The notes below the pieces were generated by a model. It ran no database searches. It was not told the DNA's origin and was given only the letters and a program-made list of their open reading frames with translations. A DNA stretch of 64,000 nt. Source: Luteibacter flocculans (lineage in GTDB: Bacteria; Pseudomonadota; Gammaproteobacteria; Xanthomonadales; Rhodanobacteraceae). The DNA is taken from contig NZ_CP063231.1 in the NCBI RefSeq assembly GCF_023612255.1, positions 2,648,001 through 2,712,000 on the forward strand, read 5' to 3'. The number at the start of each line of letters is the position of its first letter. Position 1 is the stretch's first letter. Below are positions 1 through 64,000 of this stretch, piece after piece. Position numbers and translations under genes: made by a program.

Positions 1-504
1 CAGCGACTTCGAGAACGCGATGATGCCGGCCTTGGCTGCGGCGTAGTTGGCCTGCCCTGGGTTGCCGGTGACGCCCACCACCGAGGCGATGCTGACGATG
101 CGACCCTTGCGCGCCTTCATCATGCCGCGCATCACCGCCTTCGACGTGCGGAACACGGAGGTGAGATTGGTCTCCATGATGGCGCTCCAATCGTCTTCCT
201 TCATACGCATCAGGAGCTGGTCGCGCGTGATGCCAGCATTATTCACGAGAATGGAAACGGCGCCCGTCTGTTTGGCAATGTCGTCGACCAGCGCCTCGAT
301 CGCTGACGCATCCGTCACGTTCAGCACGCGGCCGTGACCACCGTGGGCAGCGAGACGCTCGCCGATGGCGTCGGCTCCGGCCTGGCTGGTGGCGGTACCG
401 AACACGGTGGCGCCCAGTGCGGCAAGCTTGTCAGCGATGGCGGCGCCGATACCCCGGCTTGCGCCGGTGACGAGGGCAATCTCGCCCTTCAGGGGATGAG
501 TCAT
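1..504 (-). CDS. fabG: 3-oxoacyl-ACP reductase FabG (C-terminus beyond window)
   Basis: NADPH-dependent reductase of the 3-ketoacyl-ACP step in type II fatty-acid elongation, cytoplasmic. Only the first 168 codons are in the window; the gene runs off the left edge. Visible are the Rossmann dinucleotide motif TGASRGIG near residue 13, the NNAG motif near residue 86, and the catalytic Tyr-x3-Lys in NYAAAK, so this is an active-type SDR. The ATG follows an AAGGAAC-like Shine-Dalgarno. It lies 27 bases after fabD in the same direction, fitting the fabH-fabD-fabG order of gammaproteobacteria. Confidence 0.95.
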   Translation of the reverse strand, partial: MTHPLKGEIALVTGASRGIGAAIADKLAALGATVFGTATSQAGADAIGERLAAHGGHGRVLNVTDASAIEALVDDIAKQTGAVSILVNNAGITRDQLLMRMKEDDWSAIMETNLTSVFRTSKAVMRGMMKARKGRIVSIASVVGVTGNPGQANYAAAKAGIIAFSKSL

Positions 505-531
505 GATAGTTCCTTGCGAGGGAGCGGGGAT

Positions 532-1473
532 TCAGGCCTGCAGCGCGGCATCGAGTTCGGCAGGCGTACCGATCGCCTTCGCCTCGATGGACTTGTCGAT
601 ACGCTTGATGAGGCCAGCGAGCACCTTGCCCGGGCCGCACTCGAGCGCCTGGGTGATGCCGTCGGCAGCGAGCACTTGCACGCATTCCGTCCAGCGAACC
701 GGCAGGTAGAGCTGACGCTGCAAGGCACCACGAATCGCATCCACCGAGTCGTGCACCTTGGCGTCGGCATTCTGCACGACGGGAATCGTCGGCAGGCGCC
801 AGGCAATGGCGGCCATGCGCTCACCGAGCGCATCCGCGGCATCACGCATCAGCATGGAATGAGAGGGCACGGACACGGCCAGCTTCACGGCCTTCTTCAC
901 ACCGAGCTCGGCGAGGCGCGCGAGCGCGCGATCCACCGCTTCGGCATGACCGGCGATAACCAACTGACCAGGTGAGTTGTAGTTGGCAGGCGCCACGACC
1001 TGGCCTTGCGCAACCTCTTCGCAGACCTGGGCGATCTGCGCATCGTCGCCGCCGAGGATGGCGGCCATGGCGCCGACGCCAGGAGGCACGGCCGCCTGCA
1101 TGAGGCGCCCACGCTCGGCACCCAGTCCGGCGGCATCCTTCAGCGACAGGGCGCCAGCAGCGACCAGCGCGCTGTATTCGCCAAGACTATGGCCCGACAA
1201 CCGGGCCGGAACGCGACCGCCCTGCTTCGTCCACACGCGCCAGACGGCCACGCTCGCCGCCAACAGGGCGGGCTGCGTGTTTTCCGTGCTGTTGAGCGTT
1301 TCCTCGGGCCCGTTCTGGCTGATGTCCCACAGATCGATACCCGCCCCTTCCGAGGCTTCGTCGAAGGTAGCGCGCACCTCCGAATGGACGGCAGCCAGTT
1401 CGGCGAGCATCCCGACGGACTGCGAACCCTGACCGGGAAAAACGAAGGCAAGCGAGGCGCTGGTTGAGGTCAT
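532..1473 (-). CDS. fabD: Malonyl-CoA:ACP transacylase FabD
   Basis: Transfers malonyl groups from CoA to acyl carrier protein to supply extender units for fatty-acid synthesis. The 313-residue product has the usual family length. The N-terminal FPGQGSQ motif is present, and the active-site nucleophile is Ser96 in GHSLGEY. The downstream PSHS motif supplies the partner His. It is followed closely by fabG, so the two are probably co-transcribed. A 439-bp repeat-rich gap separates it from fabH, unusual for this normally tight cluster, so fabD may need its own promoter. Confidence 0.95.
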   Translation of the reverse strand: MTSTSASLAFVFPGQGSQSVGMLAELAAVHSEVRATFDEASEGAGIDLWDISQNGPEETLNSTENTQPALLAASVAVWRVWTKQGGRVPARLSGHSLGEYSALVAAGALSLKDAAGLGAERGRLMQAAVPPGVGAMAAILGGDDAQIAQVCEEVAQGQVVAPANYNSPGQLVIAGHAEAVDRALARLAELGVKKAVKLAVSVPSHSMLMRDAADALGERMAAIAWRLPTIPVVQNADAKVHDSVDAIRGALQRQLYLPVRWTECVQVLAADGITQALECGPGKVLAGLIKRIDKSIEAKAIGTPAELDAALQA

Positions 1474-1576
1474 GCGTGGCGATTCCGGTACTTCAAACCG
1501 CGCATGGTGCCAGCAAGCCGGGGGCTAATGCACCATTCGCAGGCGTGTGGTGCCGGGGATGCTGGGTGATTCCGAT

Positions 1577-1684
1577 GGTGCCGGGGGTACAAGCGGTGTC
1601 AGGTGTACGCGTGGTGGCAGGTGTACCCGTGGTGTCAGGTGTACCCGTGGTGTCAGGTGTATCGGTGGTGTCAGGTGTATCGGT
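1577..1684. repeat. 18-bp tandem repeat (5 copies plus one degenerate copy)
   Basis: Five head-to-tail 18-bp units with consensus GGTGTCAGGTGTAYCSGT occupy 1595-1684, preceded by a diverged sixth copy at 1577-1594. Units 4 and 5 are identical and the rest differ by one to three bases. The unit length is a multiple of three, which creates open frames on both strands, but these have no start context or homology that I recognise. The array abuts the palindrome at 1687. Confidence 0.9.
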
Positions 1685-1686
1685 GG

Positions 1687-1751
1687 TGGGAGCCAGCCTG
1701 CTGGCGATGGGTGCTCGCGGCAAGCACCCATCGCCAGCAGGCTGGCTCCCA
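1687..1751. repeat. Perfect 29-bp-arm palindrome (REP-type element pair)
   Basis: Two 29-base arms (1687-1715 and 1723-1751) are exact reverse complements around a 7-base loop. Each arm begins TGGGAGCCAGCCTGCTGGCG, the core of the repeat family also found near 11.2 and 58.8 kb. The layout is that of two REP units in inverted orientation (a BIME). It could form a very stable cruciform or RNA hairpin between fabH and fabD. Confidence 0.9.
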
Positions 1752-1787
1752 TCCGACAAGGCAATCAGTAGCGCGGCGGAGCAACTG

Positions 1788-1907
1788 TGGGAGCCGCTAT
1801 GGCGGCGAGGGGAATTCACCTTGCCGCTTCACTGCTCCGCGGGCTTCTCGCCGCTATAGCGGCTCCCACCGTGTCGGTACTTTTCGCCGCTATAGCAGCT
1901 CCAACAT
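1788..1907. repeat. Second-class REP-like repeats (three copies)
   Basis: Three copies of a different short palindrome, core GTGGGAGCCGCTATAGCGGC, occur here: one forward from about 1789, one inverted around 1849-1872, and one inverted degenerate copy around 1888-1907. They fill the rest of the fabD-fabH gap. No gene or transposase is associated. Confidence 0.85.
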
Positions 1908-1912
1908 TTTAA

Positions 1913-2899
1913 TTAGTAGCGCAGCAGCGCCGAGGCCCAGGTGAAACCGCCGCCGAAGGCTTCCAGCAACAGGTTCTGCCCGCGCTGGACCTTGCCCGAA
2001 CGCACGGCATAGTCGAGCGCCAGCGGCACCGAGCCGGACGAGGTGTTGGCGTGTTTGTCCACCGTGACGATCACCCGATCCATCGACATGTTCAGCCGCT
2101 TGGCCGTTGCCTCGATGATGCGCAGATTCGCCTGATGCGGAATCAGCCAGTCGATCTGGTCTTCCGTCATGCCGGCGTCTTCGAGCGTTTCGCCCACCAG
2201 CGCATCGAGCGTCTTCACCGCGACCTTGAATACTTCTCGGCCGAGCATGCTGATGCGCACGCCGTGGTTGGGGGCGTCGGAGAAGCCCACCGACACACCC
2301 ACCGGATTGAACAACAGATGCTTGAAGCCACCATCGGCACGCATGCGCGTGGTGTAGATGCCGGGTTCGTCGGAGGCTTCGAGCACGACGGCACCGGCGC
2401 CGTCACCGAACAGAACGCAGCTCTCGCGCTCGGTCCAGTCGACCATGCGCGTAAGCGTCTCGGCACCGATCACCAGCGCCTTTTTCGACTGGCCGCTTCG
2501 CATGAACGCATTGGCGACACCTAGCGCGTAGACGAAGCCCGAGCAGGCGGCGTTGACGTCGAAGGCCGCGCAGCCGTTGGCACCCAGGCGGTGCTGCACG
2601 AGACAGGCGGTGGACGGAAAAATGAGATCGGGCGTGGTCGTGCCAAGCACGATGAGGTCGATGTCGGTCGCTTTGACACCCGCCGCTTCCAGCGCGCGCT
2701 GCGCGGCGAGAAACGCGAGATCGCCAGTGGTTTCACCTTCCGCCGCGATGTGGCGCTCGGTGATACCCGTGCGGGTACGGATCCATTCGTCGCTGGTTTC
2801 GACGATCTTTTCGAGGTCGGCGTTCGTCAGCACTTTCTCGGGAAGCGCGCTGCCGGTGCCGATGATGCGGGCGTATTTCAGAACCGTATCCCCATGCAA
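1913..2899 (-). CDS. fabH: 3-oxoacyl-ACP synthase III FabH
   Basis: Condenses acetyl-CoA with malonyl-ACP to start fatty-acid synthesis. The catalytic triad is intact: Cys119 in AACSGF, His in PHQANLRI, and Asn in KHANTSSG. No in-frame ATG lies near the expected N-terminus (KYARIIGTGSALPEKV). Possible starts are GTG at 2956 or 2911, TTG at 2899, or CTG at 2881, which is preceded by GGGGAT. TTG at 2899 is chosen as giving 328 aa, near family length. The function is certain; the start is not. It lies downstream of rpmF in the same direction. Confidence 0.93.
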   Translation of the reverse strand: MHGDTVLKYARIIGTGSALPEKVLTNADLEKIVETSDEWIRTRTGITERHIAAEGETTGDLAFLAAQRALEAAGVKATDIDLIVLGTTTPDLIFPSTACLVQHRLGANGCAAFDVNAACSGFVYALGVANAFMRSGQSKKALVIGAETLTRMVDWTERESCVLFGDGAGAVVLEASDEPGIYTTRMRADGGFKHLLFNPVGVSVGFSDAPNHGVRISMLGREVFKVAVKTLDALVGETLEDAGMTEDQIDWLIPHQANLRIIEATAKRLNMSMDRVIVTVDKHANTSSGSVPLALDYAVRSGKVQRGQNLLLEAFGGGFTWASALLRY

Positions 2900-3016
2900 G
2901 GGAGGATTCACCCGGACGGCATGAACCGGCCCGGGGCCGTAACCATGGGAAGCCACAAACGCAAAGCGGCGCGTTACCGCGCCGCCTGCGTCGTGATCAT
3001 CCCTATGGGAGGGAGA

Positions 3017-3211
3017 TCAGTCTTCGACTTCGACCGCACCGCGGGTGTCGATGACCTTCTTGCCACGGTAGAAGCCGTCCTTCGTCACGTGGTGACGCAG
3101 GTGGACTTCGCCGCTCGTCGGGTCGGTCGACAGCTGCACGGTCTTCAGCGCATCGTGCGAACGACGCATGCCGCGGGTGGACGGGGTCTTGCGGCTCTTG
3201 GCAACGGCCAT
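3017..3211 (-). CDS. rpmF: 50S ribosomal protein L32
   Basis: Small basic protein of the large ribosomal subunit, 64 residues. The N-terminus [20 protein letters not shown] is the L32 signature. It has no cysteine, so it is the zinc-free (C-minus) form. It sits 18 bases after yceD and upstream of fabH in the same direction, the classic yceD-rpmF-fab arrangement that links ribosome and lipid synthesis. Confidence 0.97.
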
Positions 3212-3229
3212 GACAAATCTCCAGCGAAA

Positions 3230-3745
3230 TTACTTTATGAGTCCGCGGAGTGCCGCGAACGGGTTTTCAGACTTTTCCTGCGAGGTGGTGTCTTCCTCGT
3301 CGGATCCTTTCACGTCGTCGGGCAACTCGTAGTCCGGATTGACCGGAACCAGGGGCAGCGCCAACAGCAGTTCATCCTCGATCGTCGCGACCGGATCGAG
3401 CTTGCCGTCCTGTTCGACCAGCAAGGCTTCGTACCCGGGAGGCAGCGACGCTTCTTCGCTTTCCTCGACGATCAATCCGAGACGGGCATCGACTTCCACC
3501 GGCATCTGGAAGGGTTCGAGCGAACGCTGGCAAATCAGCGTCAGGTCGGCCTTCGCGCGCACGGCGACATAGGCAATACCGAATTCGTCGCGACCGAAAT
3601 CCAGAGCGTAGGTTACGTCACCTTCGGTGGACGCAATCACCTCGCCCAGGCGCGAGAACGCCGACACGGGGAGCTGACCCTGGAACGAACGCCGCGCACG
3701 AACCTCGCGCCAAGCGTCCACGGACGATGGCAAAGTCACGGACAT
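3230..3745 (-). CDS. yceD: YceD family protein (DUF177)
   Basis: A 171-residue acidic cytoplasmic protein of the DUF177/YceD family, almost always encoded just upstream of rpmF; in plants and bacteria the family has been linked to 23S rRNA accumulation. The C-terminal segment PVNPDYELPDD and the final ENPFAALRGL are the recognisable family signatures. The ATG at 3745 has no clear Shine-Dalgarno. It heads the minus-strand rpmF-fab series and is divergent from the gene at 3902. Confidence 0.9.
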   Translation of the reverse strand: MSVTLPSSVDAWREVRARRSFQGQLPVSAFSRLGEVIASTEGDVTYALDFGRDEFGIAYVAVRAKADLTLICQRSLEPFQMPVEVDARLGLIVEESEEASLPPGYEALLVEQDGKLDPVATIEDELLLALPLVPVNPDYELPDDVKGSDEEDTTSQEKSENPFAALRGLIK

Positions 3746-3901
3746 AATCGGGAAATGGTAGGCATCAACACCCTTGAAGTCAACCGGTTAGGCATGTGAA
3801 GGCACCGATGCGGTCATTTTGCGTGGAGCGCCGACTTTCGGGCAGACTCGCAGGCACAGGGCCGGGGTGCGGCGACCTGCCCACGACGGAGAAGAGGCCA
3901 G

Positions 3902-4348
3902 GTGTTTTCCTTTGCATATTATGGGCTTGCCGCGGTGGCTTGCATAGCCGTCGTGTTGTGCACGTGGCTGCTCCGCCACCAGCGGTCGCGGCGACGCCAC
4001 GGGGCGCTGCAGGATCTCATGGACAACGCCGATCGGCTCGAGACCGATCTCAAGGATTGCCGTGACCGCCTGCAGCGGGCCCACGCCGTCATGTCGGTCA
4101 GCCCCGACCTTCCCGCCACAGGTGAGGTGGAGGCCCAGCAGGCCGTCGATTCGGGATTGCGCGCCCTGCTCCAGCAGCGGCTCTGGATTCGCGACCGCGC
4201 GCCTGACGCCAGCCAGCGCGAGTTGGACGAAGCAGTGGACGCCCTGGTCCGCGCGCGGCATCAGCTCGAACCCCGGTTGCGCGCGCTGGACGACGCCCAG
4301 GCCGCGCTGGACACCGCCGTACGCGAACACATCCACAAGGAATTCTGA
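3902..4348 (+). CDS. Hypothetical membrane-anchored coiled-coil protein
   Basis: No named family recognised. The 148-residue product has one N-terminal hydrophobic helix (about residues 5-24, FAYYGLAAVACIAVVLCTWL) followed by Arg-rich residues, so it is probably anchored with the C-terminus in the cytoplasm. The rest is charged helix rich in Leu, Arg, Gln and Asp, likely coiled coil. The GTG start follows AGAGG. Its stop is 2 bases before the maf start, suggesting coupled translation. Codon use and GC match the surroundings. Confidence 0.7.
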   Translation: MFSFAYYGLAAVACIAVVLCTWLLRHQRSRRRHGALQDLMDNADRLETDLKDCRDRLQRAHAVMSVSPDLPATGEVEAQQAVDSGLRALLQQRLWIRDRAPDASQRELDEAVDALVRARHQLEPRLRALDDAQAALDTAVREHIHKEF

Positions 4349-4350
4349 CC

Positions 4351-4935
4351 GTGTCACCGCAGGCCACCATCATTCTCGCTTCCACGTCGCATTACCGGGC
4401 CGCCCTGCTCCGCCGCCTGCTCGAGCACTTCGAACAGGCGGCGCCCGGCACCGACGAGTTCGCTATCGAGGGCGAGGCACCGGCGGTGCGGGCCGCGCGG
4501 CTTGCCGAAGCGAAGGCACGTGCGGTCGCGGCAACGCGACCCGGCGCCGTGGTGATCGGTTCCGACCAGGTCGCCGATCTTGAGGGCACGGTGCTCGACA
4601 AGCCCGTGACCGTGCATGCGGCGCACAAGCAGCTCGCCGCCAGTTCCGGGCGCGAGGTGGTCTTTCATACGGCGGTCTGTGTGGTCGATCTGCGTGGCGA
4701 CGCAACGACGCATGTGGACGAGACGCGGGTGCGCTTCCGCGAGCTTTCCACCGAAGACATCGCGCGCTATGTGGAACGCGAACGCCCGCTGGACTGCGCG
4801 GGCAGCTTCAAGTGCGAAGGTCTCGGCATCGCGCTGTTCGAGCGGATCGACAACGAAGACCCGACGGCGTTGATCGGGCTTCCGCTCATCGCTACGGCCC
4901 GCCTGCTGCGCCAGGCGGGCGTCGTGCTGCCCTGA
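4351..4935 (+). CDS. Maf-like nucleoside-triphosphate pyrophosphatase (YceF type)
   Basis: House-cleaning pyrophosphatase of the Maf family. The ASTSHYRAALL motif at the N-terminus and the SDQVADLEG segment match the YceF branch, which prefers m7GTP; Maf-A members would carry a different specificity signature. 194 residues, normal for the family. GTG start. In E. coli yceF is divergent from yceD-rpmF, and the same relation is kept here with one extra gene between. The exact substrate is inferred from synteny and sequence. Confidence 0.88.
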   Translation: MSPQATIILASTSHYRAALLRRLLEHFEQAAPGTDEFAIEGEAPAVRAARLAEAKARAVAATRPGAVVIGSDQVADLEGTVLDKPVTVHAAHKQLAASSGREVVFHTAVCVVDLRGDATTHVDETRVRFRELSTEDIARYVERERPLDCAGSFKCEGLGIALFERIDNEDPTALIGLPLIATARLLRQAGVVLP

Positions 4936-4938
4936 GCC

Positions 4939-6537
4939 TCAGCGCGCACCTGCGTCCAGGGCCTGGATGGTGCGATAGGCGTTCGTCCAGACCACGCAAT
5001 CATCCGGATTCCCCATCGGGCCACGGCGGCTTCTGGCAGTTGCCTCGTAAAGCGCAAAACGGCGACGCCCATCGAAAGCCTCAACGCGCGCGAGCGGTTG
5101 GCTCACGACCACGCGCACGCAGACCGAACCCAGCCATGCCTTGACCTCACGCTCGCGCAGCGCGGTCTCGTCCACAACCAGCAGCACGCGCTGGCCTGCA
5201 TGCGTCGCGAGCCCCGCTTCGTCGAGCCCCCACGCCGCGAGCTGCGCGGCGCGACCATGTTTCACGTTCAAGGGACTGTCGAGCGAATACACGACGCGCG
5301 AACCACCGAGTTCGAAGCGCAGTTCCGCCGCGAGCATGAAGTTGTCGGCAACGAGGATGTCCTCGGGTCCGGCTGCCATCCGTACCGCCGACGCGCTTTC
5401 GCGCCAGCCCGTGAAAAGAGACGGGAAAGCCTTCAGGTCGCTGAGTACGGTCGCGCCGTGCGCGGATGCGGCGAGCCCGAGATAGACGAAACCGGTCGCG
5501 AGGCCTACCCCGGCCAACGCGAAACCGCCATGAACGATGCGCCGCCACGTAGGGGCCGCATCGCGCAGCAGAGGCGGCAGGATCGCGCAGAGCAGCACGT
5601 AGCCCGGCAGCGGCCAGTGTGCGCGGAAACGGATGTCGTCGGCGAACAGCCCAAGCGCGAAATAGCCCACGACGAATGTGCCGGCGATGGCAGCCACTGC
5701 ATCGAATGGCGGCTGCGACCTCGCGCGCCATGCGCGCCAGAGCGCCCACAGCAGCACGCCCCAGGCGATCGGCGTGCAGGCGATGGCCTGTTCAAGCGGC
5801 TGCACGAGCGCGTCCGCATGAAATTGCCACGGGTTCCGCTCCACGAGTTGGAACGCCACGCCGGCGCCACCGGCGGAGACGTTGTAGAGCACGATGGGCA
5901 GCAAGCCGAGCGCAGCGATACCCATTGCCAGCCAGAGCCCCGGCCGCCGCCATTGCAGACGTCCGCGAGGCATGACGAGCAGGAATACGAGACCGGCCAG
6001 CATCGGCATCGCCGCGCGGTAATGCGTGGCCCACGCGACAGCGAGACCCGTGCCCAGCAGCGCCCAATCGCGCAGGCGATCGCGGTCCAGCGCCGCAAGC
6101 AGTCCCTGCGTGGCGAGCAGAATCGCGAAGGTCAGCGGCACGTCGGGCAGCGCCAGCACGCCGAGGCTGCCGACGAGCGGCAGGAGCGACGCGAACGTCG
6201 CCGCCTGCCAGCGTTCGACCTCGCCACCGTAGCGCCTGGCGATGGCACCGACTTGCCACGGGATCAGTGCACCGATGAGCAGGAACGGCAGGCGCATGGC
6301 GAGCAGGCCGTGGCCGAAGCATCGCTCGGACAACGCGATCAGCCATGCGGTGAGCGGCGGAAGATCGCTATAGCCCCATGCGGGCGAAAGGCTCTCCTGC
6401 CAATAGAACGCCTCGTCACCGAAAGGCGACAACGTGCGAGCTATCACGAGCTTGATCGCGAGGGACACCACGAACACGCCGAAGAAGACGCCTCGCCAGG
6501 ATCGCGCAGGCACGGCTACACTCGAACGCTCACTCAT
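4939..6537 (-). CDS. GT39-type membrane glycosyltransferase (ArnT/PMT-like)
   Basis: Polytopic inner-membrane protein of about 532 residues with roughly ten or more hydrophobic helices. Near the N-terminus is the acidic loop GDEAFYWQES followed by WGYSDLPPLTAWLI, the hallmark of ArnT/dolichyl-phosphate-mannose mannosyltransferase-like enzymes that move a lipid-linked sugar onto a lipid or protein at the periplasmic face. The sugar and acceptor cannot be read from sequence. ATG at 6537 chosen; 6561 is an alternative. Convergent with maf (3-base gap) and divergent from moxR. Confidence 0.8.
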   Translation of the reverse strand: MSERSSVAVPARSWRGVFFGVFVVSLAIKLVIARTLSPFGDEAFYWQESLSPAWGYSDLPPLTAWLIALSERCFGHGLLAMRLPFLLIGALIPWQVGAIARRYGGEVERWQAATFASLLPLVGSLGVLALPDVPLTFAILLATQGLLAALDRDRLRDWALLGTGLAVAWATHYRAAMPMLAGLVFLLVMPRGRLQWRRPGLWLAMGIAALGLLPIVLYNVSAGGAGVAFQLVERNPWQFHADALVQPLEQAIACTPIAWGVLLWALWRAWRARSQPPFDAVAAIAGTFVVGYFALGLFADDIRFRAHWPLPGYVLLCAILPPLLRDAAPTWRRIVHGGFALAGVGLATGFVYLGLAASAHGATVLSDLKAFPSLFTGWRESASAVRMAAGPEDILVADNFMLAAELRFELGGSRVVYSLDSPLNVKHGRAAQLAAWGLDEAGLATHAGQRVLLVVDETALREREVKAWLGSVCVRVVVSQPLARVEAFDGRRRFALYEATARSRRGPMGNPDDCVVWTNAYRTIQALDAGAR

Positions 6538-6566
6538 CGGCAGGCCAGGGGGCAGGTGCATCGATC

Positions 6567-7508
6567 ATGTCTGCGACGAATCCACTCCACGATGAAATGC
6601 TCCGGCATCGCCTCGATGCAGCGCTTGCCCAGGTCAACGGTGTACTGCTGGGCAAGCCGCGCCAGGTGAAACTGGCCTTTACCTGCCTCATCGCAGGCGG
6701 ACACCTCCTCCTGGAGGATGTACCGGGCGTGGGCAAGACCACCCTCGCCCACGCGCTGGCCGCCACCTTCGATCTCGAGTTCCAGCGCATTCAGTTCACC
6801 AGTGACCTGCTGCCATCGGACATTATCGGGGTCAGCGTGTACGAGCGCGAGACCGGGGAGTTCCGCTTCCATCCCGGCCCGATCTTCACCAGCCTGCTCC
6901 TCGCCGACGAGATCAACCGCGCCACACCGAAGTCGCAAAGCGCCCTGCTTGAAGCCATGGCCGAAGGCCAGACCACCGTGGACGGGGTCACGCGCGCATT
7001 GCCCAAGCCGTTCTTCGTCGTCGCCACGCAGAACCCGCTGGATCTTGCCGGCACGTTTCCCCTGCCCGACTCGCAGCTCGATCGCTTCATGCTCCGGCTG
7101 AGCCTCGACTACCCCGATCCCGCGGCCGAACGCGCGCTGCTGACCGGCGAGGATCGCCGCGCCATGATGGCGACGCTCACGCCTCGGCTCGACATTGCAG
7201 CCATCGACCAGTTGCATGCCGCGGCCCAGGCCGTTCGCACGAGCGGTGCCCTGCTCGACTATCTGCAAGCGCTGCTCGCCGCCAGCCGCAAGCACGGCGA
7301 GGTGCGCGTCGGCTTGTCGCCGCGCGCCGGCCTTGCGCTGCTCAGTGCATCGCGTGCGTGGGCCCTGCTCAGCGGTCGCGATTACGTCATTCCGGAAGAC
7401 CTGCAAACGGTGTTCGTTCCTGCGGCCGCGCATCGCCTGGTACCCGCGCGCGGCAGCCAGCGCGAGGCGATCGCGCGGGCGATCCTCGCCGAGACGCCGG
7501 TGCCCTGA
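6567..7508 (+). CDS. MoxR family AAA+ ATPase
   Basis: Chaperone-like AAA+ ATPase, 313 residues. Walker A is GVGKTT (around residue 55) within LLLEDVPGVGKTTLAHALA, and Walker B is LLADEINRA. MoxR proteins help mature or activate partner complexes, often with von Willebrand or DUF58 proteins. It overlaps the DUF58 gene by one base (TGATG) and begins a three-gene operon with DUF58 and a transglutaminase. The physiological target here is unknown. Confidence 0.92.
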   Translation: MSATNPLHDEMLRHRLDAALAQVNGVLLGKPRQVKLAFTCLIAGGHLLLEDVPGVGKTTLAHALAATFDLEFQRIQFTSDLLPSDIIGVSVYERETGEFRFHPGPIFTSLLLADEINRATPKSQSALLEAMAEGQTTVDGVTRALPKPFFVVATQNPLDLAGTFPLPDSQLDRFMLRLSLDYPDPAAERALLTGEDRRAMMATLTPRLDIAAIDQLHAAAQAVRTSGALLDYLQALLAASRKHGEVRVGLSPRAGLALLSASRAWALLSGRDYVIPEDLQTVFVPAAAHRLVPARGSQREAIARAILAETPVP

Positions 7509-8464
7509 TGTGGGCGCAGGCAACGCGGCTCATCGCTTGGGCGGAGCGGCGACTGCCTTCGTTGACGCGCCTGCGCCAGCGCGAGCCGCTGCCGATCCAT
7601 CTGCACCGGCGGCGCATATACATCGTGCCGACCGGTTTCGGCGTGGGCTTCTCGGTGCTGCTGGCGGTCATGCTGGTGGGCTCGTTGAACTACGCGAACA
7701 ACGCGGCCCTGATGCTCACCTGCCAGTTGGGTGCCGCCACGGCGGGCAGCATGCTCGTGGCGTTTCGCGTGCTCAACGGACTCACCATCGGCGGCCTGCG
7801 CGCCGGTACCGCGCGCGCTGGCGAACCGATCCACGTAGCGCTCGACGTGAGCGCCAGCCAGCGCGAGCGCATGGCGGTGCGGCTCGACGTCGGCGAGCGC
7901 GAGCATGTGTTCGTCGTTCCTGCTGGCGGCACCGTCACGGTGGAGTTCGATCTGCCCACCGACTTTCGCGGCTGGCTGCCGCTGCCGCGCATGCGTCTGC
8001 ACAGCCGCTGGCCACTGGGCCTGTTCCGCACGTGGAGCTGGCTGCACCCGGACCGCGCCGTGCTCGTCTATCCGCGTCCCGAAGCCTTCGGGCCGGATCC
8101 GTTCGAACCGCAGGGGGATGCAGACCGCGGCCGCCCGCGCCCCGGCGACGAACTGGCCGCCCTGCGCGAATACCGTCCGGGCGATCCGCGCCGACAGATC
8201 GCCTGGAAGCTCAGCGCGCGCCATCACGGTCTGCTCGTAAAGGATCTGGAGCAACCGGCTCCGCAGGAAGATTGGCGACTCGATTGGGACGGCATGCATG
8301 GCCTGGACGACGAGTCGCGCATCGCGCGGCTCGCACGATGGATCGATGAGGCGCGAGAGACCGGTCGCCGCTGGAGCCTCCGCTTGCCCGACGGGTATTT
8401 CGACGTGGCCCAAGGCGACGAGCATTATCACCGCTGCATGACCGCGTTGGCTGTACGCCCATGA
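7508..8464 (+). CDS. DUF58 domain-containing membrane protein
   Basis: About 318 residues. Two adjacent hydrophobic helices lie near residues 38-75 (FGVGFSVLLAVMLVGSL). The C-terminal half has the DUF58 signature LREYRPGDPRRQIAWKLSAR, related to von Willebrand factor A folds. It is the middle gene of the MoxR-DUF58-TgpA operon and is expected to act with the ATPase. The ATG at 7508 overlaps the moxR stop, and its own stop overlaps the next start (ATGA), so translation is probably coupled. A longer open frame extends upstream to 7358 but runs inside moxR. Confidence 0.88.
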   Translation: MWAQATRLIAWAERRLPSLTRLRQREPLPIHLHRRRIYIVPTGFGVGFSVLLAVMLVGSLNYANNAALMLTCQLGAATAGSMLVAFRVLNGLTIGGLRAGTARAGEPIHVALDVSASQRERMAVRLDVGEREHVFVVPAGGTVTVEFDLPTDFRGWLPLPRMRLHSRWPLGLFRTWSWLHPDRAVLVYPRPEAFGPDPFEPQGDADRGRPRPGDELAALREYRPGDPRRQIAWKLSARHHGLLVKDLEQPAPQEDWRLDWDGMHGLDDESRIARLARWIDEARETGRRWSLRLPDGYFDVAQGDEHYHRCMTALAVRP

Positions 8465-10452
8465 CCGGCGCTCGCCCGTCCTTGCGCGATCGTCCGGATG
8501 AGGCCGTGCTGGCCCCGCGCACGTTCGACTTGCTGTGCCTCACCATGGGTTTCGTACTGCTGGTGCATGCGAGCCATCTGCCCCTCTGGCTCACGGGTGC
8601 GCTGGCGGTCGTGCTCGCGGCGCGCTGGCGCCAGCGCCGCCTCGGTCATCGCAAGCCGCCGCTCTGGATCAAGCTGCCGCTGGTCGGCTTGCTGCTCGGC
8701 GCGGTGATCGTCCAGAACGGCACGCTGTTCGGACGCGAGCCCGGCAGCGCATTCGCCGTGGGTCTGCTCGTGCTCAAGCTGCTGGAAAGCGAACATCGCC
8801 GCGATGCGCGGGTGGGTGTCGCCTTCGCCTGCTTCGCGCTCATGAGCGCACTGCTGTTCGATCAAGGCTTGGTCGCCAGCCTCTTCGTCAGCCTGGGTAT
8901 CGTTCCCGCGCTGGCGACGCTGCGCTCTCTGGAAGCGGTCGATCCGCAGGCCACGTCGTGGAAGCGAGGCTTCGTGCCGGTACTGCTGGCGCTGCTCGCG
9001 GCCGTGCCGTTGTCCCTGTTCGCGTTCCTGTTCATTCCTCGGCTGAGCACGCCGCTATGGGGCACGCCACAAAGCGGCCAGGCAATGACCGGGCTGTCGA
9101 ACCGCCTCTCCCCCGGCACCATGCTCGATCTCATGACCGACGACACGCCGGCCATGCGTCTGACCTTCGACGGACCGCCGCCGCCGAACGAGGCACGTTA
9201 TTTCCGCGCTTATACGATGCAGTGGTTCGACGGCGAGGGCTGGAGTCCCGGCTCGCGCAGCACCCGGCGCCCGCCATCGACGGCCGACTACGGCAAGCGC
9301 GTGAGCTACCAGGCGTCGCTGGAGCCCACGCACGACCGCGTGGTGCCGATGCTCGACCTGGCGACGATGGCACCGGCCGAAACTGTACTGCGGCCGGACC
9401 ACACGGTACTGGCGAACAAGCGCATCGACGAGGTGATGACCTTCTCGGCACTGGCGGCCACCAGCTACCGCTTCGAGCCCACGCTCGACGACGGCGTGCG
9501 GCGCGACAACCTGCAATTGCCCATGGGCGTCGGCTCGCGCGCCCGCGCGCTCGCCGCGTCCTGGTCGCAGCAACATGCCGGTGACCCATCGGCCGTGATC
9601 CGCGCCGCGCTTTCGATGTTTCACGGCGACTTCTCCTACACCCTCGCCCCTGCGCCGCTCGGCCGCGACCGCATCGACGACTTCCTGTTCGGCACGCGCG
9701 AAGGTTATTGCGAGCACTACGCGTCCGCCTTCACGTTCCTCATGCGCGCGGCCGGCCTGCCCGCCCGTGTGGTTACCGGCTATCAGGGCGGCTACTGGAA
9801 CACTACGGGCAAATACCTGTTGGTGCGACGCTCCGACGCGCATGCATGGTCGGAGGTATGGCTCGAAGGTCGCGGATGGGTACGTTTCGATCCCACGGCA
9901 GCGGTGCGGCCGGAGCGCGTGCACCTGGGCGCCAGCGCGGCCAATGCCGGACACGGCGGCGATGAAGGTCTGTTCGACATGCCCTGGCTGCGCAACCTCC
10001 GCGACCGCTGGGACGTGGTCAACCAATGGTGGAACCGCGGCGTTATCGGCTTCGATGCACTCCGTCAGCAAGGATTGCTGCAACCGTTCGGCATCGCCCA
10101 TGCCGAGGTCACCGACCTGGCGCTGGTCTTTGCGATCGGTTGTGCCTTGCTGGTGGCGGGCGCATTGGCCTGGGCGCTGTTCCAGCGGCGCGAAGGCGAC
10201 GCACTGGACGCATGGATGCGTCGTCTGCAACGGAAGCTGGCCCGGACGGGCGTGGTGCGGCGCACCGGCGAAGGTCCGAAGCATTTCTTCGCCCGTGCCG
10301 CGCGCGCGCTGCCCGGACAAAGAAATGCCTTGGAAAGGTTAAGCGAGCTTTACTTGCGTTTGCGCTACGGGCATGACGAACCGCCGCCTGAACTCGTCAC
10401 TGAATTCGGACGCGCAGTGAAGGAATTAAAGACGCGCGGCGTGGTCAAATGA
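8461..10452 (+). CDS. TgpA-like transglutaminase membrane protein
   Basis: 663 residues. The N-terminal part has about six transmembrane helices. A periplasmic DUF3488 region and a transglutaminase-like core follow with a complete triad: Cys417 in EGYCEHYASAF, His461 in DAHAWSEVW, Asp477 in RFDPTAAV. One more helix lies near residues 555-578, then a DUF4129-type cytoplasmic tail. P. aeruginosa TgpA has this layout and is essential there. Third gene of the moxR operon, overlapping DUF58 by four bases. The substrate is unknown; cell-envelope protein crosslinking or modification is inferred. Confidence 0.9.
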   Translation: MTGARPSLRDRPDEAVLAPRTFDLLCLTMGFVLLVHASHLPLWLTGALAVVLAARWRQRRLGHRKPPLWIKLPLVGLLLGAVIVQNGTLFGREPGSAFAVGLLVLKLLESEHRRDARVGVAFACFALMSALLFDQGLVASLFVSLGIVPALATLRSLEAVDPQATSWKRGFVPVLLALLAAVPLSLFAFLFIPRLSTPLWGTPQSGQAMTGLSNRLSPGTMLDLMTDDTPAMRLTFDGPPPPNEARYFRAYTMQWFDGEGWSPGSRSTRRPPSTADYGKRVSYQASLEPTHDRVVPMLDLATMAPAETVLRPDHTVLANKRIDEVMTFSALAATSYRFEPTLDDGVRRDNLQLPMGVGSRARALAASWSQQHAGDPSAVIRAALSMFHGDFSYTLAPAPLGRDRIDDFLFGTREGYCEHYASAFTFLMRAAGLPARVVTGYQGGYWNTTGKYLLVRRSDAHAWSEVWLEGRGWVRFDPTAAVRPERVHLGASAANAGHGGDEGLFDMPWLRNLRDRWDVVNQWWNRGVIGFDALRQQGLLQPFGIAHAEVTDLALVFAIGCALLVAGALAWALFQRREGDALDAWMRRLQRKLARTGVVRRTGEGPKHFFARAARALPGQRNALERLSELYLRLRYGHDEPPPELVTEFGRAVKELKTRGVVK

Positions 10453-10494
10453 CGCATGGCTCCGGCCATGCCCGGTATCTCCAGGAGACGTGAC

Positions 10495-11091
10495 ATGTCG
10501 ATGTACAAACCGCTGGCCATCGCCGCGGCGACCCTCGCACTAGGCGCCTGCGCCACCGTGCCTCAGCCGCTGCAGGGCCAGTTCAACGATGTATCCACGG
10601 CGGGCGCCCAGCAGGGCGGCGCGCCGGGCGCCAAGGTCCGCTGGGGCGGCGAGATCATCAAGACGGAGCCAGGTCCGCAGCAGACCTGCTTCTTCGTCTT
10701 GTCCGAACCGCTCGACAGCGAAGCGCGGCCAACCGCCGGCAAGACTGAAAGCCAGGGCCGCTTCGTGGCCTGCCGCGACGGCTTCTACGATCCGGAGGTC
10801 TTTACCCGGGGTCGCGAAATCACCGTGACCGGCACCCTTCGCGGCGCCGTCACGCAGAAGGTCGGCGATTTCGACTATGCCTACCCACGCGTGGAAGCAG
10901 ACGTGGTCTACCTGTGGCCCAAGCGCGTACCCGTAAACCGCTACCCGCCAGGCTTCTACGACCCGTTCTGGGGCCCGGGCTGGGGTCCGTACGGTTACGG
11001 CCCGTGGGGCGACCCGTTCTGGTACCGCCCGCGTACGATCATCGTGCCGCGGCCCGTGTACCACGCGCCGCCCCCGCCCCGCGGCAAGTAG
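10495..11091 (+). CDS. Slp family outer-membrane lipoprotein
   Basis: 198 residues with a lipoprotein signal, lipobox LGAC at about residues 15-18 (mature Cys followed by ATVPQ). The body matches the Slp/YeaY starvation-lipoprotein family, with VRWGGEI near residue 43. The C-terminus is rich in Pro, Trp, Gly and Tyr. ATG at 10495 chosen because AGGAG lies 7 bases upstream; 10501 is a second ATG. It follows tgpA by 42 bases and is closed by a strong terminator. Confidence 0.88.
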   Translation: MSMYKPLAIAAATLALGACATVPQPLQGQFNDVSTAGAQQGGAPGAKVRWGGEIIKTEPGPQQTCFFVLSEPLDSEARPTAGKTESQGRFVACRDGFYDPEVFTRGREITVTGTLRGAVTQKVGDFDYAYPRVEADVVYLWPKRVPVNRYPPGFYDPFWGPGWGPYGYGPWGDPFWYRPRTIIVPRPVYHAPPPPRGK

Positions 11092-11123
11092 AGGGAATCC
11101 GGCACGTCGGTGCTGGCGTTCTA

Positions 11124-11157
11124 ACAAAAGCGCCCCTCGAAAGAGGGGCGCTTTTGT
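11124..11157 (+). terminator. Rho-independent terminator after slp-like gene
   Basis: Perfect inverted repeat with 15-base arms around a GAAA loop: AAAAGCGCCCCTC paired with GAGGGGCGCTTTT, followed by T-rich sequence. The flanking A and T tracts make it potentially bidirectional. It ends the moxR-DUF58-tgpA-slp transcription unit. Confidence 0.93.
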
Positions 11158-11187
11158 TGCTCGCAACTAAACCGATTCGTTGGCCTC

Positions 11188-11350
11188 TCGCCGCTATAGC
11201 GGCTCCCACAACGGCTATGGCGTTGCAGGAGTCACCCATCGCCAGCGGGCTGGCTCCCACCGCCCATAGAACGGAACTCTGCTCGGTGGGAGCCAGCCTG
11301 CTGGCGATGCGAGCTTGCGTCAGTGCCGCATCGCTTCGTAGGCCGCTTGC
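11188..11350. repeat. REP-like palindrome cluster
   Basis: Contains one copy of the class with core CCGCTATAGCGGCTCCCAC (from 11188), then an inverted pair of the CAGCCTGCTGGCGATG class (about 11230-11264 and 11285-11313), and a decayed copy near 11340. The two sequence classes match those at 1.7-1.9 kb and 58.7-58.9 kb. The cluster fills the gap between the slp-like terminator and hinT. Confidence 0.85.
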
Positions 11351-11372
11351 CGGTGTAGCGGCTTTCGCAATC

Positions 11373-11717
11373 TCAGCCTGGAGGCCAATGCATCTGGCGG
11401 CCGGCAAGAAGGTGTACGTGGATGTGAAACACCGTCTGGCCGCCGTGATCGCGCGTGTTGATGACGGTGCGGTAACCGTCCTTTTCGAAGCCTTCTGCGC
11501 GTGCATAAGCGGCAGCGGCGAGCAGCAATTTGCCGAGGAGTTCCGCGTCATCGGGAATGGCATCGTCCAGGGTGGCGATCGGTCGCTTCGGAATGAACAA
11601 TACGTGCACCGGCGCCTGCGGATTCAGGTCGCGGAAACCCAGCACCTCGGTGTCTTCGTAGACGACATCGGCGGGAATCTCGCGGCGGACGATCTTGGAA
11701 AAGATGGTGTCGGTCAT
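11373..11717 (-). CDS. hinT: HIT family hydrolase HinT
   Basis: Purine nucleoside phosphoramidase of the histidine-triad family, 114 residues, cytoplasmic. The HIT motif HIHVHLL is at the C-terminal end and the N-terminus MTDTIFSKIVRREIPADVVY is typical. ATG at 11717 chosen; upstream codons belong to the recR overlap zone and do not resemble HinT. It lies 7 bases after recR in the same direction, so it likely rides on the dnaX-ybaB-recR transcript. Confidence 0.92.
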   Translation of the reverse strand: MTDTIFSKIVRREIPADVVYEDTEVLGFRDLNPQAPVHVLFIPKRPIATLDDAIPDDAELLGKLLLAAAAYARAEGFEKDGYRTVINTRDHGGQTVFHIHVHLLAGRQMHWPPG

Positions 11718-11724
11718 CGGAGTC

Positions 11725-12324
11725 CTAGAGGGATTGGCGGCTGCCGAAGGCATGCGCCAGCGTGCCGCGGTCGACGAATTCCAGTTCTCCGCCCAGCGGT
11801 ACGCCGTGCGCAAGACGCGTAGCGCGGATGCCGGCGGCGCGGGCGAGCTGGCCGATGTAATGCGCGGTGGCTTCGCCTTCGACGGTGGGATTGGTGGCGA
11901 TGATCATTTCTTCGACGCCCCCCTCGCCCAGGCGCTCCGCCAGGAGCGGCAGGCCCAGTTCGTCGGGGCCCAGACCATCGAGCGGCGAGAGGCGGCCAAG
12001 CAGCACGAAGTAATGGCCGCGGTATCCCGTGGCCTGTTCGATCGCGGCGAGATCCGACGGCGACTCCACGACACAGAGCACGTGGCCATCGCGGCTGGCG
12101 CTGGCGCAGAGGCTGCACACCGGCGTCTCGCTGAAGTTGCGGCAGCGGGTGCAGTTGCCCACGTCGCGCATGGCGGATTCCAGCGCGGAGGCCAGACGCA
12201 GGCCACCCTGCCGCTCTCGCTCGAGCAGATGGAAGGCCATGCGCTGGGCGCTCTTCGCACCGACGCCCGGCAGGCAGCGCAGGGCGTCGATCAGTTCGCC
12301 AAGAAGGCGGGAGCCGTTACTCAT
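11725..12324 (-). CDS. recR: Recombination mediator RecR
   Basis: RecFOR-pathway protein that clamps DNA and helps load RecA at gaps. 199 residues: helix-hairpin-helix [12 protein letters not shown] near residue 18, four-Cys zinc finger CTRC...CSLC around residues 57-72, then the Toprim domain starting CVVESPSD. The order dnaX-ybaB-recR is conserved across gammaproteobacteria and kept here. Confidence 0.96.
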
Positions 12325-12342
12325 GGTGAGGGCGGCGTTCCG

Positions 12343-12666
12343 TCAGAACGGCATCTTGAAGCCAGGCGGCAGATTGAGCCCGGCGGTAACGCCACCCAGC
12401 CGGCTACGGCTGAGTTCGGCGATCTTGTTGACGGCGTCGTTGATGGCGGCGGCGACGAGATCTTCGGCCATTTCCGGATCGTCCGCGAACGCCTGGCGAT
12501 CGATATGCACCGAGCGCACTTCGTGCCCACCGGACATGGTGACCGTGACCAGACCGCCACCGGCGCTGCCGGTGATTTCCGCCTTGGCGAGTTCTTCCTG
12601 CGCGCGCTTCATTTCGTCCTGCATGCGCTGCGCCTGCTGCATGAGCTGACCGATTTGACCTTTCAC
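12343..12666 (-). CDS. ybaB: Nucleoid-associated protein YbaB/EbfC
   Basis: DNA-binding dimeric protein of 107 residues. The N-terminal MKGQIGQLMQQAQRMQDEMK is the helical start of the family, followed by ITGSAGGGLVTVTMSGGHEV. It overlaps the end of dnaX by 4 bases (ATGA), indicating translational coupling. It lies 18 bases before recR. Confidence 0.95.
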   Translation of the reverse strand: MKGQIGQLMQQAQRMQDEMKRAQEELAKAEITGSAGGGLVTVTMSGGHEVRSVHIDRQAFADDPEMAEDLVAAAINDAVNKIAELSRSRLGGVTAGLNLPPGFKMPF

Positions 12667-14330
12667 GTTCCTGGCTCCACGGGTTTGATCGATTGCGGGA
12701 TGACGCGCGCGTCGAATTCGCGCTTGAGCGTCTGTACGAGCGGATCGGTCTCCATCGAGGCCTCCGCATGAGCTTGCGCATCGCTGAGCGCCTGCGCGCG
12801 ACGTTCCGCGGGTGTGCCGAGATTGCCGCGATCGGCAACGAAGCGGAAACGCACACGACGCCCGAGAGCGTGCGATACCTTTTCTTCCATCTGGCTGGTC
12901 AAGGGCTCCACGGCCAGATGCATGTGCGAGGGCGTGAGTGCGAGCACCATGCTCTCGCCGTCGATCTCACGCAATGAGCAGTTCTGCGCCAGCTGCCCGA
13001 TGGGGCCGCGCAGGTTCGCTCGCTCGACGATATCGTGCCAATCGGGCAGGCCGTCGGCACCGATGGCAATGGGACGCTGCGGTGCCGGTGCCGGGGCGGG
13101 CGTCGGCGCAGCCACGGGCGCCGGTGCCGCTTGCGCAGGTGGTGCTCGGGGGGCCGGCGCAGCAGCCGGTGCCGGCGGTGCCGGACGAGCACGCGGCGCG
13201 GCGGACGGTGCCGGCGCGCTCTCACGCACGGTCGAGGCGCCCTGCGCCGCATCGGCGGGGCGGAACGCGTGCATGCGCAACAGCACCATCTCGAAGCCGA
13301 TGCGCGCATCCGGCGCCATGGGCAGTTCGCGGCGGCCGTTGGTGGCGATCTGGTAGTACAACTGCACGTCTTCGGGGCTCAAGCGTTCGGCGAGGGACGC
13401 GAGACCTTCGTCGCTTTCCTCGCCGCGATAACCCGGTACCAGTTGGAGCAACTGGACACGGTGCAGCACGGTGGCGAGATCGTCGAGCACACCGGCAAAG
13501 TCCGGCGAGAACGAAGCGATGCGATCGGCTTCCGCCATGAGCGCCGCACCGTCGCCGGTCGCCAGTGCTTCAAGCACGCCTAGCACCTGCCCGCGCTCCA
13601 CGCTACCAAGCATGGCGCGCACGTCGGCCGCGCGCAGCGCACCACCGCCATAGGCGATGGCCTGATCGAGCAGCGACAAGCCATCGCGCAGCGAGCCGTC
13701 GGCGCCGTGGGCGAGTTCACCGATGGCGTCGTCTTCGTACTCTATACCTTCGGCCGCGAGAATGTGCCGCATCTGCCCGGAGATCTGCTCGGGCAGCAGA
13801 CGCTTCAGATTGAACTTGAGACAACGCGAAAGCACCGTCACCGGCAGCTTCTGCGGGTCGGTGGTCGCGAGCAGGAATTTCACGTGCGGCGGCGGTTCTT
13901 CCAGCGTCTTCAGCAGCGCATTGAACGCCGGCTTGGAGAGCATGTGCACCTCGTCGACGAGGTAGACCTTGAACCGCCCGCGCGATGGTGCGTACTGCGC
14001 GTTCTCGATCACTTCGCGCACGTCGTCCACACCGGTGTTGCTGGCCGCGTCGATCTCAAGCAGGTCGACGAAACGGCCGGCATCCACCGCCGTGCAGACC
14101 GCGCACTCGCCACACGGATCGGCCGATTCGCCACGCTCGCAATTGAGCGACTTGGCGAAGATGCGCGCGATGGTGGTCTTGCCGACGCCACGGGTGCCGG
14201 TGAACAGATAGGCATGGTGCATGCGCCCGGAGTCGAGCGCATTGGTGAGCGCTCGAACCACGTGTTCCTGGCCCACCAGCTCTGCGAACTTGCGCGGGCG
14301 CCACTTGCGTGCGAGGACCTGATAGGACAT
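12663..14330 (-). CDS. dnaX: DNA polymerase III subunits gamma/tau
   Basis: Clamp-loader ATPase and replisome organiser, 555 residues from the ATG at 14330 (MSYQVLARKWRPRKF). Features in order: Walker A GTRGVGKTT near residue 45, zinc-binding Cys cluster (CERGESADPCGECAVC), DEVHMLS Walker B region, SRC motif LSRCLKF, then a Pro/Ala-rich linker (about residues 365-425) and the C-terminal tau domain that binds the polymerase. I see no A-rich slippery site of the E. coli type, so production of a short gamma form is not evident. Confidence 0.95.
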   Translation of the reverse strand: MSYQVLARKWRPRKFAELVGQEHVVRALTNALDSGRMHHAYLFTGTRGVGKTTIARIFAKSLNCERGESADPCGECAVCTAVDAGRFVDLLEIDAASNTGVDDVREVIENAQYAPSRGRFKVYLVDEVHMLSKPAFNALLKTLEEPPPHVKFLLATTDPQKLPVTVLSRCLKFNLKRLLPEQISGQMRHILAAEGIEYEDDAIGELAHGADGSLRDGLSLLDQAIAYGGGALRAADVRAMLGSVERGQVLGVLEALATGDGAALMAEADRIASFSPDFAGVLDDLATVLHRVQLLQLVPGYRGEESDEGLASLAERLSPEDVQLYYQIATNGRRELPMAPDARIGFEMVLLRMHAFRPADAAQGASTVRESAPAPSAAPRARPAPPAPAAAPAPRAPPAQAAPAPVAAPTPAPAPAPQRPIAIGADGLPDWHDIVERANLRGPIGQLAQNCSLREIDGESMVLALTPSHMHLAVEPLTSQMEEKVSHALGRRVRFRFVADRGNLGTPAERRAQALSDAQAHAEASMETDPLVQTLKREFDARVIPQSIKPVEPGT

Positions 14331-14564
14331 GCGTTGTACCTTGGAACGGCCAGGAAGCCCTGGCCCGTTATCGTAAGCGCCATGGCGTCCGTAAAGGTCG
14401 CCAAGGTGTCTGCGTCGCGCCGGGAAGAATGGCTCTCTGTCCAAGAGATGCGGGCATCCAGGCGGCCCTTCCAGAGGTCACCCCATCATTCGTCGCTGAG
14501 GGCCGGGTCTGTCCGCCGATTGTGCCAAGGAGCGAGGGGTCGCGAAAGCGCGCCCCGAAAAGGC

Positions 14565-14674
14565 GATGACCCTGCCAGCCACACCCCGGCACCCGAATCG
14601 TCCGCTACCGTTGCTTCCTTCCGGACCTGGCGGAGTTTACGGACTATCGTCGCGGGGGGACCGACAGGGTCACC
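14565..14674 (-). ncRNA. ffs: 4.5S RNA of the signal recognition particle
   Basis: Short bacterial SRP RNA. Read on the minus strand, the ends GGTGACCCTG and CAGGGTCATC pair over ten bases. The conserved SRP54/Ffh-binding loop GGTCCGGAAGGAAGCA lies near the middle (about 14611-14628), and GTGCCGGGGTGTGGCTGGCAG follows as in E. coli 4.5S RNA. It lies just upstream of dnaX on the same strand. Exact ends are estimated from the pairing. Confidence 0.95.
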
Positions 14675-14777
14675 ATAAAACGTTGTTTACTGCTCGCTTC
14701 GCATCGCGAAAAGCAGGTTACCTAAATTGTTCACGCCGGGCGGGATTGCTCGGGCTTTCCTGCCCTCGCCCCTCCGG

Positions 14778-14878
14778 GGTCGGCCTGCGGCCGACCGAAT
14801 TTGTTCCAGACAAATTCGTCGAACCCGCGCGGGTTCAAATCCCGCCCCCCCCACGTCGAGGCTTCGTTAAACGGAGCC
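14778..14878. other. Hairpin array with a tRNA T-arm relic
   Basis: In the spacer between ffs and tRNA-Ser there are consecutive short hairpins: 8-bp arms at 14778-14796, 9-bp arms at 14796-14818, and 8-bp arms with one G-T pair at 14860-14878. Between them, 14829-14853 reads GCGGG TTCAAAT CCCGC CCCCCCC A, the exact layout of a tRNA T-arm, acceptor 3' strand and discriminator, but followed by CGT, not CCA. The 5' two-thirds of a tRNA is not found upstream. A 16-bp palindrome (14821-14836) overlaps it. No gene is seen. Confidence 0.6.
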
Positions 14879-14908
14879 GCAGCGTCGGGATGACCACAAT
14901 CTTGCAAC

Positions 14909-14999
14909 TGGCGGAGAGGGCGGGATTCGAACCCGCGATACGCTATTAACGTATACACACTTTCCAGGCGTGCTCCTTAAACCACTCGGACACCTCTCC
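14909..14999 (-). tRNA. tRNA-Ser (anticodon GGA)
   Basis: 91 bases with encoded CCA. Acceptor GGAGAGG pairs with CCTCTCC. The anticodon loop CTGGAAA sits between CACGC and GTGTG. The long variable arm (TATACGTTAATAGCGTAT) is typical of class II serine tRNAs. The T-arm is GCGGGTTCGAATCCCGC. Confidence 0.97.
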
Positions 15000-15105
15000 G
15001 CACTGGTACTTCCTCTTCCCCGGCATCCTGTCCGGCAAAGAAGCGGAAGGATAACGGGACGGGCGAGGTGAAACAAGCGTCGCGACTGGCGCGAGACCGG
15101 CTTCG

Positions 15106-15864
15106 TCAGCCGGCGGTGGGCCGCGGAGGCTGCGGTTCCGGCAGTGCGACGCGGTCTCCCGGGCGCGCGATACGGTAACCACGCGCGACCAGTGCCTCAC
15201 CGTCCTCGGCGCTGCCGTAGTGGTAAAGCGTCATGCGTTCGCGCAGCCCGGCCGGGTATTCGCGCTCCAGGTCGTCAACGCCGGTATGCGACGGATTGCC
15301 GACCAGCCCGCAATCGTGCGCGATCTGCTCCCCGTTGACGGCATGGAGGGCCAGCGCCTCGGGCACGGGACGCGTGTCGCCGGTGAAGACAAAGCTGCCG
15401 CGCAAAGCGAGGCCATAGGACGTGCCCTGCACGTGGTGCCGCGTGGGAAACACGTCGAACCAGAGGTCTTCATGCCAGAAGCCGCGCGTGCACGGCACGA
15501 GCCGGAACGCCTCCCAGTAATTGACGCCGCCTTCGGCGAGCGCGCCGGGATAGTCCGCCACCCTGCCCTGCAACCATGGCAGCAATCCCGCGTGCAAAAA
15601 GACCTTGGTGCGCCCACGCAATGCGTCGTCGAACCACAGCCGGAAGAACAGCCGCTCCATGCCGGCCACGTGATCCATGTGCGTATGCGTGATGTACAGC
15701 GCGGACGGTGGCGCGCCGTACGTGTCGGTGAAGCGGTCGAGGGTATCGGGGCCGCAATCCACCAGCAGCAGCGGGCGACCGTCACGCTCCAGCACCACGG
15801 CGGAGGAACCCAGCGCCACGGCATGCGCGGCACCGGTGCCAAGGAAACGCAGATCCCAGCTCAT
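15106..15864 (-). CDS. MBL-fold metal-dependent hydrolase (RNase Z-like)
   Basis: 252-residue metallo-beta-lactamase-fold protein starting MSWDLRFLGTGAAHAVALGS. The metal-binding motif is HTHMDH (about residue 63), with VDCGPD before it and FTGDTRP later. The overall pattern resembles the RNase Z/PqqB-like branch, but the substrate cannot be assigned. The ATG overlaps the kdkA stop by 4 bases, so it is translated with kdkA. A link to LPS core synthesis is inference from that overlap. Confidence 0.82.
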   Translation of the reverse strand: MSWDLRFLGTGAAHAVALGSSAVVLERDGRPLLLVDCGPDTLDRFTDTYGAPPSALYITHTHMDHVAGMERLFFRLWFDDALRGRTKVFLHAGLLPWLQGRVADYPGALAEGGVNYWEAFRLVPCTRGFWHEDLWFDVFPTRHHVQGTSYGLALRGSFVFTGDTRPVPEALALHAVNGEQIAHDCGLVGNPSHTGVDDLEREYPAGLRERMTLYHYGSAEDGEALVARGYRIARPGDRVALPEPQPPRPTAG

Positions 15865-16589
15865 GCGTGCAGGCTCCGTTCGTACTGCTCCATCAGGGCC
15901 GGCCACCACTCCGCATCGAAGGTGTCGCCAGCGGCATCGCGTGCGCCGAGCTTTATCAGCGAACGCTTCAGGCGAGCCAGGTTCGCGTGGCGCCAGCGCG
16001 CCGCGGGCGTGCGCAGACGACCCCGATCGAAATCGATCAGATACAGACCGCTGTCGTTGACCAGTACGTTGTGCGCGTTGAGATCGGCATGCCACGCGCC
16101 CTCACGATGAAACCGCGCCACCAGTTCGCCGACCCGCCGCGCGAGCGCCGCATTGAACGCGCCATCGGCCAGGCGCTCGGCCAGCGTGGCGGCGTCGGGG
16201 ATGCGTGCGGTGATGAGATCGGCCGAATAGCGCATGCCATGGCGCACGAAGCGCGACGCCAGGGGCGGCGGCACGGGCAAGCCACGTCGGCACAGCTCGA
16301 CCAGCAGGCGGAATTCACGCGCGCTGCGGGTGCGCCGCGCGCCCGTGAACAGATAACGGTCGCCCAGCAGGCGCGCGACCATGCCGCCGCGGCGATAATG
16401 GCGAAGCACCGCCTCACCGGCTGGGGTGTCAATGATCGCCACGCCGCCACGACCACCGGGCTGCGAGCGCAAGGCATCGCGCTCGCGCCAGTACTGAGGC
16501 GAGAACCAATCGGCGTCGACTTGAGGTATACGGGCCGCGTCGAACAGAATCGTTCCGCCCGCACCCTCCTCCACTCGTTGCTCTGTCAT
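15861..16589 (-). CDS. kdkA: 3-deoxy-D-manno-octulosonic acid kinase KdkA
   Basis: Phosphorylates Kdo in the inner core of lipopolysaccharide, at the inner membrane's cytoplasmic face. About 242 residues from the ATG at 16589. The kinase-like catalytic loop is HADLNAHNVLV and the metal-binding motif is IDFDRGRLR, as in the RIO/KdkA group. Divergent from the heptosyltransferase at 16632, with which it shares a pathway and a 42-base intergenic region. Confidence 0.9.
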   Translation of the reverse strand: MTEQRVEEGAGGTILFDAARIPQVDADWFSPQYWRERDALRSQPGGRGGVAIIDTPAGEAVLRHYRRGGMVARLLGDRYLFTGARRTRSAREFRLLVELCRRGLPVPPPLASRFVRHGMRYSADLITARIPDAATLAERLADGAFNAALARRVGELVARFHREGAWHADLNAHNVLVNDSGLYLIDFDRGRLRTPAARWRHANLARLKRSLIKLGARDAAGDTFDAEWWPALMEQYERSLHA

Positions 16590-16631
16590 TTGCCGGCCGC
16601 CTTCCGCGGCCACCCATCCGGTAACCCGATC

Positions 16632-17711
16632 GTGCCCAGTCTAACAAGCCGCCCCCTCCCGCCGGGAGATTCCAGCCTCTGCATCCTGCGCACTTCGGCC
16701 ATCGGCGATGTGACCCATGTTGTTCCGCTTATCCGTACCTTGCAGGAAAAGGCGCCGGATACGCGGCTGACCTGGATCGTCGGCAAGCTCGAACGCCGCC
16801 TCGTGGGCGACCTTCCCGGCGTGGAATTCGTGACCTTCGACAAGGCCGCGGGACGTGCAGGGGTGAAGGCCGTGCGCGATGCGCTCACCGGACGCCGCTT
16901 CGACGCCCTGCTGCACATGCAGGTGGCGCTCCGCTCGAATTTGCTGAGCCTGGCGGTCAAGGCCGATCGGCGTATCGGCTACGACAAGGCGCGCTCAAAG
17001 GATCTGCACGGCCTGTTCGTCAACGAGCGCATCGAAGCGCGCAGCGGCGAGCATGTGTTGGATGCGATGGCGAGCTTCATCGAACCGCTGGGCCTGAAAC
17101 AGACGGCCGTTCGCTGGGACATTCCCGTGCCCGACGAGGCGCATGCGTGGGCCGCAGAGCAATTGCCTGGCGAGACACCGACCTTGCTGGTCAGCCCGAT
17201 GTCGAGCCATACCGTGCGCAACTGGCGCGTGGAGCGCTATGCGGCGGTGATCGATCACGCGATGGCGCGCGGCATGCGCGTGGCGCTGGTCGGCGGTCCT
17301 TCCGAGGGCGAACGCGCCCTTGCCGACGCGATACTCGCGGCCGTGCGCCAGAAGCCGCTGGACCTGACCGGAAAGGACACGCTCAAGCGCTTCATGGCGT
17401 TGCTGGCGCGCAGCGCCATGATCCTCACACCCGACTCCGGCCCGATGCACATGGCAAACGCGGCCGGCGTGAAGGTGCTGGGCCTGCATGCGGCGAGCAA
17501 TCCGCATCGGTCCGGTCCGTACTCCGACCGCCGCTGGTGCGTGGACAAATATGACGAAGCGTCGCGCAAGTTCCTCGGCAAGCCCGCATCCGAGATTCCC
17601 TGGGGCACGAAGATCGAGAAGCCCGGCGTGATGGATCTGGTGCGGGTGGACGAGATGATCGAGCGCTTCGAAGCCTGCGCAACGCACCTCGGCCTTCATC
17701 TGGCAGGCTGA
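16632..17711 (+). CDS. GT9 heptosyltransferase (LPS core)
   Basis: Family 9 glycosyltransferase of 359 residues that adds heptose to the LPS inner core. N-terminal ILRTSAIGDVTHVVPLIRTL and C-terminal TPDSGPMHMANAAG are the family signatures (donor ADP-heptose site). GTG at 16632 is the only start in a sensible place; the frame is open far upstream but that part overlaps kdkA. It could be the waaC-like or waaF-like enzyme. Divergent from kdkA, supporting a core-LPS role. Confidence 0.88.
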   Translation: MPSLTSRPLPPGDSSLCILRTSAIGDVTHVVPLIRTLQEKAPDTRLTWIVGKLERRLVGDLPGVEFVTFDKAAGRAGVKAVRDALTGRRFDALLHMQVALRSNLLSLAVKADRRIGYDKARSKDLHGLFVNERIEARSGEHVLDAMASFIEPLGLKQTAVRWDIPVPDEAHAWAAEQLPGETPTLLVSPMSSHTVRNWRVERYAAVIDHAMARGMRVALVGGPSEGERALADAILAAVRQKPLDLTGKDTLKRFMALLARSAMILTPDSGPMHMANAAGVKVLGLHAASNPHRSGPYSDRRWCVDKYDEASRKFLGKPASEIPWGTKIEKPGVMDLVRVDEMIERFEACATHLGLHLAG

Positions 17712-17750
17712 GGGACAGCGGCACCGCCACCGCGGCGCCGCTGCCGACGA

Positions 17751-18155
17751 TCAGGCCTGCGGCGCGCGGTAATCCTGATACGACTTTTCTTCGACCAGCG
17801 TGGAGCCCAGCTTCAGGTTGATCTCGCGCTTGATCGCCGCGCGCTCGTCGTTCTCGAAGTACACCGAGCGAGCGAGCTGGATGAAGTCGTTGTCGAATTC
17901 CTGCGCCTTTTCCTTCAGGCGGATGCGGTCTTCGATGTCCCAAAGACGCTTGTTCACCGCGAGCAGCCGCGCCGTCTCGTCGGCGATATCGGTCTCGGAG
18001 GCCTTGTCGTTCTTCCAGGTGGCATCGAGCAATTCGAGCTCGTTGCGCACGTTGGCAAGCTTGGCCTCGTCCGTGATTTCCTGCAGTTTGATCTGGAGGA
18101 TCGTCATCTTGTCGATGAGTTCGCCGTAGGAAACGGGGGTCTGAATGAGGCTCAT
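17751..18155 (-). CDS. DUF6165 family protein
   Basis: 134-residue soluble, highly charged, mostly helical protein. The N-terminus VSYGELIDKMTILQIKLQEI matches what is known as DUF6165, a family without assigned function. SD sequence GGAGATC lies before the ATG. Convergent with the heptosyltransferase, 39 bases apart. An association with LPS or glycan genes is only suggested by position. Confidence 0.8.
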   Translation of the reverse strand: MSLIQTPVSYGELIDKMTILQIKLQEITDEAKLANVRNELELLDATWKNDKASETDIADETARLLAVNKRLWDIEDRIRLKEKAQEFDNDFIQLARSVYFENDERAAIKREINLKLGSTLVEEKSYQDYRAPQA

Positions 18156-18217
18156 GGTCGATCTCCGGTCGGTCAGGCGGCGGAGGTTACCAGCTTTGCC
18201 GTGCGGTCGGCGTCGCG

Positions 18218-19510
18218 TTAGGCCTCAAGCGAAATCAGGCCGAACGCGTCCAGTAGCAAGACCACGTTGAGCCCCAGCACCACCAGGGCGGCGGCGACGG
18301 CAGCGATGCTCACCGCAGGTCGGTTGCGGAACGGGCCCATCAGCTCGCTGCGACTGGTGAACCAGACCAGCGCGATCATCGGGAATGGCAACGCAATGCT
18401 CAGCGCCACCTGGCTCAGTACCAGCGCCCGCGTGGCATCTACACCCATCAGCACCACGGCAAAGCTCGGCAGCATCGTGACCGAGCGGCGCAGCCACAGG
18501 GGGATGTGGAACTCGACGAAGCCCTGCATGATCATCTGCCCCGCCATCGTGCCGACCACGGAGCTGGAAAAGCCCGAGGCGATCAGCGAAACGAGGAAGA
18601 TGGTCGCGGCGGCGCCGCCCAGCAACGGCACCAGGGTCTGGTAGGCCGTCTCGATCTTCGCCACATCCGGATGGCTTCCATGAAACGCACCGGCCGCCAT
18701 GACGACCATCGCCAGGTTGATGAGGCCCGCTAAGGACAGCGCGAGAATCACCTCGAGGTTGGACAGGCGGATGATGCGCTGACGCTCGTCGCGGGTCTTC
18801 GGTCGCGCGCGCCGCTCGGTCAGCCCCGAGTGCAGAAACAAGGCATGCGGCATGACCGTCGCGCCGATGATGCCGACAGCGATCGCGATGGCGGCGCTGT
18901 CCGGCAGACGAGGCACGAAGATCTGCTGACCGAGCGATGCCCAACCGACGGGCGCAATGAACAGCTCGGCGAGATACGACAAGCCCACCACGCCCACCAG
19001 CGCACCAATGGTGAGTTCGAGGCGTCGATAGCCCTTGCCTTCCAGCAGCAGCAAGGCGTACGTGACCACCGCGGTGATGCCCATGCCGACCAGCAGCGGC
19101 ATATGAAAAAGCAGCGCGAGACCGATCGCCCCGCCGAGAAATTCCGCGAGGTCGGTCGCCATCGCCGCGAGTTCGCTCACCACCCACATCACGTAGACCA
19201 GCGGCCGGGGCAGATGGGCACGGCATAGCTGGGCAAGGTTGAATCCGGTGACGATGCCGAGCCGCGCAGACAGGCTCTGGAACAGCATCGCGACAAGGTT
19301 CGCGAGCACCACCACCCACAGCAAGGCGTACCCGTAGCGTGCGCCGGCCTGGATGTTCGTGGCGAAGTTGCCGGGATCGATGTATGCCACCGACACGACC
19401 ATGGCGGGCCCGGCAAACGGCAGCAGACCGGCGAAGCCACGGCGGCGCCCATCGAGCACCTCGCGCATGACCGGTTCTTCGGGAAGCTCCGGGGAGACCT
19501 TCTGGAGCAT
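18218..19510 (-). CDS. mntH: Nramp-type Mn2+/divalent-metal transporter MntH
   Basis: Proton-coupled importer of Mn2+ and other divalent metals, inner membrane, about 11 helices, about 430 residues. Metal-site motif DPGN in AYIDPGNFATNIQAG (helix 1) and MPHALFLHSG in helix 6 are both intact. ATG at 19510 chosen; GTG at 19519 is an alternative. It follows yihY by about 50 bases on the same strand. I see no clear MntR/Fur operator or Mn riboswitch directly in front. Confidence 0.93.
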   Translation of the reverse strand: MLQKVSPELPEEPVMREVLDGRRRGFAGLLPFAGPAMVVSVAYIDPGNFATNIQAGARYGYALLWVVVLANLVAMLFQSLSARLGIVTGFNLAQLCRAHLPRPLVYVMWVVSELAAMATDLAEFLGGAIGLALLFHMPLLVGMGITAVVTYALLLLEGKGYRRLELTIGALVGVVGLSYLAELFIAPVGWASLGQQIFVPRLPDSAAIAIAVGIIGATVMPHALFLHSGLTERRARPKTRDERQRIIRLSNLEVILALSLAGLINLAMVVMAAGAFHGSHPDVAKIETAYQTLVPLLGGAAATIFLVSLIASGFSSSVVGTMAGQMIMQGFVEFHIPLWLRRSVTMLPSFAVVLMGVDATRALVLSQVALSIALPFPMIALVWFTSRSELMGPFRNRPAVSIAAVAAALVVLGLNVVLLLDAFGLISLEA

Positions 19511-19558
19511 GCTCACCACCCCGTGGCGGCGGGGATCGCGCCACTCGCGGTCACCATA

Positions 19559-20482
19559 CTACAGATGCCCTGCGTGGCTGGACGCACGTTTCCGGGGCTC
19601 TTCCGGCGGCAATTCCGCGGGTGCGGCCTCGATCTTGACCGCGTGCTCGCTCGGGCGGATCGGCTTGCCGCGTGCTTCCGCCACGCCCCGGGTCAATTCC
19701 GCACCCAGGAGGACGATGATCGATGAGTAGTAAGTCCATGTCAGCAGCACGATGAAGGCTCCCGCCGGACCGTACGCACCGCCGACGTTCGAGTATTGGA
19801 TGTAAAGGCCGATGGCGTACTTGCCCGCCAGGAACAGCACCGTGGTAAGCACCGCACCGATGAGTGCCTCGCTCCAGTCGATCAGCGCGTCCGGCAGCAC
19901 CTTGTACATGGCACCGAAGGCGGCGATGAACACCAGCACCGAGACGACGTATTCGGCGACGCTCCAGACCGTTGCATCGTCACGGAACAATGCGTGGATG
20001 ACCGCACTGACAACGAACGACACGATCAACATGAAGGCGATACCGCCCAGCAGCGCGAACGCCCGAGCGCGGGCACGCAGCCATGCGCCCACCGCCTCAC
20101 CCGGCTTGGCCTTCACCCGCCACACGCGGTCGAGGGTGCCCTGCAACTGTGCGAATACTGCAGAAGCACCGAAGAGCGTCACGCCAATGCCGATCACGCC
20201 GGCCAGATCGCCCAGCCGAGGATGCGACTTGGCGCTGGCGATCACGCCGTTCAGGGCCTCCGCAGCGCGGTCGCCCACGACACCCGCTAGCGCCTTGGAC
20301 AATTCGTCCTGCCAGGCCGGATGCAGCATCGAGACGACCCACACCAGCAGAAGCAGCAACGGCGCGAACGACAGCGCGGCGTAGAAGGACAGCGCCGCCG
20401 CGCGGGTCATCAGTTCGTCGTCGCTGAATCCGTCAACCGCCGATACGACCGTTTGCTTGACGGCACCAAAGGCCTTCTTCAT
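19559..20482 (-). CDS. YihY/BrkB family inner-membrane protein
   Basis: 307-residue polytopic protein with about six transmembrane helices. The start MKKAFGAVKQTV and the segment LMTRAAALSFYAALSFAPLLL mark the YihY/UPF0761 family, formerly annotated as ribonuclease BN, an assignment now rejected for the family. Function unknown. ATG at 20482 is chosen because AAGGAGAG precedes it; the longer frame upstream lacks support. The C-terminal tail is rich in Glu, Pro and Arg. Confidence 0.88.
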   Translation of the reverse strand: MKKAFGAVKQTVVSAVDGFSDDELMTRAAALSFYAALSFAPLLLLLVWVVSMLHPAWQDELSKALAGVVGDRAAEALNGVIASAKSHPRLGDLAGVIGIGVTLFGASAVFAQLQGTLDRVWRVKAKPGEAVGAWLRARARAFALLGGIAFMLIVSFVVSAVIHALFRDDATVWSVAEYVVSVLVFIAAFGAMYKVLPDALIDWSEALIGAVLTTVLFLAGKYAIGLYIQYSNVGGAYGPAGAFIVLLTWTYYSSIIVLLGAELTRGVAEARGKPIRPSEHAVKIEAAPAELPPEEPRKRASSHAGHL

Positions 20483-20601
20483 TTCGTCTCTCCTTAAGTC
20501 CACCACCATCGCGGGCAGCCGATAAAGACGAAGCGCACAGGATGTGAACGGGACAGCAAGAAACCGGAGCGAATGCATCGCGTGGGCCCTAGAATGGCGC
20601 G

Positions 20602-21255
20602 ATGGCCTTGAACCTGCTGATCGCCGACGACCACCCCATGTTCCGCGCCGCCTTGCTGCATGCGCTCGCCGAGCCCCTGCGCGGTGGCACGGCACGGGAA
20701 GCGGCCAGCCACAGTGCCATGGAGGCGGTGCTCGCCGAGGGCCACCCCATCGACCTGGTCCTGCTCGACCTGACCATGCCCGGGGCGATGGGGTTCTCGT
20801 CGTTACTGTGGCTGCGCGGGGAACACCCGGACATTCCCGTGCTGGTCGTCACATCCAACGACCACCCACGCAACGTACGACGCGCACAACAGTTCGGCGC
20901 GGCAGGTTTCGTGTCCAAGTCCGCATCGGCCGAGGCGTTGCGCGAGGCCGTCGCCCAGGTGATGGCCGGCGGCACGGCCTTCACGGCCGCCCGTGCGGAG
21001 CGCAGCGACGAGGACGCTCGTCTGGCGGCACGTCTGTCACGGCTCACGCCGGCACAGTTTCGTGTGCTCATGCTGATGGCCGAGGGGCTACTCAACAAAC
21101 AGATCGCGGCCGAACTCGGGCTCGCGGAGAACACGGTGAAGATTCACGTCACCGCCGTGCTGTCCAAGCTGGAGTGCCGATCGCGCACGCAGGCCGCGGT
21201 GCTGGTGAAATCGCTCGACGTCGACGAAGGCGTCGACGGTTCGCACCCTGGCTAA
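20602..21255 (+). CDS. NarL/FixJ-type response regulator
   Basis: 217 residues: N-terminal receiver with acidic pair IADDHPMF, phospho-acceptor Asp in LVLLDLTMPG (about residue 57), the conserved VVTS and FVSKS; C-terminal LuxR-type helix-turn-helix (LTPAQFRVLMLMAEGLLNKQ, then AENTVKIHV). Its stop overlaps the hybrid kinase gene by 4 bases tail-to-tail, and dctA lies beyond. By analogy with DctS/DctR of Rhodobacter it may control dicarboxylate uptake; that target is inferred. Confidence 0.9.
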   Translation: MALNLLIADDHPMFRAALLHALAEPLRGGTAREAASHSAMEAVLAEGHPIDLVLLDLTMPGAMGFSSLLWLRGEHPDIPVLVVTSNDHPRNVRRAQQFGAAGFVSKSASAEALREAVAQVMAGGTAFTAARAERSDEDARLAARLSRLTPAQFRVLMLMAEGLLNKQIAAELGLAENTVKIHVTAVLSKLECRSRTQAAVLVKSLDVDEGVDGSHPG

Positions 21256-23885
21256 TCGGACGTCATCAGCAGACGACTCATGACCGCACGCAGGCGCGCC
21301 GGGGCCAATGGCTTGATGAGATAGCGCAGCCCGAGGCCACGCGCATGTTCAATGGCCGCCGCGGACGGCGCGACCGATAGCAACACCGTCGGTGGCGAGC
21401 GTCCCCAGCGGGCGATCAGCGCCGCGCGCAGTTCGTCGCCGCTCGCACCGTCGAGCGGATCTTCCTGCAACAGGATGGCCGGAGCCTCGTCGGTCTCGGC
21501 ATGGCGCAGTGCGGCTTCGGCGCTGCCGACGGTGACCACATCGCAGCCCCACGACGACAGCAACGCAGACGTCACCCGCCGCGCCGCCGCATCGCCATCG
21601 ATAAGCAGCACGCGCTTGCCGCGAAATGGTGAATCGTCCACCCCGTAGTCGGCAGAGCCACTGTGCCCGATGCCTTCGAGGGCGAGCGGCAAGGTGATCG
21701 AGAACACACTGCCCCGCCCAGGCCAAGAGCGTACCGTTACCGGCGCGCCGAGCAGACGAGCGATCCGGTCCACGATCGACAGGCCCAGCCCCGCGCCGCG
21801 GCGCTCGCGATCCACGCCGTTGTCGAGGCGCAGGAACTCGTCGAAGATCGCCCGCGTCTTGGTCTCGGGAATGCCTATGCCGGTGTCCCAGACCTCGACC
21901 CTGGCCTGCCCGTGCTGGCGCCGCACGCCGATGAGCACGCGCCCGCGTGGCGTGTAATGCACGGCATTCGACAGAAAGTTCTGCAGCACGCGACGCAGCA
22001 GCAAGGGATCGCTGCGCACCACCACGGTCGTTTCGACCTGGCGGACGTCCAGCCCGCGCGCCTTGCCGAGCACGGCAAACTGCCGCCCCAGTTCCGCAAG
22101 CATCGGCCCGAGCAACACCGCGCTGAAACGCGCTTCGACCGCGCCGCCTTCCAGGCGCGACACGTCGAGCAGGCTCGCGAGCATATCGTCCTGCGTATCC
22201 AGCGCCGAGCGGATCTGTTCGACCAGTTGGCGTTCCGCGGGTGCCAGCGCGCCATCCGCCAGTGCTCCGATGAACATGCGCGCGGCGTTCAACGGTTGCA
22301 GCAAGTCATGCACGGCCGCGGCGACGAAGCGGGTCTTCGAGCGACTCGCGCGCTCGGCTTCGGCCTTCGCCTCGTGCAGATCGCGGGTTCGCTCATCCAC
22401 GCGCTGTTCGAGGGTGCTCGCCAAGGTGCGCAGTTCACGGGCGGCGGCCTTGTAGGCCGTGATGTCGGCATAGCTCGTGACGAAGCCGCCACCCGGCAAG
22501 GGATTGCCGCGAATTTCCAGGATGGTGCCGTCCGGCCGTTCGCGCTCGTACATGTGCGGGCTGCCGGCACGCAGGTAATCGAGACGTCGCTGGATGGCCT
22601 CCTCGACGTCGCCCGGTCCCAACAGACCGCGGCGCGCATTGAAGCGAAACAGCGCCTCGATGGGCTGCCCTACCTTCAGCAGCTCGTCGGGAAAGCCGAA
22701 GATCTCGCGGTAGCGGGAATTCCAGGCCACGAGACGCAGTTCGCCGTCGATCACGCTGACCCCTTGCGGAAGGTGATCGAGGTTGCTGTGTCCGCCCTGG
22801 CTTGCCTCGTGTGCCGCAGCGACGACGCTGTCCTGCGCGGTACGCAGTGCGGCGGCATGGTGCGCCACCATGCGTTCGAGTTCCTCGCGACTGCGCTGCC
22901 GCAGGCGCGCGAGGCCGATGCGCTGCTGGATGAACAGGCCGAAGAGGATCAGCGGCAACCAGCCCGCCAGCACAATCAGGGCGGCGTTGCGTCCCGCCTC
23001 CCACGCTGGCCGAGCATCGGCCAACAGGTGCAGGGTCCAGCCCTGTCGTGCGAGTGACATCGTGCGCCAGAGCACCTCGTGCGACACCGGCGGCGCATCC
23101 ACGATGGCGCGCAGCGCACCGTCGCTCAACGTGCCAAGCACGCGCCGTTCCACCGGCATCAGCGTATGTCCGCCGTATTGACGCGTGGCATCGATGGCCG
23201 TCATTTCTTGAGGCGCCAACGGCCTAAGCGTGCGATAAAGCCAGCCATCGCGGTTGGCGAGGAAAACCACGCCATGCTCGTCGGCCAGTGCCACGGTATC
23301 GTCGCTGAGCGCCCAATCCTCGCGCACCTCGTCGAGCGTGATCTTCAGCACCACCACGCCCAGGTGACGCCCCGCGTCGTCGTCCACGGCGCGCGCAATG
23401 AAGTACCCGGGCACGCGCGTCGATACCCCCAAGGCGTAGAACGTGGCGCGACCGTCGCGCATGGCATTGTGGAAATAAGGGCGGAAGCGGTAATCGAGCC
23501 CGACGTTGCTTCCTGGCGTATCCCAGTTGTTCGCCGCTATCGCGCGACCATCGCGATCCAGCAGCGTCAATGTGGACGAGTGCACGACGCCGTTGGCCTG
23601 CGCGAGCTTCTCGTTCAGCGCCGCCACGGTGCTCGGGGACAAAGGGCCACGCAGGGCCTCGCGCAACTCGGGGTCCAGCGCCAGCACGTCAGGCAGGACC
23701 GTGAAGCGGTCGATCAGGCGCCGTACCGCCGACGCGCGCAGGTGCAAGCGGTCCGCTGAGGCATGCGCGATATCCGCCAACTCGCGATGCCAGGCCCACC
23801 AGCCGGCCAGGGCCGAGGTGGCGAGCATGGTCGCCGCCAGCAAGGCGATCAGGGCGGGCTTGGGAATACGGAAGAATCGCGTCAT
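21252..23885 (-). CDS. DctB-like hybrid sensor histidine kinase
   Basis: 877 residues. TM1 about 11-30; periplasmic double-Cache sensor 31-300 containing FYALGVSTRVPGYFIA, like the C4-dicarboxylate sensor DctB; TM2 about 301-324; coiled coil; PAS about 366-480; DHp with phospho-His526 in VHDLLQPLN; HATPase with N box (FLSNAVHYTP), DTGIGIP and GAGLGLSI; C-terminal receiver 756-875. In the receiver, the acceptor position is Glu808 (LLQEDPLDG) and the acidic pair reads Asp763-Gly764; Lys858 is kept. The receiver therefore looks unable to accept phosphate normally. Divergent from dctA. Confidence 0.9.
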   Translation of the reverse strand: MTRFFRIPKPALIALLAATMLATSALAGWWAWHRELADIAHASADRLHLRASAVRRLIDRFTVLPDVLALDPELREALRGPLSPSTVAALNEKLAQANGVVHSSTLTLLDRDGRAIAANNWDTPGSNVGLDYRFRPYFHNAMRDGRATFYALGVSTRVPGYFIARAVDDDAGRHLGVVVLKITLDEVREDWALSDDTVALADEHGVVFLANRDGWLYRTLRPLAPQEMTAIDATRQYGGHTLMPVERRVLGTLSDGALRAIVDAPPVSHEVLWRTMSLARQGWTLHLLADARPAWEAGRNAALIVLAGWLPLILFGLFIQQRIGLARLRQRSREELERMVAHHAAALRTAQDSVVAAAHEASQGGHSNLDHLPQGVSVIDGELRLVAWNSRYREIFGFPDELLKVGQPIEALFRFNARRGLLGPGDVEEAIQRRLDYLRAGSPHMYERERPDGTILEIRGNPLPGGGFVTSYADITAYKAAARELRTLASTLEQRVDERTRDLHEAKAEAERASRSKTRFVAAAVHDLLQPLNAARMFIGALADGALAPAERQLVEQIRSALDTQDDMLASLLDVSRLEGGAVEARFSAVLLGPMLAELGRQFAVLGKARGLDVRQVETTVVVRSDPLLLRRVLQNFLSNAVHYTPRGRVLIGVRRQHGQARVEVWDTGIGIPETKTRAIFDEFLRLDNGVDRERRGAGLGLSIVDRIARLLGAPVTVRSWPGRGSVFSITLPLALEGIGHSGSADYGVDDSPFRGKRVLLIDGDAAARRVTSALLSSWGCDVVTVGSAEAALRHAETDEAPAILLQEDPLDGASGDELRAALIARWGRSPPTVLLSVAPSAAAIEHARGLGLRYLIKPLAPARLRAVMSRLLMTSD

Positions 23886-24001
23886 CAGGCCGTCAATGGT
23901 CGCACAGCCCCAAGGGCCTCTAGCCGGAATGTGTTATGGGCCGGGGAGGCATCGCGGGCTACAACACGACACCGCCTTCGAGGCGACCACCACGTGCCGC
24001 C

Positions 24002-25333
24002 ATGTCCTCCCCACGCCCCGAAACCGCCACGCCCTTCTATCGTCAGACCTACGTGCAGGTACTGGTTGCCATCGCGCTCGGCGCGCTGCTGGGCCACTAC
24101 TCGCCCGCCTTCGCCGAATCGCTGAAGCCGCTCGGTGACGCCTTCATCAAGCTGGTGAAGATGGTCATCGCGCCAGTGATCTTTCTCACCGTGGTCACCG
24201 GCATTGCCGGTATGCCCCACCTCAATGCGGTGGGTCGCGTGGTGTTCAAGGCGATGGCCTATTTCCTCGTCTTCTCCACCCTCGCGCTGGTGGTGGGGCT
24301 CATCGTCGCCAATGTCGTGCAGCCCGGCGCCGGATTGGACGTGGATGCCGCCACGCTTTCCACGAAGGAGATCGCCAACTACGCCTCCAAGGCGCACGAC
24401 ATGACGCTGACGGGCTTCCTGCTCGACATCATTCCCGATACGGTCGTCGGCGCGTTCACCTCCGGCAACATCCTGCAGGTGCTGCTGTTCGCCGTGTTGT
24501 TCGGCATTTCGCTGACCCTCGCAGGCGAGCGCGCGCGCCCCGTGGTGGACTTCTTCGATGCACTGACCACGCCTGTCTTCCGCCTGGTCCACCTGCTGAT
24601 GAAGGCCGCGCCGATCGGCGCCTTCGGAGCCATTGCCTTCACCATCGGCCGTTACGGCATCGGTTCGTTGTCGAATCTGCTCTATCTGGTCGCCACGTTC
24701 TATCTCACCTCGCTGCTGTTCGTGGTGGTGGTGCTCGGCACCATGGCGCGCATCGCCGGGTTTTCCATCTTCCGCCTGCTGCGTTACCTCAAGTCGGAGC
24801 TGCTGCTGGTGCTTGGCACGTCCTCGTCGGAGGCAGCACTACCCTCGCTGATGGAGAAGATGGAACGCGCGGGCTGCGACAAGTCTGTGGTGGGTCTCGT
24901 GGTGCCCACGGGCTACTCGTTCAATCTCGACGGCACCAACATCTACATGACGCTCGCCGCGCTGTTCATCGCGCAGGCCACGAACACGCCGTTGTCGCTC
25001 GGCGAGCAGATCGCGCTTCTGCTGGTGGCGATGGTGAGTTCCAAGGGTGCGGCCGGCGTCACCGGCGCCGGATTCGTGACGCTGGCGGCGACGCTCTCGG
25101 TGGTGCCTTCGCTTCCCGTGGCAGGCATGGCATTGATCCTTGGCATCGACCGCTTCATGAGCGAATGCCGTTCGCTGACCAACTTCATCGGCAACGCCGT
25201 GGCAACGATCGTGGTGGCTCGCTGGGAAGGCGCACTCGATCGCGGCACGCTGGCAGCGACGCTCGCCGATCGTACCGACGGCGTGCAAACCAGCAACGGC
25301 ACGAGCCTCAACCACGGCAACGCTACGCCCTGA
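24002..25333 (+). CDS. dctA: C4-dicarboxylate transporter DctA
   Basis: Proton/sodium-coupled symporter (DAACS family) importing succinate, fumarate and malate; 443 residues, inner membrane. Recognisable segments are [20 protein letters not shown], the Ser-rich re-entrant loop [11 protein letters not shown], the [10 protein letters not shown] motif and [15 protein letters not shown] at 24002 chosen; the frame extends upstream to 23936 without family similarity. Divergent from the DctB-like kinase and followed 19 bases later by a porin. No -24/-12 sigma54 promoter was seen upstream. Confidence 0.94.
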
Positions 25334-25352
25334 CCACGACGAGACGGACTGC

Positions 25353-26777
25353 ATGACGACAAGGACATCCCTCCCCCGTGCCACGCTTGCCGCAACGTTG
25401 CTCGCCGGCACCTCTCCGGTTTGTTTCGCGACGGACGATCCGCCAACGGCCGAATTGCTGACGCGTATCGAACAGCAGGCGGCGAAGATCGATGAACTGA
25501 CCGCGCGGCTTGCACAACTGGAAAAGTCGATGGCCGCCAACGGCGCCCCGCGTTCGGATAGCGGCATGACCGCGGCCGTGGCCTCGTCGCCTTCTGCGCC
25601 CGCAAGGAAGGCGTCCCAGGACCTCGCCGGCAACGTGCGCTGGAAGCGCAGCGACGCCGCGCCAACCTTTGCCAGCGATGACGGCCAACACACCTTCAAG
25701 CCGCACGGCCGGTTGCTCATGGATTTCAGTCGCACGCACGGCTCGAGCCACGCGACACGGAACCTCCATGGCTCCGAGGTCGCGAATCTTCGCCTCGGTG
25801 GCGAAGGCGCCATCGGCGCGCTGGGCTATCGCATCGAGGCCGAATTCGCCAACGACAGCGTTGCCCTGCAACCGGCTTACCTCAGCTACAACACCACCGT
25901 GGCGGGCAACGAGGCGACGTTCTACCTCGGCAACTTCCTCAAGGATCTGGGTACGGAGGGATCGTCCGATCTCGCCCGCGTGCCGTTCCTGCTGCGCAAC
26001 GCCGCCGTTGCCGTGGCAAGGCCGTTCGTCAGTTACTTCGGCATGGGCACGCAGGTGCGCGTGTACGGCGACCGCTGGCACTACACGCTATCCATCACGG
26101 GCAACGCCCCCAAGACGGGCACGTCGGGTAAGTATTCGGAGACGGTGACCTATCTCACGCGTGCGCACATCAACCCGTGGAAGACCAAGAACGGCTTCGT
26201 CCACGTCGGCGGATGGTACTACTACGAAAGTCTTGGTGGCGGCGTGTCTTCCATCGACACCACCATGCCGCTTACCGCATTCAATAAGCTTCTTATGGTA
26301 AGTGCGGGCCCGGTAGTCGATCCGACACGTGACCGAGGCACCGGCCTCGAACTCGGCGGCGTACATCGCAGTACCTGGGCGATCGCAGAGCATGGCAAGC
26401 GCACCATCCACACACGGCACAACGGGCGCGTCCACCGTCAAGGCACGAGCGTCGCGGCCGGCTGGATGATCACTGGGGAAGCGCCCGGATTTTCAAGCCG
26501 CTCGGGAAGCTGGAAGGCGGTGAAGGTCGCCAATCCCGTCTCGTCCGGCGGCACGGGCGCGTTCGAAGTAGCCGGCCGCATCGATCACTACGACTTCACC
26601 GACGCCCCCGGAGGCGGCACCGGACGAAGCGCCACGATGGCACTCAATTGGTACCTCAACGACTGGTCGCGTCTGATGTTCAATTACATCCGTTGGGAAA
26701 CGAACAACCGCATCGGCACTATGGCTGGACGCGACGACGGACACTCGCTGGCGCTTCGCGCGGAGGTTCTGCTTTAA
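25353..26777 (+). CDS. OprO/OprP-type outer-membrane porin
   Basis: 474 residues with a signal peptide (cleavage near CFAT-DDP), a short coiled-coil segment (IEQQAAKIDELTARLAQLEK) as in periplasmic trimerisation stems, and a C-terminal beta-barrel with alternating aromatic and polar strands (HGRLLMDFSRTHG, GYRIEAEFAND). The pattern fits the phosphate-selective porin O/P family. The last residue is Leu, not the usual Phe. Co-directional with dctA, so it may be the outer-membrane entry for dicarboxylates; that is inference. Confidence 0.82.
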   Translation: MTTRTSLPRATLAATLLAGTSPVCFATDDPPTAELLTRIEQQAAKIDELTARLAQLEKSMAANGAPRSDSGMTAAVASSPSAPARKASQDLAGNVRWKRSDAAPTFASDDGQHTFKPHGRLLMDFSRTHGSSHATRNLHGSEVANLRLGGEGAIGALGYRIEAEFANDSVALQPAYLSYNTTVAGNEATFYLGNFLKDLGTEGSSDLARVPFLLRNAAVAVARPFVSYFGMGTQVRVYGDRWHYTLSITGNAPKTGTSGKYSETVTYLTRAHINPWKTKNGFVHVGGWYYYESLGGGVSSIDTTMPLTAFNKLLMVSAGPVVDPTRDRGTGLELGGVHRSTWAIAEHGKRTIHTRHNGRVHRQGTSVAAGWMITGEAPGFSSRSGSWKAVKVANPVSSGGTGAFEVAGRIDHYDFTDAPGGGTGRSATMALNWYLNDWSRLMFNYIRWETNNRIGTMAGRDDGHSLALRAEVLL

Positions 26778-26792
26778 GGATGCGAAGGCGTG

Positions 26793-26966
26793 CTATCGCA
26801 CGCCCTCGTCGCGCTTGCTCAGGTCGTCCATTTTCTTTTCACCCTCTTCGATCTTCTTGTCGCGTTCCTTGTGGATGGGACGATCCTTGTCAGCGACATA
26901 GTTATTGTTGCGATCGCCGGATTGCACGCGGTGCTTACGGTCGTCGTTGACGTTCGGCGTTGTCAT
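26793..26966 (-). CDS. Small hydrophilic hypothetical protein
   Basis: 57 residues, very rich in Asp, Lys, Arg, Asn and Glu with almost no hydrophobic core. Ends KKMDDLSKRDEGVR. Probably disordered or helical. ATG at 26966 is preceded by GGAGAG at good spacing, which is the main support. No family recognised. It is convergent with the porin. Stress-induced small proteins have similar composition, but no function is claimed. Confidence 0.6.
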   Translation of the reverse strand: MTTPNVNDDRKHRVQSGDRNNNYVADKDRPIHKERDKKIEEGEKKMDDLSKRDEGVR

Positions 26967-27169
26967 GGTCTCTCCAATGGCGGACGTGCCCTTACGTGGC
27001 ACGCTGAAGAGGCTCGACCCGCCGGCCGTTGCGTACCGTCGCGAAGATGTCACGGCGATCCTCACATCTGGCGCTGATCGCCCTTCTGCGCTCGCCCCGA
27101 TTGACGATGTCGCCGACAGCCAAGGGGCCAACGCGCGTCGATCATGAGGCCCTTTTGCAGGGGCTAGGC

Positions 27170-27877
27170 ATGGCATCGATCCTTTCGTTACTGGTGATGG
27201 CGACCGCGTCGGGTGGCGCGTTTCCCGAGCAAATACCGTCCGCAAGGGCGCCCGTGGTCTACACAAAGGCCTCCCACCACCGCGAACCTCCCGCCCCCGA
27301 AGGTCCCTTGCACATCGCGCTTTCCCGGCTGAAAGCGCATGCCGAAGCCGGAGACGGCAACGCCTCGGCTGCCATCCACGCAGGTCTGGCGAAATGCTTC
27401 GCGCTGCGCGAGCGCCCATTGACCGACCTCGCGTTCACCTATTGCGGAGGCGTCTCGGACGACGAGGTCAAAGAGGCCGGCTCATGGCTCATGCGTGCCG
27501 CCGACCAGGGCAATGAAGCGGCGATGTTCGTGTTCGCTACGACGCGCACGGAAGCGTCGACCCGTGACGCACCGCATACCGAACGCCACCCCACGCCGAC
27601 GGACGGCCGGCAACATGCCGCAAGGCACCTCTACACCCTGGCAAGCCGATGCCACGTAGATGCCATCGCCGCGCTATACCGCCAACGATTGAAAGGCGGC
27701 CCGCTCTTCGCCCAGGATTTGCGTGCTGCGTACGTTCTCCAGCGCGAGCTGCTGGAGTTATATGTCGGACTGATCGCTTCTGGCGAGCAAGCCGCGCTCA
27801 CCGGGAAGCTATCGGTGAGCGAGCTTAGGGAGGCGCGTGACGAAGCTGAAGCATTTCTCACAGAGCGATGCCGCTGA
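27170..27877 (+). CDS. Hypothetical secreted protein, weak Sel1-like character
   Basis: About 235 residues. The ATG at 27170 has AGGGG six bases upstream and opens a signal-peptide-like segment (ILSLLVMATASGG). Helical pieces such as SWLMRAADQGNEAAMFVFAT resemble single Sel1/TPR-like repeats. Four Cys residues lie in the predicted mature part and could form disulfides in the periplasm. The frame is open back to 27029, with other possible starts. No specific function can be given. Confidence 0.62.
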   Translation: MASILSLLVMATASGGAFPEQIPSARAPVVYTKASHHREPPAPEGPLHIALSRLKAHAEAGDGNASAAIHAGLAKCFALRERPLTDLAFTYCGGVSDDEVKEAGSWLMRAADQGNEAAMFVFATTRTEASTRDAPHTERHPTPTDGRQHAARHLYTLASRCHVDAIAALYRQRLKGGPLFAQDLRAAYVLQRELLELYVGLIASGEQAALTGKLSVSELREARDEAEAFLTERCR

Positions 27878-27923
27878 TCCGATGCGCATCACGTCATCTT
27901 CTTAGAAAGACGATACCGCGACC

Positions 27924-29414
27924 TCAATGCCCCGCTTCAGCGGATGCACCTTCCTTGTGGTGCGTACCCAGCCGGTCCACGAGTCCAGCGCTTGCTGCGT
28001 TCAATCCGATGACTTCCACGTGCTTGCCCTCCCGGCGGAACTTGAATACCACGCGATCCAAGGCATTGACGGCGGTGAGGTCCCAGAAGTGCGCGTCCGT
28101 CACATCCAGACGCACATGACTGATGTCCTCTTCCTTGAAATCAAACAGTTCGCCGAAGGCTTCGGACGAGGCGAAGAAGACCTGGCCGGTGACGGTATAG
28201 GTCCGCACGTGACCATCCGATGCCACGGAGCTATCGACATCCAGCGCCTTGCCGACCTTGCGCGCGAAGAAGACGGCCGAAAGCAGCACACCCGTGAGCA
28301 CACCCTTTGCGAGATCGTGCGTGGCGACCGTCACCGCGACCGTGCCCAGCATCACGACGCTGGATACCGTGGGATGGGTTCGGAGACTCTGGATGGAACG
28401 CCAGTTGAAGGTGCTCAGGGAGACCATGATCATCACCGCCACCAGAGCCGCCATGGGAATCTGACGGACCAGAGGCGAACCGAAGACCACAAGCACCAGC
28501 AAAAGCGCGCCAGCGACCATGGTGGAAAGGCGACCACGGCCACCAGATTTCACGTTGATTACGGACTGGCCGATCATGGCGCAGCCGGCCATGCCACCGA
28601 TGAAGCCCGTCACGATGTTCGCGACGCCCTGCCCGATGCATTCGCGATTCTTGTCGCTGCGGGTATCGGTCATGTCGTTGACGATCTGCAACGTCATCAT
28701 CGATTCGAGCAGACCTACCACCGCAAGCGTCGCTGCCGTCGGCAAGATGATCCTGAGCGTATCGAGAGTCCACGGAATGTCCGGCATCGATAAGCTCGGC
28801 AGAGCGTCGGGCAAGGCACCCATGTCGCCCACGCGGTGAATATCCATGTGGAAGTACATCGCCACGCCCGTCAGGACCATGATCGCTACCAGTGGCGACG
28901 GAATGGCCTTGGTGACGTACGGAAACAGATAGATGATCGCCAGGCCGGCAGCGGTCATCGGATAGACCAGCCACGGCACACCGATCAATTCAGGCAGTTG
29001 GGCCATGAAGATAAGAATGGCCAGTGCGTTGACGAAGCCGGTGATCACAGAGCGGGATACGAAGCGCATCAGCGCACCGAGCTTGAGCGCGCCTGCCACG
29101 ATCTGGATCAACCCGGTCAGTATCGTGGTGGCAAGCAAGTACGCGAGCCCGTGCTCCTTGACCATGGTCACCATCAACAGCGCCATGGCACCGGTCGCCG
29201 CTGAAATCATCGCGGGACGCCCACCAGCAATCGAAATCACCACGGCCATGGAAAACGACGCGTAGAGTCCGACCTTAGGATCGACCCCAGCAATAATGGA
29301 AAACGCGATGGCTTCGGGAATGAGAGCGAGCGCCACGACCATGCCGGACAGGATGTCGCCACGCACGTTGCCCAGCCACTGCTGGCGCAGTTGCGAAAAA
29401 GAATTCAAGACCAT
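27924..29414 (-). CDS. SulP family anion transporter with STAS domain
   Basis: 496 residues, inner membrane. The N-terminal [20 protein letters not shown] is the SulP helix-1 signature, and the C-terminal cytoplasmic STAS domain starts around residue 395. Members carry sulfate, bicarbonate or other anions; the substrate cannot be read here. ATG at 29414 is preceded by GAGGAA and by a hairpin-rich leader. Same strand as the fluoride operon but 356 bases downstream of it and with its own promoter-like -10 element. Confidence 0.88.
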
Positions 29415-29553
29415 TTCCTCGGAGAGGCAGCAAGCCTCTCACCTAAAGACACACGAATACACCGCTCCTTTAGCAAGGAGTGCGAGCCAGGGCAGCTAGC
29501 GTTACGGTGGCGTGGTCAAGGCAGGTCTCAGGGGGAAGCGTTCGCTGATTATA
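29415..29553 (-). promoter_or_regulatory. Putative sulP promoter and structured leader
   Basis: A perfect TATAAT -10 element lies on the minus strand at 29548-29553; the matching -35 is weak. The leader of about 125 bases holds two hairpins: CTCCTT-GCTA-AAGGAG around 29472-29487 and GAGAGGC-TTGCT-GCCTCTC around 29425-29443. The second ends just before the GAGGAA ribosome-binding site and could affect translation. I do not recognise it as a named riboswitch class. The rest of the gap up to 29770 shows nothing convincing. Confidence 0.45.
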
Positions 29554-29770
29554 ACGTCGTTTTATTGGATCGTGGGCTTGGCCTCCAGAACCGAGCACTT
29601 CGCATGCTCCAAGCGTGCGTCATGCGCTTATTGGCGGCTACGACAACCACGCGCTCTGGCGTCTGTCCCCATGGGAAGGCATCGAGGCAAGCGGGCGCAG
29701 CGCATCAAGGCGACCTCACATACCAAATCGTATGCTTAGGCGATCGCCCGATGACAAGGTTGTCAGCGCA

Positions 29771-30094
29771 TTACGATTGATCGGCTCCGAGCCTGCCAAA
29801 TTCGACTTGACTGCGGCAATAGAAAACATCGATGTTCTCTTCCGCAATCGCGGCCATCAGTGCCTCGCAGGTTGGCTCATCGGTGACCACCGAAACCGTC
29901 ATGGGGCGGTCGGCCATTTCGAAGAAGCCCGCCGAGTGGATCTTTCCCGAGTGCCCGAAGCCCTCCCCTCCCGCGGTCATGGTGCCGCCCGCAGCCCCCA
30001 ACTTCCGTGCGCGCTGAAGGATCCATTGGGCGACCGTATCGCCGTGGATGGTGCGGTTTTCTTGAGTGAAAAACAGAATCCGATAACCTTTCAT
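29771..30094 (-). CDS. DUF190 protein, second copy in fluoride operon
   Basis: 107 residues. MKGYRILFFTQENRTIHGD, then AAGGTMTAGGEGFGHSGKIH and FFEMADRPMTVSVV, are the DUF190 signatures; the family is predicted to adopt a PII-like ferredoxin fold and often sits next to CrcB fluoride channels. GGAGA precedes the ATG. Twelve bases after the other DUF190 gene on the same strand, so it belongs to the riboswitch-controlled operon. Biochemical role unknown. Confidence 0.85.
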   Translation of the reverse strand: MKGYRILFFTQENRTIHGDTVAQWILQRARKLGAAGGTMTAGGEGFGHSGKIHSAGFFEMADRPMTVSVVTDEPTCEALMAAIAEENIDVFYCRSQVEFGRLGADQS

Positions 30095-30106
30095 CGTGGG
30101 GGTCTC

Positions 30107-30478
30107 CTAAGCGGGGGTAGCAGCAAGATCAGGTGTCTCACACGAAAGTATCAGCACCCGAACTTGCTGAAGTTCGGCCGCATGATCGACCAGGAACGAC
30201 TCCACGATCTCGCGGCGATCCACCAGTTCCAGACACTGCGGATGGTCCATCGAGACAGCATCCGGATGATGGTGTGACAACCGTTGCCCCTTGAGGTATC
30301 CCATTTCTACGTGGTGAAGAATGGCCTGCTCAATGCCAGCCCGCCGCGCCACCTTAAGCAGATGGTGTGCGAGCGCCGGCGCGCTTAGGCGATGCCAAAA
30401 CCGCGAGCGACTGGCGCGGGCCGAGACAGGAAAATAAAGACGGGCGACAACGAGATCGCGCATGGGCACTCCGCTCAT
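30107..30478 (-). CDS. DUF190 protein, first copy in fluoride operon
   Basis: 123 residues, more diverged than its neighbour: AHHLLKVARRAGIEQAILHH and MGYLKGQ align with the DUF190 core, then ECLELVDRREIVE-like and VRVLIL strands. It is His-rich in the middle (RLSHHHPDAVSMDH). The ATG at 30478 overlaps the CLC stop (ATGA), so it is translationally coupled; MRDLVV at 30463 is an alternative start. The pairing with a second, different DUF190 suggests a heteromeric PII-like unit; that is inference. Confidence 0.8.
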   Translation of the reverse strand: MSGVPMRDLVVARLYFPVSARASRSRFWHRLSAPALAHHLLKVARRAGIEQAILHHVEMGYLKGQRLSHHHPDAVSMDHPQCLELVDRREIVESFLVDHAAELQQVRVLILSCETPDLAATPA

Positions 30479-31791
30479 GATTTGGGGACTTCCGTGGGTT
30501 GCGTATCGCGCTGGCGACGCCGGTAGGCCGGCAGGTCGCTTAGCCGAAGGTCTTCGGGCAGGTGGCGCAGGTGCTTGGCGCGACCCAGCCGCTGTGCGTG
30601 GTAGATGCCGTTGTGCCCCGAAAATAGGTAGCTGGCCACGCAGGCGATGGCTGCAAAAGGAGCGATCGCAGAACCGAAGAGTTCAATGGCCATGACGGTG
30701 GTGGCCAAGGGCGTGTTGGCGGCCCCTGCGAAAACGGCCACAAAGCCCAGTGCCGCCAACATGCCGAATGGCAGATGAAGCAACGGGGCGAGGCTGTTGC
30801 CCAGAGTGGCGCCAATGAAGAAAAGCGGAGTTACCTCCCCACCCTTGAACCCAGAGCCCAGCGAGGCCGCGGTGTAACCAAACTTGCCAATGCTGTCCCA
30901 CCACGGCAGCGGATGGTCGAAGGCGGCGACGATGGTGGGGATGCCCAACCCGATGTAGGCCTGGGTGTGAAACAGATAGACCGACCCCGCAATGACGGCG
31001 CCGCCGATAAAGGGCCGCAACGGTGGGTAGCCGATCAGCCGCTTCATCCAAGCCCCTACCCGATGGGTCGCTGTAGCAAACAACAAGCCCACCAAGCCAA
31101 AAATGATTCCCGCGACGATGACGGAAAGCACCGTCCAGCCCGTCACGGGGGCCACAGAGCCCATGACATATCCAGTGTGATGGACACCCCAGGCCAGGCA
31201 CACCCGGTCGGCAACGATGGCTGCAATGACGCAGGGAAACAGGGCGTCGTAACGGAGCCGTCCGATGGCCAGGACTTCCAAGCCGAACAGTGCGCCGGCC
31301 AGTGGCGTGCCGAAGACAGCGGCGAAGCCGGCGCTCATGCCTGCCATCAACAATACCCTTCGGTCCTCTGGACTGAGCCGAAATGCGGCGGTCAGTTGGT
31401 CTGCGAGGGCGCCCCCCATTTGGACCGCGGTCCCTTCGCGGCCTACCGATGCTCCAAATAGGTGAGACATCACCGTACCGATGAAGACCAACGGCACCAT
31501 GCGCAGAGGAATGACCTTCTTGGGGTCGTGGATCTCGTCAATGATCAGGTTATTGCCGGCCTCGACCGGCTTCCCCAGTCGGAAGTAGACCCAGCCCACG
31601 ACGAAACCCGCGACTGGCAAGAGCGCCAAAAGCCAGGACGTGGCCTGCCGGGTCCGTGTGGCCCAGTCCAGACTCAGGAGGAACCAGGCAGATGCCGTTC
31701 CGGCCAACACCGCGGCAACCATGGCAATCAGCAGCCATTTGCCGATGTAACGGAGGAGTTCCCATTGTTCGAGAGAGCTAAGCGCGCGCAT
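30475..31791 (-). CDS. CLC-F type fluoride/proton antiporter
   Basis: 438-residue CLC-superfamily membrane protein. At the ion-binding loop, canonical Cl- transporters have GSGIP; here it is GNNLI (residues 79-83). The gating-Glu loop reads GREGT (Glu119), not GREGP. Both are features of the CLC-F subclass that exports fluoride; Asn at this place suggests the Asn subclade. A fluoride riboswitch precedes it, which makes the assignment strong. Heads an operon with two DUF190 genes. Confidence 0.9.
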   Translation of the reverse strand: MRALSSLEQWELLRYIGKWLLIAMVAAVLAGTASAWFLLSLDWATRTRQATSWLLALLPVAGFVVGWVYFRLGKPVEAGNNLIIDEIHDPKKVIPLRMVPLVFIGTVMSHLFGASVGREGTAVQMGGALADQLTAAFRLSPEDRRVLLMAGMSAGFAAVFGTPLAGALFGLEVLAIGRLRYDALFPCVIAAIVADRVCLAWGVHHTGYVMGSVAPVTGWTVLSVIVAGIIFGLVGLLFATATHRVGAWMKRLIGYPPLRPFIGGAVIAGSVYLFHTQAYIGLGIPTIVAAFDHPLPWWDSIGKFGYTAASLGSGFKGGEVTPLFFIGATLGNSLAPLLHLPFGMLAALGFVAVFAGAANTPLATTVMAIELFGSAIAPFAAIACVASYLFSGHNGIYHAQRLGRAKHLRHLPEDLRLSDLPAYRRRQRDTQPTEVPKS

Positions 31792-31798
31792 GGAGTAT

Positions 31799-31846
31799 CC
31801 AGGTCGGAGGAATCACCTGGGCCGGGCGTAGCACGCGTGCCTACAT
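31799..31846 (-). promoter_or_regulatory. Expression platform of the fluoride riboswitch
   Basis: ATGTAGGC, complementary to plus 31839-31846, can pair with GCCTACAT at the aptamer's 3' end (31863-31870), giving an alternative stem that competes with the aptamer. Closer to the gene, CCAGGT and ACCTGG (31815-31820 and 31799-31804) form a hairpin whose 3' arm abuts the start region of the antiporter (ATG at 31791). There is no U-tract, so control of translation is more likely than termination. Pairing is seen; mechanism is inferred. Confidence 0.6.
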
Positions 31847-31862
31847 CCCCGGAAGCCAGGAC

Positions 31863-31918
31863 ATGTAGGCATCATCAGCCCCGTTACGGGGCGGTTCGCG
31901 GAGGAATGCCATCTCCGT
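31863..31918 (-). promoter_or_regulatory. Fluoride riboswitch aptamer (crcB motif)
   Basis: Read on the minus strand: GGAGATGGCATTCCTCC, then GCGAACCGCCCC, then GGGGCTGATGATGCCTAC. These match in order the conserved parts of the fluoride aptamer (GATGG...CC, AACCGCC, CTGATGAYGCCTAC), with the P1-like stem GGAG/CTCC and the CCCC/GGGG stem intact. It lies 72 bases before the CLC-F start codon on the same strand. Confidence 0.95.
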
Positions 31919-31925
31919 GCCGAGC

Positions 31926-31954
31926 AGCGTAGGGGCTGACCGAAAGGTCGTCAA
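31926..31954 (-). promoter_or_regulatory. Sigma70-like promoter of the fluoride operon
   Basis: Minus-strand TTGACG (31949-31954) and TACGCT (31926-31931) separated by exactly 17 bases. The start site predicted 6-8 bases downstream falls at the first bases of the fluoride aptamer, as expected for a riboswitch leader. From here to about 32220 I see no other gene or site. Confidence 0.7.
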
Positions 31955-32224
31955 CTCGGCACGGCAAGCCGCCGGAGCGCCGGTGCCGTAACAAACACGT
32001 GGCGCTGGTGGAGTTCTGTCCGCGCTCAATGTGATCAGCACGGACCTGCACGTCAAAAGTTGAAACACGTGGGACCATCATCGCGACGGTGCGACGGGAG
32101 ATGCCTGATAGTCGGAGCTACGCCGCACAATGATCCGGAATTTCCACATGCCGGATTTTTCCCGATGCGGATGATGGAGTAGACGCATATGCGTGTTGAC
32201 CTACCCAGAATCTTCAAAACGAAA

Positions 32225-32255
32225 AACGCCCAGCGATCTGAGATCACCGGGCGTT
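32225..32255 (-). terminator. Terminator after tRNA-Ser(CGA)
   Basis: Arms AACGCCC and GGGCGTT enclose an inner GATC-TGA-GATC hairpin; on the minus strand the stem is followed by TTTTTCGTTTT. It lies about 18 bases after the tRNA 3' end. Confidence 0.85.
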
Positions 32256-32272
32256 CGACGACTTGTATCAAG

Positions 32273-32362
<90 letters not shown>

Positions 32363-32508
32363 GGGAACGGTCGACGGCGAGGGGTTAGCCTTGCCGGGCC
32401 CGCAATGATAGTGGGTCTTCTGTGCCGTGACAACAGGCTTTCTATGGGGCATCCTGCCCGGGCATCGGGCGCCATGGGCGCCCTCTTCCAGCGTTTCGCA
32501 AGGCCACC

Positions 32509-33213
32509 ATGATCGAGTTCGGACACGGCACGCATACGGGACTTCGCCGTACGCGCAACGAGGATACCTACTATGCCGATGCCGGCTTGGGGTTGTTCCT
32601 GGTCGTGGACGGCATGGGTGGGCATCGCCATGGCGAGGTGGCGTCGGCCACGGCGCGCGATGGCGTGGTGGCTCAGGTCACCGCCGGTCAGTCGCTGGTC
32701 GATGCGGTGCAGCGGGTCAACGAGGCATTGATCGCCCGTTCGAGCGGTCAGGCAGCTGCGCGGCCTATGGGCACGACCATCGCCGCCGTACGCATGACCG
32801 GTCGCCGCTACGAAGCGGCCTGGGTCGGCGACAGCCGGATCTATCACTGGGATGGCGCGCTGCGACGGCTCTCGCACGACCATTCCATCGTCGAGGCGCT
32901 GGTCGAGGCCGGCGAACTGACCGAAGCGCAGGCGCGCATCCATCCGCAACGCAGCGTGCTCACCCAAGCGCTGGGAATCACCGCGCCCGATCAACTGCAC
33001 ATCGGCCTGGCTCGTGGCGAACTCGCACCGGGTGCGCGTCTGCTGCTGTGCACCGATGGTTTGACCGATGAGGTGGACGACAACCGCATCGCTGAGATCG
33101 TCGCGCGCAGCGACATCGCAGCGCAGGAGTGCGTGGATCACCTACTGCTGGAAGCACTCGCTGGCAGCGCGCGCGACAACATCACGGCGATCCTGTTGCG
33201 CGTCGCCGCCTGA
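32509..33213 (+). CDS. PP2C-type serine/threonine protein phosphatase
   Basis: 234-residue metal-dependent phosphatase, about the minimal PP2C domain. All main motifs are present: RNEDTYYAD, VVDGMGGHRHGE, GTTIAAVRM, VGDSRIY, LLCTDGLTDEV and ARDNITAI, so it should be active. No Ser/Thr kinase, FHA protein or type VI secretion gene is nearby, so the substrate is unknown. It lies between tRNA-Ser and dnaQ, convergent with dnaQ. Confidence 0.93.
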   Translation: MIEFGHGTHTGLRRTRNEDTYYADAGLGLFLVVDGMGGHRHGEVASATARDGVVAQVTAGQSLVDAVQRVNEALIARSSGQAAARPMGTTIAAVRMTGRRYEAAWVGDSRIYHWDGALRRLSHDHSIVEALVEAGELTEAQARIHPQRSVLTQALGITAPDQLHIGLARGELAPGARLLLCTDGLTDEVDDNRIAEIVARSDIAAQECVDHLLLEALAGSARDNITAILLRVAA

Positions 33214-33216
33214 GTT

Positions 33217-33963
33217 TCAATGCACCAGCTCGGCGTCCGCAGCGCGGGCGTCGTCCGCCGTCAGTTTCCGCCAGATGCTCTGCCCGCCTGCCGACTTGTC
33301 GATGGCATCGAGACGTTGCGCGTGTCGTTCGAGTTCCTCGGTCGAGGCGCGCAACACGATCGGTCGCCGCGTGATGACGATGTCGCCCAACACGTTCGCA
33401 TGGCGATCATCGGCACCGGCATCGAACGCGAAGTCGAGGGCCACCTGGCCCGACGTCATTGCGATATAGACGTCCGCCAGCAACTGCGCGTCGAGCAGGC
33501 CGCCGTGCAGATCGCGATGTGCGTTGTCCACGCCCAGTCGCTTGCACAGCGCATCGAGGCTGTTGCGCTGCCCCGGATACATCGCGCGCGCCATCAGCAA
33601 CGTATCGAGCACGGTGGCGTGATCGGCGATGCGGCCGTATTGCGGGCCGGCCATCTTCAGTTCGGCATCCAGGAAGCCGACGTCGAACGCCGCGTTGTGG
33701 ATGATGAGTTCGGCACCGCGAATGAATTCGAGGAACTCGTCCACCTTGTCGCGGAAGAACGGCTTGTCGAGCAGGAACGCGTCTTCGATGCCGGTGACGG
33801 CGCGCGCACCTTCGTCGATGGCACGCTCGGGATTGAGATACGTGTGGAAGGTACGACCGGTCGGGCGCCGCTCGATCATCTCCACCGCACCGATTTCGAT
33901 CAGGCGATGGCCGAGGTGTGCCTCGAGACCCGTGGTTTCCGTATCGAGGACGATCTGCCTCAT
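33217..33963 (-). CDS. dnaQ: DNA polymerase III epsilon subunit (proofreading)
   Basis: 3'-5' exonuclease of the replicative polymerase, 248 residues. DEDDh motifs: LDTETTGLE (Exo I), [12 protein letters not shown] (Exo II), [18 protein letters not shown] (Exo III). The C-terminal tail that binds the alpha subunit is present. It overlaps rnhA by 4 bases in the same direction, the classical rnhA-dnaQ pair. Confidence 0.95.
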
Positions 33964-34415
33964 GCCACCTTCCCCTTTGCCTTGTACGCCAGGGCCTGGT
34001 CACGCGCGGCGACGTCCACGCGCTCGTTTTCCACGTGGCCGTTGTGACCCTTCACCCATTCCCAGGTCACGGTGTGCGCGGCGGCGGCGGCATCGAGCCG
34101 TATCCACAGATCCTGATTCTTGACCGGCTTCTTGTCCGCTGTCTTCCAACCGTTCATGCGCCACTTCGGCACCCATTCCTGCACGCCTTGCATCACGTAC
34201 TTGGAATCGGTCATGAGGTGTACGTTGCAGCGCCGGTTCAAGGCTTCGAGGGCGGAGATGGCCGCCATCATTTCCATGCGGTTGTTGGTGGTATCGGGCT
34301 CGCCACCGGCGATCATTTTTTCGACGCCCTTGGCGCGCAGCAACGCGGCCCAGCCACCCGGGCCAGGGTTGCCCAGGCAGGCGCCATCGGTAAAGGCTTC
34401 AACGGTATCGGTCAT
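33960..34415 (-). CDS. rnhA: Ribonuclease HI
   Basis: Degrades RNA in RNA-DNA hybrids; 151 residues. Catalytic residues are visible in [15 protein letters not shown] (Asp), NRMEMMAAI (Glu), MTDSKYVM (Asp) and ERVDVAARD (Asp), with the basic protrusion [20 protein letters not shown] at 34415. Overlaps dnaQ; follows the yafS-like gene by 8 bases. Confidence 0.96.
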
Positions 34416-34423
34416 GGGTACGT

Positions 34424-35119
34424 CTAGAGAGTTTCGCGGGCATTGCGGCGGGCGCCGGAGGCGAGCGTGCCGGGTATAGGCGACGGCACCACCGCGGCGC
34501 GGGGGCGCAAGGGTACCGCTGCCGGGCGTTTTTTGCGCGCCACCAGCAGATAGCCGCCGCCGACCAGGGATTCGCCAGTCGCGGTGCCGCCCGTGCGCGG
34601 CCAGGCGCTGCCGACGCGGCGCGGCACCGACAGATCGAACTCGTCGCGCACGAGGCGTTGGCTCCACCACCAGGGCCAGGTCAGCCGCGGGCGCGGGCCA
34701 CGACTCTGCCGGGCCACCCAGGGCGACCACAGGCCCACGGGGTGGATGCCCGTGATGGCGAGCATGCCGCCCGGCGCCAGCACACGGATCGCCTCGTCCA
34801 ACAGGTTGTCCTGGCGCGACGTGGTTTCCAGCGCATGGCGCAGCAGCACCACGCCGAAGGCCTCGTCGACGAATGGAAGCGGTTCCAGCCCGCTGGCAAT
34901 CACATCGCCGCCCAGCGCCTTGCCAGCCACCCTCACCGTGGCCCAGTGGCCGAGCAACGGGATGGCAGGCGGCTCGGCAGGGGCCGAGGTCGTGAGATGC
35001 AGCCCGTGGTCTCCTGTGCAGCGAGACAGCAAGGGCGCCAATACCCGCGCTTCATCCGCCAGCAGCTTGCCGACCTGGGGCGTGGTGTAAATGTCGGGTG
35101 CGAAGTGAGGCATGCCCAC
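34424..35119 (-). CDS. YafS-like class I methyltransferase-fold protein
   Basis: 231 residues. The C-terminal half of a SAM-methyltransferase fold is clear ([20 protein letters not shown], then [15 protein letters not shown]). The N-terminal SAM-binding glycine motif is poorly conserved ([12 protein letters not shown]). In E. coli yafS occupies exactly this position between gloB and rnhA. The Arg/Pro/Ala-rich tail is extra. Whether it still binds SAM is uncertain. Start ATG at 35119 or 35113. Confidence 0.8.
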
Positions 35120-35280
35120 CGAGTGTAGTGTGGTTGAACGGGGGGCGCACCGTTAACGACTAGCTAACGAGCAGCCCGGAACCGGCTGATATAGTCCGGC
35201 GCGCCCCGCCCGGTCTTCACACTTTCCCGGCGGCCATTCCACGGGTGTTCGCGCCCCATCGACGTCACGGAGTTCGCCCG

Positions 35281-36048
35281 ATGCATTGGGTCCCCGTCGC
35301 GGCCTTGAGCGACAACTACATCTGGCTGGTCGCCGACGACGAGGGCAATGCCTTCGTCGTGGATCCCGGTGAAGCCGCCCCTGTCGAAGCCGCGTTGGCC
35401 GAGCGCGGCTGGCGGCTGACGGCGATCCTGCTGACCCACCACCATAACGACCACGTCGGCGGCGTGTCCGAGCTGGTGAGTCGCCACGACGTCGAGGTCT
35501 ATGCCTCGGCCGATCCGCGCATCCAGCCGAAGAACCAGATCGTCGGCGACGGCGACACGTTCACCCTGGACGCGCCACGCGCGAGCTTCAAGGTCATCGG
35601 CGTGCCCGGGCACACCTCCTCGCACATTGCTTATTACGGTGAGGGCTTCCTGTTCTGCGGCGACACGTTGTTCAGCGTCGGCTGCGGTCGCCTCTTCGAA
35701 GGCACTCCGGAGCAGATGCTCGCGTCACTGGACCGATTTGCCGACCTGCCGCCGGACACCCTGGTCTGCTGTGCGCACGAATACACCGCGTCCAACATCC
35801 GCTTTGCCCTAAGCGTGGAACCCGACAACGACGCCCTGCTGCGTCGCCGGGATGAAGTCGCTGAGCTCCGCGTAGCGGGAGCACCCAGCGTGCCCTCGCG
35901 CCTCGCCGACGAATACGCCACCAATCCCTTCCTGCGCGTGGACAGCCCATCGGTCGCTCAGTGGGCCGATCTTCAAGGACACGATCAGGCCGCACGCGTC
36001 GCGCGCTTCGCCGCGTTGCGCAAGGCCAAGGACACATTCGCCGCATGA
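35281..36048 (+). CDS. gloB: Hydroxyacylglutathione hydrolase (glyoxalase II)
   Basis: Hydrolyses S-lactoylglutathione in methylglyoxal detoxification; 255 residues. Metal-binding motif THHHNDH (about residues 52-58), plus GHTSSHIAYY, FCGDTLFSVGCGR and CCAHEYT. ATG at 35281 (MHWVPVAALSDNYIW) is the family N-terminus. Divergent from the yafS-like gene across 161 bases; stop overlaps mltD (ATGA). Confidence 0.95.
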   Translation: MHWVPVAALSDNYIWLVADDEGNAFVVDPGEAAPVEAALAERGWRLTAILLTHHHNDHVGGVSELVSRHDVEVYASADPRIQPKNQIVGDGDTFTLDAPRASFKVIGVPGHTSSHIAYYGEGFLFCGDTLFSVGCGRLFEGTPEQMLASLDRFADLPPDTLVCCAHEYTASNIRFALSVEPDNDALLRRRDEVAELRVAGAPSVPSRLADEYATNPFLRVDSPSVAQWADLQGHDQAARVARFAALRKAKDTFAA

Positions 36049-37334
36049 ACCTGCCCGCTCGCCGCCTGCTTCCTGCACTCATTTCTTTGTTTCTGACGGC
36101 GTGTGCCGGCGGCGTGCCGAAGCCGGTACCGCAGGCGGCAGCCCCCACCGTCGCGCCCGTGGCGCCGGTGGAGGACGTGACGATGGCACCGAAGCTGATG
36201 CGCCCCGACCAGCCGGCGGACTTCTGGGCCGACATGCGCGACAGCTTCGCCATGCCGGGCTGCGAAGCCGACCCGCAGGTTCTGGCCTGGGCTCGCATGT
36301 ATACCCGGCAACCGAATCGCTTCGAGCAGCAGGTGAACGAGGTACTGCCGCTCATCGTCTATGCGCACAAGTCGGCGATGAAGCACAGCGTGGCAGGCGA
36401 GTTCGCCCTGCTGCCCTGGGTGGAAAGCCAATATCGGCACGTGCCGGGCGGCAAGAATCGCCCTGCCGGTATGTGGCAGATCATGCCGCAGACCGCGCGC
36501 ACGCTCGGCCTGCGTGTGGACAAGAATTACGACGAGCGCCTGGACATCACCAAGTCCACCGAGTCGGTGATGAACATGATGCGCCGCTATTACGACGACC
36601 TCGGCGACTGGCGCCTGGTCGACGTGGCCTACAACGCGGGCGAGTTCGGGCTGAAGAAGACGATCGACAAGCACGGCGGCCCCAGCGGAGACGACGGCCT
36701 GCCCGATGTGCCCATGAAGGCCGGCACGAAGGAACACCTGGTGAAGCTGATGGCGATGGCGTGCATCGTGCGCGATCCCGCCCGCTTCAACGTCAGCCTG
36801 CCGCGGCAGGATCGGGAAAACACCTTGCAGGTCGTGACCGTCTCGGGGCCGCAATCGCTCGCGCAGGCCGCGAAGCAGTCGGGCCTGTCGATGAACGACC
36901 TGCGCGATTTCAATCCTGCGTATCGCACTACCAAGGGCACCGTCAGTTCGAGCCTGCTGTTGCCGAAGTCGGCCGCCGATCAGTACCGCCTGGGGCCTGT
37001 CGATCCGGTGGCTGACGTCGCCGATGCGGATGTAGACGAGGCAGACGCCGACGTCCCGACCAAGACCGGCAAGCGCGGCAAGACCGCCAAGTCGACCAAG
37101 AGCGGCAAGACGCCTTCGCGCACGAAGGCTGCCGATGTCGCGAAGGCACCGGTGACGAGCAAGACGAAGGCAGACGACACGAAAGTCGTCATCCACAAGG
37201 TCAACAACGGGGAATCGTTGTGGTCGATCGCTCGCCGTCATCAGGTGAGCGTCGAGCAATTGATGAAGTGGAACGACCTGCAGACCCAGGCGGTGAAGCC
37301 TGGGCAGGTTCTCAAGCTGACGGCGTCGCGCTGA
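36045..37334 (+). CDS. mltD: Membrane-bound lytic murein transglycosylase D (LysM)
   Basis: 429-residue lipoprotein cleaving peptidoglycan glycan strands in the periplasm. Lipobox LTAC near residue 19. SLT domain: catalytic Glu in LLPWVESQYRH, then PAGMWQIMPQTAR and VAYNAGEFG. A Lys/Ala/Thr-rich linker (about residues 325-380) leads to one C-terminal LysM domain (NNGESLWSIARRHQVSVEQL). A weaker LysM-like segment may precede it (LAQAAKQSGLSMNDLRDFNP). Translationally coupled to gloB, as in E. coli order. Confidence 0.93.
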   Translation: MNLPARRLLPALISLFLTACAGGVPKPVPQAAAPTVAPVAPVEDVTMAPKLMRPDQPADFWADMRDSFAMPGCEADPQVLAWARMYTRQPNRFEQQVNEVLPLIVYAHKSAMKHSVAGEFALLPWVESQYRHVPGGKNRPAGMWQIMPQTARTLGLRVDKNYDERLDITKSTESVMNMMRRYYDDLGDWRLVDVAYNAGEFGLKKTIDKHGGPSGDDGLPDVPMKAGTKEHLVKLMAMACIVRDPARFNVSLPRQDRENTLQVVTVSGPQSLAQAAKQSGLSMNDLRDFNPAYRTTKGTVSSSLLLPKSAADQYRLGPVDPVADVADADVDEADADVPTKTGKRGKTAKSTKSGKTPSRTKAADVAKAPVTSKTKADDTKVVIHKVNNGESLWSIARRHQVSVEQLMKWNDLQTQAVKPGQVLKLTASR

Positions 37335-37340
37335 GTCGCC

Positions 37341-38546
37341 TTAGAGCTGCACGACGTCCCATTGGACGTCCGGGCTGATGTCCGCTTCGTAGTTCACGCC
37401 GTTCGCTTCGAAGCCGAACAGCTTGATGAAGTCGTGCTTGTAGCCCGCGTAGTCGGTCACTTCCCAAAGGTTCTCGGTAGTGACGTTCGGCCACAGCGCC
37501 TTGCATTCGCTCTGCACGTCCTCGCGCAGCTCCCAGTCGTCGAGGCGCAGGCGGCCTTCAGCATCGGTCTCGGGTACTGCACCGTCGGCGCGATAGAGGC
37601 GATCGTGGAACAGACGGTTGATCTGCTCGATCGTGCCTTCGTGAATGCCCTTGGTCTTCATGATCTTGAAGACCATCGACACGTAGAGCGGAATCACCGG
37701 AATCGCGGAGCTGGCCTGGGTGACCACCGACTTCATCACGCCGACATAGGAGCGCAGACCGCTCGCCGCATGGCGCTCGCGCAGCTCCTTCGCCGTACGA
37801 TCGAGGTGCTGCTTGGCCTGGCCCAGCGTGCCGTGCCAGTAGATCGGCCAGGTGATCTCGGTACCGACGTAGCTGTACGCGATGGTGGTGGCGTTGTCTG
37901 CCAGCACGCCCGCCTCGGACAGCGCATCGATCCACAGGGCCCAATCCTCGCCCCCCATGACGGTGACGGTGTCCTTGATTTCCTGCTCCGTCGCCGGATC
38001 CACCGTGGCCATGACCACGGCGTCCTTGTTCGTGTCGACGGACGACGCGGTGAACGTCTCGCCGATCGTCTTCAGCGCAGAGCGCACGACTTCACCGGTC
38101 TTCGGCAGCTTTCGCACCGGCGACGCCAGCGAATAGACGACGAGATCGACCTTGCCGCCCATCTCGTTGCGGATGATCTCGATGGCCTTGGCGCGCGTCT
38201 CATCGGCGAACGCGTCGCCGTTGATCGAGCGGCTGAACAGCCCCTGCTCGCGCGCAAGACGATCAAACGCCGCCGAGTTGTACCAACCTGCCGTACCCGT
38301 CTTCGCTTCGCTGGACGGCTTCTCGAAGAACACGCCGAGCGTGGCAGCACCGTGGCCGAACGCCGCGGTGATGCGTGACGCCAGACCGTAGCCAGTAGAC
38401 GCGCCGATCACCAGCACGCGCTTCGGGCCATCCGCAAACGCGCCGCTGGCACGCGTGATGGCAATCTGTTCTTCGACGTTCTTCGCGCAACCCACCGGAT
38501 GAGCGGTGGTGCAGATGAAGCCACGGACCTTGGGCTGGATGATCAC
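37341..38546 (-). CDS. fabV: Enoyl-[acyl-carrier-protein] reductase FabV
   Basis: NADH-dependent last-step reductase of fatty-acid elongation, 401 residues, much longer than Fab[21 protein letters not shown] is the diagnostic N-terminus, and the catalytic Tyr-x8-Lys is [10 protein letters not shown]. The family is intrinsically resistant to triclosan. Convergent with mltD (6-base gap) and 28 bases after ppiD. Confidence 0.96.
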
Positions 38547-38574
38547 GGGTCGTTCCTTTGCGAGCGAGACGGTC

Positions 38575-40485
38575 TTACATGCGGTCCTGCGCGATCTTGA
38601 TGTCCGCGCGAGCCTTCAACGAGTCGATGTATTCGAGCGCGGCGGCCTGGGCCATGGCGTCCATCATCTGGCCACGCAGCGCGTCGCGCTGAGCCTTCTC
38701 GACCTTCGACGGATCGCCTTCCACGACCTTGTCCACCGACACCAGCGCGTAGGTACCGTTGCCGGTCGGCACGGTCGCCCACGACGGCTTGTTGGCGACC
38801 GGATGCGGCAGCGTGAATGCCTGCTGCAGAATGGCCGGCGGGACGTCAGTGATGGCGCCGATCTTGTTGCGATCCAGACCCGTGAGGCTGCGTACCGGCG
38901 CCTTCGTCAGGCTGGCGATGTCACCGCCCTTGGCGAGCTGCGCGACGAGTTCGTCGGCCTGCTTCTTCGCCAGCGCATCCACGCGCTCGTCGAGGATGCG
39001 CTGGCGCACGCTGTCCTTGACGTCTGCCAGCGCCTTCGGCGCGGCCGGATTGTGCTTGGCGAGGTGCATGACCACAGCATCGCCCTTGCCGACCTGAACC
39101 AGCGAAGAGTTGTTGCCCTGGTTAAGCACGTCGTCGGCGAACGCGGCCTGCACGAACTTCGGATCGTCCGGAATGCCGGCACCACCGTCACGGCTGAACA
39201 GCGGCGAGGTCTTGATCTCGAGACCAAGCTCCTTCGCAGCCGGTTCTAGCGAGCCCGGGTTGCGTTCGGCAAGATCGCCGAGCTGACCGGCGCGCTCGTT
39301 GTACAGGCGCTCGCCTTCGTTCTTCGCCCAATCGGCGGCGAGCTGGCTGCGCACTTCGTCGAACGGCTTCGCGTCGCCTTCGCGGGCATCGCGCAGCCAG
39401 ATGATGTGATAACCCTCTTCCGGCGACAGCACGGGTTCCTTGGTGATTTCGCCCTTCTTCATGCCGAACAGCGCGGTATCGAACGCCGGGTTCGCCACGC
39501 CTTTCTCCAGCCAGCCGAGATCGCCGCCACCGCGCTTGGAACCCAGGTCGTCCGAATTCTCGGCGGCGAGCTTGGCGAAGTTCTCGGGCGTGGCTTCCGC
39601 CGCGATCTTCTTGGCCTTGTCGAGCGCGGCCTTCTGCTGCTCGGGCGTGGCGTTCTTCGGCACGTTGATGAGGATGTGCGAAGCCTCGCGCTGCTCCGGC
39701 TGCGCGTAGCGCTGCTTGAACTTGTCGTAGAACTCGTGAAGCTGCGCGTCGGTCGGTTCGCCGAGCTTGAGGTCGGACTGCTTCACTTCGAGGTACTGCA
39801 CCGAGACCTGCTCGGGCGTGGTGTAGTCGGCGATGTGCGACTTGTAGAACGCTTCGATCTCCGCGTCGGGCACGTTCGCATCGGTGAGCGACGGTCGCGG
39901 GAGTTCTACGAAACGCAGGTCGCGCTGCTGCAGGCGCAGGCGAAAGAACGTATCCACGTCGGCATCGCTCACCAGCGTGGTGTTGGAAATCGCGCTCGGA
40001 ATGAGCTGCGTGGCAAGCGACGCACGCACCTTGGCCTCGTACATGGCGGGGCTCATGCCCTGCATCGAGAGGATGGCGCGATAGGCCTCCGGGCTGAACT
40101 GCCCGTTGACCTGGAAGCCTGGATCGCCACCGATGGCGGCACGCACGCTGGCATCGGAAACGGTGAGACCCAGATCGCTGTTCGCCTGCAGGAGCAACTG
40201 CTGGCTGATCATGCCGTCGAGTACGCGCTGCTTGAGCTCAGGCTTTTCGAGGTCTGCGGCCGTGAACGGCGAACGCGGATCCTGCGCGGCCTGCTGGCGC
40301 AATTCGTTCAAGCGTTGCTGCCAATCCTGCTGCGAGATCTCGTGATCTCCCACCTTCGCAACGTACGTATCGACGCGCGATACGAAGTACGACTCGATGC
40401 CGAAGAACGCGACGGCGAAAACGCAGACGCCGAGCACGATGGCGGCGGGCCAGCCGTGGATCTTGTTACGCAGGGCTTGCAGCAT
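38575..40485 (-). CDS. ppiD: Periplasmic folding chaperone PpiD (SurA/parvulin type)
   Basis: 636 residues. One N-terminal membrane anchor (about residues 11-35, [18 protein letters not shown]), a SurA-like N domain, a parvulin-type PPIase domain (about 265-370, starting SHILINV), and a long C-terminal region. It helps fold exported proteins at the inner membrane. ATG at 40485 chosen; upstream codons overlap a hairpin. Downstream of hupB across two tRNAs, like the lon-hupB-ppiD order elsewhere. Confidence 0.93.
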
Positions 40486-40504
40486 GATGCGACTCGCAGG
40501 GTTG

Positions 40505-40528
40505 CGCCGGTAAAACTCCTTACCGGCG
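40505..40528 (-). other. Hairpin in the ppiD leader
   Basis: CGCCGGTAA and TTACCGGCG form a 9-bp stem with loop AACTCC. It lies about 20 bases before the ppiD start codon; AAGGAG sits in the stem-loop on the minus strand but is too far from the ATG to be its ribosome-binding site. Role unknown. Confidence 0.4.
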
Positions 40529-40537
40529 TTAGACAAA

Positions 40538-40564
40538 GCAAAGGCGCCACGCGGGCGCCTTTGC
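40538..40564 (-). terminator. Terminator after tRNA-Asp
   Basis: GCAAAGGCGCC and GGCGCCTTTGC form an 11-bp perfect stem with a 5-base loop; on the minus strand TTTGTCT follows. It ends the tRNA-Val/tRNA-Asp transcript. Confidence 0.8.
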
Positions 40565-40571
40565 GGACCAA

Positions 40572-40648
40572 TGGCGGAGTGGACGGGACTCGAACCCGCG
40601 ACCTCCGGCGTGACAGGCCAGCATTCTAACCGACTGAACTACCACTCC
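40572..40648 (-). tRNA. tRNA-Asp (anticodon GTC)
   Basis: 77 bases with CCA encoded. Acceptor GGAGTGG/CCACTCC; anticodon loop CTGTCAC between CTGGC and GCCGG; T-arm GCGGGTTCGAGTCCCGT. Confidence 0.97.
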
Positions 40649-40657
40649 ACTTTCCGT

Positions 40658-40732
40658 TGGTGGGTGCTGAGGGGATCGAACCCCCGACCAGCGCCGTGTA
40701 AAGGCGACGCTCTACCGCTGAGCTAAGCACCC
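40658..40732 (-). tRNA. tRNA-Val (anticodon TAC)
   Basis: 75 bases with CCA encoded. Acceptor GGGTGCT/AGCACCC; anticodon loop TTTACAC between TCGCC and GGCGC; T-arm GGGGGTTCGATCCCCTC. Nine bases upstream of tRNA-Asp on the same strand. Confidence 0.97.
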
Positions 40733-40747
40733 CTACGGTAAGACCAG

Positions 40748-41020
40748 TTAGTTTACGTGATCCTTGAGCGCCTTGCCAGCCGTGAAGGCCGGAACCTTGG
40801 ACGCCGGGATCTTGATCTCTTCGTTCGTACGCGGGTTGCGGCCGGTACGGGCAGCGCGGCTGCGCACCTTGAACGTACCGAAGCCGACGACGGCGACGTC
40901 GTCACCCTTCTTGAGGGCATCCTTCACCGCTTCGATGAGGCCCTGCAGAGCGCGGCCAGCGTCGGCCTTCGACAGTTCGGCCTTTTCGGCGATGGCGTCG
41001 ATGAGCTCGGATTTGTTCAT
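40748..41020 (-). CDS. hupB: DNA-binding protein HU-beta
   Basis: Histone-like nucleoid protein, 90 residues, [20 protein letters not shown]. The DNA-wrapping arm contains [20 protein letters not shown] with the intercalating Pro. ATG at 41020 with GGAG upstream. It lies between lon and the tRNA pair, the usual lon-hupB neighbourhood. Confidence 0.97.
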
Positions 41021-41164
41021 TACGTAACTCCCTTCAAAGGTAATTCGAATCGCCGGACGGCGATCCTTCACGAGAAGACTTCGGGCTGCTGATGCCGCCC
41101 GGGGACAACAAGGCAACCCCGCGATCCAGGGCGCCCTTGCGGCGCGGGCGATGGCGGTGTGGCC

Positions 41165-41193
41165 TTTATACCAGTGCCCCCCAACCATCGCAA
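41165..41193 (-). promoter_or_regulatory. Probable hupB promoter
   Basis: Minus-strand TTGCGA (41188-41193) and TATAAA (41165-41170) with a 17-base spacer, placed about 140 bases before the hupB start. The remainder of the 41021-41300 gap holds nothing else convincing. Confidence 0.6.
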
Positions 41194-41300
41194 TACAAGC
41201 AATACCAAGGCTTTCAGCTTGAAGCATGGACTTCGGAGGCTTGCGCGAATGCCGAAAAAGCATTATCGCGAATGCTCCGTGACAGGACGACGAAAACGAA

Positions 41301-41324
41301 AAGGGCGCACACAAGTGCGCCCTT
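41301..41324 (-). terminator. Terminator after lon
   Basis: AAGGGCGCAC and GTGCGCCCTT form a 10-bp perfect stem with loop ACAA; on the minus strand it continues TTCGTTTTCG. It lies 26 bases after the lon stop. Confidence 0.88.
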
Positions 41325-41349
41325 GTTCGTGTGGTTGAACGATGAACAA

Positions 41350-43848
41350 TCAGTGCGTGAGCGACGGCGAGGCCTTGCCCTTGCGCTTGCCCTGCCCCTT
41401 CGGCACCTCGACGACATTGCCGCCGTCAGTTGCTGCCTTCGGCCCCAGCGGGCGTTCGAGAGCGAGGTCGAGCACTTCGTCGATCCACTTCACCGCATGG
41501 ATGTCGAGCGAGCTGGTGATGTTCTCCGGCAGGTCCACGAGATCCTTCCGGTTTTCTTCCGGAATGATCACTGTGGTGATGCCGCCGCGATGCGCCGCAA
41601 GCAGTTTCTCCTTGAGGCCACCGATCGGCAGCACGCGACCACGCAGCGTGATCTCACCCGTCATCGCCACCTCGGAGCGCACCGGCACCTTGGTGAGCGC
41701 GGAGACGAGCGCCGTGCACATCGCGATACCCGCGCTCGGACCGTCCTTCGGCGTGGCGCCTTCGGGCACGTGGATGTGGATGTCGAGCTTCTCGTGGAAG
41801 TCCGGCTCGATACCCAGGCCCGCTGCGCGTGCGCGCACAACGCTGAGCGCCGCCTGGATCGATTCCTTCATCACATCGCCCAGCTGGCCCGTATGCACCA
41901 GCCTGCCTTTACCCGGCACCACCGATGCCTCGATGCTCAGCAGATCGCCGCCCACCTGCGTCCATGCGAGACCGGTAACCAGACCCACCTCGTTCTGCTG
42001 TTCCGCACGACCGAAGTCGAAGCGGCGCACGCCGAGGTAATGATCGAGATTGCTACCATCGACGCGAACGTGATCGGGCGCGAGCGCCTTACCCTTGCGC
42101 GCCGTCTTGGCAACCTTCGCCTTCGCATGTGCGGGCACGGTACCGAGAGCGATCTCCTTCACCACCTTGCGGCAGATCTTCGAGATTTCGCGCTCGAGAT
42201 TGCGCACACCGGATTCACGCGTGTAATAGCGCACGATGTCACGCAGCGCATCCTCCGCGATCGCCAGCTCTTCCGCCTTCAGGCCATTGGCCTTGAGCTG
42301 TTTCGGCAGCAGGTACTTCTGCGCGATGTTGAGCTTCTCGTCCTCGGTGTAACCGGGGATGCGAATGACTTCCATGCGATCGAGCAGCGGCCCCGGAATA
42401 TTCAGCGAGTTCGCCGTGGCGATCCACATCACCTCGGAGAGATCGAGATCCACTTCGAGATAGTGATCGTTGAACGCGTTGTTCTGCTCCGGATCGAGCA
42501 CTTCGAGCAGCGCGGACGACGGATCGCCGCGGAAGTCCATCGACATCTTGTCGATCTCGTCGAGCACGAACAGCGGGTTCTTCGTGCCGACCTTGTTGAG
42601 GTTCTGCACGATGCGTCCCGGCATCGAACCGATGTAGGTACGGCGATGGCCGCGGATTTCCGCTTCGTCACGTACGCCGCCCAGGCTCATGCGGACGAAC
42701 TTGCGATTGGTCGCCTTCGCGATCGACTGGCCGAGCGACGTCTTGCCCACGCCAGGCGGACCGACAAGGCACAGGATCGGGCCCTTCATCGTGTTCACTC
42801 GCTGCTGGACCGCGAGGTATTCGAGGATGCGCTCCTTGACCTTCTCCAGGCCAAAGTGATCGGCGTCAAGGGTTTCCTGGGCCAGCGCGAGATCCTTACG
42901 AACCTTGCTGCGCTTTTTCCAGGGCACGCCGACGACCCAGTCGAGGTAGTTGCGCACGACCGTCGCTTCGGCAGACATCGGCGACATCTGCTTGAGCTTG
43001 TTGAATTCCTGGCGCGCCTTTGCGAGCACGGCCTTGGGCATACCGGCCGCATCGATCTTCTTCTGCAGTTCCTCGATCTCGTTCGCGCCTTCCTCACCCT
43101 CACCCAGCTCCTTCTGGATGGCCTTCATCTGCTCGTTGAGGTAGTACTCGCGCTGGCTCTTCTCCATCTGCGACTTGACGCGACCGCGGATGCGCTTCTC
43201 GACCTGCTGGAGATCCATTTCGCCATCGACGAGGCCGATCAGCAGTTCGAGACGCTGACCGACGTCAGCGGTTTCGAGCACGCGCTGCTTGTCCGCCATA
43301 CGCACGGAAAGATGCGCCGCGATGGAGTCGGCAAGCCGCGACGGATCGTCGATGCCCGAGAGCGTGGCGAGGATTTCCGGCGGAAGCTTGCGGCTCTGCT
43401 TCACCAGCTGTTCGAACAGCGACACGAGCGAGCGCGACACGACGTCCAGCTCGCGTTCGTTGTTGCTATAGATCGGTTCGATGACGCGTGCGCGGCCGCT
43501 CATCATGCCGGCTTCGTCTTCGAAGGCGTCGACCTGCACGCGCGACTGCCCCTCGACCAGCACCTTCACGGTGCCATCGGGCAACTTCAGCAACTGCAGG
43601 ACACCCGCCAGCGTCCCCACGTTATGCAGGTCGGCAATGGTGGGATCGTCGATGTCGGGGCTCTTCTGCGCCACGAGCAGGATCTGCCGCTCGCCTTCCA
43701 TGGCCCGCTCCAGCGCGCGCATGGACTTGTCGCGACCCACGAACAGCGGAATGACCATGTGCGGATAGACGACGACGTCTCGCAGAGGCAGGACCGGCAA
43801 CAGGTCCAGCTCGGATCCGATCGGGGTTTGGCTGCGATTCTTCGCCAT
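41350..43848 (-). CDS. lon: ATP-dependent protease La (Lon)
   Basis: Cytoplasmic AAA+ serine protease degrading misfolded and regulatory proteins. 832 residues from the ATG at 43848, somewhat longer than E. coli Lon (784) owing to a charged C-terminal tail and an insert near [19 protein letters not shown]-domain ([15 protein letters not shown]), Walker [12 protein letters not shown], Walker [10 protein letters not shown], catalytic Ser705 in PKDGPSAG with its Lys partner in the following domain. Part of tig-clpP-clpX-lon-hupB. Confidence 0.97.
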
Positions 43849-43966
43849 GTGCTTGGGGTTTCCCTCGGATGGATGGGGCGCGACTCGACACTGCGCCGGA
43901 GCCGCCATACACGTCAAGTGGTGGTTCGCAAAGGACCGATCAAGAGCGCAGCCCCACAAGAAAAAA

Positions 43967-43996
43967 CGGCCCCGGCGTCATGAGACGCCAGGGCCG
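43967..43996 (-). terminator. Terminator after clpX
   Basis: A 13-bp stem with one mismatch and loop ATGA; on the minus strand it is followed by TTTTTT (43961-43966). It separates clpX from lon, so lon probably has its own promoter. Confidence 0.88.
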
Positions 43997-44021
43997 CCGG
44001 AGTCGCTCTTGCGGGACGCAA

Positions 44022-45317
44022 TCAGGCGGCGTCGCCACCCTCGCCCGCGATCCGCTGCTGCTGCAGATTGCCGCGATAGATCAGATACGGCTCAGCCTGA
44101 CCGTCGATCACGGCGTCGTCGACCACAACCTTGCTGACGTGTTCCAGCGAGGGCAGTTCGAACATCGTGTCGAGCAGCACCTGTTCGAGGATGGTACGCA
44201 GGCCGCGTGCGCCGGTCTTGCGCTTGAGCGCGCGACGAGCGATGGCAGACAGCGCCTCGGGGCGGAATTCCAACTCCGCGCCTTCCATGTCGAACAGCTT
44301 GCGGAACTGCTTGGTGACGGCGTTCTTCGGCTCGGTGAGGATCTGTACGAGTGCGGCCTCGTCGAGCTCATCGAGCGTGGCAACAACCGGCAGACGACCG
44401 ACGAATTCCGGAATCAGACCGAAACGGACCAGGTCCGCCGGCTCCACTTCGGAGAGCATCTTGCCGACGTTCTCGGTACGCTCCTTGGAGCGAACCTCGG
44501 CGCCGAAGCCGATGCCAGTGGTTTCGGAACGCTGCTGAATCACCTTCTCCAGGCCGGCGAACGCGCCGCCGCAGATGAAGAGGATGTTGCGCGTGTCGAC
44601 CTGCAGGAACTCCTGCTGCGGATGCTTGCGACCACCCTGCGGCGGCACCGAGGCAAGCGTGCCTTCGATGAGCTTGAGGAGGGCCTGCTGCACGCCTTCG
44701 CCGGACACGTCGCGGGTGATCGACGGGTTCTCGCTCTTGCGCGAGATCTTGTCGATTTCGTCGATGTAGACGATGCCGCTCTGCGCCTTCTCGACGTCGT
44801 AGTCGCACTTCTGCAGGAGCTTCTGGATGATGTTCTCGACGTCCTCACCCACATAGCCCGCTTCGGTCAGCGTGGTGGCGTCCGCGATGGTAAACGGCAC
44901 GTTGAGCAGCCGCGCCAGCGTTTCGGCCAGCAGCGTCTTGCCCGAACCGGTCGGACCGATCAGGAGGATGTTCGACTTGCCGAGTTCGACCTCGTCGTTC
45001 TTCTGACGCGACTCCATACGCTTGTAGTGGTTGTAGACCGCGACGGACAGCGCCTTCTTGGCGCGCGTCTGGCCGACCACGTACTGGTCGAGCGCTTCCA
45101 TGATCTCGCGCGGCTTCGGGAGTTGAGTCCGGCCGGAGGCCGCCTTCTCTTCCAGTTCCTCGCGGATGATGTCGTTGCACAGCTCGACGCATTCATCGCA
45201 GATGAACACGCTGGGGCCAGCGATCAGCTTGCGCACTTCGTGCTGGCTCTTGCCGCAGAAAGAGCAGTAAAGAATCTTGCCGCCGTCGTTGGAACGGCTC
45301 TGCCGCTCGTCGCTCAT
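44022..45317 (-). CDS. clpX: ClpX ATPase subunit of the ClpXP protease
   Basis: Unfoldase that feeds substrates to ClpP; 431 residues. N-terminal zinc-binding domain [11 protein letters not shown]...CDECVELC, Walker [12 protein letters not shown], Walker [10 protein letters not shown], the pore loop GYVGEDVE, and the ClpP-binding IGF-type loop expected near [12 protein letters not shown] at 45317. Downstream of clpP with a 103-base gap that includes a hairpin. Confidence 0.97.
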
Positions 45318-45362
45318 GCTTTGGGCCCTACTGAGAATCCAGGTGCGCTTTGAGAATAGCAC

Positions 45363-45396
45363 AGCACTCCGCCCCGGGAATCGGGGGCGGAGTGCT
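45363..45396 (-). terminator. Strong hairpin between clpP and clpX
   Basis: AGCACTCCGCCCC pairs with GGGGCGGAGTGCT around an 8-base loop. There is no clean T-tract on either side, so it may be a weak terminator or an mRNA-processing or stability element that sets the ClpP to ClpX ratio. Confidence 0.5.
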
Positions 45397-45420
45397 GGTT
45401 TTCACAAGCGAAAAGTACAA

Positions 45421-46053
45421 TCAAGCTGAACGGACAGTCTCGACCGTGCGCTTGTCGAGCACCGAATCGATCAGGCCATAAGCCTGCGCTTCCGCGCCGC
45501 TCATGAAGCGATCACGCTCGGTGTCGCGAGCGATCTCTTCCACCGTCTTGCCGCTGTGGTGGGCGAGGATCGCGTTGAGGCGCTCACGCATCGTGAGGAT
45601 TTCACGTGCGTGGATCTCGATGTCCGTGGCCTGGCCGGAGATACCGCCCGCCCACGGCTGGTGGATCATGATGCGCGAGTGCGGCAGCGAGTAGCGCTTG
45701 CCTGCCGCACCAGCGGCCAGCAGGAGGGCGCCCATCGAGGCGGCCTGGCCGATGCACATCGTGCTGACGTCCGGCTTCACGAACTGCATCGTGTCGTAGA
45801 TCGCCATGCCCGCGGTGACGGAGCCGCCCGGGCTGTTGATGTACAGGCTGATGTCCTTGTCCGGGTTTTCGGATTCAAGGAACAGGAGCTGCGCGACGAT
45901 GACATTGGCCATGTAATCGTCGACCGGGCCGACCGCGAAGATCACGCGCTCCTTGAGAAGGCGCGAGTAGATATCGTACGAACGCTCTCCGCGAGAGGTC
46001 TGTTCGACGACGATGGGCACCAAGTTGAGGTTCTGGATCGGAGCCATGGACAT
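45421..46053 (-). CDS. clpP: ClpP proteolytic subunit
   Basis: Tetradecameric serine protease; 210 residues. Catalytic Ser106 in GQAASMGA, His131 in MIHQPWAG, and Asp in [30 protein letters not shown] is the typical mature N-terminus. Follows tig by 47 bases. Confidence 0.97.
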
Positions 46054-46100
46054 GCGGTCTCTCCTTCGTATGGGGCCCGGTTATTGCGATGGATCGGCGC

Positions 46101-47393
46101 TTAGGCGCCGATCGGCCGCATTACCTCGTCGAAGCTCAGTTCCTGGTCGGTGGTCTTGGCGTTGTCCGCCACCCACTCGGCCACCTGATCTTCCATGACG
46201 CGGTTCTGCAGTCCCGACATCAGTTGGGGGTCACCGTTATACAGTTCAATGACCTTCTCCGGCTCCTCGTACGTGGAGGCGATGGCGGCCAGCATCTCGT
46301 TCATGCGCTTACGGTCCAGGCGCAGCTCGTTCTTGCGGGCGATTTCGCCCATGAGCAGCGCCGCGGTGACGCGCTTGCGGGCAAACGGCAGGGCTTCTTC
46401 CACCATCTGCGGGCTCGGCTCCTGGCCGCGCGGCAGGTTACCGGAGGCGAGGCTGCGGGCTTCGGCGTTGGCCATCAGCTCCGGCACATCGAGGTCCGGG
46501 TAGGCCGCGGCGAGCTTTTCGGCCACTTCCGCCTTGAGGCGAGCCATGAGCGTCGCCTTGAGCTCGCGCTCGAGGTTGGCGCGGACTTCCTTGCGGAAGG
46601 TCTCGATGTCGCCGTCGGCGACGCCGAACATCTTCACGAACTCGGCGTCCACGGTCGGCAGGTTGGGCTCCTGCACCTTCACGATCTTGAAGGTGACCTT
46701 GGCGGTCTTGCCGGCCAGATCGGGGTTGCGGAAGTCGGCCGGGAAGGCGACGTCCTGGACCAGGTCTTCGCCCGCGCTACGGCCGGTCAGGGCCTCGTCG
46801 AGCGCCTTGAACAGGGTGCCGGAGCCGAGCACGCTGCCAGCGCGCTCCAGGCCTTCGGCCGGGAAGCGGTAATCGCCGGCTTCGGCGGCGTATTCGAACA
46901 TCACGAAATCGCCGTCCTTGGAGGCGCGCGACACGTCGTCGAAGCTGCGACGCTGGGTGCGCAGGGTTTCGATCATCTTGTCGATGTCGGCGTCCTTCAC
47001 CTCAGCCTTCGGGCGGGCGATCTCGATCGCGGCGACGTCGATGGCCGGGAATTCCGGCATGACTTCGAAGGTGGCCGTATACGCGATCTCGCCGTTCTCG
47101 GCGTTGCCCGTGGTGTCGACAGACGGGTTGGCGATCGGCTGCAGTTTCTCCTGCTGGAACGCGTCGCGCAGCGTACTGCCGATGAGCTCCGACAGCGCTT
47201 CGCCACGGACCTGCGCGCCGAAGCGCTGCTTGATCACGTTGGCCGGCACCTTGCCGGGACGGAAGCCCTTCAGGCGCACCGTGCGACCCATTTCCGCGAT
47301 GCGCTCGCTGACCTGCGTCTCCAGACGCTCAGCCGGGAACTTCACCGTGAGCTTGCGCCCGAGCTTGCCGACATTCTCAACCGAAACCTGCAT
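46101..47393 (-). CDS. tig: Trigger factor
   Basis: Ribosome-associated chaperone and prolyl isomerase for nascent chains; 430 residues. Ribosome-binding loop GFRPGKVP (residues about 44-51), FKBP-like domain in the middle (GDFVMFEY...), helical C-terminal arms. ATG at 47393 has AGGAGAG upstream. The open frame continues upstream to 48143 but that stretch lies over soxR and is not part of this protein. Confidence 0.96.
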   Translation of the reverse strand: MQVSVENVGKLGRKLTVKFPAERLETQVSERIAEMGRTVRLKGFRPGKVPANVIKQRFGAQVRGEALSELIGSTLRDAFQQEKLQPIANPSVDTTGNAENGEIAYTATFEVMPEFPAIDVAAIEIARPKAEVKDADIDKMIETLRTQRRSFDDVSRASKDGDFVMFEYAAEAGDYRFPAEGLERAGSVLGSGTLFKALDEALTGRSAGEDLVQDVAFPADFRNPDLAGKTAKVTFKIVKVQEPNLPTVDAEFVKMFGVADGDIETFRKEVRANLERELKATLMARLKAEVAEKLAAAYPDLDVPELMANAEARSLASGNLPRGQEPSPQMVEEALPFARKRVTAALLMGEIARKNELRLDRKRMNEMLAAIASTYEEPEKVIELYNGDPQLMSGLQNRVMEDQVAEWVADNAKTTDQELSFDEVMRPIGA

Positions 47394-47569
47394 GACCTCT
47401 CCTGAAACCACCACGGACGTGGCGCGATGGCGAACATCCGTCGCCGTAACCGAAACCAAGGGATCCACCGCGAAACCGGGCCGGTCGCCGCGACCTGTTC
47501 CCCAGCGGCGAAAAACCCCGCAAATGACTGCCCATTCTACGTTTTGGCCTCCTGCCGCCGCAACCTGCC

Positions 47570-48004
47570 TCAGCCGGCGCTCCAACGCCTCGGGCCGGCT
47601 CCCTCGACAGCCAGCGCGTCCCCCGGATTCGCGAGGCTGCAGGCCGTCAGGGACAGGCAGCCGCAGCCGATGCAGTCGGTCAGCCGATCCTTGAGATTGA
47701 GCAACTGGTCGATGCGCGCCTCCAGCTCGTCGCGCCACGCCGCCGACATCTGCGTCCACTCCTCGCGCGTGGGGGTGCGTTCGTGCGGCAGCGTATCGAA
47801 GGCCCGCCGGACCGCCCCCAGCGGCATACCCACCCGCTGGGCTACCCGGATGATGGCGAGGCGCCGCAGCACGTCGGCTCCGTAGCGACGCTGGTTGCCT
47901 GCCGTGCGGAGGCTGCGAATGAGGCCCTTGCGCTCGTAGAAGTGCAGCGCCGACACGGCGAGGCCCGAGCGTTTCGCCGCTTCTCCGACGGTCAGTTCCC
48001 GCAT
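47570..48004 (-). CDS. soxR: Redox-sensitive regulator SoxR (MerR family)
   Basis: 144 residues: MerR-type winged helix (MRELTVGEAAKRSGLAVSAL), dimerisation helix, and the [2Fe-2S] cluster motif with Cys111, 114, 116 and 122 (spacing C-x2-C-x-C-x5-C), which is exact SoxR. It responds to redox-active compounds. Outside enterics SoxR usually controls exporters and oxygenases directly, not soxS. Divergent from an MFS transporter with a SoxR-type operator between them. Confidence 0.95.
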   Translation of the reverse strand: MRELTVGEAAKRSGLAVSALHFYERKGLIRSLRTAGNQRRYGADVLRRLAIIRVAQRVGMPLGAVRRAFDTLPHERTPTREEWTQMSAAWRDELEARIDQLLNLKDRLTDCIGCGCLSLTACSLANPGDALAVEGAGPRRWSAG

Positions 48005-48011
48005 CGCTTGA

Positions 48012-48029
48012 CCTAAATAATGGTTGAGG
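48012..48029. promoter_or_regulatory. Putative SoxR operator
   Basis: CCTAAATAATGGTTGAGG is an 18-bp imperfect dyad close to the SoxR consensus CCTCAAGTTAACTTGAGG (outer CCT/AGG and AA/TT conserved). TTGACC at 48008-48013 overlaps its left edge as a -35 for the MFS gene, which places the operator in the spacer as MerR-family activators need. Confidence 0.75.
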
Positions 48030-48096
48030 TTGCATCCTGCATCGGCCTGACCGCCCGCGCAAGCGTGCGACACTCCCCGCCCCGCCAGGAACCCGA

Positions 48097-49482
48097 ATGA
48101 ACGTGGGAACATCCGACCCGAACCTCCTTGCTTCCCCTGCCACACCGCGGGCCGAGGGGATTCTCGCGCCGCCCTACCGGGCCGCCACCCTGGGCATGGT
48201 CGCCCTCATTTCCTTGATCGCCTTCGAGGCATTGGCAGTCACCACCGCCATGCCAACCGTGGCGCGCGAGCTGAACGGTCTCAAGGCCTATGCGCTCGCC
48301 TTCGGCGGCGTGCTCGCCACGAGCGTCATCGGCATGGCGCTGTCCGGCCGATGGAGCGATCGACGTGGCCCGGCTCCGGCCATGTGGACGGGCCTTGCCG
48401 GTTTTGTGGTCGGCCTACTGCTCGCCGGATTCGCCCGCGACATGCCCACCCTGCTCCTGGGCCGGCTCGTCCAGGGCCTGGGCGCCGGCTGCCTGTCTCC
48501 GGCGCTGTATGTGATCGTGGGTCGGCTTTATCCCGAAGCGCTGCGCCCGAAAGTCTTCGCGGCGTTCTCCGCTGGATGGGTGGTACCTGCTCTCATCGGC
48601 CCGGCGCTCAGCGGCTTCGTGGTCGAGCACTTCGGCTGGCGCTGGGTCTTTCTGGCCGTGCCACTGCTGGCGATTCCCGCTGCCGCGGGCCTGCGCGGTG
48701 CGATGCATAACCTCGGCCCCACGGATCACCAGGCATCGGGCACGGCAAGCCGCATGGGCAACGCCATCGGAGCGTCGCTCGGTGCCTGCCTGCTGTTCGT
48801 CGCCGGTCAGGAGCACGGCTGGACGGTAGCCGTCCTGCTGGTGCCGGCGCTGGCATTGCTGTTCGTCTGCGGCAGACGGCTGCTGCCCCCAGGCACGCTA
48901 CGCGCCGCGCGCGGCCTTCCGGCCGTGGTCGCGCTACGCGGCGTGGCCGCTTCCGCCTTCTTCGGCACCGAGGCCTTCCTGCCGCTGGCCTTCTCCCGCG
49001 AGCATGACCTGTCTCCGATGTGGGCCGGTCTGGCAATCAGCGTCGGCGCCATCGGCTGGTTTTCGGGATCGTGGTATCAGGGTCACTACGCGAAGGTCTC
49101 GCGGCAGACGCTGCTACGCCGGGGCACGGTCTTGATGGTGTTCGGCTCGATCGCGGCTGCAATGAGCACCTTTCCGTGGATGCCGGTCGCAGCGTCGGTC
49201 GCGGGTTGGCTTCTCACCGGGCTCGGCATGGGCATGCTCTACGGCACGGTCGCCGTGCTCGCTCTGTCGATGTCCAGCGAGCATGAGCAAGGCACCAACA
49301 GCTCCGCGCTGCAGCTTTGCGAATCGCTCATGGTTGCGACGACGCTCGCCATCGGCGGGTCGTTGTTCGGCGTGTTGCTCGACGTGTCGGCAACGGCTGC
49401 GTTCGCGGCGAACTTCGCCATTACGGTGGCGCTCGCCGTGGTGAGCACGATCGTTGCGCGGCGGACGGAGCCGCGTGCGTGA
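48097..49482 (+). CDS. MFS multidrug-type transporter, probable SoxR target
   Basis: 461 residues, about 14 hydrophobic segments. Motif A-like SGRWSDRRGPAPAM between helices 2 and 3, and ALAVTTAMPTVARELNG near the N-terminus, place it among proton-driven drug exporters. The substrate is unknown; redox-cycling compounds are inferred from the adjoining SoxR box. Starts 92 bases from soxR. Confidence 0.88.
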   Translation: MNVGTSDPNLLASPATPRAEGILAPPYRAATLGMVALISLIAFEALAVTTAMPTVARELNGLKAYALAFGGVLATSVIGMALSGRWSDRRGPAPAMWTGLAGFVVGLLLAGFARDMPTLLLGRLVQGLGAGCLSPALYVIVGRLYPEALRPKVFAAFSAGWVVPALIGPALSGFVVEHFGWRWVFLAVPLLAIPAAAGLRGAMHNLGPTDHQASGTASRMGNAIGASLGACLLFVAGQEHGWTVAVLLVPALALLFVCGRRLLPPGTLRAARGLPAVVALRGVAASAFFGTEAFLPLAFSREHDLSPMWAGLAISVGAIGWFSGSWYQGHYAKVSRQTLLRRGTVLMVFGSIAAAMSTFPWMPVAASVAGWLLTGLGMGMLYGTVAVLALSMSSEHEQGTNSSALQLCESLMVATTLAIGGSLFGVLLDVSATAAFAANFAITVALAVVSTIVARRTEPRA

Positions 49483-49526
49483 GATGCGCACGTCGTACCG
49501 TCAGTGACATTGACGTCTTAGAACGA

Positions 49527-49611
49527 TGGTGCGAGAGGCGGGACTCGAACCCGCACGCCTTGCGGCGTCAGAACCTAAATCTGGTGCGTCTACCAATTCC
49601 GCCACTCTCGC
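49527..49611 (-). tRNA. tRNA-Leu (anticodon TAG)
   Basis: 85 bases, CCA encoded. Acceptor GCGAGAG/CTCTCGC; anticodon loop TTTAGGT between CCAGA and TCTGA; class II variable arm; T-arm GCGGGTTCGAGTCCCGC. Separated from the other tRNAs by a terminator. Confidence 0.97.
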
Positions 49612-49717
49612 GCGCCGTCATTCTAGGGCGCCAGGGTGAACGGGGTCCAGAATCGCGTTTGCATTTGATGCATTCCAGCCTTACGCCTACACGCAAATTC
49701 CCCTATCCGAAACAAAA

Positions 49718-49743
49718 AAAGACCCGGATTTCTCCGGGTCTTT
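49718..49743 (-). terminator. Terminator after tRNA-Lys
   Basis: AAAGACCCGG and CCGGGTCTTT, 10-bp perfect stem, 6-base loop; on the minus strand it runs into TTTTTTT. Ends the Arg-Pro-Arg-His-Lys tRNA series. Confidence 0.9.
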
Positions 49744-49748
49744 CGAAT

Positions 49749-49824
<76 letters not shown>

Positions 49825-49845
49825 GTTTGAAACTTGCGTTGTAAG

Positions 49846-49922
49846 TGGGGTGGACGATGGGACTCGAACCCACGACATCCGGAATCACAATCCGGTACTC
49901 TAACCAGCTGAGCTACGCCCAC
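49846..49922 (-). tRNA. tRNA-His (anticodon GTG)
   Basis: 77 bases, CCA encoded. Acceptor GTGGGCG pairs with CGTCCAC (one G-U). Anticodon loop TTGTGAT between CCGGA and TCCGG. Discriminator C, as expected for His. Confidence 0.96.
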
Positions 49923-49936
49923 CATAAAACACCATC

Positions 49937-50013
49937 TGGCGCGCCCGACAGGAATCGAACCTGCAACCGTCGGCTTAGAAGGCCGATGCTCTATCCGGTT
50001 GAGCTACAGGCGC
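49937..50013 (-). tRNA. tRNA-Arg (anticodon TCT)
   Basis: 77 bases, CCA encoded. Acceptor GCGCCTG/CGGGCGC (one G-U); anticodon loop CTTCTAA between TCGGC and GCCGA; T-arm GCAGGTTCGATTCCTGT. Confidence 0.96.
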
Positions 50014-50037
50014 AGGCACTGTACGTAGAACGCCAAC

Positions 50038-50114
50038 TGGTCGGGGCAGAGGGATTCGAACCCCCGACATCCAGCTCCCAAAGCTGGCGCTCTACCAGAC
50101 TGAGCTATACCCCG
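50038..50114 (-). tRNA. tRNA-Pro (anticodon TGG)
   Basis: 77 bases, CCA encoded. Acceptor CGGGGTA/TGCCCCG; anticodon loop TTTGGGA between CCAGC and GCTGG; T-arm GGGGGTTCGAATCCCTC. Confidence 0.97.
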
Positions 50115-50255
50115 AAACTTCAAGCACCATCCCGATACTGCTGGGGTGAAGCTTTCAAATGTTACGGGTCAAAGCCAAGCCCGTCAATCCGCATGAACAC
50201 ACCACACTTTCAACTACCGCGACCTTTGCGCTAGCGCATCGGTCTTGCTTAAAGA

Positions 50256-50332
50256 TGGTGCGCCCGGAGAGATTCGAACTCCCGACCACCAAGTTCGTAG
50301 CCTGGTACTCTATCCAACTGAGCTACGGGCGC
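50256..50332 (-). tRNA. tRNA-Arg (anticodon ACG)
   Basis: 77 bases, CCA encoded. Acceptor GCGCCCG/CGGGCGC; anticodon loop CTACGAA between CCAGG and CTTGG; A34 would be edited to inosine by TadA. First of the minus-strand series; 141 bases separate it from tRNA-Pro, with nothing recognisable between. Confidence 0.97.
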
Positions 50333-50530
50333 ACACTTTAAACCTTTGACCCGGTGACTTTCGCCGCGAAGCGTTGCCGCCGTGTCGAGAAGCGGAATTA
50401 TTCAGATATCCGGCGTGTGCGTCAACACTTTTTGCATCTTTTTTTTCGCGAATCGGTAACACGACGGTAAATAGCCGTCCGAACGCGGACGCGTGCAGCG
50501 ATTTCACCGAGGCTGTGCGGACAAAGAAAA

Positions 50531-50547
50531 GGCGGCACATGGCCGCC
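50531..50547 (-). terminator. Terminator after ftsH
   Basis: GGCGGC and GCCGCC arms with a short loop; on the minus strand TTTTCTTTGT follows. It lies 9 bases after the ftsH stop. Confidence 0.75.
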
Positions 50548-50555
50548 CTTCTCTC

Positions 50556-52483
<1,928 letters not shown>

Positions 52484-52487
<4 letters not shown>

Positions 52488-53134
52488 GCGCGGTTCTCGC
52501 CAGGTTGCCGGGACGCGGACTTGAGGCCGGTCGCCAGAGCATAGACCTCTCGCGAACGCGCGCGGGAGGCCTTCGGTTTACGCATCGTCACGCGACTGAA
52601 GTCCGCGCGCAAGTTCTTGAGGTACTCATCGAATCCCGCCCCCTGGAACAGTTTTACCAGGAACGATCCCCCGGGTTTCAGCCAATCGAGGCTGAACTGC
52701 CGGGCGAGGTCGCAAAGGTCCATGGCGCGAATCTGGTCGGCGAGTGCCACACCGGACATATTGGGGGCCATATCGGACAGGACAAGATCGACTTTCTGAC
52801 CGTCCAGCTTGGCCTCGAGCTCGTGCAGCACCGATTCCTCGCGGAAATCGCCCTGCATGAAATCCACACCGGCCAGCCCGGCCATGGGCAGAATGTCGAG
52901 GGCGATGACCTTGCCGGTGTCGCCGAGCCGCTGACGGGCGAGCTGCGACCAGCCGCCGGGTGCGGCGCCCAGGTCGACGATGGTCATGCCCGGCTTGATC
53001 AGGCGGTCGCGGTCGATCAGCTCTTCGAGCTTGAAGACCGCGCGGGAGCGCAGCCCCTCTGCCTGGGCACGCTTGACGTAAACGTCGTCGAAATGCTCCC
53101 GAAGCCAGCGGGAACTGCTCTTGCTGCGTGACAT
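52484..53134 (-). CDS. rlmE: 23S rRNA 2'-O-ribose U2552 methyltransferase RlmE
   Basis: 216 residues (FtsJ/RrmJ). SAM site [15 protein letters not shown]; the K-D-K-E residues are visible in [30 protein letters not shown] and SREVY. ATG at 53134. Operon rlmE-ftsH with 4-base overlap; divergent from yhbY. Same arrangement as in E. coli. Confidence 0.96.
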
Positions 53135-53217
53135 CGGAGTCCGACCGGCGGGAGAAGTGTTAGGGCCACGCATGATACCCTTTGCCGCCTATCCGCCGCA
53201 CATCGAACCTGAACGCA

Positions 53218-53514
53218 ATGTCGCTTTCCCCTACACAGCGCCGCTACCTGCGCAGCCTCGCCCACGACCTCCGTCCCGTGATCCTTCTGGGCAACAAGGG
53301 CGCCACCGAGGCTGTCGCCAAGGAACTGGGCCAGGCCCTGGACATCCACGAACTGGTCAAGGTGAAGCTTTCCGGGGGCGACAAGGACGAGCGCCAGGAA
53401 CAGATCGCCTTTCTCACGGGCCAGACCGGCGCCGAAACCGTGCAGGAGATCGGCCACGTGGTCGTCCTCTTCCGCCGTAACGAGCAGGATCCGAAGCTCG
53501 CCCTGCCCCGGTAA
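53218..53514 (+). CDS. yhbY: YhbY/CRS1 RNA-binding protein
   Basis: 98 residues, single CRM domain that associates with pre-50S ribosomes. Conserved GNKGATEAVAKELGQAL loop and the GHVVVLFRR end are visible. ATG at 53218 (MSLSPTQRRYLRSLA). Divergent from rlmE as in E. coli. Confidence 0.93.
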   Translation: MSLSPTQRRYLRSLAHDLRPVILLGNKGATEAVAKELGQALDIHELVKVKLSGGDKDERQEQIAFLTGQTGAETVQEIGHVVVLFRRNEQDPKLALPR

Positions 53515-53519
53515 CCCCC

Positions 53520-53891
53520 ATGGAACTCTCGTTCGAACATCCCGGTGAGTACCTCTTCGTGCGCCGCGTCGGCGCCGACACCATCACCATCGTCGATCGC
53601 GACTTCCACAAGAGTCTCCTGCTGACCCCCGAGAAGGTGGTCGAGGACTGGAGCGTTACCGACGCCTCCCAGCTCGGCCTCGCCGATATCGAGACGATTG
53701 TCGCGCTGGCGCCCGAGCTGGTTCTGCTTGGTACCGGCCAGCGCCAGGTCTTTCCGCCCGCCGAGGTCATGGCGGCCTTTCTTCGCCGTGGGATCGGCAT
53801 CGAAGCCATGACCAACGGTGCCGCGGCACGTACTTATACGTTGCTGGCCGGCGAAGGCCGGCGCGTCGTGGCGGCGTTCATCCTGCCCTGA
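53520..53891 (+). CDS. Mth938-like domain protein
   Basis: 123 residues, the Mth938/NDUFAF3 (DUF498) fold: FPPAEVMAAFLRRGIGIEAM near the C-terminus and LVLLGTGQRQ in the middle. Mitochondrial relatives help complex I assembly; the bacterial role is unknown. It follows yhbY by 5 bases and precedes panE by 8, so all three are probably one operon. Confidence 0.85.
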   Translation: MELSFEHPGEYLFVRRVGADTITIVDRDFHKSLLLTPEKVVEDWSVTDASQLGLADIETIVALAPELVLLGTGQRQVFPPAEVMAAFLRRGIGIEAMTNGAAARTYTLLAGEGRRVVAAFILP

Positions 53892-53899
53892 GGGCATCC

Positions 53900-54844
53900 A
53901 TGCGCATTCTCGTTCTCGGTGCCGGCGGCACAGGCGGCTACTTCGGCGGCCGGATGGCCCAGGCGGGCCTGGACGTCACCTTTCTGGTTCGCCCCGAGCG
54001 CGCCAAGGTGCTGGACGACAAGGGCCTGGTCATCCTGAGCCCCTTCGGCGATGCGACTGTGCAGATAAAGCACGTCACAGCGGACACCGTGTCCGAGGCG
54101 GGTGCGTTCGACCTCGTGCTGCTGTCCTGCAAGGCCTATGACCTGCACGCCGCGATGGAAGCGATCGATCCCGCGGTGGGCGACGCCACCGTGATCCTGC
54201 CCATCCTCAACGGGCTGGCGCACTACCCCATGCTCGACAAACGCTTCGGTCCCGATCGCGTGCTGGGCGGCCTGTGCGTCATCAGTGCGGCGAAGGGCCC
54301 GCACGGCGAGATCGTCCACTTCGGCAACGGCGCGTCGGTCACGTTCGGCGAACGCGACGGTCAGCTTCAGGACAACCGCTGCGCGGCCATCGCCGATGTG
54401 TTCGCGGCCGCCAAACTCGACCACACGCATTCCAGCGATATCCAGCGGGATCTCTGGGCAAAGTTCTCGTTTCTCGCCACGCTTGCGGCTACCACGTGTC
54501 TGTTCCGGGCCAGCGTCGGCGACATCGTCGCGACAGACGACGGGCGCGTGCTTATCGAACGCACCTATGAGGAATGCCTTGCCGTCGCACGGGCGTCAGG
54601 GCACGCAGTGCCCGACAACGCACGTGCGTTCGCCTGGAAAACGCTGACCCAGGAGGATTCGCCGCTCACGGCGTCCATGCTGCGCGACCTCGAGTCAGGG
54701 CAACGGATCGAATCCGATCACATCATCGGCGACATGCTGAGGCGGGCACGCGATGCCGGTATCGCAGCGCCCCTGCTGGAGGTGGCATTCGCGCACCTGC
54801 AGGCGTTCGACGTGCGCCGCGCCCGCGAGTCACGCGCGCCCTAG
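53900..54844 (+). CDS. panE: 2-dehydropantoate 2-reductase
   Basis: 314 residues. N-terminal Rossmann motif LGAGGTGGYFGGRMAQAG; catalytic Lys in LSCKAYD or LWAKFSFLA, and Glu in the C-terminal domain. Ketopantoate reduction for pantothenate and CoA synthesis. Other members of this fold reduce different 2-keto acids, so the substrate is probable, not proven. Convergent with nlpD, 10 bases apart. Confidence 0.85.
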   Translation: MRILVLGAGGTGGYFGGRMAQAGLDVTFLVRPERAKVLDDKGLVILSPFGDATVQIKHVTADTVSEAGAFDLVLLSCKAYDLHAAMEAIDPAVGDATVILPILNGLAHYPMLDKRFGPDRVLGGLCVISAAKGPHGEIVHFGNGASVTFGERDGQLQDNRCAAIADVFAAAKLDHTHSSDIQRDLWAKFSFLATLAATTCLFRASVGDIVATDDGRVLIERTYEECLAVARASGHAVPDNARAFAWKTLTQEDSPLTASMLRDLESGQRIESDHIIGDMLRRARDAGIAAPLLEVAFAHLQAFDVRRARESRAP

Positions 54845-54854
54845 GCGCGCAGCA

Positions 54855-55853
54855 TCACTTCGACGGCAGATACTGCAACGGATCGACCGGATTGCCGTCG
54901 CGGCGAATCTGGAATTGCAGCTCGTCCCGGGTCGCGCCCGTGGAACCCATCTCGGCTACCGTCTGCCCTGCCTTCACCTTCTCGCCTTCCTTCACCAGAC
55001 GCTTGCGGTTGTGGCCATAGGCCGACAAGAAGCTGTCGCTGTGCTTGATGATGACGAGTTCGCCATAACCCACCAGGCCATTGCCGCTGTAGACGACGAC
55101 ACCGTCGGCGGCCGCGCGCACGGGATCGCCCGCCTTGCCACCTACCTCGATGCCGGGAATGGCGTCGCTCGATGAGAACTTCTTGAGCAGCGCGCCGTCT
55201 GCCGGCCAGCGCCAGGTGATGCCGCCCGCACTGCGGGTGGCACCACTGGCGACGATCGGCGTCGAAGCCGGCGGATTTTCGACCGGTGCGGGCGGCTGTG
55301 TGGCCGGGGCGCTGGGCGCGGGAGGCGGCGGCACGAGCGATTCGCCCGGCTTGCCGGCCACCACGACCGGGGTGTTGGTCGTCGTCGCGGGAGCCGGCGC
55401 CATGGCCACGGCCGACGGTGACGGGGCCGACGCAGGCTCCTTCACCGGCACGACCGGCGAGGGAGCCGGATGCGTGGCAGGTGACACAGGCGCCGCAGCG
55501 GCGACCACTGGTGCGACCTGCGTCGCGGCAGGCGCGGCCTTCGTATCGCGGCCCGGCGGCGACAGGCGCAAATCCTGACCCGGCCAGATCGTGTAGGGCG
55601 AGGCAATGCCGTTCCAGCTCGCGAGGTCGCGGAAGTCCACCTTGTTGCGGAACGCAATGCTATAGAGCGTGTCGCCCTTCGTGACCCGGTAGCTGCCCCC
55701 GGGCGGTGGCGGCGGCGACGGTACGCGCGTGGTCGTGTATGTGCTCCCCGGACTGCGCGTGACGACGACCGAGCTACGGGTGAGGTCGCATCCAGCAAGC
55801 ACACCCGCAGCCGCCACGACGGCAATCAGGGCAAGCGGACGGATCGTGAGCAT
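54855..55853 (-). CDS. nlpD: NlpD-like lipoprotein with LysM and degenerate M23 domain
   Basis: 332 residues. Lipobox LAGC (Cys near 23), LysM (VTKGDTLYSIAFRNKVDFRD) around residues 58-100, a long Pro/Ala/Val linker, and a C-terminal LytM/M23 domain. The catalytic His and Asp of active enzymes are missing (GGKAGDPVRAAADG at the first site and ELQFQIRR for the usual HLHFEIR). This matches E. coli NlpD, an activator of amidase AmiC in cell separation. No rpoS follows. Confidence 0.88.
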   Translation of the reverse strand: MLTIRPLALIAVVAAAGVLAGCDLTRSSVVVTRSPGSTYTTTRVPSPPPPPGGSYRVTKGDTLYSIAFRNKVDFRDLASWNGIASPYTIWPGQDLRLSPPGRDTKAAPAATQVAPVVAAAAPVSPATHPAPSPVVPVKEPASAPSPSAVAMAPAPATTTNTPVVVAGKPGESLVPPPPAPSAPATQPPAPVENPPASTPIVASGATRSAGGITWRWPADGALLKKFSSSDAIPGIEVGGKAGDPVRAAADGVVVYSGNGLVGYGELVIIKHSDSFLSAYGHNRKRLVKEGEKVKAGQTVAEMGSTGATRDELQFQIRRDGNPVDPLQYLPSK

Positions 55854-55876
55854 CGCGGATCTCCCTTCACGGTCAC

Positions 55877-56485
55877 TCATCGCAACAAGAACCACCAGGC
55901 GGCAAGCAGGACGAGGGCTACGATAACAGCCCAACCTATCCACTCGATGTGTTTACGCAGCATCTGTTCGGCGCGTTCACCGAAGATTCGAATCAGCAAG
56001 GCAAGCAGCCACACCCGCTTGCCGCGGCCGATCAGCATGCACAGGAGGAACGGCAGGAACGGCACGCCCACGATGCCCGAGGCCCAGGTCACGAACTTCA
56101 TCGGCACCACGGGCTGCAGCGCCGCCATCGCCAGCACGATGTACAGGCCCAGCGAATGCGCCTGCATGTCCTGGCGCAGGTTCTCCACGCCCTTCTGGAT
56201 GGGTGCCAGCAGGTGCAGCGATTCGAGCAGCGGCTTCAGCGCCTCGTAGGCGAAGTGACCCAGCGCATAGCCCACCAGCGAGCCGAGCAACGAGAACAGC
56301 AGGCTCCAGTTGGCGAAACGGAACGCCTTGCGCGGTTCCGCCAGCATCATCGGCGCCAGCATCACCTCCGGCATGACCGGGAAGATAAAGGCTTCCACGA
56401 AGGAAAGCCCGGCCAGGTAGCGGACCGCGTGACGGTGGCGTGCCCAGACGATGGCGCGCTCGTAGAGCGAAGCGAACATCCGCAT
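55877..56485 (-). CDS. YqaA family membrane protein (DedA-related)
   Basis: 202 residues, about four transmembrane helices. FVEAFIFPVMPEVMLAPMML and PVVPMKFVTWASGIVGV are the conserved re-entrant segments of the VTT/DedA-like group. Function unknown, possibly lipid transport. Located between pcm and nlpD, as often in Xanthomonadales and pseudomonads (from memory). Confidence 0.85.
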   Translation of the reverse strand: MRMFASLYERAIVWARHRHAVRYLAGLSFVEAFIFPVMPEVMLAPMMLAEPRKAFRFANWSLLFSLLGSLVGYALGHFAYEALKPLLESLHLLAPIQKGVENLRQDMQAHSLGLYIVLAMAALQPVVPMKFVTWASGIVGVPFLPFLLCMLIGRGKRVWLLALLIRIFGERAEQMLRKHIEWIGWAVIVALVLLAAWWFLLR

Positions 56486-56527
56486 GCGGCGGGTTTCCTT
56501 GAAGAGTTGACTAAACGTGCGGCGGCA

Positions 56528-57211
56528 TCAGCCGATGCCGCCAAGCAAGGGCACGAAGCTCACCGCGCAGAGATCCTCGCGGGTTACCGCACCCTGCTCG
56601 TCCTTGCGCAGACGCACCAGCACCTGCTGGCTCGGACTGCCCACCGGCGCCACGAGAACACCGCCGGGCTTGAGCTGATCCAGCAGCCGGGTCGGGATGC
56701 GATCGCCGGCAGCCGTAAGGATGATGCCGTCGAATGGGGCATCGGATTCCCAGCCGAGCTTGCCGTCATCGTGCCGCGAGCGCAGGTTTTCGATGCCTAG
56801 CTGACGGAAGCGACGGCGTGCCTGACGCAGCAGTTCTTCGATGCGCTCCACGGTGTAGACCGTGGGCACCACGCCTGCGAGCACCGCGGCCTGGTAACCC
56901 GAGCCGGTACCGATTTCCAGGACGCGCTCGGGCACCCCGTGCTCGATCAGCGCCTCGGTCATCCGCGCCACGATGTAAGGCTGCGAAATGGTCTGTCCGT
57001 GCCCGATCGGGAGCGCGGTGTTCTCGTAGGCACGCGAGTGCAGCGCCTGGTCGATGAAGTGATGGCGAGGCAACTGGCGGATCACTTCGAGCACGCGCTC
57101 GTCGCGAATGCCCTCTTCCGCAAGCTTCGCCACAAGCCGATCGCGTGCCCGTTGCGAAGTCATGCCTTCGCCGCGCAACGCGGATGGCGGAAGCGCATGC
57201 ATGTTCACCAT
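56528..57211 (-). CDS. pcm: Protein-L-isoaspartate O-methyltransferase
   Basis: 227 residues. Repairs damaged Asp/Asn by methylating isoaspartate. Motif I VLEIGTGSGYQAAVLA, ENTALPIGHGQTISQPYI as substrate loop, and LKPGGVLVAPVG. ATG at 57211 is one base after the surE stop (TGA-C-ATG), implying tight coupling. Confidence 0.94.
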   Translation of the reverse strand: MVNMHALPPSALRGEGMTSQRARDRLVAKLAEEGIRDERVLEVIRQLPRHHFIDQALHSRAYENTALPIGHGQTISQPYIVARMTEALIEHGVPERVLEIGTGSGYQAAVLAGVVPTVYTVERIEELLRQARRRFRQLGIENLRSRHDDGKLGWESDAPFDGIILTAAGDRIPTRLLDQLKPGGVLVAPVGSPSQQVLVRLRKDEQGAVTREDLCAVSFVPLLGGIG

Positions 57212-57212
57212 G

Positions 57213-57995
57213 TCAGGCCGCCTCCTCGCCATTCATTGCCGCCGAGAGCGGCAACATCCAGCCGCTGACCTTTTCCAGCGCCTGCACGCGCGTGAGGTCG
57301 GTGTGAATCGGCGTCACGGAAACATAGCCGCGGCGCACGGCATCGAAATCGGTACCAGGGCCGTCGTCGTCGATCTCGCCCGGCGGGCCGATCCACCACA
57401 TTTCGCGGCCGCGCGGGTCCAGTGCGCGAACGGCGGGCGCCGAGCGGTGGCGCTTGCCCAGGCGCGTGACTTCGAAACCGCGCACGCGCTCCCAGGGCAG
57501 ATCCGGCACGTTCACGTTGAGAATGGTGTCGGCGGGCAGCGGATCGACGATGAGGCGGCGCATCAGCATGAGCACGGCATGGGCGGCGGTGTCGAAATGC
57601 CGGCCGCTGTCGTCGCGCGTGACGAGCGACACGGCTATCGCGGGCAGACCGAGGAAGCGGCCTTCCATCGCGGCGGAGACCGTACCGGAGTAGATAACGT
57701 CGTCGCCGAGGTTGGCGCAGTTGTTGATGCCGGAAACGACGATGTCGATCTCATGCGCCAGCAGACCGGACAGCGCCAGATGCACGCAGTCGGTCGGCGT
57801 GCCAGCGACCCGGTACGTGCTCGGGTCGAGGCGCTTCACCCGGATCGGCGAATCGAGAGTGAGGGAGTTGCTCGCGCCCGAACGGTCACGGTCCGGTGCC
57901 ACGACCGTCACCGTGCCGAATTCGGCGAGGCGCTCGGCCAGCACCTGGATGCCAGGAGCCTCCACGCCGTCGTCGTTGCTAACCAGAACTTGCAT
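57213..57995 (-). CDS. surE: 5'/3'-nucleotidase SurE
   Basis: 260 residues. Metal-site [12 protein letters not shown] at the N-terminus and [20 protein letters not shown] typical of the family. Survival-type nucleotidase acting on nucleoside monophosphates. Usual surE-pcm pair; here separated from truD by an Smr gene and repeats. Confidence 0.95.
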
Positions 57996-58160
57996 GCTGA
58001 TCCAGATCGAAAATCGGGTGCGGCGGCCCCATCGTCATTGAGCCGCCCGACCGGCCAAGTCTACCGGACCGGGCAGCGGGATTCACGGAACCCGGACACG
58101 CCCCACAACCAGCCACGCGTAAGCCGCCACATCCAGCAAGGCATCCCGTAGGATGGTGGC

Positions 58161-58703
58161 ATGACGCGACGCCCGCCCAAGGTCAACGAGGACGATAGCC
58201 GTCTCTTTCGCGAGGCCATCGGCGACGTGCGCCCCATGCTCGTCACGGAAACGGTGCCGGAGAAGCCACGCCCCGAACCGCATCCGCACATGCGCGATGC
58301 CGACGAGGCGGCCGTACCCGCCGAGTTGTTGGTCTTCGACTACGATCCCGCCGATCTGGAGGTGGGCGAAGAACTCTCGTACCTGCGCGACGGCTACCCG
58401 CCAAAAGTCTTGAAGCAGCTCAAGCGCGGCCAGTTCAGCATCCAGGCCGATGTCGACCTGCACCAGATGAACGCCGCCGCGGCCCAACTCACCATCGCGG
58501 AGTTTCTCGCCGAATGCCGCCACGATGGCCTGCGCTGCGTGCGCATCATCCACGGCAAGGGACTCCGCTCCAAAGCGGGCGGCCCGGTGTTGAAAGGACT
58601 TACCGATCGTCTCCTGCGCCGCCGTGACGACGTGGTGGCGTTCGCGTCCGCACGACCCATGCAAGGCGGCACCGGCGCGGTAGTGGTGCTGCTGAAAGCG
58701 TGA
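58161..58703 (+). CDS. Smr domain endonuclease-like protein
   Basis: 180 residues. C-terminal Smr domain with DLHQMNAAAAQLTIAEFL and HGKGLRSKAGGPVL; the preceding linker is charged. The single-domain form resembles YdaL/SmrA and SmrB; SmrB acts on stalled-ribosome mRNA, but assignment to it is not secure. Divergent from surE; ATG at 58161. Confidence 0.86.
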   Translation: MTRRPPKVNEDDSRLFREAIGDVRPMLVTETVPEKPRPEPHPHMRDADEAAVPAELLVFDYDPADLEVGEELSYLRDGYPPKVLKQLKRGQFSIQADVDLHQMNAAAAQLTIAEFLAECRHDGLRCVRIIHGKGLRSKAGGPVLKGLTDRLLRRRDDVVAFASARPMQGGTGAVVVLLKA

Positions 58704-58718
58704 CACCCCGCCACCTTT

Positions 58719-58880
58719 GTGGGAGCCGCTATAGCGGCGAGAAGCCCCCGAAGCAAAGGTAGGAGCCACCCTGGTGGCGAAAAGCCAACGAAGCGATATA
58801 GCCGCGAGGCAAGCTCCCATCGCCAGCAGGCTGGCTCCCACCAGCAAGCTCCCATCGCCATCAGGATGGCTCCCACCGTC
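58719..58880. repeat. REP-like palindrome cluster
   Basis: Four to five copies: GTGGGAGCCGCTATAGCGGC at 58720, TAGGAGCCACCCTGGTGGCG near 58761, the CCATCGCCAGCAGGCTGGC class near 58817, and CCATCGCCATCAGGATGGC near 58853. Some stems are compensated (both arms changed together, as CCACCCTGGTGG against CCAGCCTGCTGG), suggesting that the fold is selected or copied. Confidence 0.85.
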
Positions 58881-58938
58881 AAGCTCGCTCGCGAATGGCT
58901 GAGAGAGCCGCTTTCGCAACTACAGCGGGCGGAGGCGG

Positions 58939-59952
58939 TCAGGTAACGGCCAGTTCGCGGATCACCGTGGTGGCGTATGCGCCGGCCGGCAGGCCGAAGG
59001 AAACCTCCAGCGCGTCGCCGTCGAGCCATCGCCAGGCGAACTCGCGCGGTTGCAGGCGCAGCGCGCGGCGCTCCTGATCCATGCGTGCATCGGCGAGGCC
59101 CTTGGCAAGATCCTCGTCGCGCGCGGCCACGGCGCGTTCCAAGTCGCCCGCGGCATCGGCGGCGGGCGTTTCGCCGCGTCCCCACAGCGGGCCGGACGGA
59201 TGAATATCGAAACGGGCCAAGCGCTCAGCCAGCGCATCGGAGAACGGCTCGGGGCCGAACCAGGAACGCGAGCCTTCGAGCGACCAGATCTCACCATCCA
59301 TCGGCGCATTCCACGTGCCCGAGATAACGCGCTCGGCCAGCACGCCGTTGAAGATGTGCGAGCGCGCGGCCGAAAGCAGGATCGAACGCTTGTCGCGATC
59401 GACGCGACGGCCACCGAACATCGCCCTTGCCTGCGCAACGTTGTTGCCACCCAGTCCGAAGCGCTGTTCGCCGAAGTAGTTCGGCACACCATGTTCGGCG
59501 ATCTGGCGCAGGCGCGTTTCCGCCGCCGCGCGATCGCCGTCGAGTTCGCGCAAGACGAGCACGAAACGATTGCCGCGCAGCGCGCCGCGCTTGATCTTGC
59601 GCGAATGCCGGCCGAGGGATTCCACACGCACGTCGGCATGCGGGAACGCGGACCAGTCGGGATCGGCCCGCCCAGGCAACTGCACCGTGAACACCTGGCG
59701 GGTGACCGCGTGGCGATCCTTCATGCCTGCGTAACCGACGTTCATCGGAGCGGTACCGGCGAACTTCGCCAGCTCGCGCGCCACCCAGTCGGTGTTCGCT
59801 CCGCGCTTTTCCACGCGCAGAAAGGCGTGCTCGCCTGTGCCGTCGGCCTCGTAGCCGAGGATCTCCTCCACGAAGAAGTCTTCGGGCTGGGTACGCAGAT
59901 GCGCGCGCAGCGGAGGCTCGCCAAAGGCGAAAGGGAGTTCGTTGTCGGTCAT
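58939..59952 (-). CDS. truD: tRNA pseudouridine(13) synthase TruD
   Basis: 337 residues. Catalytic Asp79 in GYAGMKDRHAVTRQ; also NYFGEQRFG. Modifies U13 in tRNA-Glu. It lies 19 bases after mgtE on the same strand, instead of directly after ispF. Downstream is the REP cluster. Confidence 0.95.
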   Translation of the reverse strand: MTDNELPFAFGEPPLRAHLRTQPEDFFVEEILGYEADGTGEHAFLRVEKRGANTDWVARELAKFAGTAPMNVGYAGMKDRHAVTRQVFTVQLPGRADPDWSAFPHADVRVESLGRHSRKIKRGALRGNRFVLVLRELDGDRAAAETRLRQIAEHGVPNYFGEQRFGLGGNNVAQARAMFGGRRVDRDKRSILLSAARSHIFNGVLAERVISGTWNAPMDGEIWSLEGSRSWFGPEPFSDALAERLARFDIHPSGPLWGRGETPAADAAGDLERAVAARDEDLAKGLADARMDQERRALRLQPREFAWRWLDGDALEVSFGLPAGAYATTVIRELAVT

Positions 59953-59971
59953 GGGGGTACTCAGGGTGTCT

Positions 59972-61399
59972 CTAAAGCAGGAAGACCGTGGCCAGGCCGA
60001 GGAAGATGAAGAAGCCGCCGCTGTCGGTCATCGCCGTGATGAGCACACTGGAGCCAAGGGCCGGATCGCGCCCCATCTTGGTCATCAGCATGGGGATGGC
60101 GACGCCCATGAACGCCGCGAGGAGAAGATTCAAGGTCATCGCCGCGGTCATCACCAGCCCGAGCGACGCGCTGCCGTAGAGCAGCCACGCCACGGTACCG
60201 ATGGCGCCACCCCACACGATGCCGTTGACCAGCGCTACGCCCAGCTCCTTGCGCCAGAGACGTTTCACCTGTGCCACGCCGATCTGTTCCAGCGCCATGG
60301 CGCGCACGATCATGGTGATGGTCTGATTGCCCGAGTTGCCGCCGATACCGGCGACGATCGGCATCAGTGTCGCGAGCGCCACCAGCTTTTCGATGGAGTG
60401 CTCGAAGAGACCGATCACACGCGACGCAATGAACGCCGTGACCAGATTGATCGCGAGCCACGCCCAGCGATTGCGCACGGATTTCCACACGGAGGCGAAG
60501 ATATCCTCTTCCTCGCGCAGACCGCCGCGTGACAGCGCCTCGGTCTCGCTCTCCTCGCGGATGAAGTCGAGCATGGCATCGACGGCGATACGGCCGATCA
60601 AACGCTGGTGCGCATCGACGACCGGTGCGGTAACGAGGTCGTAGCGCTCGAAGGCCTGCGCCACGTCGTACGCGTCGTCTTCGGGATGGAACGTGTTTAC
60701 GTCCGGCGCCATGATCTCGCGGACCATCTTCTCCGGCGAGTTCACCAGCAGCCAATGCAACGGAAGGACGCCGGTCAGCACGTTATCGGCGTTGACGACG
60801 AACAACTTGTCGGTCTGCGCGGGCAATTCGTCAAAGCGGCGCAGGTAGCGCAATACCACCTCGAGGCTGATGTCCTCGCGGATGGTGACCATGTCGAAGT
60901 CCATCAGCGCGCCGACCTGGTCGTCCTCGTAGGACATGGCCGCCTGCACGCGCTCGCGCTCCTGCGCGTCGAGGCTCGCCATCAGCTCAGGCAGCACCTC
61001 GGTCGGCAGATCGTCGACGAGGTCGGCGAGTTCGTCGGCATCGAGCGGTTCGACGGCGGCGAGAATCTCGCGATCGTCCATGTCCGCGATCAACGATTCG
61101 CGAACGGAGTCGGATACCTCAAGAAGAATGTCGCCGTCGCGATCGGAGCGCACGCGCTGCCAGACCGCGAGGCGGTCGTGCAACGGCAAGGATTCGAGCA
61201 CGTCGGCGAGGTCCGCCGGGTGCAGTTCGTCGAGACGCACCTGGAGTTCCGCGTCCGTGGCATTCAGCGCGGCGTCGTCGGTCTCAGGCGCGGCGCCCGC
61301 GAAGGCAAGCAGACCTTCGCGACGACGCAACAGATCCGTGATCGCCTCCAGCCTGTCGTGCAGGCGAGGCGTAGAGGCGCGCGCTTCGATCTCGCTCAT
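59972..61399 (-). CDS. mgtE: MgtE family Mg2+ transporter
   Basis: 475 residues. Acidic N-terminal superhelical domain (about 25-140), two CBS domains (about 145-270) that sense Mg2+, and five transmembrane helices with the pore signature [20 protein letters not shown]. Mg2+ channel-type uptake. It overlaps ispF by 4 bases and lies within the isoprenoid/truD series; there is no M-box leader since it has no untranslated upstream region. Confidence 0.94.
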
Positions 61400-61869
61400 G
61401 GGCGCACGACCAGCACCGTGGCGAGCGCGGCGATGCCTTCGCGACGCCCGGTGAAGCCGAGCGTCTCGGTCGTGGTGGCCTTGACGCTGATGCGGTCCAG
61501 CTCGACGCCGAGGTCCGTGGCAATCACCTCACGGATGGCCTGCGCGTGCGGGCCGACCTTCGGCGCTTCGCAGATCACCGTGATATCCGCATTGCCGAGC
61601 ACGTAGCCGCGCTCGGCGAGCATCGCTGCGACGGCGCGAACGAACTGGCGGCTGTCCGCCCCGCGCCAGGTCTCGTCGGACGGCGGGAAATGCTTACCGA
61701 TGTCGCCCAGCGCCAGCGCGCCGAGCAAGGCGTCGCACAAGGCATGCAGCACCACGTCGCCGTCCGAGTGAGCGAGCACGCCCCTGGCGTGCGGCACGCG
61801 CACGCCACCCAGCATCACGTGGTCGCCTTCGCCGAAAGCGTGAACGTCGAATCCCTGGCCGATGCGCAC
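61396..61869 (-). CDS. ispF: 2-C-methyl-D-erythritol 2,4-cyclodiphosphate synthase
   Basis: 157 residues. Metal ligands in GFDVHAF (Asp8, His10) and the His in [12 protein letters not shown]; later [16 protein letters not shown]-like end. MEP pathway step after IspD and IspE. Start follows the ispD stop with 1-base overlap. Confidence 0.96.
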
Positions 61870-62561
61870 TACCGTGTCCTCCTGAGCAGGAACTCTGCCA
61901 ACGCGAAATCCGCGGGCGTCGTCACCTTGATGTTGTCTTCCGATCCTTCCACCAGCAGCGGCGATGCGCCTGCCCGTTCCATCGCCATCGCCTCGTCGCC
62001 CGGTACGATACCGGCCTCCGCGGCAAGACGAAGTGCACGCATCAGGTCACTCCGGCGGAACATCTGCGGCGTAAACGCCCGCCAGCGACCTTCGCGCGGT
62101 TCCGTGGCGACGCTGTGACACTCGGCGTCGGCACGCTTGAGCGTGTCCCGCAAAGGCGCACCCAGCAGACCGCCGCCAACGGGGCCAGCACGTTCGATCA
62201 GGCGGGTGATGTCGTCGAGTCGCACGCACGGCCGCGCCGCGTCATGCACCAGCACGAAGTCGTTGTCGCCGACGGAAGCCGGCAAGGCCATCAGTCCGGC
62301 GAGCACGGAGTCGCTGCGCTCGCCGCCGCCGATGGCGGTCTTGAGCGGCTTACCGCCGATCGAATCCATGGCACCAAAATGCCGGTCGTCCGCCGCGATC
62401 ACCACCATGAAACCGGCGATGCGCGGATGCGCGGACAGCCGTTCAAGCGTGTGATCGAGCATCGGCCGGCCGTCGATCAGCTGGTATTGCTTCGGCCGAT
62501 CGCCGCCCGCCCGGACGCCCTTGCCAGCCGCCGGCAACACGCACCACAGCGCATCCATCAC
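61869..62561 (-). CDS. ispD: MEP cytidylyltransferase IspD
   Basis: 230 residues. Nucleotide-binding [26 protein letters not shown] and TPQMFRRS typical. Makes CDP-methylerythritol. Overlaps ftsB by 4 bases. The second Met (MDALWC) is an alternative start three bases later. Confidence 0.95.
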
Positions 62562-62902
62562 TGGCCGCCGGGAGCGACGGGCGGCGGAGGCGGCGGTACG
62601 CTGGTCGCGGCCCCCGGCTCCACCACCTGGTAGAACGTCTCGCCCGGCTTGACGAGACCCAGTTCCTGGCGCGCACGCGCTTCCGTCGCCTGCTCGCCGT
62701 GCTTCAGATCCTCGACGTCCGCCGCCAGGGCCTGGTTGCGCTTCTGCAGCAACTCGTTTTCATCGGCCTGTTTCTTGACCGACTCGCGCAGCGAATCGAC
62801 CTCGGCCATGCCCCCACCGCCGACCCACAGCTTGAGCTGCAGCGCGATGAGGACGATGACGAGGATCAGGCCGATCCAGCGCAGGAGTGCCGCGTTGCTC
62901 AA
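62558..62902 (-). CDS. ftsB: Cell division protein FtsB
   Basis: 114 residues: one transmembrane helix (about 8-27, LRWIGLILVIVLIALQLKLW), then a leucine-zipper coiled coil (VDSLRESVKKQADENELLQK). FtsB joins FtsL and FtsQ in the divisome. No ATG fits; TTG at 62902 (LSNAALLRW) starts 8 bases after the eno stop. C-terminus Pro-rich. The eno-ftsB-ispD-ispF order supports the call. Confidence 0.88.
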   Translation of the reverse strand: MSNAALLRWIGLILVIVLIALQLKLWVGGGGMAEVDSLRESVKKQADENELLQKRNQALAADVEDLKHGEQATEARARQELGLVKPGETFYQVVEPGAATSVPPPPPPVAPGGQ

Positions 62903-62910
62903 GGCACGAC

Positions 62911-64000
<1,090 letters not shown>

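Follow-up and report, generated by a model that had tools for sequence, protein, structure and literature searches.

Fluoride defence has so far been described in terms of exporters and riboswitches, and an operon that we analysed in Luteibacter flocculans, within a window of 64,000 nucleotides, can be set beside four kinds of described system. It is like the riboswitch-controlled CLC-F antiporters in its upstream aptamer, in the motifs GNNLI, GREGT and GEVTP, in its best PDB match (6d0j) and in showing similarity of the 60% class to no Cl- transporter, and unlike them in carrying two DUF190 genes, one of which (D1) comes from a CLC-F-specific clade. With crcB-DUF190 operons it shares the DUF190 branch to which the second gene (D2) belongs, whereas here the operon contains no crcB and D1 falls outside that branch. 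SbtA-SbtB, GlnK-Amt and other PII-like regulators resemble it in the predicted fold of D1 and D2 and in the position of the gene beside a transporter gene; here, however, the putative target would be a CLC antiporter, and sequence identity is low. Finally, the Enterobacter cloacae FRM fluoride island (ppaC, uspA, eno, gpmA, crcB, orf5249) is likewise riboswitch-controlled, according to the portion of the source available (PMC5533749); compared with that island, the window holds the export part only and is chromosomal. The operon as a whole is of a known kind, but we did not find a CLC-F-specific PII-like DUF190 partner described in a partial full-text literature that leaves out most subscription papers and the supplements of Baker 2012 and Stockbridge 2012. 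A search of this literature returned no paper linking DUF190 to fluoride, the text matches being DUF1908 or similar strings, and no combination of DUF190 with crcB, and the available part of a review of fluoride exporters (PMC11139923) does not mention DUF or unknown-function proteins.

The operon is read on the reverse strand from 31954 to 29771, and comprises a probable promoter, a fluoride aptamer, the CLC gene and the two DUF190 genes (Table 1). The CLC stop and the D1 start overlap by 4 nt, and D1 and D2 are spaced by 12 nt. This gene order, overlap and spacing had been given in a preliminary description and were confirmed from the coordinates, while its reading of the locus as a riboswitch-controlled fluoride operon encoding a CLC-F exporter and two DUF190 proteins is supported by RF01734, Pfam and the CLC-F signatures. 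The same description had noted the lack of a CrcB, which holds for the operon and not for the genome. Across its 4.3 Mb, the host genome has one fluoride riboswitch and, in a whole-genome search, no DUF190 genes besides D1 and D2; its single crcB lies outside the operon (C1:842593-843045), with no riboswitch match in the 10-kb stretch surrounding the gene. This crcB (region C1:841427-843045) adjoins, without DUF190 or riboswitch, a gene assigned by Pfam to the CMAS (cyclopropane synthetase-like) type. Both exporter types occur together in only ~3% of surveyed strains, as reported in the available part of the review (PMC11139923). Downstream of D2 lies a gene for a SulP-type permease with a STAS domain (27924-29414, reverse strand). 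We rejected this gene as an operon member, since it is 356 nt away and is not kept in relatives: tblastn at E 1e-5 against 10 CLC loci from the genus and 41 further D1 loci, each spanning a few kb, found no SulP copies. Outside that set, the plasmid pEL-ars1 carries a SulP gene 5.6 kb from a CLC-D1 pair.

Table 1 Features of the fluoride operon, in order of transcription (positions in the window)
Feature	Position	Strand	Basis
Probable promoter, TTGACG (31954-31949), 18 nt, TACGCT (31930-31925)	31925..31954	(-)	Read from sequence
Fluoride riboswitch aptamer RF01734	31859..31925	(-)	cmscan 55.7 bits, E 9.8e-13
Hairpin A, proposed expression platform, 15 pairs	31838..31871	(-)	Conservation and limited covariation, 11 leaders
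Alternative helix, CCUGG (31860-31856) with CCAGG (31820-31816)	31816..31860	(-)	11 leaders
Hairpin B, CCAGGU/ACCUGG, just 5' of the start codon	31799..31820	(-)	Minimum-energy fold
CLC-F type fluoride/proton antiporter gene, 438 aa	30475..31791	(-)	Pfam Voltage_CLC, PDB match, signatures
D1, CLC-F-linked DUF190 protein, 123 aa	30107..30478	(-)	PF02641, own clade, CLC linkage, model
D2, CrcB-type DUF190 protein, 107 aa	29771..30094	(-)	PF02641, nests among CrcB-linked DUF190s, model

The CLC protein scored 254.9 bits against Pfam Voltage_CLC. It contains GNNLI and GREGT, as previously noted, and GEVTP in addition, matching the CLC-F signatures listed in the portion of the review available (GNNLI/GMGLI, GREGT/V and GEVTP; PMC11139923). 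Its best PDB relative, the CLC-F antiporter 6d0j, was found at E 3.9e-61, and the first Cl-/H+ CLC among the PDB matches, 1kpl, at E 8e-14. By motifs and nearest relatives, the gene thus encodes an antiporter of the CLC-F type, which would expel fluoride against protons.

Upstream of this gene, the aptamer earlier placed at 31863-31918 proved to be RF01734, reaching from 31925 to 31859 and clearing the family's gathering score of 34 bits. The promoter, earlier placed at 31926-31954, is plausible but weak, because a strict consensus scan returned nothing at this site (with 1.0 match expected by chance) and conservation across 11 congeneric leaders is partial: in the -10 element, T, A, C and T never vary, and at -35 TTGAC is common without being universal. 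Between aptamer and start codon we identified three helices that could couple fluoride binding to expression. Hairpin A and the aptamer overlap at AUGCC, the 3' side of the aptamer helix, and would be competing structures. In the 11 leaders, 95.8% of its 165 cells were paired, as against 26-51% for slid versions; two of its pairs were changed on both sides, a number reached by 31 of 500 shuffles, and its count of pair types did not exceed that of shuffles, 494 of 500 of which were as high. Hairpin B may mask the ribosome-binding site. The CCUGG/CCAGG helix, which was paired in 55 of 55 cells with zero covariation and emerged in a fold calculation when the aptamer helix alone was forced, would open hairpin B. 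On our proposal, bound fluoride would prevent hairpin A from forming, so that CCUGG could pair with CCAGG and open hairpin B 5' of the start codon. For this switch the fold calculations fall short of proof: the aptamer-forced fold (-47.1 kcal/mol) is 11 kcal/mol costlier than the unforced one (-58.1 kcal/mol) in a model that excludes pseudoknot, magnesium and fluoride, and next to the start codon it has UGGA paired with UCCA, so that it shows no open ribosome site. On this proposal, fluoride entering the cell would cause the riboswitch to permit CLC-F expression, most likely because the ribosome-binding site becomes accessible. Control of transcription by termination instead of translation is in our estimation the less likely mode: transcriptional fluoride riboswitches are well known (PMC11077080, seen in part), but none of the six terminator-like sites listed falls in the leader, and the leader hairpins finish near the start codon.

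The two DUF190 proteins differ in their relation to the family. Against PF02641, with a Pfam cut-off of 23.4 bits, D1 scored 28.2 bits and D2 56.6 bits; among 28 D1 proteins, 21 match the profile at E 0.01 and seven miss it. We pooled 168 DUF190 domains from the window and from fetched loci, some genes being counted twice, and assigned to the D1 class those matching a D1 profile at >=109 bits (51 domains), the remaining 117 having no match at E 1e-4. Within this pool, 49 of the 51 D1 domains directly follow a CLC gene. The two exceptions are L130, where D1 follows a tandem D1 copy, and L114, where the CLC gene is broken by an IS66 element, identified by its transposase families; the end of CLC and the start of D1 survive the insertion. 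None of the 117 other domains directly follows a CLC gene (44 come after CrcB, 27 after D1 and 46 after neither), and D1 was never a direct CrcB neighbour without CLC in the pooled loci. In a tree of 128 distinct DUF190 sequences, which has few columns for its 128 rows and a very long D1 stem, the 37 D1 sequences form one clade (support 100/100; 200/200 bootstrap trees). As 49 of 51 D1 domains and none of the others directly follow CLC, and as D1 is a single clade, D1 is, as far as gene neighbourhoods and phylogeny can tell, tied to CLC-F and no general fluoride protein.

The preliminary description had suggested a genome-context search for riboswitch-CLC-DUF190 sets, and such sets were found. 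A D1-only sequence search of 84,980 genomes gave 34 loci, with a CLC gene upstream of D1 in 33 and a fluoride riboswitch preceding CLC in 31 (in L105 by about 570 nt). The loci without a riboswitch are L102, at a contig edge, L108, where the CLC 5' part and leader are missing, and L114. The CLC/D1 overlap is a 4-nt ATGA in 25 of the 33 loci, and 16 of these 25 are Pseudomonas-type copies that hardly differ from one another, one of them under the label Streptomyces. Downstream of the CLC-D1 pair, 11 of the 34 loci have CrcB-D2, 19 have D2 alone, one has D2 fused to D1 and three have neither. The linkage also held in an independent sample of 398 Pseudomonadota genomes, which includes several short contigs and a disproportionate share of one alphaproteobacterial family. 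PF02641 matches occurred in 97 of these genomes and a similar CLC (E 1e-30) in 15, one of which (G306) lacks CLC-F signatures; D1 lies beside CLC in 6 of the 15, and all seven D1 domains have a CLC within 1 kb. Likewise, a family-level survey gave, among the matches listed, a D1-type match in 10 of 233 genomes at 11 loci, all directly after CLC; each of the eight family loci L194-L201 has a riboswitch upstream.

D1 is also carried by plasmids, with matches in 59 of 72,556 records, most commonly from Klebsiella, Pseudomonas, Paraburkholderia, Citrobacter and Enterobacter. An annotated chloride-channel gene overlaps 29 of these 59 matches, and CLC lies directly upstream of D1 in each of the eight records examined, two of which come from outside Pseudomonadota (Emticicia, Bacteroidota, where an in-frame stop splits the D1 gene, and Ca. 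Manganitrophus, Nitrospirota). On the conjugative plasmid pEL-ars1 (L266), the CLC-D1 pair sits between a fluoride set (crcB, mutase, eno, universal-stress and DHHA2 genes) and an ars operon. Separately, fluoride islands were seen in two related genera (L050-L053; G029 contig 4 and G031 contig 40), with 8 riboswitch matches in 27 kb and 7 in 29 kb, one per island below the gathering score; nearby genes encode pyrophosphatase, enolase, DUF190 and NADH-dehydrogenase/hydrogenase-like membrane subunits.

The remainder of the DUF190 family is only partly associated with fluoride exporters. The statement that DUF190 genes commonly lie next to crcB applies to part of the family: within 1 kb, 24 of 103 non-D1 domains in the Pseudomonadota sample have CrcB alone and 6 have CLC (4 of them with D1), but 73 have neither. 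In sister genera (L046, L049, L054-L056, L058-L060), DUF190 comes after crcB and, in many cases, before a gene of the cyclopropane synthetase-like kind (by Pfam in L055, by eye in the others). Elsewhere, a non-fluoride DUF190 adjoins heavy-metal-type RND efflux genes (L222, L144 and L250; Pfam ACR_tran in L144, the others by eye), and the Caulobacter Zur regulon lists a DUF190 gene next to czrA in the part of the paper available (PMC4176598). In one alphaproteobacterial family (f49, L070-L091), a DUF190 clade has no CrcB or CLC neighbour, and a Crp-like gene adjoins in L089 and L076.

By its place in the tree, D2 is a DUF190 of the CrcB type. It nests among CrcB-linked DUF190s, in an 18-row set made up of 11 D2s that follow D1 and 7 proteins that follow CrcB, and here the gene directly upstream of D2 is D1 and not crcB. 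It is probable that crcB was lost here from a CLC-D1-CrcB-D2 operon, and the pattern across loci fits more than one such loss, although the order of events may have been the reverse. Since D2 is kept here and in other lineages without an adjacent crcB, it appears independent of one channel type.

Both proteins are predicted to adopt a PII-like fold, in the case of D1 from a model of moderate confidence (mean pLDDT 74.7, with two loops <50). In Foldseek searches, the D1 model matched the DUF190 structure 2dcl (E 2.9e-5), SbtB in the SbtA-SbtB complex 7egk (2.1e-4) and 1o51 (3.3e-4), with CutA, GlnK and CPII among its lower matches; among its six best matches there is one protein outside the PII-like class, CTB10. 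The D2 model (pLDDT 86.4) matched 2dcl (6.3e-7), 1o51 (1.1e-6), CPII (2.7e-5) and SbtB (7.6e-5). An alignment of D1 proteins revealed two conserved elements, an insertion (FWH-LSAP) and a loop (GYL-G---SHHHPE); the loop we infer to lie at the position of the T-loop of PII proteins, in a part of the model of low confidence. SbtB tunes SbtA and GlnK tunes Amt. PII-like proteins are typically trimers, and 2dcl has three chains, whereas CLC proteins are dimers, so a simple cap in the style of GlnK-Amt would be a misfit. In another setting, DUF190 proteins have been suggested to modulate channels, in the part of the source available (PMC3543383).

Gene fusions provide a further view of these partnerships. 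L269 and L272, two Ca. Manganitrophus records with 2000 nt of identical sequence, each have CLC and D1 in one open frame of 610 codons, and in a third (L273) indels break both the CLC and D1 parts and the junction is still open. These records are MAG plasmids, and their D1 part is not recognised by Pfam; it retains its own ATG, so separate translation is possible. The Dyella locus L105 joins D1 to D2 in a single 257-aa frame whose linker has no start codon, a fusion found in one genome only among the matches listed.

Taken together, we consider it probable that this is a fluoride-induced export operon in which D1 is a PII-like partner that tunes CLC-F and D2 is a leftover CrcB-type PII-like protein. 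D1 would be a dedicated cytosolic partner of the antiporter, produced through coupled translation of their shared mRNA, and by analogy with SbtB for SbtA and GlnK for Amt we propose that it binds the antiporter and modulates its activity. D2 would be a second PII-like protein, the remnant of a CLC-D1-CrcB-D2 operon minus crcB, and would probably work with D1. More tentatively, D1 could be a CLC-F-specific PII-like regulator that senses some signal in the cell, such as adenine nucleotides, magnesium or a fluoride complex, via its GYL-G---SHHHPE loop and gates the antiporter.

D1 might instead be an assembly or stability factor that senses nothing and is delivered to new antiporter by coupled translation. 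This account explains equally well why D1 is so strictly linked to CLC, why the two genes overlap and why they occur fused in an open frame, but we hold it to be unlikely, because a PII-like fold points to ligand-dependent regulation and because Luteibacter CLC-F without D1 works, if those genes are functional. D1 and D2 lie beside three of the 11 Luteibacter CLC-F genes and are absent from the other eight, in whose loci a tblastn search at E 1 found no D1 or D2 remnants, and on the CLC tree the D1 state changes at least six to eight times. Both are thus accessory and not needed by CLC-F, and so D1 would refine CLC-F while being dispensable for it. Less likely still is a single hetero-oligomeric regulator with the D1-D2 pair as its working unit. 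The fusion in Dyella speaks for it, as does the fact that Luteibacter and Pseudomonas retain both genes together where crcB has been lost; against it, D1 lacks a nearby D2 in 3 of 34 loci (L094, L101, L124), and 7 of 8 further family loci show D1 without D2 directly after it. That D1 and D2 are general fluoride-stress proteins for which exporter type is irrelevant, the view of the preliminary description, accords with the occurrence of D2 with both CrcB and CLC-D1 and with its persistence without crcB, but is improbable given that D1 follows CLC almost throughout the pooled loci, never adjoining CrcB without CLC, and that most non-D1 DUF190 domains in the Pseudomonadota sample lie away from both exporters, some by an RND efflux gene. 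As D1 and D2 differ, that earlier inference must be split: it does not stand for D1, which belongs to a CLC-tied clade, and stands in part for D2, which is kept without an adjacent crcB.

In light of these analyses, the idea of two interchangeable DUF190 helper genes is corrected, and DUF190, a family of unknown function, gains a concrete candidate partner in CLC-F. That one subfamily tracks a single exporter type across many genera and enterobacterial plasmids suggests a second layer of control or a missing subunit. If the more tentative reading of D1 as a signal-sensing regulator is true, fluoride exporters would have PII-like signalling proteins of their own, and export would be controlled post-translationally as well as by the riboswitch.
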